Assembly (NCBI RefSeq): GCF_000156175.1
Contig: NZ_GG692711.1
Location: forward strand, 302,475 to 338,910
From: Collinsella intestinalis DSM 13280
GTDB taxonomy: Bacteria; Actinomycetota; Coriobacteriia; Coriobacteriales; Coriobacteriaceae
Direction of reading: 5' to 3'
Length of the DNA: 36,436 bases
In this document: piece by piece, positions 1 to 36,436 of the stretch
Position numbering within the stretch: the stretch's first letter is position 1
Layout of the letters: the number at the start of each line of letters is the position of its first letter
Notes under the pieces: model-generated
Told to the model about the DNA's origin: nothing
Databases searched by the model: none
The model's input: only the letters and a program-made list of their open reading frames with translations
Position numbers and translations under genes: made by a program

Positions 1-55
1 CCCGCGCCCGGGCCTGGCACGGGTTCGGCACCGCAAACCCGGACAACAAAAAGGA

Positions 56-83
56 GCGCACGGGAGTTTCGAATCCCGTGCGC
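56..83 (-). terminator. Rho-independent terminator, minus strand
   Basis: A perfect 10-bp stem (gcgcacggga / tcccgtgcgc) encloses an 8-nt loop. Read on the minus strand it is followed by a TCCTTTTTGTTG tract. It lies about 205 nt past the stop of the RGG-repeat gene and is the likely end of that transcript. Positions 84-288 between the two hold no gene I can support. Confidence 0.75.
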
Positions 84-288
84 CCCCGACGTGCGCGTTT
101 TCTTGCTGTAGCCACACTCGGCAAAACCAGCAGACTCGATCGAGCCGGACCACTGCAACCAACCCGACCACTCGGGCCGATGCGATGTTGCAATCGCGGC
201 TTAAACCCATGTGGCCAACGGAACCGCAGAGACGATCAGCTCCCTGCCCCGCTTTGGCCGGACCCGCCGGACCGCGCTCAGCCTCGCT

Positions 289-1137
289 CTAGAAGCGACG
301 GCCACCGCGATCGCCGTAGTTGCCACGGCCGCCGCGATCACCGTAACCGCCACGACCACCGCGGTCGTCACGGCCACCAAAGCCGCCACGGCCACCACGG
401 CCGCCACGGTCACGATCGCCGAAGTCGCGACGAGGGCCGCGATCGCCAAAGTCCTTGCGAGGACCACGGTCACCGAAATCGCGGCGCGGGCCACGGTCGC
501 CACCGCGATCGCCAAAGCCACCACGGCCACCGCGGTCGCCGCCACGGCCACCGCGATCATCGTTGTCCAGACCCATCTCGGTCAGCGGGTCGATGAGCTT
601 GTCCATGAGCGCGACGATATCCTCGGCGTCCAGCTGGGACAGCTGCGGGACGAGCTTCTTGCGCTTGCCACCGATGGAAGCGGCGAGCTCCTCGGCGTTC
701 TCGTTGGCGGAGACGAGGATGGCGCGCATGTCCTCCTCCTCGGGCATGATGCGCGTCACAGCGCCGACTTCCTCAGCCTCGCGCAGGATGCCGTCGAGCT
801 CGCGCAGACGCATGCCGAGCAGGTCGGACATCTCCTTCTGCTCCATCTGGGGCTTGAGCTCGAGGAGCTTGAGGGCGCGCATGAGCTCGCTGGCGCGGGC
901 GGCGTCGGCCTCGGCCTCACGGCCCATGGCGAACTTGCGGTTGCGGAGCAGGCGAGCAGCGCGCTGCACCTTATCGAAAAGCTGGTCGTCCAGGCTGGGC
1001 TCCTCCTCGGCAGCCTCCTCGGCAGTCTCCTCGACGACGTCCTCGGCCTCGACAGCCTCCTCGACGACCTCGACGGCCTCGGAAGCCTCGACGACCTCTT
1101 CCACGTTCTCGTTCTCGTTCTCGATGTACTCGGACAT
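289..1137 (-). CDS. Acidic / winged-helix-like / RGG-repeat protein
   Basis: The 282-residue protein has three clear parts. Residues 1-50 are Glu/Ala/Val-rich and strongly acidic. Residues 52-190 form a folded helical region that reads like a MarR-type winged helix (KEMSDLLGMRLRELDGIL, then a GAVTRI wing-like segment). Residues 193-282 are an Arg/Gly tail with about a dozen RGG or RG units interspersed with FGDRG and YGDRG. RGG tails commonly bind RNA and promote condensates; a nucleic-acid role here is inferred from that. The start is supported by AAGGAGG 6 nt upstream. The gene is 246 nt downstream of the patatin gene and has its own terminator-like hairpin at 56-83. I do not recognise a named gene. 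DNA- versus RNA-binding cannot be told from sequence. Confidence 0.85.
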   Translation of the reverse strand: MSEYIENENENVEEVVEASEAVEVVEEAVEAEDVVEETAEEAAEEEPSLDDQLFDKVQRAARLLRNRKFAMGREAEADAARASELMRALKLLELKPQMEQKEMSDLLGMRLRELDGILREAEEVGAVTRIMPEEEDMRAILVSANENAEELAASIGGKRKKLVPQLSQLDAEDIVALMDKLIDPLTEMGLDNDDRGGRGGDRGGRGGFGDRGGDRGPRRDFGDRGPRKDFGDRGPRRDFGDRDRGGRGGRGGFGGRDDRGGRGGYGDRGGRGNYGDRGGRRF

Positions 1138-1277
1138 TTCGTCCTCCTTCTGCGCCCTCGGACGCGTTCATTGGGGGCCTCGCCCCGATGCCGGCGACCT
1201 CTATTTCCGCCTGGGCACCATCTCCACGCCTTCCGGCGTCTCATGCGGCACGCTCCATCTGAGCCTCGAATGCCGCC

Positions 1278-1291
1278 GTACACCAGTGTAC
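1278..1291. promoter_or_regulatory. 14-bp palindrome upstream of the RGG gene
   Basis: The sequence gtacac-ca-gtgtac is a perfect inverted repeat in the 246-nt gap between the patatin gene and the RGG-repeat gene, about 140 nt upstream of the latter's start. On the minus strand TACACT could serve as a -10 with TTGAAG upstream, but the 15-nt spacing is short. It may be an operator; this is a weak call. Confidence 0.25.
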
Positions 1292-1383
1292 GCGCCGCGG
1301 AGCCACTTCAATCGTGCGCTTTTGGTGACACACACCTTTCGCATCCACCTGGGAATGTGGCTCCAATCAGCGGATGCCGCCGG

Positions 1384-2229
1384 CTATGCCAAATAGCGCC
1401 TCACGTCCGCAATCCGCGCCTCGCCGTCGCGGCGCCCTACCTGGTAGATCCGCTCCAAGATCTCCGGGTCCTTTACGACGAGCGGCGCCTTGACCGACTC
1501 GCTCGGGCGGATGACGAGCGCCTTCCCGTCGCGCTCGAGGCGGGCCACCTCTTCGAGCTGGGCGTTATAGCGCACGTGGCGGTTGGCTAGCAACTCCACC
1601 AGCTTGGGATACGCACCGTATGCGCGCTTCAAGAGCGGCATGAGCCTGTTCGGTTCCTTCACGAATCCCGCGGGCTGTGTGAGAACGACCACGTTTCTGT
1701 CGTACCCCTGCGCGACCATCCATGCCGCTGGGATCGAGTTGGCGATGCCACCGTCGAGGAGCTCTCGGCCATCGAGCTCGACGGGTCGCGCGAGCAGGGG
1801 CACCGAGGCGGATGCCCGAATCCAATCGAGGTCATCGCCATCGCCGCGTTCGATGTCGCGATAGACGGCCTCGCCCGTGACGATATCCGTGCAAACGGCC
1901 GTGAAGCGCATGGGATTCGCGGCGGCGGCCTCTATATCGAAGGGATCGAGGCGCAAGGGCACCTCGCGGTAGGCGAAATCGATGCTGTAAAGCTCCCCGG
2001 TGCGCAGGAGGTTCTTAAGGCTGGCGTAACGCGGATCGGCGCAGAAGCGCTTGTTATAGCGGATGGCACGGCCCACCTGGCGCGACTTGATGTTCACGCC
2101 GAACGCGGCGCCCGCGGACACGCCCACCGCATGGGCGAACTCCACGCCGTGCTCCATGAACACGTCGAGCACGCCCGCCGTGTACAGACCGCGCATGCCG
2201 CCGCCCTCGAGCACCAAACCCGCCGTCAT
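1384..2229 (-). CDS. Patatin-like phospholipase family protein (YjjU-like)
   Basis: This is a predicted serine acyl hydrolase of the patatin fold, using a Ser-Asp dyad on lipid or acyl ester substrates. The oxyanion motif GGGMRG is at residues 9-14 of the 281-residue product. The nucleophile elbow GVSAG lies about 25 residues further on, and the catalytic Asp sits in LLDGG. The GR-x-RYN and DPRY segments after the nucleophile resemble the YjjU-type bacterial subfamily. No signal peptide or membrane segment is visible, so it is probably cytoplasmic. I chose the start with GGGAGG 9 nt upstream. An in-frame ATG 39 nt earlier (2268) has a poorer ribosome site. The true substrate is unknown. Confidence 0.88.
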   Translation of the reverse strand: MTAGLVLEGGGMRGLYTAGVLDVFMEHGVEFAHAVGVSAGAAFGVNIKSRQVGRAIRYNKRFCADPRYASLKNLLRTGELYSIDFAYREVPLRLDPFDIEAAAANPMRFTAVCTDIVTGEAVYRDIERGDGDDLDWIRASASVPLLARPVELDGRELLDGGIANSIPAAWMVAQGYDRNVVVLTQPAGFVKEPNRLMPLLKRAYGAYPKLVELLANRHVRYNAQLEEVARLERDGKALVIRPSESVKAPLVVKDPEILERIYQVGRRDGEARIADVRRYLA

Positions 2230-2334
2230 ATCGCCCAGCCTCCCATCGTCGTGGCTTCGACGGGCCATTCTACGCCTATCGCACGGAGCGGCGTGAGGCC
2301 CCGCGTTGGGAAACCCATTTTTCGCTTCGCCGAG

Positions 2335-2470
2335 CGAGGGAGACGGATGCGGCGGGCCTGCCCGCTGTGGGCCTGCCGCTGCGGGCCCGTCCGCGGCAAG
2401 CCTGATCGCTGTGGACCTGCCCGGCGGGGCGCGAACGCTGTGGGCGAGCCCGCTGTGGGCCCGTCAGCGC
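2335..2470. repeat. Degenerate GC-rich direct repeats
   Basis: Between the patatin start and the rsmJ stop, variants of a unit like cgctgtgggcctgcc recur about five times with drift. Nothing coding is supported here. It may be a decayed tandem repeat. Confidence 0.3.
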
Positions 2471-3327
2471 GGCGGGACGATGCAGTCGTAGCGCACGGCC
2501 TTGCCAGCGATTGCGTGGCTCGGCTTGACGCCGGCGAGATGGGGGCCCTTCACCGGGCGCTTGATCACGACTTTATGCGGACGCGCGGCGAGCGCGGCCT
2601 GAAGCAGTGACTCCTCGTCGAGGGGCTCAGACGGGCGCTCGAGGCCGTGGATGAGCTGGAACTTCTTCTTGACCGCAGCGCTCTTGGTGCGCCCCGGGAA
2701 CATGGGGTCGAGATAGACCACGTCGGGCTGCGCATCCATACTGGCCCCAGCGCGGTCGAGGGTGATGCGGCTGTCGCCCGCGACCAAGTGCATGCGCTCG
2801 ACAATAGGCCCGAGGACCTCATGCGCCGATGCCCGCGCGAGGGCGTCCTCGAGCAGGGCGGCGATCACCGGATCGGCCTCGCACAGCGTGACCGTGAAGC
2901 CGGCCGCAGCGAGCAGCAGGGAGTCTTCGCCCAGCCCCGCCGTGGCATCCACGGCACGCGGGGCCCCAACGCCCTTCACCCGGGCGGCCTTGACGAGCAT
3001 CTCTCGCTGCAGGGCACCCTGCTTGATGCGGGGCAGCATCTCGGCAAAATCGGGGCGGAGCTCCATGCCATCGCGCATGAGGGAGAGACCGTCGCGGGAC
3101 ACCTTGAGATACAGGAGGCCCGGCTCGGGAATGAAAGCCGCCTCCGAACAACCGGCCTCACAGACCGCGACCGGGGCGTCCAGTCGATCGGACAGACCCT
3201 GCGCGCGATCGAGCGAGTCCCCGTCGATGCAAAGCACCGTCACGGGCGATTCGGCAGAACCGCCCCTCGATGCGGCGACATCCGGCGCGCCCCGCATACC
3301 GCCCTCCTCGATTCGAGACCCCGTCAT
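2464..3327 (-). CDS. rsmJ: 16S rRNA (guanine-N2)-methyltransferase RsmJ-like
   Basis: A class I SAM-dependent methyltransferase matching the RsmJ/YhiQ family, which in E. coli makes m2G1516 in 16S rRNA. Visible motifs are the SAM-binding DATAGLGEDS, the acidic end of beta 2 in LCEADP, the family signature VVYLDPMFPGRTKSAAVKKK carrying the DPMFP catalytic motif, and VVIKRP near the C-terminus. The product is 287 residues against about 250 for E. coli RsmJ; the extra is a poorly conserved N-terminus. The start overlaps the stop of the upstream membrane-protein gene as ATGA, implying translational coupling. An in-frame extension to 3480 inside that gene is less likely. The rRNA target in this organism is inferred from the family. 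Confidence 0.85.
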   Translation of the reverse strand: MTGSRIEEGGMRGAPDVAASRGGSAESPVTVLCIDGDSLDRAQGLSDRLDAPVAVCEAGCSEAAFIPEPGLLYLKVSRDGLSLMRDGMELRPDFAEMLPRIKQGALQREMLVKAARVKGVGAPRAVDATAGLGEDSLLLAAAGFTVTLCEADPVIAALLEDALARASAHEVLGPIVERMHLVAGDSRITLDRAGASMDAQPDVVYLDPMFPGRTKSAAVKKKFQLIHGLERPSEPLDEESLLQAALAARPHKVVIKRPVKGPHLAGVKPSHAIAGKAVRYDCIVPPR

Positions 3328-4229
3328 GACCGGTCCCCGCCCTTGATGGCGTTGACCGCGCCACGACGCACCTTGGCCGGGTTGAGCGTCGATGCGGCGG
3401 CGTGAATATCGATATTCACGCCCAGCAAGATCTTCGCCATCCAAAAGTAGAAGAGAAGCACCAGCAGCGGAATGAGGCACGAGGTCACGAGCATCACCGC
3501 CAGCGACTCGATGAACTGGTTGAGCGACTCCTGGGCGCCCTCGACGGCGCTCGAAATCCCGCCGGTCACCGTGTCGATAGCGCCCTGGAAAAATCCGAGG
3601 ATGCCGCCTTCGTCCTTCTTGCCGCCTTCCGACTCGGCCTCCGCCGCGCCCTCGGCCAACGCCTCGGCCGCCTCGACCGACTGCGCGAGCGAAGTGTCGT
3701 ACATGGCATCGACCTGGTTGGTCACCCAGGTGCTGGTGGGTATGGCCAACAGCAGCACCGCGCCGATCAAGGCGAGTTTGACACCGAGGCGCACCGGCAC
3801 GGCCGACCAGCGCGCACGGCCGTACGCCCAGGTGAACACAATCGCAGCGAGGAGCGCGAGCGGCATCACGAGCCCCAGCGCAACACCGCTGAAGATGGCA
3901 ATGAGGTATTTCTCAAGGAACAGGGCGGCGAGCACGATGAGGAAACCGGTACTCAGATCCATGAGCTTCTCGGCGATGGGCGAGCCCGCGTCGCCGGGGA
4001 TCGCCGAGATGAGCGCTGATGCACCCGCGGAGCCCGCCGTGAGGGTGAGCACGTTGTCGATCTTCTCGTCGATGGTGGCAATCACCCCCGCATGCGCCTC
4101 AGGCGAGGCGAAGTGCGGGGCAAGGCCGAACACGAACAGGGCGATGAGGGCCACAAGGACCATGGTGATAATCGCCCGCACCTGGGTGCTGGGCCCGAAC
4201 GTCTCGTCGTACTGCTCAATTTCGTTCAT
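3324..4229 (-). CDS. Membrane protein of unknown function between coaX and rsmJ
   Basis: The 301-residue product has about five hydrophobic segments: one near residues 18-38, a pair around 105-150, one around 160-180, and one near the C-terminus (LAVMLVTSCLIPLLVLLFYF). A Glu/Ala/Gly-rich soluble loop (residues ~190-240) precedes the last segment. The start has AGAGGTG 5 nt upstream; an in-frame ATG at 4244 lacks one. It begins 26 nt after the coaX stop and overlaps rsmJ by ATGA, so the three genes form one operon. I do not recognise the family. A structural or transport role is possible, but nothing in the sequence decides it. Confidence 0.8.
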   Translation of the reverse strand: MNEIEQYDETFGPSTQVRAIITMVLVALIALFVFGLAPHFASPEAHAGVIATIDEKIDNVLTLTAGSAGASALISAIPGDAGSPIAEKLMDLSTGFLIVLAALFLEKYLIAIFSGVALGLVMPLALLAAIVFTWAYGRARWSAVPVRLGVKLALIGAVLLLAIPTSTWVTNQVDAMYDTSLAQSVEAAEALAEGAAEAESEGGKKDEGGILGFFQGAIDTVTGGISSAVEGAQESLNQFIESLAVMLVTSCLIPLLVLLFYFWMAKILLGVNIDIHAAASTLNPAKVRRGAVNAIKGGDRS

Positions 4230-4255
4230 GGGAACACCTCTCATCTATTCGCGTG

Positions 4256-5119
4256 TCAGTGGCGATTGCGGAGCCAGATATGATGCAATCCGCGCAGGGT
4301 GAGGGTCTCATCGACCACCGCATCATGGGAGATGAGAGCGGCGACCTGCGCGGCGCCGTCCCCCGTCATCACCACGGGAGCGTCGGTGCCAAGCTCGTCC
4401 ATCACCGCGTCGAGCAGGCCGTCGATGCGCGCCGCCTCGCCCAGGACCACGCCGGACTGCATGGCGGAGCGTGTGCTGCGTCCGATCACGCGCTCCGGCG
4501 CTCGCAGCTCAATCATGGGCAGACGCGCCGCCGCGGCGGTAAGCGAACGCGCACCCAGCGCGACACCAGGGGCGATGATGCCTCCGGCAAAGGCGCCGGA
4601 CTCGTCCACGACCTCGATATTCGTGGTCGTCCCCAAATCCACCACGACCACGGGAGCACCGTAGGTCTCGCGCGCCGCCACCGCGTCGGCCACACGGTCG
4701 GAACCAACTTCGGACGGATCGTCATAGCGCATGCGGATGCCGGTCTTGAGACCCGGGCCCACCGCGTAGGGACGGGTTCCACACAGCTTGCCCAAAGCGG
4801 AGCGCCACACCTCGGCAAGGCTCGGCACCACGCAGGAGAGGATGGCGCTTGTGGGCTCGGGCGCGCCCAGCATGTCGATCGCACAGGCGGCCTGCGCCCA
4901 TGCCTCATCGGCCGTGCAGCGCTCGGAGGTCGTTACCTCCCACGTGCCCGCGAGTTCATCCGCGGCGAACACGCCGAACTTGGTAACGGTGTTGCCCACG
5001 TCGACGGCGAGAAGGCAGGACGCCGTCGAGGGCTCCGAGATGCCCCGAGCTTGCAAAACCCGGTCGCGTGAATCCGGTCCCTCGGGCCGAGCGCCCGTGG
5101 CCTCCATATCGACATCCAT
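4256..5119 (-). CDS. coaX: Type III pantothenate kinase
   Basis: CoaX phosphorylates pantothenate with ATP, the first step of coenzyme A synthesis, and is cytoplasmic. ASKHA-fold motifs are visible: AVDVGNT (phosphate 1, Asp at about residue 40), the substrate loop with GSDRVADAVAA, DLGTTTN (phosphate 2), GGIIAPG, and a late adenosine-motif segment VVMTGDGA. The family is usually about 255-260 residues; this one is 287 because of a roughly 35-residue polar N-terminal extension. The chosen ATG has GGAGG 5 nt upstream. An ATG at 5131 and later non-ATG codons closer to the domain are alternatives. It is first gene of the operon with the membrane protein and rsmJ, divergent from the OPT transporter. 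Confidence 0.92.
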   Translation of the reverse strand: MDVDMEATGARPEGPDSRDRVLQARGISEPSTASCLLAVDVGNTVTKFGVFAADELAGTWEVTTSERCTADEAWAQAACAIDMLGAPEPTSAILSCVVPSLAEVWRSALGKLCGTRPYAVGPGLKTGIRMRYDDPSEVGSDRVADAVAARETYGAPVVVVDLGTTTNIEVVDESGAFAGGIIAPGVALGARSLTAAAARLPMIELRAPERVIGRSTRSAMQSGVVLGEAARIDGLLDAVMDELGTDAPVVMTGDGAAQVAALISHDAVVDETLTLRGLHHIWLRNRH

Positions 5120-5234
5120 CGCGCCCTCCATGTTCTCGAACGCATATCTCTCAATCGAGCTTACACTATAGCGGTCCTATTGCCGTAACCCGACTCCCCG
5201 CATAAGGGGGAGCGGATATACGAAGGAGCTACAA

Positions 5235-6938
5235 ATGAGTTCTCTGAACCAGCGCGCGCCGTGGCGCGGGCAGATCAGTGCCGCCGGTATTCTCATCGGC
5301 TGCATCGGCTGCGTCATCATCACGGCATCTTCCGTCTACACGGCCCTCAAGATGGGCGCCCTGCCCTGGCCGACCATCTTCACCTCGATTACCGCGCTGG
5401 TCCTGCTGCGCGCGGCGGGCCGCACAAGCCTGAACGAGGCGAACGTCACCCAGATCATCATGTCAGCCGGTTCCATGGTCGCGGGCGGATTGGCTTTCAC
5501 CATCCCCGGCGTATGGATGCTCGGCCTCGATGCGGAGCTGAGCTGGATCGAGATCGGCGGCGTCGCGCTGGCCGGCACGCTGCTCGGCCTGGTGTGCACG
5601 GCGCTGATCCGCCGCCGTTTTGTCGAGGAGCCCGACCTCGAGTACCCCATCGGCACCGCCGCCGCCGAAACGCTCATGGCCAGCCGCGCGGGCGGCGCAA
5701 CGGGCAAGAGGCTCTTCGGGTCCATGGCGGTGGCCGGCATCTGGTGCGCGCTGCGCGACCTCGCGGGCGTCATCCCCGCCATGATCGGCGCACTGCCCAT
5801 CCCCGGCGTGGCCTTCGGCATCTACAACTCGCCCATGCTGCTATCGGTCGGCTTTTTGGTGGGCGGCGCCGCCGTGGCATTTTGGCTGGCAGGCGGGCTC
5901 ATCGCGAACTTCGGGATCATCGTGGGCGGCAGCGCGGCGGGACTCTGGGACGTGGCGAACGCGCAGGGAATCGTGTCGAGCCTGGGCATGGGCCTCATGA
6001 TGGGCTCTGGCATCGGTGTCGTGGTGCGAGACATCCTGCCCGCCGCCTTCCGTAGCGCGCACAATGGACGACACGACGACGACCACGCAAACGCCCCCGC
6101 ACGCGCATTCGGAAAACTCGACCGCAGCGTCCTCGCCCTGTTCGTGGCGGCGGCCGCCCTCCTCGTCTGCCTCGTGCTCGGCCTCTCCCCCATCGCCTGC
6201 GCCGTCGTGGTGGTGCTCGCATTCGTCACCACCATCATGAGCGCGCAGTCGGTGGGCCAAACCGGCATAGACCCCATGGAGATCTTCGGCCTCATCGTCC
6301 TGTTGGTCATCGCCGCCCTGGGAGAGTCCGATCAGGTCAGGCTCCTTTTCGTCGCAGGCGTGGTGGCCGTGGCATGCGGCCTCGCGGGCGACGTCATGAG
6401 TGACTTCAAAACCGGCAAAATCATCGGCACCGACCCGCGCGCCATGTGGATCGGCCAGGCGATCGGCGCCCTGATCGGCTGCGCCGTATCGGTGGCGGTG
6501 ATGTGCGCGCTCCTCAACGCCTACGGCGCCGACGCATTCGGCCCCGGAAAGCTCTTCGTGTCCGCCCAGGCAAGCGTGGTGGCAACCATGGTGTCGGGCA
6601 TCCCGAGCGTCCCCGCCTTCGTGCTCGGCCTTGTCGCGGGCGTGGCCCTGTACTGCCTGGGCATCCCGTCCATGATGCTTGGCCTCGGCGTGTACCTACC
6701 GTTTTACATGACGCTCTCGGCCTCTCTCGGCGCAGCCGTGAAGATCGCCTACGATCGCATAGCGTCCATCCGGAACGCGCGTGCGAGCGGCAACGTGGCG
6801 GCGAATGCCAATACGGACGCCGGTGAGACGTCGCACGAGGAGACCGGCATCATCGTTGCCTCCGGCGTGCTCGGCGGCGAGTCGATCGTGGGCGTGATCA
6901 TCGCGCTCGCATCCGTTGCGAGCGGCCTTTTGGGGTAA
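5235..6938 (+). CDS. OPT-family oligopeptide/metal-chelate transporter
   Basis: A polytopic membrane protein of 567 residues with about 14 hydrophobic segments. It resembles bacterial OPT/YSL transporters, which carry small peptides or metal-siderophore complexes by secondary transport. Supporting features are the N-terminal TALKMGALPWPTIFTSI segment, LNEANVTQIIMSAGSMVAGG, the cytoplasmic RRRFVEEPDLEYPIGTAAAE loop, and VMSDFKTGKIIGTDPR before the last helices. A His/Asp/Asn-rich loop (HNGRHDDDHANA) lies near residue 280. The start has GAAGGAG 6 nt upstream. It is monocistronic, divergent from coaX, with a hairpin about 95 nt past the stop. The substrate cannot be read from the sequence. Confidence 0.9.
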   Translation: MSSLNQRAPWRGQISAAGILIGCIGCVIITASSVYTALKMGALPWPTIFTSITALVLLRAAGRTSLNEANVTQIIMSAGSMVAGGLAFTIPGVWMLGLDAELSWIEIGGVALAGTLLGLVCTALIRRRFVEEPDLEYPIGTAAAETLMASRAGGATGKRLFGSMAVAGIWCALRDLAGVIPAMIGALPIPGVAFGIYNSPMLLSVGFLVGGAAVAFWLAGGLIANFGIIVGGSAAGLWDVANAQGIVSSLGMGLMMGSGIGVVVRDILPAAFRSAHNGRHDDDHANAPARAFGKLDRSVLALFVAAAALLVCLVLGLSPIACAVVVVLAFVTTIMSAQSVGQTGIDPMEIFGLIVLLVIAALGESDQVRLLFVAGVVAVACGLAGDVMSDFKTGKIIGTDPRAMWIGQAIGALIGCAVSVAVMCALLNAYGADAFGPGKLFVSAQASVVATMVSGIPSVPAFVLGLVAGVALYCLGIPSMMLGLGVYLPFYMTLSASLGAAVKIAYDRIASIRNARASGNVAANANTDAGETSHEETGIIVASGVLGGESIVGVIIALASVASGLLG

Positions 6939-7033
6939 GCGCACTCACGTCGGCTCTTTCCCCATAATCAAACGACCATGCCCCATGCCGCGGCATCACG
7001 ATGCGCCGTATGGGTACCTTCAAGGCCAATTCG

Positions 7034-7071
7034 GGGCCGTCCACCGAGGAGCTGCACTCGATGGACGGCCC
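7034..7071 (+). terminator. Hairpin downstream of the OPT transporter gene
   Basis: A perfect 10-bp stem (gggccgtcca / tggacggccc) encloses an 18-nt loop, followed by gcgctttatgctt. The T-tract is weak, so it is only a probable terminator for the OPT gene. Confidence 0.5.
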
Positions 7072-7213
7072 GCGCTTTATGCTTGATTGCACCTGAGCGC
7101 ACCGCCCGGTCCCGGGGATTCGGCCCACACGACTCCTGGCCGCATGCACGACACCCCTCCAAAGCCTCGGGCGATGCGCCTCCTTGCGACTGGCCCCGCG
7201 AAAGGCGCTCGCC

Positions 7214-7366
7214 ATGCGGGTTTTCGACACCACCCTGTACCAAATCTATCCGCTCGGCATGCCGGGCATCCCCTGCCTGTATTACGGCAGCGAGTGAGGA
7301 CAGCCTGGAGAGAAGGGCACCGGCTACCTGGCCGACATCGACCTGCGCCCGGCGATTGCGGCGCCT
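7214..7366 (+). pseudogene. GH13 alpha-amylase remnant (internal deletion plus stop)
   Basis: An ATG opens a frame reading FDTTLYQIYPLG, typical of the extreme N-terminus of GH13 alpha-amylase-like enzymes. It passes directly into GIPCLYYGSE, typical of the strand-8 region of the catalytic barrel. The next codon is TGA at 7295-7297, where the family usually has Trp (TGG). After it the same frame continues GQPGEKG and DLRPAI, also GH13-like. Some 350 or more codons between the two pieces are missing. This looks like a gene lost by internal deletion followed by a nonsense change. It sits in the 480-nt gap between the convergent OPT and tex genes, where I find no intact gene. The call rests on remembered family motifs. 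Confidence 0.65.
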
Positions 7367-7417
7367 CCTGTCGAGGCGCCAGGCCCCTCGGGCCCATGGC
7401 GAATGGGCCGAAAAGGA

Positions 7418-9850
7418 CTACTTGCCCATGCGGCCCTTCACCATGGTGAGGGAGATCTTGCCGCGCGCCTTGTCGACGCCGGTGATCCACACGGTCACGG
7501 TATCGCCCACTGCCACGACCTCGCTCGGATGCTTCACAAAGCGATCGGCGAGCTTGGAGATGTGGACCAGACCATCCTGATGCACGCCGATATCCACAAA
7601 CGCGCCGAAGTCCACCACGTTGCGCACGGTGCCCTTGAGCTCCATGCCGACCTCGAGGTCCTCGATGCTGCGCGCCGCCTGGGAGAACACGACCTCGGGG
7701 GCGTCGTCGCGCGGGTCGCGGCCGGGCTTTTCGAGCTCCGCCACGATATCGCGCAGGGTGGGCACGCCGCAGCCCAGCTCGGCGGCCACCGCGCCCAGAC
7801 CGCCGATCTTGGCGCCAATGCCCGGCACGCCGCCCGCCGCCAGCGCACTCGGCGCCACACCGGCACGGCGCAGTAGCTCACCGGCGATCTCATAGCTCTC
7901 GGGATGCACACTCGTGGCGTCGAGCGGGTTCTTGCCACCCGTGATGCGCATGAAGCCCGCCGCGTTGAGATACGCCTTGGGGCCGAGCTTGGGAACCTTC
8001 TTGAGCTGACGGCGATCGGTGAAGGCGCCGTTCTCCTCGCGGTACGCCACGATGTTCTTCGCCACGGCGGGCGTGATGCCCGAAACGTATCCGAGCAGAC
8101 TCGCGCTCGCGGTGTTCACGTCCACGCCCACGCGGTTGACCACGTTCTCCACCACGTTGCCCAGCGCGCGACCGAGCTCGGCCTGATCGAGGTCGTGCTG
8201 GTACTGGCCGACGCCGATGGACTGCGGCGGGATCTTGACGAGCTCGGCCAAGGGGTCCTGCAGGCGGCGACCCAAGCTCATGGCGCCGCGCGTGGTCACG
8301 TCGAGGTCCGGGTACTCCTCACTTGCCAGCTTGGAAGCCGAGTACACCGAGGCACCCGCCTCATTGACGATGGTGTAACGTAGCTCGGGGGCGGACTCGG
8401 CAATGAAGGCGGACACGACCTCCTCGGTCTCACGGCTCGCCGTGCCGTTGCCCACCACGATGGTATTGATGCGGTGTTTGCGAGCGAGGCGCAAAAGCTC
8501 GCGCTTGGTGCCCGCGATGTCGCGACGTGGCGGCGTGGGATACAGAATCGTGTGGTCGAGCAGTTTGCCGTACTCGTCGAGCACCGCTACCTTGCAGCCA
8601 GCGCGATAGCCCGGGTCGAGCGCGATCACTCGCGCACCGCGCACCGGGCGCTGCTGCAGCAGGCCCTCGGTGTTCTTGGCAAAGACCTTGATGGCGTCGG
8701 CCTGGGCGCGCATGGTGAGGTCGACGCGAAGCTCGCGCTCGAGCGAGGGGGCCATGAGGCGCTTGTAGCCATCGGCGATGGCGGCGTTGAGCTCGGATGC
8801 GAACGGCCCACGGCGACGCGGGTAGCGGCTCTGGAGGCGCTCGGCCGCGGCCTCACCGTCCACGCGCACGCGCACGCGCAGCTTGCCCTCGCGCTCGCCG
8901 CGGTTAATGGCGAGGATGCGATGGTTAGGAATGGAACGAGCCGGCTCGGAAAACTCGTAATAGGGCTCGTACGGCGTCTTTTCGTCCGCATCGATCGCCT
9001 CGGACTCGATGGCGGCCGTCTTATGCGTGTACTCGCGCAGGTCCGCCGTGTTTTCGGGGTCCTCCGCCACGAGCTCGGCAACGATATCGCGCGCACCCGC
9101 AAGCGCCGCCTCCGCAGTGGCAAAGCCGCCCTCGGCGTTGACGTATTCGGCCGCCGCCACGAGCGGCTCGGCCCCCTGGGCGGGCTGCATGAGAATGAGG
9201 TTGGCGAGCGGTTCGAGGCCGGAGTCGCGCGCCTTGGACGCACGGGTGGCGCGCTTCTTGCGGTAGGGCTTGTAGAGGTCCTCCACGCGCTGAAGCGTGG
9301 ACGCCTCTTCAATGCTTGCACGCAGCTCCTCGGTGAGCTTGCCCTGGGCGTCAATCACCGCGATCACGTCGGACTTGCGCTGCTCGAGATTGCGAAGATA
9401 AGACAGGCGATCATCGAGTGTGCGCAGCGCGACGTCGTCCATGCCGCCTGTGGCCTCCTTGCGGTAGCGCGCGATGAACGGGATCGTCGCTCCCTCATCG
9501 ATGAGCGAGATCACGGCCTCGATGCGAGCGGCGGGCTGGTTCAACTCGGAGGCGAGGGCCGCGACGATGCGCTTGTGACGAGCCGCCAGTTCCTCGGGCG
9601 AAGTCTCCGCGCGGCGACCGGTCGCCGGGGCATCCGCGACATCGTCGGCGGTGAGCGAGCCGGCGGAGCCGAGGGTGCGCACCGTGGCGGCACGGACCGG
9701 TGCCACGGAAGGCGCGGGTTCCGAAACGGGCGCGGGCGCTGGCGCAGCGGGCTCGATGATGACATCCTTGCGCGCGCCGCTCCCCTCCGGGCTCAGCGTG
9801 GCGACCATATTCATGATGGAGGCGATGTCGACGTTGTTCGTTTCGGTCAT
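7418..9850 (-). CDS. tex: RNA-binding transcription accessory protein Tex
   Basis: Tex proteins bind nucleic acid and influence transcription and RNA turnover; the fold is shared with eukaryotic Spt6. The order of domains is visible. A Pro/Ala-rich N-terminal extension (residues ~1-75) precedes the helical Tex_N region with PFIARYRKEATGGMDD and EDLYKPYRKKR. A YqgF-like RNase H fold follows (VIALDPGYRAGCKVAVLD, IVVGNGTASRETE), then helix-hairpin-helix repeats (VNTASASLLGYVSGI, KLGPKAYLNAAGFMRI). The C-terminus is an S1 domain (GTVRNVVDFGAFVDIGV, DGLVHIS). The 810 residues slightly exceed the usual 720-780 because of the N-terminal extension. I chose the ATG with GGGAG 9 nt upstream; ATG 9883 with AGGA is possible. 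It is monocistronic. Confidence 0.94.
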   Translation of the reverse strand: MTETNNVDIASIMNMVATLSPEGSGARKDVIIEPAAPAPAPVSEPAPSVAPVRAATVRTLGSAGSLTADDVADAPATGRRAETSPEELAARHKRIVAALASELNQPAARIEAVISLIDEGATIPFIARYRKEATGGMDDVALRTLDDRLSYLRNLEQRKSDVIAVIDAQGKLTEELRASIEEASTLQRVEDLYKPYRKKRATRASKARDSGLEPLANLILMQPAQGAEPLVAAAEYVNAEGGFATAEAALAGARDIVAELVAEDPENTADLREYTHKTAAIESEAIDADEKTPYEPYYEFSEPARSIPNHRILAINRGEREGKLRVRVRVDGEAAAERLQSRYPRRRGPFASELNAAIADGYKRLMAPSLERELRVDLTMRAQADAIKVFAKNTEGLLQQRPVRGARVIALDPGYRAGCKVAVLDEYGKLLDHTILYPTPPRRDIAGTKRELLRLARKHRINTIVVGNGTASRETEEVVSAFIAESAPELRYTIVNEAGASVYSASKLASEEYPDLDVTTRGAMSLGRRLQDPLAELVKIPPQSIGVGQYQHDLDQAELGRALGNVVENVVNRVGVDVNTASASLLGYVSGITPAVAKNIVAYREENGAFTDRRQLKKVPKLGPKAYLNAAGFMRITGGKNPLDATSVHPESYEIAGELLRRAGVAPSALAAGGVPGIGAKIGGLGAVAAELGCGVPTLRDIVAELEKPGRDPRDDAPEVVFSQAARSIEDLEVGMELKGTVRNVVDFGAFVDIGVHQDGLVHISKLADRFVKHPSEVVAVGDTVTVWITGVDKARGKISLTMVKGRMGK

Positions 9851-10151
9851 ATGAAGACTCTCCCATCGAATTCGGCTAGGCATTACATCCTACCCGACCG
9901 TTGGGACGCATCATGCAATCCCTATGCGGCGGCACGGAGGCAATCACGCACCGCCGGACCGGCCTCACCCGAATGTGTGCCAAGCCGATCTCGACGACCA
10001 GAGGCAAACCACCGGGGCCGAGCCCGCGCAACCGGAGGCAAAACCGCCGCACGCGCAAGCCATGCTGCCGCGCACGGCACCATGCCGTCCCACCCTCGCG
10101 CGCTCTGGTAAGCTGTGCTGTGAAATCACCCATTGAAAGGTCACTTGCGAC
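9851..10151. other. Divergent intergenic region tex / phosphatase
   Basis: This 301-nt region must hold the promoters of tex (minus) and the phosphatase gene (plus). A TAAGCT at 10110-10115 resembles an actinobacterial -10 for the plus-strand gene but has no convincing -35. I see no gene, terminator or strong repeat. Confidence 0.4.
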
Positions 10152-10640
10152 ATGCATCGCATTCTCTTCATCTGCCACGGGAACATCTGCCGTTCCACCA
10201 TGGCCCAGTTCGTCTTTGAGGAACTCGTGCGGAGGGCCGGGCTCGAGGGCGAATTCACGATCGATTCCGCGGCGACGTCTCGCGAGGAGATCGGAAACCC
10301 TCCGCATCACGGGACCGTCTCCAAGCTCCGCGAAGCCGGCATCCCCGTCGGGGCGCATCGCGCTCGTCAGATCACGCGCGGCGAATACGGAAACTGGGAC
10401 CTCATCGCGTACATGGATCGCGAGAACGAACGGGGCCTCAATCGCATTCTCAACGGCGATCCCAACGGCACCTGCCACAAGCTCTTGGAATTTGCCGGAA
10501 GCAACCGCGACGTGGCCGATCCCTGGTATACCGGGGACTTCGACGCGGCCTATCGAGATATCGCAGAGGGCTGCTCGGGCCTGTTCGAGCACGTAACCGG
10601 AATCAACGCGCCTCTCTTGCCAGGCATCGAAGCGCACTAG
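10152..10640 (+). CDS. Low molecular weight protein-tyrosine phosphatase
   Basis: The enzyme hydrolyses phosphotyrosine through a cysteinyl-phosphate intermediate. The P-loop C(X)5R signature CHGNICRS is at residues 8-15 (nucleophile Cys8, Arg14), and the general-acid loop DPWYTGDF starts at Asp123. Length, 162 residues, is normal for the family. There is no signal peptide, so it acts in the cytoplasm. The start has AAAGG about 11 nt upstream. It is followed after 8 nt by the DUF554 gene, whose Shine-Dalgarno overlaps this stop codon, so the two are co-transcribed. No tyrosine kinase or capsule gene is adjacent, so its partner is unknown. Confidence 0.93.
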   Translation: MHRILFICHGNICRSTMAQFVFEELVRRAGLEGEFTIDSAATSREEIGNPPHHGTVSKLREAGIPVGAHRARQITRGEYGNWDLIAYMDRENERGLNRILNGDPNGTCHKLLEFAGSNRDVADPWYTGDFDAAYRDIAEGCSGLFEHVTGINAPLLPGIEAH

Positions 10641-10648
10641 GAGCCCCC

Positions 10649-11365
10649 ATGATCGGACTCGGAACGCTCATCGACGTCACGCTCATCCTCCTGGGCGGCT
10701 TCGCCGGCCTCGCCTTCGGACGGTTCATCAACGAACGCATACAAGACACCCTTCTCAAGGCAACCGCGGTGGCCATCATCTTCATCGGCATCTCCGGCGC
10801 CATGAGCGGCATGCTCACCGTATCCGGCGGCGAGATCTCGGCCGGCGGCTCCGTGCTCGTCGTCGTCTCGCTCGCGTTGGGGTCGCTCATCGGCGAAATG
10901 CTCGACCTCGAACGCCAGATCGACCGCTTTGGCGAGTGGCTCAAGTATGCGACCGGCAGCAGCGGCGACTCCGAGTTCGTGGACGCCTTCGTCACCGCGT
11001 CGCTTTCCGTCGCAATCGGCGCCATGTCCATCGTCGGCGCCATCCAGGACGGCACGATGGGCGACTGGACGACGCTCGCCATCAAGGGCGCCATCGACGC
11101 CCTGCTCGTGTGCACCATGACGGCGTCGATGGGCAAGGGCTGTATCTTCGCCGCGATTCCCGTGTTGGCGCTCCAGGGCGCCCTCACCTTGCTCGCAAGC
11201 TCCCTGCAGCCGCTCATGACCGCCGCGGCACTCGCCAACCTCTCGACGGTCGGCTCGATCCTCATCTTCTGCATCGGCATCAACCTGATCTGGCCCAAGA
11301 CCTTCCGCGTGGCCAACATGCTCCCCGCGGTTGTCGTTGCCATGGCGGCGGCATTTGTGATGTAG
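10649..11365 (+). CDS. DUF554 family membrane protein (YdfK-like)
   Basis: A 238-residue polytopic membrane protein with about seven hydrophobic segments. It matches DUF554: an N-terminal GTLIDVTLILLGGFAGLAFG helix, the GISGAMSG segment, LGSLIGEMLDLE-x-QIDRFGEWL, the SIVGAIQDG motif, and a C-terminal NLIWPKTFRVANMLPA before the last helix. Function is not established for the family; transport is often suggested. The start has AGGAG 5 nt upstream, overlapping the TAG stop of the phosphatase gene, so translation is probably coupled. No clear terminator follows before the repeat-rich gap. Confidence 0.9.
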   Translation: MIGLGTLIDVTLILLGGFAGLAFGRFINERIQDTLLKATAVAIIFIGISGAMSGMLTVSGGEISAGGSVLVVVSLALGSLIGEMLDLERQIDRFGEWLKYATGSSGDSEFVDAFVTASLSVAIGAMSIVGAIQDGTMGDWTTLAIKGAIDALLVCTMTASMGKGCIFAAIPVLALQGALTLLASSLQPLMTAAALANLSTVGSILIFCIGINLIWPKTFRVANMLPAVVVAMAAAFVM

Positions 11366-11427
11366 ACGACGGAGGATCGTCGCGAACACAAGGTAGGACC
11401 TTCGAGCACGGGTCCTCACGCGCCGTA

Positions 11428-11483
11428 GGCTGGCCCCGTGGCTGGCCCCGTGGCTGGTCCCGTGGCTGGTCCCGTGGCTGGTC
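11428..11483. repeat. 12-bp tandem repeat, about 4.7 units
   Basis: The unit ggctggYcccgt occurs head to tail: two copies with C, two with T, then a partial ggctggtc. The partial unit runs directly into the first hairpin of the dispersed family. No gene is supported in 11366-11750. Confidence 0.9.
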
Positions 11484-11523
11484 GCAAAATGCCACTCTGT
11501 ACAAACGTGGCATTTTGCGACCA
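11479..11523. repeat. Dispersed hairpin repeat, copy 1
   Basis: A 17-bp perfect inverted repeat (tggtcgcaaaatgccac / gtggcattttgcgacca) with an 11-nt loop. It belongs to the five-copy family recognised by TGGTCG at the base of the stem and GCCA near the top. Confidence 0.85.
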
Positions 11524-11548
11524 TTTTTCGCTTGAATAATCTAAAGAA

Positions 11549-11595
11549 ATGGGCGTGATTCGCCACGCTGGAACAAAGTAGCAAATCACGACCAT
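11549..11595. repeat. Dispersed hairpin repeat, copy 2
   Basis: An imperfect inverted repeat (atgggcgtgattcgc / gcaaatcacgaccat, two mismatches). Its loop, containing cgctggaacaaagta, closely matches that of copy 3, so the whole unit and not only the stem is conserved. Confidence 0.75.
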
Positions 11596-11619
11596 TTCCA
11601 GCCCGATATCTCAAAAAAA

Positions 11620-11664
11620 TGGTCGCGATTTGCCACGCTAGAACAGAGCAGCAAATCGCGACCA
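11620..11664. repeat. Dispersed hairpin repeat, copy 3
   Basis: A 14-bp perfect inverted repeat (tggtcgcgatttgc / gcaaatcgcgacca) with loop sequence cacgctagaacagagca. It lies about 90 nt beyond the prfC stop and may also help end that transcript, although no T-run follows on the minus strand. Confidence 0.85.
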
Positions 11665-11750
11665 CTTCATGGGAGCGGAGCGCCTGAGAAGCGGGCCCGG
11701 GCATCGCGACGTGCGCGTCTCATGGCCAATGCCCGGGCCCCGCCTGCATC

Positions 11751-13364
11751 TTAGAACTCCACGTTGCCGAACTCGGACAGCTTGAGCTCCTTGTTGTGGT
11801 CCGTGGCCCAATCGATGTTCCACGGGCTCGTGAACAGTAGCAACTTGCCGCCGCGCATGTCCTCGACACGCAGCGTGTCGCGCGTGAGGGAGAGCGCCGG
11901 AATGTCGATGGTGCCGGGCTCGTTCACGATCCAGCGGATGTCGGTGTAGGGCAGCGGCTGGCGGCGCACCTCGACGTGGTACTCGCTCTTGAGGCGCTGC
12001 TCGAGCACCTCGAACTGCAGGGTGCCCACCACGCCCACGATGACCGACTCCATACCGGCGCCGAGCTCGCGGAAGATCTGGATGGCACCTTCCTGGGCGA
12101 GCTGCTCCATGCCCTTCACGAACTGCTTGCGCTTGAGCGTATCGACCTGCGTGACGCGCGCGAACAGCTCGGGCGCGAACGTGGGGATGCCCGTGAACTG
12201 CACCGGCTTCTTGCCCGTGCAGATGGTGTCGCCGATGGAGAAGATGCCCGGGTCGAACAGGCCCACGATGTCGCCGGCGTAGGCCTCGTCCACGATGGCG
12301 CGGTCGTCGGCCATCATGGTCGTGCCCGTGGCCAGCTTGATCTTGCGGCCGCCCTGCACGTGCGTGGCGTCCATGCCGCGCTCGAACTTGCCGGAGCAGA
12401 TGCGCACGAAGGCAATGCGGTCGCGATGGTTCTTGTCCATGTTCGCCTGGATCTTGAAGACGAAGCCGGAGAAGTCCTCACGCGTGGGCTCCACGGGCTC
12501 GCCGGTCAGCGCGTCGGTGTGCGCGCCGGGGCCGGGGGCCAGGCGCAGGAAGTCCTTGAGGAAGGGCTCGACGCCGAAGTTCGTGAGCGCGGAGCCGAAA
12601 AACACCGGGGAGAGCTTGCCCGTGAGAACCGCATCGAGGTCGAACTCGGAATCGGCACCATCGAGCAGCTCGATGTCGTCCATCAGGTTGTTGTGGTTGT
12701 GCTCGCCGATGAGCTCGGTCAGCGCGGCGTCGCCGAGCGTGGCCTCGACCTCATCGACCTTCTTGGTGCCATTGGCGCGGCCGTCGCCCTCGAACGCAAG
12801 GACCTTACGGCTGGCGCGGTCGAATACGCCGCGGAAGTCGCGGCCGTTGCCGATAGGCCAGTTCATGGGATAGGTGCGGATGCCGAGCACGTTCTCGACC
12901 TCTTCCATGAGGTCAAACGGGTCGCGCGTCTCGCGGTCCATCTTGTTCACGAACGTGAAGATCGGGATACCGCGCATAGCGCAGACGCGGAAGAGCTTCT
13001 TGGTCTGGGCCTCGACGCCCTTGGCGCCGTCGATCACCATGACCGCGGCGTCGGCGGCCATGAGGGTGCGGTACGTGTCCTCGGAGAAGTCCTGGTGGCC
13101 GGGGGTATCGAGAATGTTCACGCAGCAGCCGCCATAGGTGAACTGGAGCACCGAGGAGGTGACGGAAATACCGCGCTGCTTCTCGATGTCCATCCAGTCG
13201 GAGACCGCATGGCGGGAGTTCTGCTTGCCCTTGACCGAACCGGCGGACTGGATGGTGCCGGTGTAGAGCAGGAGCTTCTCGGTAAGGGTGGTCTTGCCGG
13301 CGTCGGGGTGCGAGATGATCGCGAACGTGCGACGCGAGGAGATCTGCGGGGCGTAAGAGGCCAT
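11751..13364 (-). CDS. prfC: Peptide chain release factor 3
   Basis: RF3 is a translational GTPase that removes RF1/RF2 from the ribosome after peptide release. G-motifs are intact: G1 SHPDAGKTT at residues 18-26, switch I with RGISVTSS, G3 DTPGHQDF, and G4 NKMD. The C-terminal half keeps RF3-type segments such as VGVVGTLQFEVL and LKSEYHVEV. Length, 537 residues, is normal (about 525-530). The start has AAAGGA about 11 nt upstream. It is downstream of the TA-like pair with a 218-nt gap, so it probably has its own promoter; a TACAAT -10-like hexamer lies at 13441-13446 (minus), without a clear -35. Confidence 0.96.
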   Translation of the reverse strand: MASYAPQISSRRTFAIISHPDAGKTTLTEKLLLYTGTIQSAGSVKGKQNSRHAVSDWMDIEKQRGISVTSSVLQFTYGGCCVNILDTPGHQDFSEDTYRTLMAADAAVMVIDGAKGVEAQTKKLFRVCAMRGIPIFTFVNKMDRETRDPFDLMEEVENVLGIRTYPMNWPIGNGRDFRGVFDRASRKVLAFEGDGRANGTKKVDEVEATLGDAALTELIGEHNHNNLMDDIELLDGADSEFDLDAVLTGKLSPVFFGSALTNFGVEPFLKDFLRLAPGPGAHTDALTGEPVEPTREDFSGFVFKIQANMDKNHRDRIAFVRICSGKFERGMDATHVQGGRKIKLATGTTMMADDRAIVDEAYAGDIVGLFDPGIFSIGDTICTGKKPVQFTGIPTFAPELFARVTQVDTLKRKQFVKGMEQLAQEGAIQIFRELGAGMESVIVGVVGTLQFEVLEQRLKSEYHVEVRRQPLPYTDIRWIVNEPGTIDIPALSLTRDTLRVEDMRGGKLLLFTSPWNIDWATDHNKELKLSEFGNVEF

Positions 13365-13582
13365 GGGCGCGTGCGTCCTTTTCTAACGTGGCGGCGCAGA
13401 TGCGCACGCCGTTCCATGTATCGTGATTTGAACCGTACGTATTGTAGCGGCACAAAGCACTACATCCCGGCCGGACTCCCCCACAAACGCATTATGCAGG
13501 GGATTTCCACCGCAGAACTTGCAGCATTCCGAATGCGGGAACTCACAGGCCGAAAAACGCCGTGTGGATCCGCTCGTTCTAA

Positions 13583-13867
13583 TCAACCAGCTGCCGCCAA
13601 GACTCGCACAGCCTTCTCAACAGCGGCCTCGCGCATGAACGCAGACTTCTTGATCCCAAGCTCCTTTGCCGCCGCGGCAATGAGCGCGGCGCTGCTTTCC
13701 GGGCATTTAAATGAGAGGTTGGCATTCGGTTCCTCAGACAAACGGGGCCTCCCAACGCGCAGCTCAACCAAAGGCCCTTCCCAAGTGCCCTCTTCCCACT
13801 CACGAGCCATTTCCTCGATGTCGCGGTCTGTTAAAACTTTCCCGTCGGCGAGTTTATACGTAGCCAT
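13583..13867 (-). CDS. Putative antitoxin (BrnA-like, C-terminal RHH-type)
   Basis: A 94-residue protein. Its N-terminal half carries TDRDIEEMAREWEEGTWEG, and its C-terminal half (NLSFKCPESSAALIAAAAKE and LGIKKSAFMREAAVEKA) reads like a ribbon-helix-helix: a short strand followed by two helices. This arrangement is known for antitoxins such as BrnA. The ATG shares its A with the TGA stop of the upstream gene and has GGAGG 5 nt upstream, so the two are translationally coupled. Gene order, toxin first, matches BrnT-BrnA. It probably neutralises the upstream product and represses the operon; both points are inferred from context. Confidence 0.7.
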   Translation of the reverse strand: MATYKLADGKVLTDRDIEEMAREWEEGTWEGPLVELRVGRPRLSEEPNANLSFKCPESSAALIAAAAKELGIKKSAFMREAAVEKAVRVLAAAG

Positions 13868-14136
13868 CAAGTCCTCCTTCCCTTGACCTCATCTCTCACG
13901 CGCTTTGAAAGCGGAGTGTTCGCGTGATAGATGAGATATCCCGTCGCCGTCGGCACGCCAACCATTTCTACCTCTCTCCCCTTTCCATCGATTCCAATCC
14001 AGAGATATTCCGGTGAATTCTTCGAACCGGTCCGCAACGCCTGAAAAAACGAGTTTTGCCAAGCGACGCGCACATCTTCATCGGAAAGCTGGGGGTGACG
14101 CGCACTCACTCTAGGATGAACAACGAGCTCAAGCAT
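13867..14136 (-). CDS. Putative toxin (BrnT / DUF4258-like)
   Basis: The 89-residue product begins MLELVVHPRVSARHP, followed by LSDEDVRVAWQN, a strand EYLWIGIDGKGREVEMVGVP and a conserved-looking YLIYHANTPLSKRVRDEV end. The pattern (His/Arg-rich N-terminus, an S-x-EDV helix, then a beta sheet) is reminiscent of BrnT/DUF4258-type RNase toxins, but similarity is by eye only. The chosen ATG has AGGTGG 6 nt upstream; an ATG at 14157 has none. It overlaps the downstream antitoxin gene by one base. An AT-rich stretch at 14158-14185 may carry its own promoter, and an SOS-type promoter lies about 310 nt upstream. Confidence 0.65.
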   Translation of the reverse strand: MLELVVHPRVSARHPQLSDEDVRVAWQNSFFQALRTGSKNSPEYLWIGIDGKGREVEMVGVPTATGYLIYHANTPLSKRVRDEVKGRRT

Positions 14137-14432
14137 GGTATTCCACCTGTCATCCATTTTATACTACTATATTCTACTACTAAATGACATGAGAGAGATT
14201 TGGCTTGGTGCTGTTCCAGATAGCCCCCGGCCAAATTTGAACTAACCGCAAAAGCTGCGCGCCCTGTCCACCTCCCAGCAGCTCCATCGCGACGCCAAAA
14301 GACGCCCATGTAGAACACGCTCACTGGGGAAATGAAAGCCGAATCAACGGCCCCGTATAGCCACAGGTTCTCACGCGGATAGAGCTTGTCCGTGCTTGAC
14401 GCAAACAGCCGCTTCAGTCGACAAGCTCCCAT
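14106..14432 (-). CDS. Possible 108-residue product of the SOS promoter
   Basis: An open frame begins with an ATG whose A lies 8 nt past the -10 of the SOS-type promoter, the position expected for a leaderless mRNA. No Shine-Dalgarno is present. It encodes MGACRLKRLFASSTDKLYP followed by aromatic and charged residues, and overlaps the toxin gene by 31 nt. I recognise no family. It could equally be an untranslated leader or a gene remnant. Base composition is lower in GC than nearby housekeeping genes. Confidence 0.22.
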   Translation of the reverse strand: MGACRLKRLFASSTDKLYPRENLWLYGAVDSAFISPVSVFYMGVFWRRDGAAGRWTGRAAFAVSSNLAGGYLEQHQAKSLSCHLVVEYSSIKWMTGGIPCLSSLFILE

Positions 14433-14439
14433 AACAGTC

Positions 14440-14467
14440 AGTATACGAACATTTGTTCTGTTGTCAA
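14440..14467 (-). promoter_or_regulatory. SOS-box promoter (LexA operator within -35/-10)
   Basis: On the minus strand TTGACA (14467-14462) is followed after 16 nt by TATACT (14445-14440). The spacer holds GAACAAATGTTCG, matching the Gram-positive LexA operator pattern GAAC-N4-GTTC within CGAAC-N4-GTTYG. A repressor bound there would block RNA polymerase. It points toward the small open frame and the TA-like pair, suggesting DNA-damage control of that region. Confidence 0.72.
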
Positions 14468-14488
14468 GTTTTGCCGAGGGCACTAAAA

Positions 14489-14515
14489 CGCCCTGGACCT
14501 CATGAGTCCAGGGCG
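14489..14515 (-). terminator. Terminator of the SulP gene
   Basis: A perfect 10-bp stem (cgccctggac / gtccagggcg) with a 7-nt loop, followed on the minus strand by TTTTAGTG. It lies about 95 nt past the SulP stop and just upstream of the SOS promoter. Confidence 0.8.
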
Positions 14516-14609
14516 CCTAATTCTTCGTATTTAATGCAGGAAGACGCACCGAATCACAAGCGCCTCATTCGCATCTGCCCCCGAGTGGGGCCTGCCTTCA
14601 AAATGGGCC

Positions 14610-16277
14610 TTACGCGTCCTCCCCCAGCAGCTCGCGGGCATGGGCGATGGCGTCGTCGATACTGGTGCGGAAGTGCTCGCGACCCACCTTCTCCACAAAG
14701 CCGGCGCGCTCCATGGTCTTCATGGGCTGCTCGTTGGCGTGCGAAATGATGAGCTGCACGTCATTCTCGGCACAATACTCGCGCAGGTTCTCGAGCGCGT
14801 TCATGGCCGAGGAGTCGAGCGAAGGCACGCCGCGCATGCGGACGATCAGGTAGCGGGTGAACTCCTTCACCGAGATCTCGGCGATCTGGTCGGTCATGCC
14901 GAAGAACATCGGGCCGTTGATCTCGTACACGCGCACGCTCTTCGGCAGCTCGCGCAGGTGCGTGACCTCGGAGTCCTCGTCGCAGTAGTACTTCCAACCG
15001 CGGACCTCGGTCTCGTCGCTCAGGCGCTTCATGAGCAGCACGAGCGTGATCATCATGCCAACGCCGATGGCCATAACCAGGTCGAACACCACGGTAAAGA
15101 GGAAGGTGACCACAAGCACGGCCACGTCGCTCTTGGGTGCGGTGCGTACCTGGTGCACCACGGTGCGCCAGCCGGACATGTTGTAGGCAACCTGCAGCAG
15201 AATGGCGGCGATGCAAGGCATGGGGATGAGCGCCGCATACGGCATGAGGAACACCATCACGGCGAGCAACACCACGGCGTGGACCATGCCGGCGATGGGC
15301 GTACGGCCGCCGGCCTTCACGTTGGCGGCGGTGCGGGCGATGGCGCCCGTGGCGGGAATGCCGCCGAACATCACGGAACCGATGTTGCCCACGCCCTGGG
15401 CGACGAGCTCCATGTTGGCGCGATGGTGCGAGCTGATCATGGAATCGGCCACCACGCAAGACAGCAGAGACTCGATGGCCGCGAGGATCGCGATGGTGAA
15501 GCCGTTGGGCAGCTGCTCGCGGAACAGATCGAAGCTCAACTGGGGCAGTTGCAGCTGCGGAACACCGGCGTTGATGGTGTAGAGGTCGCCGATGGTGTTC
15601 ACGTTCATGCCCAGACCGCTCACCATGGCAATTCCCGCGAGCACCGCGATGAGCGAGCCGGGGATGCGCTGGCTCACGCGCGGCCACAGCACGAGCACCG
15701 CCAGACACACGAGGCCCACGATGAGCGCCTCGACGTTGAAGGTGGAGAAGCTGGCGGCCACGGCCGAGAGCTTGTCCATCGTCTCGATGGTGGGGGTGCC
15801 TGCCGGGTACGTGAGGCCGAACAGATCCTTGAGCTGGCCGGCCACGATGGTCACCGCGATGCCCGCCGTGAAGCCCGTGGTGATGGTGTAGGGCACGAAG
15901 CGGATGAGCGTGCCCAGGCGAAAGGCGCCCATGAGGATCAGAAGCACGCCTGCGATGATGGTCGCGGCCACCAGGCCGTCCATACCGCTCGAGGCGACGA
16001 TGCCCGCCACGATGGTGGCGAACGCGGCGGTGGGACCCGAGATCTGCACCGCACTGCCGCCGAGCAACGCGATGATGAAGCCCGCGACGATGGCGGTATA
16101 AAGGCCCTGCTCGGGCCCGACACCCGAAGCGATGGCGAGGGCGATCGACAGGGGCAGCGCCACGATGGCCACCACGATGCCGGCGACGATGTCGCGGGGG
16201 ATCTGGCGCTTGAGCTGTTCGGGGTCCTGGTGTTTGATGATGCTGAAGAGGATGGGCTTGATCTTGTCGCGCGTCAT
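14610..16277 (-). CDS. SulP family inorganic anion transporter with STAS domain
   Basis: A 555-residue membrane transporter. Residues ~25-400 contain 10-12 hydrophobic segments with SulP signatures such as VAIVALPLSIALAIASG, GPEQGLYTAIVAGF and QISGPTAAF. Residues ~430-550 form a cytoplasmic STAS domain (VRVYEINGPMFFGMTDQI, SLDSSAMNALENL). Family members move sulfate, bicarbonate or other anions, often with Na+ or H+; the substrate is not decidable here. The start has a weak GGAAG 7 nt upstream. It is probably monocistronic, with a strong terminator at 14489-14515. Confidence 0.93.
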   Translation of the reverse strand: MTRDKIKPILFSIIKHQDPEQLKRQIPRDIVAGIVVAIVALPLSIALAIASGVGPEQGLYTAIVAGFIIALLGGSAVQISGPTAAFATIVAGIVASSGMDGLVAATIIAGVLLILMGAFRLGTLIRFVPYTITTGFTAGIAVTIVAGQLKDLFGLTYPAGTPTIETMDKLSAVAASFSTFNVEALIVGLVCLAVLVLWPRVSQRIPGSLIAVLAGIAMVSGLGMNVNTIGDLYTINAGVPQLQLPQLSFDLFREQLPNGFTIAILAAIESLLSCVVADSMISSHHRANMELVAQGVGNIGSVMFGGIPATGAIARTAANVKAGGRTPIAGMVHAVVLLAVMVFLMPYAALIPMPCIAAILLQVAYNMSGWRTVVHQVRTAPKSDVAVLVVTFLFTVVFDLVMAIGVGMMITLVLLMKRLSDETEVRGWKYYCDEDSEVTHLRELPKSVRVYEINGPMFFGMTDQIAEISVKEFTRYLIVRMRGVPSLDSSAMNALENLREYCAENDVQLIISHANEQPMKTMERAGFVEKVGREHFRTSIDDAIAHARELLGEDA

Positions 16278-16420
16278 TTGGGTGCTTCCCGGCTTTCTAC
16301 TCTTGATGTGCGTGCGGCATCGCCCAGGCGAATGGACACGCGAAAACGCCCGGCGGCGGTGCCCCGGACGGAACGCATGAGGTCATTTCGTTGTAATCGC
16401 ACTTGAACGACGCCCTCCTG

Positions 16421-17113
16421 TTATACCACAGGCGCGCCCTTCACCCCGTTCGCATCTGGTACGTAACGCCAAATGGAGTAGTGCTGAGGGTGCCCGAAAA
16501 CCGGAAAACCGCCAGCCGGATGCGCATAAAACGAACCCTCCCGCTCTCGCATCCATCCCGCACGGCCCAGATACGCAAAGCTCTCGCCGTTATCCGACAT
16601 GTGCACGAGCGTGATGGAACGGCGCACCTGCGCCTCGAGCCGGTCGAGAAACTCGACGAGCAAGACCTGGTCGAATGGGTTGAACAGGTAGAAATGCGTA
16701 TAGGCCCCCAAGGGGATGTCGAGTGCACTGCCCGCGATGACCTCGAGCCCGTCGCGGCCCCTCGTCCACGACGCCGCCCGCGCGGCCAACCGCCCATCAA
16801 GCTCGACCCCCGTCACACGACACGGCAGCTGCGTCGCCACGGCGTATGCCAGGACACGGCCCGCCCCGCAGCCCACGTCGAGCAGGCGGTCGGTCCGCTC
16901 AAAAGACAATCCCCCCAGCAAGTCGTCGAGAATCCAGTACGGAGTGGGTGTGGGCTCATGAGCGCCCCCGCCGAGAACAGTTGGGTCCCCCAGTGCCGCC
17001 AGCGGCTCGCCCGCCACTGCGACGTCGAGGGCACGATCGGCCCTGCTCTGATCGGCTTCGCACGCCGCGCGCGCCGATGCTGCGCGATACGCGCGCATGG
17101 AAAGATCAACCAT
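16421..17113 (-). CDS. Class I SAM-dependent methyltransferase, substrate unknown
   Basis: The 230-residue product has a Rossmann-type methyltransferase core. Motif I is [14 protein letters not shown] (residues ~77-90), the acidic end of strand 2 is [18 protein letters not shown] is the adenine-side loop, and [12 protein letters not shown] is the strand-4 motif. An N-terminal helical region precedes it, with [14 protein letters not shown] just before motif I. No membrane segment is seen. The start has AAAGG 10 nt upstream; the frame is open to 17140 without a better site. It is divergent from purC. The substrate may be a protein, nucleic acid or small molecule; nothing nearby says which. Confidence 0.8.
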
Positions 17114-17182
17114 CGTCAAACAGCCTTTCGCACGCGGCAACCGACCCGCGCGGCCACCGTTTCAGAGGGGTCCTTTTTCGCC

Positions 17183-17194
17183 ATGTAAACATGC
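17183..17194. promoter_or_regulatory. Palindrome in the methyltransferase/purC spacer
   Basis: The sequence catgt-aa-acatg is a perfect inverted repeat between two divergent genes. It may be an operator; no regulator is identified. Confidence 0.25.
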
Positions 17195-17213
17195 TTCCCA
17201 CCACGCGATGTTC

Positions 17214-17230
17214 GAGCATGCCATGCTCGC
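17214..17230. promoter_or_regulatory. Second palindrome upstream of purC
   Basis: The sequence cgagcat-gcc-atgctcg is a perfect 7-bp inverted repeat with a 3-nt centre, about 130 nt upstream of the purC start. It does not match the known PurR boxes of E. coli or Bacillus that I recall. It could be an operator or a small hairpin. Confidence 0.3.
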
Positions 17231-17360
17231 CAAAATGACACCCATGCATAATCTTTCTGTAACAATAAATCAGTTTGCGCATGACCTTATTAGGCACCTT
17301 GACGATGTTGTACACTCACACCGTCAAAGCATGCGGCGCTGTGTGAAAGGACTTACCGCC

Positions 17361-18047
17361 ATGACCAAGGAACTCGTGTACTCCGGCAAGACCAAGGACG
17401 TGTTCGCCCTCGAGAACGGCAACTACCTGCTCAAGTTCAAGGACGACTGCACCGGCAAGGACGGCGTCTTCGATCCGGGCGAGAACGCGGTCGGCCTCAC
17501 CATCGAGGGCGTGGGCGACGTCAACCTCCGCATGTCCATCTACTTCTTCGAGAAGATCAACGCCGCCGGCATCAAGACCCACTACGTGTCCGCCAACCTC
17601 GACGACACCACCATGGAGGTCCTGCCCGCCAAGGTCTTTGGCGAGGGCCTCGAGGTCATCTGCCGCAACAAGGCCGTGGGCTCCTTCTACCGCCGCTATA
17701 AGCAGTACTGCAACGAGGGCGACGACCTGCCGTCCTACGTTGAGACCACCTTCAAGAACGACGAGCTGGGCGACCCGCTGGTCACTAAGGACGGCCTGGT
17801 CGACCTGGGCGTCATGACCGCCGAGCAGTACGACTCCCTCAAGGAGATGACCAAGCAGATCACCAAGATCGTCGCCGACGACCTGGCCGAGAAGGGCCTC
17901 GTCCTCTACGACATCAAGTTCGAGTTCGGCTACGACGCCGACGGCAACGTCATCCTGATCGACGAGATCGCCTCCGGCAACATGCGCGTCTACAAGGACG
18001 GCGAGTACGTTGACCCGATGACCCTCTCCGAGCTGTTCTTCGCGTAA
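17361..18047 (+). CDS. purC: Phosphoribosylaminoimidazole-succinocarboxamide synthase (SAICAR synthase)
   Basis: PurC joins aspartate to CAIR with ATP in de novo purine synthesis. The 228-residue protein starts with the family's nucleotide-binding YSGKTKDVF. It continues through [40 protein letters not shown] and [10 protein letters not shown], and ends with the metal-site region [16 protein letters not shown]. The last segment differs from the classical DEI-x-PDS-x-RFW form, placing it in the shorter, divergent group seen in some Firmicutes and actinobacteria. The start has AAAGGA 8 nt upstream. It stands alone, with a strong terminator at 18105-18143; no other pur gene is adjacent. Confidence 0.88.
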
Positions 18048-18104
18048 GAACGGTCGCTTCGCAGGTGCCGAACGACGAGGCGCCGCTCCCCAAACGAGCA
18101 TTAC

Positions 18105-18143
18105 AACATGGGCCCTTCGCATCTATGGCGAAGGGCCCATGTT
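18105..18143 (+). terminator. Terminator of purC
   Basis: A perfect 16-bp stem (aacatgggcccttcgc / gcgaagggcccatgtt) with a 7-nt loop, followed by tatttcc. It lies 57 nt past the purC stop. Confidence 0.85.
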
Positions 18144-18223
18144 TATTTCCATCGGATATCGACCGCGTAAGGACATTGTTCGTGGGGGCAGCCAAGCGAC
18201 CGCCGCCGCGCTCGCACATAAAA

Positions 18224-18268
18224 AGCGCCCGGCGTCGTATCTCATCTAAGAGATAAACACCGGACGCT
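18224..18268 (-). terminator. Terminator of the wall-anchored glycosidase gene
   Basis: An imperfect stem (agcgcccggcgt / acaccggacgct) followed on the minus strand by TTTTTATG. It lies about 40 nt past the glycosidase stop. Confidence 0.75.
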
Positions 18269-18304
18269 CGATGCCCTTAAGACATCAGGATGACGATGGG
18301 TGCG

Positions 18305-21300
18305 CTACGAACGACGCTTGCGACCCTTCGCCCCGGCAACCGCCAGGGCAGCACCGGCAAAGCCCATCATAGCGACAAGCGATGCGGGATCGCCCGTCTG
18401 CGGCAAACCACCGTTGGGAGTGGCCTGGGGCTTCTCCTGCGGCTTGGGTGCGGGCTTGGCGGGTTCGACCGGCTTTGCCTCGCCGATGCCGGTCAGCGGC
18501 TTGCTCCACTTTGCGGTCAGGACCATGTCGCGATCGATCGGCTTGCTGAAATCGAACAGCGCGCCGTCCTTGGTAAACCAGCCCTCGAACGTCCAGCCGT
18601 CCTTAGTGGGAACGGGGGCCTCACCCTCGAGCTTGCCATCAACGGCGATAAGGGACGCGACCTTGTTACCGTTGACCATAAACTCAACCGTGTGACGCAT
18701 CGGCTGCGGCTCGGGCTCAGGCTCGGGAGCGGGCTCAGGCGCAGGATCACCAATCGTCACAATGGTGAAGGAATGCGGAGCAAGCTCCAACTCCGGAGCG
18801 GCGGAAGATGACTTGAACTCAGTTTTTTCGATCTTGACGTTGTCCGGGTGATCTAGATCGTTCTCCTGATCGAAGCTTGCACCGGAAAGCGTCTGGACCT
18901 TGACAGTCTTCCCAGTCAAGTCCACACCGTTCACGGACAGAACGGCCTTGTTGGCAAGGGAAGCATTTGCACCGGCGGTCTCCACGTCGTTCAATCCCAA
19001 ATTGACGATGGCAAGATACACAGTGCCATTGGAATCGGTCGAAGCCATGACGGAGTGCTGCGACACACCATTGGAAAGCGTCGACTCATTAGAGAGAGCC
19101 ACATCCACCATTTTGCTGCCAAAGCTGCTGTTGAGCATTTCGAAAATACTCGCACTGGGCGTAGAGAAGAACTTGAACGGACCCGTACCGTCTTTCTGAC
19201 CGTCAAGGTTGTTCTGAGCAACAGCCTGGATTACCGCCTGCTGAGTCGGGCCAAGCGAATCTGCGCCAGAAGAGTAGTAGTCAACCAGGCAGTGCTTCTG
19301 AATGTAAGGACTTCCCTGCTCAGCGTATTCCATGATAGCGCGAGCAATGAACAGTGCATGCGATTGCGAGCGCACCATGGGGTTAGTGGAGCGGAAGATA
19401 CCGTACTCGGAAATAACCGGAACCTTGCTATCGTCACCCGATATCTTTCGCATGTAGTCAACATGGCCCTTAACGCTGTTGGCAACGCCATCGCCCAAGC
19501 GCATGACATCGAGATACCACTGCGTCCTGTCTTGAACAGTAGCAGCGTTATCGTTCATGTGCGGATTGCCAACTTTGTTGGTGTACGGATGAACCGCCAT
19601 GCCGTCGTACAGGTTATCAGCATTCTTCTGATGCATCTTGTCGACAAAGTCATTGGCTTCCCAGGAGGTGTAGACGTTGATCTTATCCTGGGAACCAGAA
19701 GCCTCGTTGATCTGCTTCTGGGTCTCGCGCATGGCCTTGGAAATGTCAATGAAGCCGTCACGCTCAACCTGATAGTCAGCTTTGACCTGCTTGCCCTTCT
19801 CGGGGATGGCACCATGCTCACCATCGCCGAATTTGAAGAAGCCGGTCTTCACGTCGATCTGATAGACCTTCTCGTCCTTATCCGCCTTGGTGATGTCATC
19901 GGTGGGATTCCACAGCTCATCACCAACGTAGACCTTAACGGAGCCCGGAACGACAGCATCGCGCTTGACGCCGTCCCTATCCGTACGAGGAATCAATGCA
20001 TAGCGGCAGCCGAACTCCTGGCTAGGCTCACCGGTCGAGAAAGACTTTGCCTGGTTCCAGTCGCCGCGAACCACGGCATACTGCTTGCTGAACGTCGCAG
20101 TACCACCATCGACGTAGCCCTCAAGCGCGCCGCCGTCGACGCGGGGCATCCAATACTGCTGCGAAGCGGTTCCGTCGTCGCCGCCCTGATTGTTCTCGTT
20201 GCCGATCTCGAAATAACGAATGCCGAAAGGCTCGGGATGACCGAGTTCCGCACGCCTATCGGCCCAGGCAACACCGCCATTGGGATTGGTGCCCTTCTTG
20301 GCGTTCAAGAACTCAACCATGTCGGCCGCATCGGCTGCGTCGCCGCGGCCGATGCCGTAAACCATGATGATCTCGGAGTTCATCTTTTCGGCGAACTCGG
20401 CGACCTCGAGCAGGCCAAAAGCAGGCACAAAGCCCGCCTGACCGGGATTGTTGTAGAAGCCATGAATCTGCGGAGTGCGCTCGATCTCGGGCGTCTCGGG
20501 ATCAAGGTCACCGATGGACTCGGTCCACACATAGTTGTTCGAGATCGTGCCACCAGGGTAGCGCAGAGAGCCAAAACCTGCCTTTTTGTACAGGGCGGCA
20601 AAATCCTCCTTGACGGTGCCGTCAGGATTCACCGTACCGTAACCATAGTTCGAATAACGATGATTGATGCCAAATAGAGATTCATCGATATCGCGGATCA
20701 CGTTCTTGGGATCGACCGAAATGGTCACACCGAGGGCACGAACCGCCTTGACTGCGTCAGACAGACCCTTCTTGGCGGCCTTCATGGCTTCGGGCTCATT
20801 GGCCTTAAGAGCATCCTCGGCCTTGGCAATCGCCGCGGCGAGTTCCCTGTGAGCCTGAGTCTGGTTGTCACCTGCTCCAGCAAGAAGCTTCTTAGCGGCA
20901 TCAATTTCCTTGACCAGCTCGTCGGCAATGGCCAGCTCGCCATAGGAGGCATAAAGGGCCCTCGCCTCTTCAGCGGAAAGCGCCTTGTCGAAAATGCAGA
21001 GCTCGTCGACTTTGCCCTGGAAGCGGGACATATCTCCTGCGTTCTTGTGCTCGCCGATAATAAGCTTCATCATGCCGGCAGGCAAATTCTCAGTCCAGCC
21101 ACCGCTACCGACCTTTGAGCCATTGATGTAGAGCGTCACGTTTCTGGGGTCGCCAGTCTTGGTGATAAGAACGTGCTCCCAGCTGCCACGCTTGGCATCC
21201 TGGCCGAGGTCGATATCGTTGCCGCCGACAAAGGACGTGAACTTCCCGTCTTGCTTTTGATACAGCAGGGTGCGACCCTCACCACCGAACTGCAAAATTG

Positions 21301-21730
21301 CCGTCTTGGCATCGGGGTTCTTATCGGTGTTGCAGACCCACATAGAAATGCTGTATACACCTTGAGAATTGACAGCGTTCTCAACACTCACGTCAAAATC
21401 CTTGGTCTTGTCAGCAAGAATCAAGGAGTTGCCGAGAGGCTTGAGGTCGCTCGCAGCGACCGTGGCGCCCTCGCCGGAGACCGTCAGTTTTAGATTTTTA
21501 TCAGAGCCTTCATTGACATAGGCCTCTCCCTTTTTATTGTCGAAGGTCCAGTGACCAACCGGATTTCCGGGGACACTCGATGCATCGGCCCAAGCGGAGG
21601 GAATCGCAGCAATGCAGGTGGCGGTCAAAGCCGCTCCCGCCAGGAGGCATGCCGCAGCACTGCGAGAACGACGCCAGGCATCGTGCAATGGAATGCGCAG
21701 CGATGGGATCGAAAATGTTCTTTTACTCAT
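18305..21730 (-). CDS. Cell-wall-anchored GH51-like glycosidase with LamG and InlB-type repeat
   Basis: A 1141-residue surface enzyme. It has a signal peptide (residues 1 to ~48, ending SAWA) and a LamG/concanavalin-like module (~57-260). A helical linker follows (~265-330), then a clan GH-A barrel (~335-850) with acid/base Glu512 in YFEIGNENN and probable nucleophile Glu775 in VISEYG. After an alpha-L-arabinofuranosidase-type beta domain (~870-985) come a Pro-Glu linker, an InlB B-repeat (1013-1075), the sortase motif LPQTG (~1108), a hydrophobic span and a GRKRRS tail. A beta insert (VKVYVGDELW, FGDGEHG, ~590-650) interrupts the barrel. It resembles GH51 most, so arabinose-bearing or related glycans are a guess. 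The start has GGAG 4 nt upstream. Codon use is visibly less GC-rich than its neighbours, suggesting acquisition. Confidence 0.85.
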   Translation of the reverse strand: MSKRTFSIPSLRIPLHDAWRRSRSAAACLLAGAALTATCIAAIPSAWADASSVPGNPVGHWTFDNKKGEAYVNEGSDKNLKLTVSGEGATVAASDLKPLGNSLILADKTKDFDVSVENAVNSQGVYSISMWVCNTDKNPDAKTAILQFGGEGRTLLYQKQDGKFTSFVGGNDIDLGQDAKRGSWEHVLITKTGDPRNVTLYINGSKVGSGGWTENLPAGMMKLIIGEHKNAGDMSRFQGKVDELCIFDKALSAEEARALYASYGELAIADELVKEIDAAKKLLAGAGDNQTQAHRELAAAIAKAEDALKANEPEAMKAAKKGLSDAVKAVRALGVTISVDPKNVIRDIDESLFGINHRYSNYGYGTVNPDGTVKEDFAALYKKAGFGSLRYPGGTISNNYVWTESIGDLDPETPEIERTPQIHGFYNNPGQAGFVPAFGLLEVAEFAEKMNSEIIMVYGIGRGDAADAADMVEFLNAKKGTNPNGGVAWADRRAELGHPEPFGIRYFEIGNENNQGGDDGTASQQYWMPRVDGGALEGYVDGGTATFSKQYAVVRGDWNQAKSFSTGEPSQEFGCRYALIPRTDRDGVKRDAVVPGSVKVYVGDELWNPTDDITKADKDEKVYQIDVKTGFFKFGDGEHGAIPEKGKQVKADYQVERDGFIDISKAMRETQKQINEASGSQDKINVYTSWEANDFVDKMHQKNADNLYDGMAVHPYTNKVGNPHMNDNAATVQDRTQWYLDVMRLGDGVANSVKGHVDYMRKISGDDSKVPVISEYGIFRSTNPMVRSQSHALFIARAIMEYAEQGSPYIQKHCLVDYYSSGADSLGPTQQAVIQAVAQNNLDGQKDGTGPFKFFSTPSASIFEMLNSSFGSKMVDVALSNESTLSNGVSQHSVMASTDSNGTVYLAIVNLGLNDVETAGANASLANKAVLSVNGVDLTGKTVKVQTLSGASFDQENDLDHPDNVKIEKTEFKSSSAAPELELAPHSFTIVTIGDPAPEPAPEPEPEPQPMRHTVEFMVNGNKVASLIAVDGKLEGEAPVPTKDGWTFEGWFTKDGALFDFSKPIDRDMVLTAKWSKPLTGIGEAKPVEPAKPAPKPQEKPQATPNGGLPQTGDPASLVAMMGFAGAALAVAGAKGRKRRS

Positions 21731-22033
21731 TCATCTCCAATCGGTTATGCCGTTTCTACGGCTAAACAAACAATTGCAGACAATATCATTCAGTATCGAA
21801 CATTTCTTTCATACTTCCGTGATTGGTAGTTCAGCGTCGACCAACGGCACTTGCCACGTCCCAATCTCAGAAACCCCGACCGCCAGAGCGCCCACTTGCA
21901 CACCCCAATGACCCATCCGCCCTGCGCGCAGCATTGTCCGGCATAGAAATGAAGAACCCCGGCAATCACGAAGCGCCCAATCAGGCATTCGTGATTGCCG
22001 GGGGATTCCGGTGAGTTATCTAAACCTTACGGC
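21731..22033. other. Spacer between groEL and the glycosidase gene
   Basis: This 303-nt gap holds the AT-rich upstream region of the glycosidase (21740-21830), the groEL terminator (21957-22003), and no gene I can support. No -35/-10 pair stands out. Confidence 0.5.
21957..22003 (-). terminator. Terminator of groEL
   Basis: A perfect 16-bp stem (ccccggcaatcacgaa / ttcgtgattgccgggg) with a 15-nt loop, followed on the minus strand by TTCTTCATTTC. It begins 31 nt past the groEL stop. Confidence 0.82.
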
Positions 22034-23737
<1,704 letters not shown>

Positions 23738-23741
23738 TTAG

Positions 23742-23837
23742 GGACAGTCCCCAATTTGAGGTCGCGGTTTGTCGGCTGCGGCTGAGTCGCGTGCCGCAGC
23801 CGACACCTCAATTTGAGGACAGCCCCCAAATTGAGGT
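23742..23837. repeat. Composite repeat/hairpin between groES and groEL
   Basis: Two 21-nt direct repeats of ggacagYccccaaWttgaggt (23742-23762 and 23817-23837, 19 of 21 identical) flank a perfect 12-bp stem, gtcggctgcggc / gccgcagccgac (23771-23804). It starts 22 nt past the groES stop. It may attenuate or process the groES-groEL transcript, or be a mobile repeat that landed there. Confidence 0.8.
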
Positions 23838-23858
23838 TCGGGAAATGCGTAGACGGGG

Positions 23859-24146
23859 CTACTCGACGACGGCGTAGATGTCGTCGGCGCGCATGAGCAG
23901 GTACTCCTCGCCGTCGACCTTGATCTCGTTGCCACCGAACTTGCCGTAGATCACGACGTCGCCCTCGTGGACGTCGAGCGGGATGCGCTCGCCGCGGTCG
24001 TTCATCTTGCCGGCGCCCACGGCGACGACGGTGCCGCGCTGGGGCTTCTCCTGAGCGCTGCTGGCGATATAGAGACCGGAAGCGGTCTTCTGCTCGACGG
24101 CGTCGGGCTTGATCAGAACGCGATCTGCAAGCGGCTTCAAAGACAT
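23859..24146 (-). CDS. groES: Co-chaperonin GroES (Hsp10)
   Basis: GroES caps the GroEL ring. The 95-residue product has the standard features: LKPLADRVLIKPD at the N-terminus, the mobile loop TASGLYIASSAQEKPQRG, GTVVAVGAGK, the roof-hairpin region, GDVVIYGKFGGNEIKVDGEE, and the C-terminal DDIYAVVE. The start has AGGAGGAG 7 nt upstream. It is first in the groES-groEL pair. No CIRCE (TTAGCACTC-N9-GAGTGCTAA) or HAIR element is visible upstream. A possible promoter TTGTAT-N17-TACTAT lies on the minus strand around 24215-24243, low confidence. Confidence 0.98.
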   Translation of the reverse strand: MSLKPLADRVLIKPDAVEQKTASGLYIASSAQEKPQRGTVVAVGAGKMNDRGERIPLDVHEGDVVIYGKFGGNEIKVDGEEYLLMRADDIYAVVE

Positions 24147-24390
24147 GCTTGTCTCCTCCTTTTGCTGGGGTCCGGCACATGCCGGCGGTCCATGCGGTTT
24201 GTGTACGCGTTGAATAGTACCCAGCCGTACGGACTTATACAACGTCACTTCAAAAAATCTTATAAAGCGGCACTTAGATTTCCTGAGCGTTGAATTACCA
24301 GCGGTAGGCGGTCGACAGAGGACTGAACGAAAACACTTTCGACTATCGTTGCCGAAAGCGCGAAGTATGCCCAGAACAGGGAGCCTGCTC

Positions 24391-26040
24391 CTACCGTTCG
24401 TACACTCGCTCGCCCGCCACATACGTGGCCACGACCCGAGCGCCCTGGATCTCGCTCGGATCACATGCGGTAATGTCGCGGTCCAGCACCACGAAGTCCG
24501 CCAGGTATCCGGGCGCAATCTGCCCCAGCTCATCCTCGCGGCCCGCCGCTGCGGCGCTGCCGGCGGTGTAGATGCGCAGGGCCTCGGCGGCGCTGATGCG
24601 CTCACCCGGCAGCCATCCACCCGCGGGCTCATGCGTGAACGGGTCCTGGCGCGTCACGGCGCAGTACAGCACGTCCATGCTGGTCACGGCCGTGATCGGA
24701 GAATCAGTGCCAAAGGCCTGTTCAACGCCGCGGTCCTCATAAGTCGCAAAGGGCCACATAACCCGGCTGCGCTCCTCGCCCAGATCGCGCTCGGGGCCGC
24801 CCGGATCGAGCGTGATGTGGCCGGGCTGGGAACTCGCCAAAATGCCGAGTTCGGCCAAACGATCGATGTCCTCGGGCAGCAGGTTCTCGAGGTGCTCGAG
24901 CGTGTTGCGCCCCTGCATGGGCGCCCCGTACCAGGCCATCGCCTCGCCGAAGATGTCGATGGCCTCGTGGATGGCGCGGTCGCCGATGGTGTGGATGCGC
25001 ACGGAGTGACCGCGCTCGGCAGCGGCGAGGACCAGCTCGCGCATGCGATCGGCCGGTACCGTGGGGCGACCGCAGTCGCCGTCAAAGCGTGCATTCGTAT
25101 AAGGCTCGGTCAGCCACGCGGTGTGCTGGCTGCTCACGCCGTCGAAGAACTGCTTGAAGCCCGGAGCGCGCAGCAGGGGGAACTCATCGCCCGCATAACG
25201 GTCCTGCAAATCCTCGAGGCGCGACTGATCGTCGAGCAGCGTGGGGCACATGTGCACGCGCAGGGTGAGCTTGCCCTCGCGCGAGAGCTTCTCATACACG
25301 TCGTCGCGGATGAAATCGCAGCCGGGATGCGGCATGAGGGCCATGTCGCAGATCGAGGTGATGCCCTGCTCCGCCATGCGCGCCATCTGGGCTTCGTAGG
25401 CGGAGGCGATGTCTTCCTCAGTGAGCCACTCGAGGCAGCGCGGTAAGAGCTCCATCGCCGCGGCCTCGCGGATGATGCCCGTGAGCTCACCGTTCTCATC
25501 CTTGTCGTAACTGCCGCCCTGCGGGGGCACGGAATCACGCGTGACGCCGAGGGCGTTAAGGGCGCACGTGTTCATCCAGAGCGTATGACCGTCGCCCGAG
25601 TACATCACGCAGGGACGGTCGGGGAATGCCTCGTCGAGCGAATGCTTGGTGGGCGGCACGGGCGGGTCCCAGCGGTAATCACGCCAACCCTGGGTGACCA
25701 CCCAGGCATGCTCGGGAAGCCCCTTCGCGAATTCGACCGTCCGCTCGACGAGCTCGGCCTCGCTCTCCCCCATGTGCATGAGCAGGTAGGGCGACCCCCC
25801 GAGGGCAGTATGGAAGAAATGCAGATGAGCGTCGTGAAAGCCGGGGCAGATGAGGGCATCGCCGTAATCGAGCACGGGAGTCGATGCGGGACAAGAGGCG
25901 ATCACATCCTGCAGGGAGCCCGTCGCCACGACCCGCTCCCCCGCCACGGCGAACGCCAGGGGCCGGGCGGCGCACTCCACAGGGGCGCTCGTAAACACGC
26001 GTGTGGACGTGACGATGTAATCGACCTGGGTGAATTCCAT
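24391..26040 (-). CDS. Amidohydrolase family protein (YtcJ-like)
   Basis: A metal-dependent hydrolase of 549 residues in the amidohydrolase superfamily (composite N/C-terminal beta domain plus a TIM barrel). Seen: the metal-site motif [26 protein letters not shown], the YtcJ-type [13 protein letters not shown], a late metal Asp in FGTDSPI, and C-terminal [15 protein letters not shown], typical of this group. No signal peptide. The start has AGGAG 6 nt upstream. Substrates in this subgroup are mostly unknown (imidazolones, N-formyl or exo-enzyme amides have been proposed). It is probably its own transcription unit, with a MITE-like repeat 67 nt upstream of the start. Confidence 0.92.
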
Positions 26041-26106
26041 GTTTCGCTCCTGACCGCAGTGTGCTCTCATCTTGCTGAAATTGTCAGGCGGGCACCCGAA
26101 AAACTC

Positions 26107-26247
26107 AAGGTGTACGTTTTGGGGAAGGTTTTGACTCAAATCACGTCGAACGCCCTTTGCTCGCTTTGCGCGACCTGGGGTTTTGCTGCCGGATTGCCGC
26201 GCACAATGCCGTAATTCGATCAAAACGTTCCCCAAAACGTACACTTT
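26107..26247. mobile_element. 141-bp MITE-like element with 28-bp terminal inverted repeats
   Basis: The left end 26107-26134 (aaggtgtacgttttgggg...) and right end 26220-26247 are inverted repeats matching at 26 of 28 positions. Weaker pairing continues inward for about 10 nt. The interior has no coding frame of note. No clear target-site duplication is seen. Size and structure resemble a miniature inverted-repeat element, lying in the upstream region of the amidohydrolase gene. Confidence 0.65.
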
Positions 26248-26411
26248 GCGGAAAAGGACCCCCGGACACGGCTTTAAATCGTCGAAAGCCTTCCATCGAA
26301 CGCAAAAGACATGTAGACAGTGGGGAAACCCCCAACGAGCCAAAGGCGCTCACGTGCGGGTGAAAAGATTCCCCCAGCACTTACACGCTGTCAAAAAATG
26401 CGACGTATAAA

Positions 26412-26441
26412 GAAAAAAGCCAGACACACACGGTGCCTGGC
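26412..26441 (-). terminator. Terminator of tRNA-Thr
   Basis: On the minus strand GCCAGGCAC / GTGTCTGGC forms a 9-bp stem (one G-T pair) followed by TTTTTTCTTT. It begins 14 nt past the encoded CCA of the tRNA. Confidence 0.88.
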
Positions 26442-26454
26442 CTTTAAAATTCGA

Positions 26455-26530
26455 TGGAGCCAGCGACCGGGCTCGAACCGGTGACCCCCGCTTTACGAGA
26501 GCGGTGCTCTGCCAACTGAGCTACGCTGGC
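26455..26530 (-). tRNA. tRNA-Thr (anticodon CGT)
   Basis: On the minus strand the 76-nt sequence folds as a cloverleaf. The acceptor stem is GCCAGCG/CGCTGGC, the D arm is GCTCAGTTGGCAGAGC, and the anticodon stem is CCGCT/AGCGG with loop CTCGTAA, giving anticodon CGT for codon ACG. The T arm carries GGTTCGAACCC. Discriminator U and an encoded CCA follow. It has its own promoter and terminator. Confidence 0.96.
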
Positions 26531-26572
26531 GACTCCATGGCGGAGCGGACTGAGCCGTTCCGACGATTGTCT

Positions 26573-26601
26573 ATAGTACGTGGAAATGCGCTCCCGCGCA
26601 A
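26573..26601 (-). promoter_or_regulatory. Promoter of tRNA-Thr
   Basis: Minus-strand TTGCGC (26601-26596), a 17-nt spacer, and TACTAT (26578-26573), about 43 nt before the mature 5' end. Confidence 0.55.
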
Positions 26602-26640
26602 GTGCCTAACGCACGGTTAGAAAAACTCTTCTCCACGCGC

Positions 26641-27456
26641 TTATGCACCGATACGGCGGATCGTGGCGAGGGCAAGGGCCTGCATCGCCTCGGCGGCCGC
26701 GTCGGCGGCGCCCAGCACCTTGGCGTGGCTTTCGCCCGGACAGCCGGCCTTGTTGGTGACGAGCGCGATTCCGAGCACCTCCATCCCCATGGCGCGGGCC
26801 ATGATGGCCTCGCACACGGTCGACATGCCCACGTAATCGGCACCGAGCGTGCCGAGCATGCGGATCTCGGCGGGCGTCTCGTAGCTGGGACCGAGGAGGC
26901 CGGCGTACACACCCTCTGCGAGCTCCATGCCAAGCTCGGACGCAGCCTCGCGCGCCAGGCCGGAGAGATACGGGGAGTAGGCCCCCGCCATCGAGACAAA
27001 CGGACTGTCCAGGCCGGCTGCGGCAACGCCCGCGGGCGATGCGAGCGGGTTGCGTCCGGTGAGGTTGATCTGATCGGTGATGATGCCGACGGTACCAGGA
27101 GCGATGGCGCCCACCGCGCCGGTCGCACAGCTCAACACGATGCTGCGGCAACCCAGCTTGTGAGCATGCCGCACGAGCGAGGTCACCTGCAGGGCATCGT
27201 AACCCTGGTACATGTGCACGCGACCGGGATACACCACCACGGGCACGCCATCGAGCTCACCCACGAGAACCGTGAAGCTATGGCCCTCCACCGGGATCGC
27301 CTCCGTGGGGAACCCATCGATGTCGCTGTACGGGATGTGTCGCACCACGCGAACGCGCTCACCCAGCGAACCCAGACCGCTGCCCAGCACGATGGCGATC
27401 GGATGCTCCATGGTCGGCTTGCACCATGCGGCAACTTTCTCAAACGTCTCGTCCAT
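26641..27456 (-). CDS. Purine nucleoside phosphorylase
   Basis: PNP cleaves purine ribonucleosides and deoxyribonucleosides with phosphate for salvage. The 271-residue, trimeric-type (PNP/MTAP family) protein has the phosphate loop VLGSGLGSLG (~residues 23-32), GRVHMYQGY, SCATGAVG where NAAGG is usual, the purine-site signature GLLGPSYETPAEIRMLG, GADYVGMSTVCEAIMA, and LVTNKAG, whose Asn suggests 6-oxopurine specificity. The start has AAAGGA 8 nt upstream. No pentose or deoxyribose gene is adjacent; the tRNA gene follows on the same strand. Confidence 0.94.
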   Translation of the reverse strand: MDETFEKVAAWCKPTMEHPIAIVLGSGLGSLGERVRVVRHIPYSDIDGFPTEAIPVEGHSFTVLVGELDGVPVVVYPGRVHMYQGYDALQVTSLVRHAHKLGCRSIVLSCATGAVGAIAPGTVGIITDQINLTGRNPLASPAGVAAAGLDSPFVSMAGAYSPYLSGLAREAASELGMELAEGVYAGLLGPSYETPAEIRMLGTLGADYVGMSTVCEAIMARAMGMEVLGIALVTNKAGCPGESHAKVLGAADAAAEAMQALALATIRRIGA

Positions 27457-27629
27457 GACGACCGTCCTTTCTCCTTGCATAAGCCGGAGGCGGGTCGAGC
27501 CCCTCCCCCACAGGCACTTCTTCAGCATAGCAAGTCACCCGTTTGCGGCAGGCGCAACCCGTGAGCGGCTCCGATGACGAGCTGGGCGTCACAACGCGCA
27601 GGTCCAGCGCGTAGATTCGGCACAAAAAA

Positions 27630-27674
27630 TGGTCGCGATGTGCCAGGCTGTCGCAGCGTGGCACATCGCAACCA
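27630..27674. repeat. Dispersed hairpin repeat, copy 4
   Basis: Arms tggtcgcgatgtgcca and tggcacatcgcaacca (one mismatch in 16, tolerable as G-U) around a 13-nt loop. Its stem base matches copies 1-3 some 16 kb away. Confidence 0.82.
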
Positions 27675-27700
27675 AAACGGCGGGCGCGGCGGGCGGTTAC

Positions 27701-27743
27701 GGTCGTAAATTGCCTGCCTGTCACAGAGCGGCACATCGCGACC
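27701..27743. repeat. Dispersed hairpin repeat, copy 5 (degenerate)
   Basis: Arms ggtcgtaaattgcc and ggcacatcgcgacc have four mismatches in 14. The loop tgtcacagagc resembles that of copy 3. It lies 26 nt from copy 4 and looks like a decayed member. Confidence 0.6.
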
Positions 27744-27806
27744 AAACCTCGAGATGCCGCAGCACATTCAGCCGGCGCGCGCGGCTAGCGCAAGCAGCCG
27801 AGCATC

Positions 27807-29012
27807 TTAGGCATACAGGCCAAAGAGCTCGACATCAGCCTCGCCGAAGAGCTCGTTGACATAGGACGTCCACTTGGCGTTCGCGCCCTGCGACTCGAGC
27901 ATGTACTGCTGGTACGCGACGGCATAGGCCTTCTGGGCCTGGGCATAGGTCGCAGACTCGGGAGTGATCTCCTCGCCGGCGAGCGCGGTGGCGTAAGCGC
28001 CGTCGAGCTTAGCCCAGGTACCAGCCTCGGCATCCCACTCCTTACCAGCCAGATCGATGATATAGGCGGCGTACTCGGCCTTGGCCTCGTTCTCGTCGCC
28101 GCTCTCGGGCTCGGCGGGGGCCTCGGGCATGGCGGGCGCGTCGTCCATCACGCTCTGATACAGCTTTTGGATGGTGCCCTGCTCACGCACGATCTGCTTT
28201 GCCTGATCCTCACTCACGCCGTACTGATCGGCGATAGCGGAGAAGTCGGAGGTGCCCAGGGAGGCCTCGGCAGAGGAAGAAAGATCTTCATCACTCAGCT
28301 CGATGCCTTGCTTGGACGCCTCCTCCAACAGGATGCGGTTGCGCACATAGGAAAGAACCGCGTCAGCGGAAGGAGCGGGGTAGTTGCCGCCCTCGTCCTT
28401 CACGCTGTCGAGGCTGTACTGGCTCTCGATGGCCTCACGGGCACTGATCTTGTGCGAGGCCCCCTTGAACTTCCAGGTTGCGACCGTCGCGTCGAGCTCG
28501 CTCTCCGCAAAAACGGGAGCGCTCACGCCCTTGGAGCCAAAGCCGCCGGAACCAAGGAAGTAACCGGAAACACCGGCAACGATCACGGCGACGAGCGCGC
28601 CGGCGATGAAGTACTTATGCTTGCCCATCATTGCTCGCTGCATGCGCGTCTTCTTCGGGCGCGCCGCGCGCGATGTGACGGCAGGGGCGGCGGTAGAGGA
28701 ATCCGCAGAGGCGTCTGCCGCGGGCTCGGAGTCCTCCACGCCCTCGGGCTCGGGCTCGCCATCGGCCTCGCCGGCGTCGGCGGCGCCGCCCTCCTCGGCG
28801 TCGGCATCCAACAGCTCGGGATCGGCCTCGAGCTCACGCTCGGCCTCGGCGGCCGCCGTCTTGCCGGAAATGTCCTCGGCGGTCAGGCCCTCGTGAATTT
28901 CCACGTGCTCGACCTCATCATCGCTGTTCGGGCCCTCGCCGCGGCCGACGACCTCGATCCCGTCGATGTACTCGTTATCCTCGGAATCGTCCTTCTTCAT
29001 GATCAGACCCAT
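27807..29012 (-). CDS. Membrane-anchored SurA/PrsA-like foldase-type protein
   Basis: The 401-residue protein has a long acidic cytoplasmic N-terminus (residues 1 to ~115, rich in Glu/Asp/Ala) and a basic stretch RAARPKKTRMQRAMMGKH. One membrane helix follows (IAGALVAVIVAGVSGYFLG, ~130-150), then an extracellular helical domain. There, ISAREAIESQYS, VLSYVRNRILLEEASKQGI and SDEDLSSSAEASL resemble the SurA/PrsA N-terminal chaperone fold. No parvulin isomerase domain is seen. Such proteins help fold exported proteins; that role is inferred. The start has GGGAG 8 nt upstream. It is monocistronic; a 7-bp palindrome lies just upstream. Confidence 0.78.
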   Translation of the reverse strand: MGLIMKKDDSEDNEYIDGIEVVGRGEGPNSDDEVEHVEIHEGLTAEDISGKTAAAEAERELEADPELLDADAEEGGAADAGEADGEPEPEGVEDSEPAADASADSSTAAPAVTSRAARPKKTRMQRAMMGKHKYFIAGALVAVIVAGVSGYFLGSGGFGSKGVSAPVFAESELDATVATWKFKGASHKISAREAIESQYSLDSVKDEGGNYPAPSADAVLSYVRNRILLEEASKQGIELSDEDLSSSAEASLGTSDFSAIADQYGVSEDQAKQIVREQGTIQKLYQSVMDDAPAMPEAPAEPESGDENEAKAEYAAYIIDLAGKEWDAEAGTWAKLDGAYATALAGEEITPESATYAQAQKAYAVAYQQYMLESQGANAKWTSYVNELFGEADVELFGLYA

Positions 29013-29046
29013 GCGGTCCGCTCCCTTCACCTTACCTGGCGGATTG

Positions 29047-29065
29047 TCGTATCAAGCCGATACGA
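29047..29065. promoter_or_regulatory. Palindrome upstream of the PrsA-like gene
   Basis: tcgtatc-aagcc-gatacga, a perfect 7-bp inverted repeat 35-53 nt upstream of the start codon. It could be an operator or a leader hairpin. Confidence 0.35.
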
Positions 29066-29077
29066 TACCCAAAAATA

Positions 29078-29113
29078 AACGGGGATACGCCTCAAAACGA
29101 GCGCATCCCCGTT
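29078..29113 (-). terminator. Terminator of the HEAT/isocitrate dehydrogenase operon
   Basis: Arms aacggggatacgc / gcgcatccccgtt (one mismatch in 13) with a 10-nt loop, followed on the minus strand by TATTTTTGGG. It lies about 130 nt past the dehydrogenase stop. Confidence 0.8.
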
Positions 29114-29204
29114 AAGGTTTGCTTAATTGCACAATGTGATGCCCCAGTGCGACGCCGCGCGCATCGATACCGCGGATCGGCGCAAAAGGGAAGGGTCACA
29201 CCTC

Positions 29205-29237
29205 ATGTGTAAAATGCACCCGTCCCCAATTACACAT
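29205..29237. repeat. 33-nt dispersed repeat, copy B
   Basis: Reverse-complement match (28 of 33) to 23687-23719. Here the ends are a clean 8-bp inverted repeat, atgtgtaa / ttacacat, around ttggggacgggtgcatt. It sits just past the dehydrogenase stop. Confidence 0.78.
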
Positions 29238-29241
29238 CCGG

Positions 29242-30327
29242 CTACGAAAGGTGCGCGATGACCGCGTCGGCGTAATCCTGCGTCCCCGCAGCACCCTCGG
29301 CGCTACCGGTAAGTGCGCGCTGCACATCCCCGGTGACGCACGTCCCCTCGGCGAGCGTGGCGCGAACAGCCGCGCGGATGCGCTCGGCGGCATCGGCCTC
29401 GCCCAAGTGGTCGAGCATCATCGCAGCGGAGAGAATCTCGGCCGTGGGATTGGCGATGTCCTTACCCGCGATATCGGGCGCACTGCCATGCGTGGGCTCG
29501 AAGATCGCCGCGTCCGTGCCGATATTGGCACCGGGCGCCATGCCAAGACCGCCCACCAAACCGGCGCACAGGTCGCTCACGATGTCGCCATACAGGTTCA
29601 GGCATACGAGCACATCGAAATCACGGGGCTCCTGAACCAGGCCCATGCACGTGGCGTCCACGATCTTATCGTTGAACTCGATATCGGGATAGCGCTCAGC
29701 CACCTCGCGCGCCACACGCAGATACAGACCGTCGGTCGCCTTCATGATATTGGCTTTGTGCACGCACGTGACCTTCTTGCGACCGCAGCGACGGGCGTAC
29801 TCGAACGCGTACTCGACGATACGGCGCGAACGCTCGATGGAGATCGGCTTGATGGAAATAGCCGAATCGGAGGCGAAGGGCTTCTGACCAGATGCCTCGA
29901 CGAGCTCGGCGAGCTTCACGACCTCGGGCGCACCCTCGTCGAACTCGATGCCCGCGTAGAGGTCCTCGGTGTTCTCGCGCACGATCACCAGGTCGACGTC
30001 GCGGTAGCGCGAGCCGTCGCCGGGCTGGGAAAGGCAGGGGCGCACGCAGGCATACAGGTCGAACTCCTTACGCAGGGCGACATTGACGCTGCGGAAGCCC
30101 GTGCCCACCGGCGTGGTGATGGGGCCCTTGATGGCAACCTTGGTGGAACGCACAGCCTCGAGCACATGCTCGGGCAGCGGCGTGCCGTACTCATCCATCA
30201 CGCCGGCACCGGCGTTCTGGACATTCCAGTTGATCTGGACACCGGTTGCCTCGACCACACGGCGCATCGCGCTCGTGATCTCGGGGCCGATGCCGTCACC
30301 GGGGATCAGTACAACGTCGTGGGCCAT
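29242..30327 (-). CDS. Isocitrate/isopropylmalate dehydrogenase family protein (probable NAD-isocitrate dehydrogenase)
   Basis: A beta-decarboxylating dehydrogenase of 361 residues. Motifs: LIPGDGIGPE at the N-terminus; substrate segment FRSVNVALRKEFDLYACVRP; VRENTEDLYAG; the catalytic-Lys region VTCVHKANIMKATDGLYL; metal-binding LNLYGDIVSDLCAGLVGGLG; FEPTHGSAPDIAGKDIANP. These fit NAD-dependent isocitrate dehydrogenases better than LeuB, although homoisocitrate or another substrate is possible. It would make 2-oxoglutarate and NADH in the cytoplasm. The start has GAGGAG 6 nt upstream, inside the end of the HEAT-like gene, 3 nt away, so the two are co-translated. Confidence 0.92.
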   Translation of the reverse strand: MAHDVVLIPGDGIGPEITSAMRRVVEATGVQINWNVQNAGAGVMDEYGTPLPEHVLEAVRSTKVAIKGPITTPVGTGFRSVNVALRKEFDLYACVRPCLSQPGDGSRYRDVDLVIVRENTEDLYAGIEFDEGAPEVVKLAELVEASGQKPFASDSAISIKPISIERSRRIVEYAFEYARRCGRKKVTCVHKANIMKATDGLYLRVAREVAERYPDIEFNDKIVDATCMGLVQEPRDFDVLVCLNLYGDIVSDLCAGLVGGLGMAPGANIGTDAAIFEPTHGSAPDIAGKDIANPTAEILSAAMMLDHLGEADAAERIRAAVRATLAEGTCVTGDVQRALTGSAEGAAGTQDYADAVIAHLS

Positions 30328-30330
30328 GAG

Positions 30331-31026
30331 TTACTCCTCGTCTTCGTCCTCGGCATCGCTCTTCTTGGCGCGTACCTTCTTCTGCGGGTTGTCGAGCTTG
30401 AAGCGCTTGACCAGCGCGTCGTAAATCTCACGCGAGCGGACGCGCAGGTAGCTGCCCTTGCCGTTCTCGGCGTCGAACTGGAGTCGGCCGGCTAGCTCGG
30501 CGGCAACGGAACCCGAGATCTGACCATGCGCGAAGGAGAAGAGCAGTGCCAGCATATCGCGGTACTCAAGATCACCGTGATAGCACTGGATGGCCTCGTC
30601 GATGATGGGCCACACCTTCTCGGAGCGGCGGCGCTCCGTGGCGCCCCACACTACGAGGAAACGGAAGGCGGACAAGCGCAGCGGGGCCGAAATCTCATCG
30701 AACAGGGCGGCCTCGGCGCCCTCGTACGCGGCGCCGCACTCCTTGGCATGCTCGGGAACGAGCAGCGTCAATGCGTCGAGCACCTCCCAGCGGGTCTGGG
30801 CCTCCGGGCGATACAGGGCGTCCACCAGCTGCTCGATAAAGGGGGCGAGCAGATCGGGCTCGCGCTCGGCGAGCAGGTTCACCACGCGTCCGGCGAGCTG
30901 GCGGGTGCGACGGCTCGAGCTGGACAGGTCCTCGATGAGGGCGGACAGGGCGTCGGCACTGTTCTCGACGCTCGCGAGGCGGGCGGCCTCCTCGGGGGAA
31001 AGCTCGACAAGGTTCTCTTCTGCCAT
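30331..31026 (-). CDS. HEAT-repeat-like helical protein
   Basis: The 231-residue product is almost all amphipathic helix pairs (RRTRQLAGRVVNLLAEREPD, APFIEQLVDALYRPEAQTRW, EVLDALTLLVPEHAKECG), characteristic of HEAT/ARM-type scaffolds. It ends in a basic then acidic tail (KKVRAKKSDAEDEDEE). The start has AGAGG 9 nt upstream. It precedes the isocitrate dehydrogenase gene by 3 nt and shares its transcript, so it may act with that enzyme, but no function can be assigned. I recognise no named family. It is probably cytoplasmic. Confidence 0.82.
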   Translation of the reverse strand: MAEENLVELSPEEAARLASVENSADALSALIEDLSSSSRRTRQLAGRVVNLLAEREPDLLAPFIEQLVDALYRPEAQTRWEVLDALTLLVPEHAKECGAAYEGAEAALFDEISAPLRLSAFRFLVVWGATERRRSEKVWPIIDEAIQCYHGDLEYRDMLALLFSFAHGQISGSVAAELAGRLQFDAENGKGSYLRVRSREIYDALVKRFKLDNPQKKVRAKKSDAEDEDEE

Positions 31027-31163
31027 GGGTGCGTACCTCTTATCTTTCTCTTGCGGCGAACATCCGAATTATCGTATGGACGGGCCCATCGGTCCAGGGC
31101 AAATGTGCACGGTCGAAAGGCCTGAAGCGAGCTCTGGGCGCAACCGCCGCCCGCGGGACCCAT

Positions 31164-31198
31164 CCGAGTGCGCCCGCGGAAAGTCCGCGGGCGCTCGG
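31164..31198. terminator. Strong hairpin after the small membrane-protein gene
   Basis: A 10-bp stem cgcccgcgga / tccgcgggcg extended by ccgag / ctcgg with a bulge. It begins 11 nt past the stop of the minus-strand gene. The T-tract (gttgttttta) is on the plus side, so termination on the minus strand would rely on the hairpin alone. Confidence 0.4.
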
Positions 31199-31208
31199 GG
31201 TGTTGTTT

Positions 31209-31649
31209 TTAGGCGTCGCGGGACTGCCTTGAGGGCGAACCCGCAGAGCCCTTGTCGTCGATTGAAATCAAGTCGGGGCCGGCCTCTCCGGTCTTGCGAC
31301 GGCGACGATACGCCTCGCCGGTACCCTTCTCGGCGACCTTTCGATGGCGCTTGTTGACGTCCATGAAGTTATCGAGCCACTTCCAGGGGCCCGAAGATTC
31401 GCCGAAGCCCATCTTGAGGCCGGCGATGTACCCGGCCAAGACGCCCATCAAGATGATTTGGATCATCATGGCGGGAGTGAGCGCAACTGCCAGCACGACC
31501 GCGACGAGGCCTCCGATATTGGCGGCCCAGTAGGCGCGCGCGGTGACGAGGTAGCGACGGCCCAGTTCCTGACCGATCAGAAAACCGATGTAGACGGCAA
31601 AGCCGAACACCATGACATAGGTGATGATGTAGACCCAGTTAGCCGGCAT
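31209..31649 (-). CDS. Small membrane protein of unknown function
   Basis: A 146-residue protein with three hydrophobic segments (YIITYVMVFGFAVYIGFLIG, then ANIGGLVAVVLAVALTPAMM and a closely following IILMGVLAGYIAGLKMG). A basic, polar cytoplasmic tail follows (VNKRHRKVAEKGTGEAYRRR and a Ser/Gly/Asp-rich end). The start has GAGGGG upstream. It begins 6 nt after the stop of the dehydrogenase with the His/Cys tail and is surely co-transcribed with it. Whether the two proteins work together is unknown; I recognise no family. Confidence 0.8.
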   Translation of the reverse strand: MPANWVYIITYVMVFGFAVYIGFLIGQELGRRYLVTARAYWAANIGGLVAVVLAVALTPAMMIQIILMGVLAGYIAGLKMGFGESSGPWKWLDNFMDVNKRHRKVAEKGTGEAYRRRRKTGEAGPDLISIDDKGSAGSPSRQSRDA

Positions 31650-31655
31650 GCCCGC

Positions 31656-32756
31656 TTACCCCTCGTGATGGTGACCGCAATGACACTCGTGGCCCTCGCC
31701 GTGACCGTGGCCACCGCAGCACTCGTGGTCTTCGCCGTGGCCGTGGCCGCCGCAGCAGCACTCGTGGTCCTCGCCGTGGCCGTGGCCATGGTCGTGACCG
31801 CAGCCGCAATCGCACTCATCGTCGTGCTCGTGCTGGGCCGCGTAAAGCGACCAATCCAGACCCGCGGCGACGGCTTCGGCCTCCTCCTGGTACAGCAGGC
31901 TGATGGCCTGGGTGCCCATGCGGCCGCCGCCGATGGCGTCGAGCATGTCATACAGGGTGAACGCGGTATCGGCGCCGGGCAGGGCGATCTCCTTCTCCTC
32001 GGCGACCGTGAGCGCCAAGCCCAGGTCCTTGAGGAAGTGCTCGACCAGGAAGCCGGGCTTGTAGTCGCCGTCGATCGCCTTAGGGGCGAGCTGCTGCATG
32101 GCGCCGGAGTTGCCCGTACCGGAGCAGATCATCTCGCGCACCTGCTCGACGTCGAGATCGTTTTGCTGAGCAAAGGAGAGGGCGTCGGCCATGCCTACCA
32201 TGGCGCTCGCCAGGGCGACCTGGTTGGAGAGCTTCGCGGCCTGGCCCTTGCCGGCACCGCCGAAGCAGCAGATCTTGGAGGTGAAGGTCTCGAGCACCTC
32301 GCGGACGGGCTCGATATCGCGCTCGGTAGCGCCGATGATGGCCGTGAGGGTGCCGGCGATGGCACCGGACTCGCCGCCCGTCACGGGGCAGTCGAAGGCG
32401 TGCTTGCCGCACACCTCGGCGGCGCCGGCGATATCGCGGGCGAGCTCGGGCGCGCTGGTGGTGAGGTCGATGAGGTAGGCACCATCCTTGGCAGAGGCCA
32501 GCAGGCCCTCGCCCGCCAGGTAGACCTCCTCCACATCCGTGGGGAAGCCGACCATGCTAAAGACCACGTCGGCGTCCTTGGCGGCCTCGGCGACGGAATC
32601 GGCCCAGGCGGCGCCGCGCTCGATGAGGTCGGCGGCCTTTTCCTTGGTGCGGTTGTAGACGGTGAGCTCGTAGCCCGCGTCCATGATGTGGCCGGCAATG
32701 GGTGCGCCCATGATGCCGGTGCCGATGAAGGCGATCTTGAGGTTCTTGCTTGCCAT
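31656..32756 (-). CDS. 3-hydroxyisobutyrate-dehydrogenase-family oxidoreductase with His/Cys-rich tail
   Basis: Residues 1-305 form a normal NAD(P)-dependent beta-hydroxyacid dehydrogenase. The dinucleotide motif is FIGTGIMGAPIAGHI (10-24), the substrate loop is CPVTGGESGAIAGTL (123-137), catalytic Lys175 and Asn178 lie in GAGKGQAAKLSNQ, and a C-terminal helical half follows. Substrates of the family include 3-hydroxyisobutyrate and tartronate semialdehyde; this one is unassigned. Residues 309-366 are a tail of 17 His and 10 Cys in repeats of HGHGEDHECC type, unlike the family, which normally ends near 290-300. It looks like a metal-binding or storage tail. The start has GGAG 8 nt upstream. 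It leads an operon with the small membrane protein. Confidence 0.92.
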   Translation of the reverse strand: MASKNLKIAFIGTGIMGAPIAGHIMDAGYELTVYNRTKEKAADLIERGAAWADSVAEAAKDADVVFSMVGFPTDVEEVYLAGEGLLASAKDGAYLIDLTTSAPELARDIAGAAEVCGKHAFDCPVTGGESGAIAGTLTAIIGATERDIEPVREVLETFTSKICCFGGAGKGQAAKLSNQVALASAMVGMADALSFAQQNDLDVEQVREMICSGTGNSGAMQQLAPKAIDGDYKPGFLVEHFLKDLGLALTVAEEKEIALPGADTAFTLYDMLDAIGGGRMGTQAISLLYQEEAEAVAAGLDWSLYAAQHEHDDECDCGCGHDHGHGHGEDHECCCGGHGHGEDHECCGGHGHGEGHECHCGHHHEG

Positions 32757-32845
32757 ATGCAACGCTCCTTTTGACGTTTGTTCGACGAATGGGCGACGAT
32801 GGCGGATGCCACCGCCGGAGCCAGGCGGACCGACCCCGGTGCTCG

Positions 32846-33802
32846 CTATTCCCCGCGGACGCGGCTGGCGATGCGGTCGGTCAGGGAGATCTTCTCCGAG
32901 CGGTTCTTACCCCAGAAGATAAGGGCGACCATACCCGGTCCGACATGCGAGCCGATCGTAGGACCCACCGAACCGCGCAGGATGGTGAGGTCCGCACAGC
33001 CGGGCTCCTTACGAACGGCAGCCTCGAGCCAATCGGCATCCTTCTCGGCGTCGGAGGAGACGATGGCGAGCGGCAGAGTCGGGTCGAACTCGTAGTTCTC
33101 GGTGAATGACTTGATAAGCGACTTGAGCGCCTTCTTGCGGCCGCGGTTCACGCCGATGAGCGAAAGGGCCCCGGCCAGGTCGAAGGACAGCTCGGGCTTG
33201 ATATCGAGCTTGGAGGAGAGGGACGCCGCTGCGGGCGGGATGCGTCCGCCGGCGGAGAGCGCATCGAGGCTGTCCAGGGTGAAGTAACCGTGGATGTAGG
33301 TCTTTGCCTCATTGGCCCATTCGGCCAGCTGGCGCGCGCTCAGACCGGCCGCGCGCTGACGCACGGCCTCCATGGCGAGCAGCTCGCCGCACGCGCAGGG
33401 CAGTGCGTTGTCCACCACGTAGAGCTCGAAATCGGGATGATCGGCGCGCACTTGCTCGGCCGCATGGCAGGCGGAGTTGTAGCTTGAGGAGAGCGCGCTC
33501 GTGAAGCACAGATACACCGTGGGCGTGCCCTCTTCGGCGCATTTGGTGAAGAACTCGAGGTACTGACCGATCGAGATCGCCGAGGTCGAGGCCTTGGAGC
33601 CCTCACGCAGCTTGTCGTAGAACTCCGAAGGGGTGATGGTGCTCCAGATATCGTCGGTGTACTCGACGCCATCGAGGATGTAGGGAAATCCCAAGATGTC
33701 CACTTCGAGTGTGGCCGCGATCTCGGGGGTGAGATCGGCACAGGTGTCGATAACGATGCGGCACATGCGCGGGACCTCGTACGAGGCGGTGGTGTTGCCC
33801 AT
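32846..33802 (-). CDS. DegV family fatty-acid-binding protein
   Basis: DegV proteins bind fatty acids; in Firmicutes FakB members present them to the kinase FakA. The 318-residue protein shows CRIVIDTCADLTPEI at the N-terminus, the STSAISIGQY fatty-acid-headgroup segment, CFTSALSSSYNSA, a hinge FTLDSLDALSAGGRI, and the C-terminal GPTIGSHVGPGMVALIFWG typical of the family. It has a few extra residues before the first strand. The start has GGAG 5 nt upstream. There is no fakA nearby. It lies between the HPF gene terminator and the dehydrogenase operon and is probably monocistronic. Confidence 0.93.
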   Translation of the reverse strand: MGNTTASYEVPRMCRIVIDTCADLTPEIAATLEVDILGFPYILDGVEYTDDIWSTITPSEFYDKLREGSKASTSAISIGQYLEFFTKCAEEGTPTVYLCFTSALSSSYNSACHAAEQVRADHPDFELYVVDNALPCACGELLAMEAVRQRAAGLSARQLAEWANEAKTYIHGYFTLDSLDALSAGGRIPPAAASLSSKLDIKPELSFDLAGALSLIGVNRGRKKALKSLIKSFTENYEFDPTLPLAIVSSDAEKDADWLEAAVRKEPGCADLTILRGSVGPTIGSHVGPGMVALIFWGKNRSEKISLTDRIASRVRGE

Positions 33803-33823
33803 GGACGCTCCTCAATACAGCAA

Positions 33824-33850
33824 GGCGGCCACCCACATGGGATGGCCGCC
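33824..33850 (-). terminator. Probable terminator of hpf
   Basis: Stem ggcggcca / tggccgcc extended by cc/gg past one mismatch, 4-nt loop region, followed on the minus strand by TTGCTGTATTG. It lies 27 nt past the hpf stop and immediately before the DegV ribosome binding site. Confidence 0.55.
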
Positions 33851-33876
33851 ATCCAGATCATGCAATGGACGCTATT

Positions 33877-34461
33877 TTACTCGCCCTCGACCTCGATTTT
33901 GGGCTTGATGATGCCGTATCCACCATTCTTACGGTGATACACCACATTGACCAGGCCGGTGACGCTGTTCTCGAACACGTAGAAGTCATGGCCGATCAGA
34001 TCGGTCTGAACGAGCGCTTCCTCATCGGTCATGGGGGTGAGCTCAACCTCCTTGACACGCACGAGCTGGTCGTCCTCATCCTCGGGGAGCAGCAGATCGG
34101 CCAGATCGGCGACGGGCTCGACAGGGGCGACCTCGGCGGCGGACAGACCCTGCTGACGGTTGTCGACCACGCGCGTCTTGAACTTGCGGAGCTGGCGCGT
34201 CACCTTTTCGGCGGCGAGGTCGATCGCGGCATACATGTCCGCACCGTGCTCGGCCACGCGGATCACCGAACCGCGGGCACGGACCGTGACCTCGACGATG
34301 GCGGGGTTGGGGTTGGAGGGGTTCTTCTCATAGCGCAGGACGACATCGGCGGTCATGGGCTCGATGTCGAACACTTTGAGGGCTTCGCCGATCTTCTCAT
34401 CGACATGCGCACGCAGAGCATCGGTGACCGTGGTCTTGCGACCGGAGACCTTGATTTCCAT
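33877..34461 (-). CDS. hpf: Ribosome hibernation promoting factor, long form
   Basis: Long HPF joins two 70S ribosomes into inactive 100S dimers during stress or stationary phase. The 194-residue protein has an N-terminal S30AE domain (MEIKVSGRKTTVTDALRAHV, VTVRARGSVIRV, DMYAAIDLAAEKVTRQLRKF), an Ala/Pro/Glu linker, and the C-terminal dimerisation domain (VRVKEVELTPMTDEEALVQ, LIGHDFYVFENSVTG, YHRKNGGYGIIKP). The length fits the long form (about 180-190). The start has GGAG 6 nt upstream. It is probably monocistronic; the upstream lipoprotein gene ends 165 nt away. Confidence 0.96.
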   Translation of the reverse strand: MEIKVSGRKTTVTDALRAHVDEKIGEALKVFDIEPMTADVVLRYEKNPSNPNPAIVEVTVRARGSVIRVAEHGADMYAAIDLAAEKVTRQLRKFKTRVVDNRQQGLSAAEVAPVEPVADLADLLLPEDEDDQLVRVKEVELTPMTDEEALVQTDLIGHDFYVFENSVTGLVNVVYHRKNGGYGIIKPKIEVEGE

Positions 34462-34626
34462 ACGTGGCTCCAATCTATCCGGGGATAGTACTCGTACAGC
34501 TGTTGTACCCAAGTTGGATGAAGACACACGTGGGGAAATTGTGCTCCCGTTCGCTGGAGCGTCCGAACCGACCGCCGAATTCCCATGCGCTGCATGGGCG
34601 CGAACGGGTAGCGGAGAAAGTCGGGC

Positions 34627-35586
34627 CTAGCCCAGGGAGTTCAGGCTGTCGGACTGCGCGAGCTCGCCCGATTCGCCCCCAGAAGCGGGGGTTTCCTCGT
34701 TTTCGGGGGCCTCCTGCTCGAACGTCACGCCATCAAGCGCGAGATCGTCGAGGCTGAAGGGCAGGTCGCCGTACCACAGGCGAAAAATAGCCTCGAGCGT
34801 GCCGTCGGACAGGGCATCTTCGAGAATCCCCATCGCCTGATCGGCAAGATCCGTACCGGAAGCGGCGATGGCGTCGTAAGAGACCATCGGGGCGATGGTA
34901 CCCACAAACACGGTGCCGGGATAGGCGCGGGCCAGGTAGGCGCCGGCGGTGGAGTCGCAGGCGACGTAGTCGACCTCGCCGGCGGCAAGCGCCTCGAAGC
35001 ACTCGTTCACGTTCGACTTGGTCTTGAGGGTGGTGTCGATGCCCGCGGAGTCCATGGCATCTTGCGCGGCGGAATCGGACTGGACGGCGACGACGGCACC
35101 CTGCAGGGTGGTTGCCGAAACCGTGGGGACCTCACGCGAACCATCGGCCGACTTGGCAAAGATGGAGGAGGCGTTTTGCACCAGGACGCCGCTCTCGACG
35201 ACACCGTCCTCGCCGGTACGGGCGCCGATATAGAGGTCGGCCTTGCCCTTGGAAAGCGAGCCCGTGACGTCGGCGGAGGAAACGACGCGCAGGTCGAGGC
35301 CCATGCGCTCGGCGAGCAGGCGGGCGATATCGGCGTAGTAACCGCTCGGCTTGCCCTCGTGGTCCGTCATGGCCTGGGGGGCGTCGGTCATGTCCATGGC
35401 AACGGTGAGGACACCGTCCTCGATAAGGTCGTCTGCTCCAAGAGTCGCCTTGACGGGCTCGGGCTCGACCTCGGCGCGCGTGGGCGTGGTCAGCGAACAA
35501 CCCGACAGGCTCATCGCCATCGCACATGCGAACGCAACCAGGCCGGCCATACCTTTGCGACCTGCAACGAACTTGCGACCGATCAT
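34627..35586 (-). CDS. Solute-binding lipoprotein, amino-acid ABC type (SBP_bac_3)
   Basis: A 319-residue extracytoplasmic binding protein. The signal sequence ends in lipobox LSGC with Cys30, predicting lipid anchoring. The SBP_bac_3 fold is seen in GVLTVAMDMTDAPQAM, GYYADIARLLAERMGLDLRV, KADLYIGARTG, AVVAVQSDSAAQDAM, CFEALAAGEVDYVACDS and a C-terminal IFRLWYGDL. A polar Glu/Ser/Gly tail follows. The ligand is probably an amino acid, although no permease or ATPase gene is adjacent, so it may be an orphan. The start has GGGGGAG 7 nt upstream; the frame is open to 35748, but the signal peptide fixes this start. Confidence 0.92.
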   Translation of the reverse strand: MIGRKFVAGRKGMAGLVAFACAMAMSLSGCSLTTPTRAEVEPEPVKATLGADDLIEDGVLTVAMDMTDAPQAMTDHEGKPSGYYADIARLLAERMGLDLRVVSSADVTGSLSKGKADLYIGARTGEDGVVESGVLVQNASSIFAKSADGSREVPTVSATTLQGAVVAVQSDSAAQDAMDSAGIDTTLKTKSNVNECFEALAAGEVDYVACDSTAGAYLARAYPGTVFVGTIAPMVSYDAIAASGTDLADQAMGILEDALSDGTLEAIFRLWYGDLPFSLDDLALDGVTFEQEAPENEETPASGGESGELAQSDSLNSLG

Positions 35587-36075
35587 CTCGGCACTCCCCC
35601 ACTCTCCATGCGGCCCCTGCGGCCGGCACCCCGAACGCCCGCGCACGGGCGCGCGGGCGGCAGCTGTCACGATCCCCCCAGCTGACCTGGTTTTTGACCC
35701 CACACTTGCGCACCGGGGCGTTTGCTCGTACCGCCGCGGCGGTATCACGACTAACCCGCTCGCCCGCGAGGCACGTATTGCCTCAAAAAAGTAGCGACGG
35801 GCGGTGCGACTTACTTCTAGGACGCGCCATGATCGCCCTCGCGCGCACGCGACGGCTTACGTGGATCCCTTCGACCGCGTCTGTCTTGGACTGAGGAGCG
35901 CGACGAACCGATAGTCCGCGCGCACCCGCAACCACAGCCTGGGAGGAACTTCGGGGCATTATACCGCAGGTAACGTGCAGATTGCGCACGGGTGCGGGCA
36001 CAATCGCCCGCCCCATCGCACGGCGACAGCCATCCTGTGGGAAACGGGATGGCGATTCCCCCGCGGCCCATCGCC
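35587..36075. other. 489-nt gap with no gene
   Basis: Between comF and the lipoprotein gene I see no supported gene. It holds a 16-nt perfect palindrome at 35729-35744, a 6-bp hairpin gaggca/tgcctc near 35778-35794 followed by T-rich sequence on the other side, and long GC-rich stretches. Comparison with known riboswitch and SRP RNA motifs gave no convincing match. Confidence 0.45.
35729..35744. promoter_or_regulatory. 16-nt perfect palindrome upstream of the lipoprotein gene
   Basis: taccgccgcggcggta is self-complementary over its full length, about 145 nt upstream of the lipoprotein start. It could be an operator for a dimeric regulator. Confidence 0.3.
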
Positions 36076-36436
36076 TCAACCCCATACGCGGGCGAACGCG
36101 AGACCGTCGACGCGCGAGGCACCCGCGGCCCTGAGTGCCGATGCCGCCGCGGACATGGTCGCTCCCGTGGTGATGACATCGTCGATCAGCAAAATGCGCT
36201 TGCCCCTCACGGGAAGTACGACCTCGTAGGCGCCGAGGGCCTCGGCCAGGCGGTCGGCGCGCCCGAGTTCGCGCTGGTCGGATGAACCGTGCTTGACCAG
36301 GGCATCCAGCAAGGGAATATCCGAGCGCCCGCCCAGATGCCGCGCGATGAGCTCCATGTGGTCGAACCCGCGACGACGGAAGGCCGCAGCCGTGGCGGGG
36401 ACGAACACCACCGCGTCCGCGCGGACGAGCAACCCT
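36076..36436 (-). CDS. ComF family phosphoribosyltransferase-like protein (5' end outside window)
   Basis: The last 120 or so residues of a ComF-type protein. ComF assists DNA uptake in competent bacteria but is also common in non-competent ones. Seen: VPATAAAFRRRGFDHMELIA, a DQRELGRADR segment, and the PRPP-binding motif RILLIDDVITTGATM, then AALRAAGASRVDGLAFARV. The family is about 220-240 residues with an N-terminal zinc-finger region, so roughly half is missing past the right edge. The frame is open at the edge, with no supported start inside the window. Confidence 0.88.
   Translation of the reverse strand, partial: GLLVRADAVVFVPATAAAFRRRGFDHMELIARHLGGRSDIPLLDALVKHGSSDQRELGRADRLAEALGAYEVVLPVRGKRILLIDDVITTGATMSAAASALRAAGASRVDGLAFARVWG

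Follow-up and report, generated by a model that had tools for sequence, protein, structure and literature searches.

A dehydrogenase gene with a His/Cys-rich 3' end

We identified a beta-hydroxyacid dehydrogenase gene whose product ends in a tail rich in His and Cys in a stretch of 36,436 nucleotides (the window) from Collinsella intestinalis DSM 13280, the genome of which is 1.8 Mb in size and 99.96% complete (Table 1). The list of open reading frames opens this frame at a TTG located two codons before the ATG at 32756. Because an AAAGGAG sequence ends 8 bases before the ATG, the ATG is taken as the start, and the predicted protein is most likely 366 residues long.

Table 1. Features of the window referred to in the text (window positions)
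Feature	Coordinates	Strand	Basis or remark
DegV-family protein (PF02645, TIGR00762)	32846..33802	(-)	89 nt upstream of the dehydrogenase
Beta-hydroxyacid dehydrogenase with C-terminal His/Cys tail, most likely 366 aa	31656..32756	(-)	Pfam, ribosome-binding site, orthologues
His/Cys tail, 58 residues plus stop codon, predicted to be disordered	31656..31832	(-)	Composition, model, codon comparison; codons 31659-31832, stop 31656-31658
Imperfect tandem repeat of 39 bp, 2.8 copies	31684..31788	(-)	Tandem Repeats Finder
Hydrophobic, presumably membrane protein, 146 aa, no family	31209..31649	(-)	6 nt downstream of the dehydrogenase; membrane nature read from the sequence
Protein of 231 aa	30331..31026		No Pfam or NCBIfam match
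Open frame of 476 aa opposite the dehydrogenase	31344..32774	(+)	Most likely caused by codon usage at high G+C
Frame of 355 aa, no family	10637..11704	(-)	May be spurious
OPT-family transporter	5235..6938		25 kb from the dehydrogenase

The sequence-only reading of this DNA had described the enzyme core as an ordinary NAD(P)-dependent one, which agrees with the Pfam domains NAD_binding_2 (residues 7-164; 155 bits, cut-off 21) and NAD_binding_11 (residues 169-285; 90.3 bits, cut-off 30). The residues G12, G14, M16, G17, D122, P124, V125, G127, G128, K175, N178, K243, and D244 are invariant in 23 aligned dehydrogenases. GxGxMG, DxPVxGG, a catalytic Lys with Asn three residues on, and KDLxLA are what we take to be the signature motifs of beta-hydroxyacid dehydrogenases. 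With these motifs present and both domains over cut-off, the protein falls into the 6PGDH-like, 3HIBADH/TSAR group, and judged by its sequence the core is that of a normal beta-hydroxyacid dehydrogenase. The PDB sequences that matched best were 3w6u (with 3ws7 and 5xvh; E 3e-60 for 3w6u), 3w6z, and the tartronate semialdehyde reductase 1vpd (E 2e-43). The whole core is similar to that of the tartronate semialdehyde reductase/3-hydroxyisobutyrate dehydrogenase family (1vpd, 3w6u). The PDB relatives differ at the C-terminus, since none of the best 60 of the 92 matches extends beyond residue 311 of 366. All matching NCBIfam equivalogs scored below their cut-offs (203 vs 340.75 bits for TIGR01505, 184 vs 291.6 for TIGR01692, 148 vs 350, and 128 vs 348) and no substrate was therefore assigned; the activities concerned are tartronate semialdehyde reductase, 3-hydroxyisobutyrate/L-threonate dehydrogenase, and 3-sulfolactaldehyde reductase.

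Composition and predicted disorder of the tail

The tail comprises residues 309-366 and contains 17 His and 10 Cys, as had been counted from the sequence before, whereas only 4 His and 5 Cys occur in residues 1-308 as numbered from the TTG. In the 22 other window frames chosen as likely genes, His and Cys account for 293 of 9214 residues (3.2%). The highest number in any 58-residue stretch of these frames is 12, found in the 355-residue frame of Table 1, and the next highest is 7. The binomial chance of at least 27 His and Cys in 58 residues is approximately 4e-25. The 355-residue frame itself has a SHGTSHGTSHGASHGAS repeat. The three near-repeats reported earlier for the tail were recovered by Tandem Repeats Finder as the 39-bp repeat (85% matches, 5% indels), which encodes units of the type (G)EDHECC(C)GGHGHG.

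An AlphaFold2 model of the dehydrogenase, based on 23 sequences, has a mean pLDDT of 69.7, with block means of 84-96 for residues 1-170, 38-80 for residues 171-310, and 31-40 after residue 310. No helix or strand is found past residue 309 in this model, and the tail is accordingly predicted to be disordered. A phmmer search of the tail against PDB sequences returned no match at E<=10, a search in which low-complexity bias may hide one. The resemblance to metallochaperone-type tails which had been pointed out earlier is thus found in composition; because of this search result, the likeness to SlyD is treated as compositional and does not imply homology.

The tail is widespread in Coriobacteriaceae and a second family

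A match to the dehydrogenase was present in 43/43 Collinsella genomes and 65/65 Coriobacteriaceae genomes. The locus was compared in 149 genomes: 65 from the Coriobacteriaceae (f1), 79 from family f5, which includes Olsenella and is hence presumably the Atopobiaceae, and 5 from f3, f8, f9, and f10. These loci come from the matches listed across the order, down to E 3e-73. One partial gene (G290) and four weak matches (G120, G126, G188, G260) were left out of the 79; the G120 and G188 enzymes are tail-less. In 149/149 genomes, with six family codes, the DegV gene lies directly upstream of the dehydrogenase gene. The 149 dehydrogenases are therefore very likely orthologous. DegV and the dehydrogenase form a very conserved pair, and a link to fatty acids is possible.

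We defined a His+Cys tail as one with at least 5 His and at least 4 Cys. Such tails are present in 118/149 genomes, namely 63/65 in f1 (the others being one Cys-only, G056, and one without tail, the genus-mate G028) and 55/79 in f5, where 7 further tails are His-only, 2 are Cys-only, and 15 enzymes have none. Hence some lineages keep the enzyme without the tail, which answers the earlier suggestion to search for orthologues of both kinds. In the small families, f8 has a His-only tail, f10 has one His-only tail and one enzyme without tail, and f3 and f9 have none. At least 4 Cys are found in the C-terminus of 121/149 genomes, and 19/149 have no His or Cys cluster there. Taken from just past the DW of the core, the His+Cys tails of the 118 genomes range in length from 31 to 103 residues and contain 4-14 Cys. 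Their composition is H 25%, G 21%, C 14%, E 14%, and D 13%. Typical units are HECxCGHxH, HECCGGHGH, and HECCHGEGH; C-x-C-G-H-x-H occurs in 97/118 tails and HEC likewise in 97/118. All 22 dehydrogenases from named records are tailed, several of these records being the same genomes as in the set.

Outside the order, 197 genomes of the class were searched, and 17 of the best matches (42-48% identical) have no His/Cys tail; they were taken by similarity and are putative orthologues. Within the class, these 17 relatives support the earlier statement that such tails are not known on this enzyme family. Among the genomes compared here, the tail is seen only in Coriobacteriales, on what appears to be a new carrier enzyme and with a putative metal chemistry.

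On a quick tree of the enzyme core, in which many branches have modest support, the His+Cys label requires 12 changes compared to a mean of 28.6 in shuffles, and 8 of the changes are forced by well-supported branches. Because the tree has an unresolved fork whose three branches (f1, most of f5, and four f5 genomes) all include tailed enzymes, the simplest reading of the tree is a single origin before the family split followed by several later losses.

Some C-termini deviate in kind. The dehydrogenases of G294 (L103) and G274 (L104) end in eight consecutive His, a natural His8 tag, and that of G270 (L082) ends in a HDHEHDHEHDHEHDHH-type tail. The tail of G208 (L083) has 9 Cys, 2 His, and many Ser, Thr, and Asp (SCDCSTDT-type); it looks as though its His had been replaced and its Cys retained.

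His and Cys codons of the tail are under purifying selection

Codon differences were counted in 18 close pairs which we chose across f1 and f5. For His/Cys codons of the tail, 79 synonymous and 21 nonsynonymous differences were found (nonsyn/syn 0.27); for the other tail residues these numbers were 98 and 75 (0.77) and for the core 886 and 192. Within a clade of 14 close genus-mates, approximately 72-73% identical to the window's enzyme, 13 of the 23 His/Cys tail columns vary synonymously and 1 nonsynonymously. The predominance of synonymous changes, though only one of nine codon neighbours is synonymous, points to strong constraint on His and Cys. These codon comparisons indicate that the tail is translated and selected and that purifying selection holds its His and Cys. 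The 476-residue frame on the opposite strand raised the possibility that the tail is an antisense artefact. Since it is in the frame of the dehydrogenase that most codon changes are silent, this was rejected and the tail is regarded as the coding one of the two.

Tail length differs in 14/18 of the close pairs, and the changes are in frame. With His and Cys conserved and length drifting, it is their number and clustering that are kept rather than a fixed geometry, as would be expected of a reservoir with multiple sites. Random variation in length with frameshifts, named earlier as a sign against a function, was not what we observed: length varies in frame while His and Cys are under purifying selection.

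The same data bear on the view that the tail has no metal role, being an acidic, Gly-rich, disordered solubility or linker tail or a selfish expanding repeat in which His and Cys are incidental. The repeat structure, the in-frame length drift, and the lack of a His/Cys cluster in 19/149 genomes fit this view; the constraint is nevertheless stronger on His and Cys than on the other tail residues, and a neutrally expanding repeat would hardly be expected to retain 4-14 Cys throughout two families. We consider it very improbable.

We also considered whether the tail is a genome-wide repeat or a cassette shared by several proteins. Apart from one weak match (E 0.1, a 57-residue open frame), the tail matched nothing else in its own genome, and a degenerate DNA pattern of the tail occurred there in two places, both inside the tail. 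A search of 297 genomes of the order gave 50 matches at E<=0.01, and by coordinates every one of them sits at the dehydrogenase; this search matched only 49 genomes and missed most known tails. With the matches confined to the dehydrogenase this possibility was rejected, the low sensitivity of the search leaving room for other carriers.

Genes surrounding the tailed dehydrogenase

As noted before, the dehydrogenase gene is followed after 6 nt (at 31649) by a gene of no recognised family: neither Pfam nor NCBIfam matched its 146-residue product at E<=0.001. This gene adjoins the dehydrogenase gene in 61/65 f1 and 36/79 f5 genomes, and it is present in 90/118 genomes with a His+Cys tail and in 3/15 tail-less f5 genomes. 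A special link of this protein to the tail was not supported and an obligatory partnership was rejected, as the gene was not detected in 28/118 tailed genomes; the distribution suggests that it may be linked to the tail, yet is not needed. In G114 (L071, 3400-3960) the tail runs into the membrane protein without a stop, and a GTG preceded by GAGGGGGAG comes after the tail; this fusion, seen in one genome only, may reflect a lost stop codon. Further downstream, the 231-residue protein is found in nearly all f1 and f5 loci among the lines listed.

Pfam searches with the 24 window ORFs left seven without match and revealed no metal regulator or metalloenzyme maturation gene. No efflux gene was recognised in the window and no clear metal gene adjoins the dehydrogenase. 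The OPT family includes metal-chelate carriers; no link between the OPT-family transporter and the tail is apparent.

These observations are relevant to detoxification, in which the tail would take up surplus Cu(I), Zn, or Cd as a metallothionein-like sink and would not be a store. Bacterial metallothioneins have clustered Cys and His and no hydrophobic core, and are small, free-standing proteins with conserved Cys spacing. The tail resembles them in its clustered Cys and His. It differs in being an extension of a 366-residue enzyme, in having more His than Cys, and in that neither its length nor the spacing and number of its Cys are fixed. The Cys-x-Cys and Cys-Cys clusters accompanied by His, with at least 4 Cys in most of the genomes, would suit a sink, as would the reduced cytosol of gut anaerobes, in which thiolates are free. 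Because no efflux gene or metal-responsive regulator was recognised in the window, and because the His-only tails (7/79 in f5) suit Ni or Zn more than Cu(I), detoxification is regarded as distinctly unlikely.

Co-occurrence with HypB and SlyD/FKBP

A dedicated metallochaperone for one client, for instance in nickel insertion into [NiFe]-hydrogenase as for SlyD-HypB, is suggested by the SlyD-like composition. The HypB model (TIGR00073) matched in 257/297 genomes of the order, 239 of them over cut-off. It also matched 12/14 control genomes (4 over cut-off), so that weak matches mean little. HypB was therefore scored as present at E<1e-40; 15 f5 genomes above this value were set aside as weak, and 20 genomes without match were identified by their absence among the listed matches. 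Among the tailed f1 genomes, HypB is present in 58/63, in line with a chaperone, and absent in 5/63. The tailed f5 genomes comprise 21 with HypB, 28 without, and 6 weak, and the tail-less f1 and f5 genomes 11 with HypB and 5 weak. The tail thus does not follow HypB as an accessory protein of [NiFe]-hydrogenase would: 33/118 tailed genomes have no HypB match and 6 a weak one. One of the 33 is G026, a 97% complete genome whose enzyme is 94% identical to that of the window. Because of these 33 genomes and the 11 tail-less ones with HypB, the tail does not depend on [NiFe]-hydrogenase maturation. A general role as a nickel or [NiFe]-hydrogenase chaperone was rejected on the same 33 genomes, and we consider a dedicated metallochaperone, also one for another client such as urease or a zinc enzyme, quite unlikely.

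SlyD is a usual bearer of His/Cys tails. We surveyed SlyD/FKBP proteins in 93 genomes, using the best match per genome and some second ones; the genus was covered by 30 of 42 genomes plus G028, with G056 besides, and G214 and G218 gave no FKBP match. In 30/30 loci of the genus the SlyD-like FKBP ends right after its domain. An FKBP with a His/Cys tail was found in 0/64 genomes with a His+Cys-tailed dehydrogenase, 0/8 with a His-only and 0/3 with a Cys-only tail, and 4/18 tail-less genomes. Three of the four, G268 (L257), G286 (L263), and G296 (L266), belong to genus g105 and have 7-10 His and 7-10 Cys beyond the FKBP domain; the fourth, G079 (L332; 85% complete), belongs to family f9 and has 7 His and 5 Cys. 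None of the four has a tail on the dehydrogenase. Conversely, G274 and G294 of g105, with eight plain His on the dehydrogenase, have no FKBP tail. The other 14 of the 18 tail-less genomes lack a SlyD tail as well. Fisher's test gave p 0.002 (4/18 tail-less vs 0/64) and p 0.008 (4/29 without His+Cys tail vs 0/64), both with descent ignored. This pattern is suggestive of a reciprocal placement of the tail on either the dehydrogenase or SlyD/FKBP, which by descent amounts to two lineages. Tree-aware tests of association of the tail with the SlyD tail, HypB, and the membrane gene could draw on 2, 5, and 8 independent pairs, respectively, from supported branches, and none was significant. Short Cys-bearing FKBP ends were also seen: 1 His and 4 Cys in the second FKBP of G066, 1 His and 3 Cys in that of G213 (neither genome being among the 93), and 3 Cys in G073, which was counted as tail-less on FKBP.

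A putative metal store on a metabolic enzyme

As in SlyD (excerpt of PMC7055735), a folded enzyme domain is followed in the dehydrogenase by a disordered C-terminal extension that is enriched in His, Cys, Asp, and Glu and varies among relatives. According to the same excerpt, E. coli SlyD binds up to 7 Ni(II) and its tail is thought to store nickel, and H. pylori SlyD binds 2.4 Ni or 3.3 Zn. The carrier is different: it is a Rossmann-fold beta-hydroxyacid dehydrogenase with no FKBP_C among the seven Pfam families that match it, and SlyD is itself tail-less in 64/64 of the tailed genomes checked. Other metal-binding, His-rich stretches are found in mycobacterial GroEL1, where the tail is likewise an appendix on a housekeeping protein, here a chaperonin, and in H. 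pylori Hpn and Hpn-like, Hpn being a free-standing protein (PMC10170517, PMC5312948, PMC4671568, PMC3076238); neither GroEL1 nor Hpn involves a dehydrogenase.

We propose, at even odds, that the tail is a SlyD-like appendage which stores or buffers metal, with the dehydrogenase mainly as its carrier. A disordered tail with multiple sites on a housekeeping NAD(P) enzyme would act as a cytosolic store or buffer for soft or borderline divalent metals, most likely Zn(II) and Ni(II) and possibly Cu(I) or Co(II). The His-x-His, Cys-x-Cys, and Cys-Cys clusters of the repeats would let one chain take up several ions, at micromolar or better affinity, and release them to apo-enzymes or exporters. Metal binding and the identity of the metals, the abundance of the carrier, and the benefit of storage or buffering are what we infer. 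Storage is supported by the constraint on His and Cys, the free length, the wide presence in f1 and f5, the predicted disorder, a composition like that of known metal-binding tails, and the occurrence of the same kind of tail on a second carrier, SlyD/FKBP. The lack of a clear metal gene next door and the restriction of the SlyD swap to two lineages count against it. Since 15/79 f5 genomes and G028 are tail-less, and since SlyD too is without a tail in most of the tail-less genomes checked, the function would be dispensable or carried out elsewhere.

In another reading, metal on the tail alters activity, oligomeric state, or stability of the dehydrogenase, so that carbon or redox flow answers the metal level. 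The tail sits on the same enzyme in 118/149 genomes, so the pairing itself is kept, and a precedent is given in the excerpt of PMC7055735, which reports reversible inhibition of the SlyD isomerase by bound Ni. However, tail length drifts freely, and poly-His, acidic, or no tail replaces the His+Cys tail while the enzyme stays. Metal-dependent control is possible but less favoured, and in our view unlikely, because the enzyme persists without tail in f5 and because the same kind of tail is found on SlyD/FKBP in two lineages.

The proposal of a metal store can be taken further. In Coriobacteriales the metal-reservoir tail might be a portable module which left or never joined SlyD and became fixed on the dehydrogenase, and which in lineages such as genus g105 and family f9 would be placed on SlyD/FKBP; the copy number of the enzyme would then set the buffering capacity, and the carrier would be nearly arbitrary. 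This extension is doubtful. If metal does bind to the tail, the metal store of Collinsella and its relatives, bacteria common in the human gut, is located on a metabolic enzyme and not on SlyD. The purpose of such tails (storage, delivery, or control) would then become directly testable, because nature supplies His+Cys, His-only, Cys-only, and tail-less enzymes as well as genomes with the tail on another protein.

In the open-licence literature, which omits most subscription papers, no title or abstract reporting this dehydrogenase tail was found. The excerpt of PMC12211046 describes a Legionella enoyl-CoA hydratase homologue, a metabolic enzyme with surface His clusters which binds nickel resin. 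Given a metal-binding tail, the dehydrogenase would be expected to co-purify on nickel resin as well.
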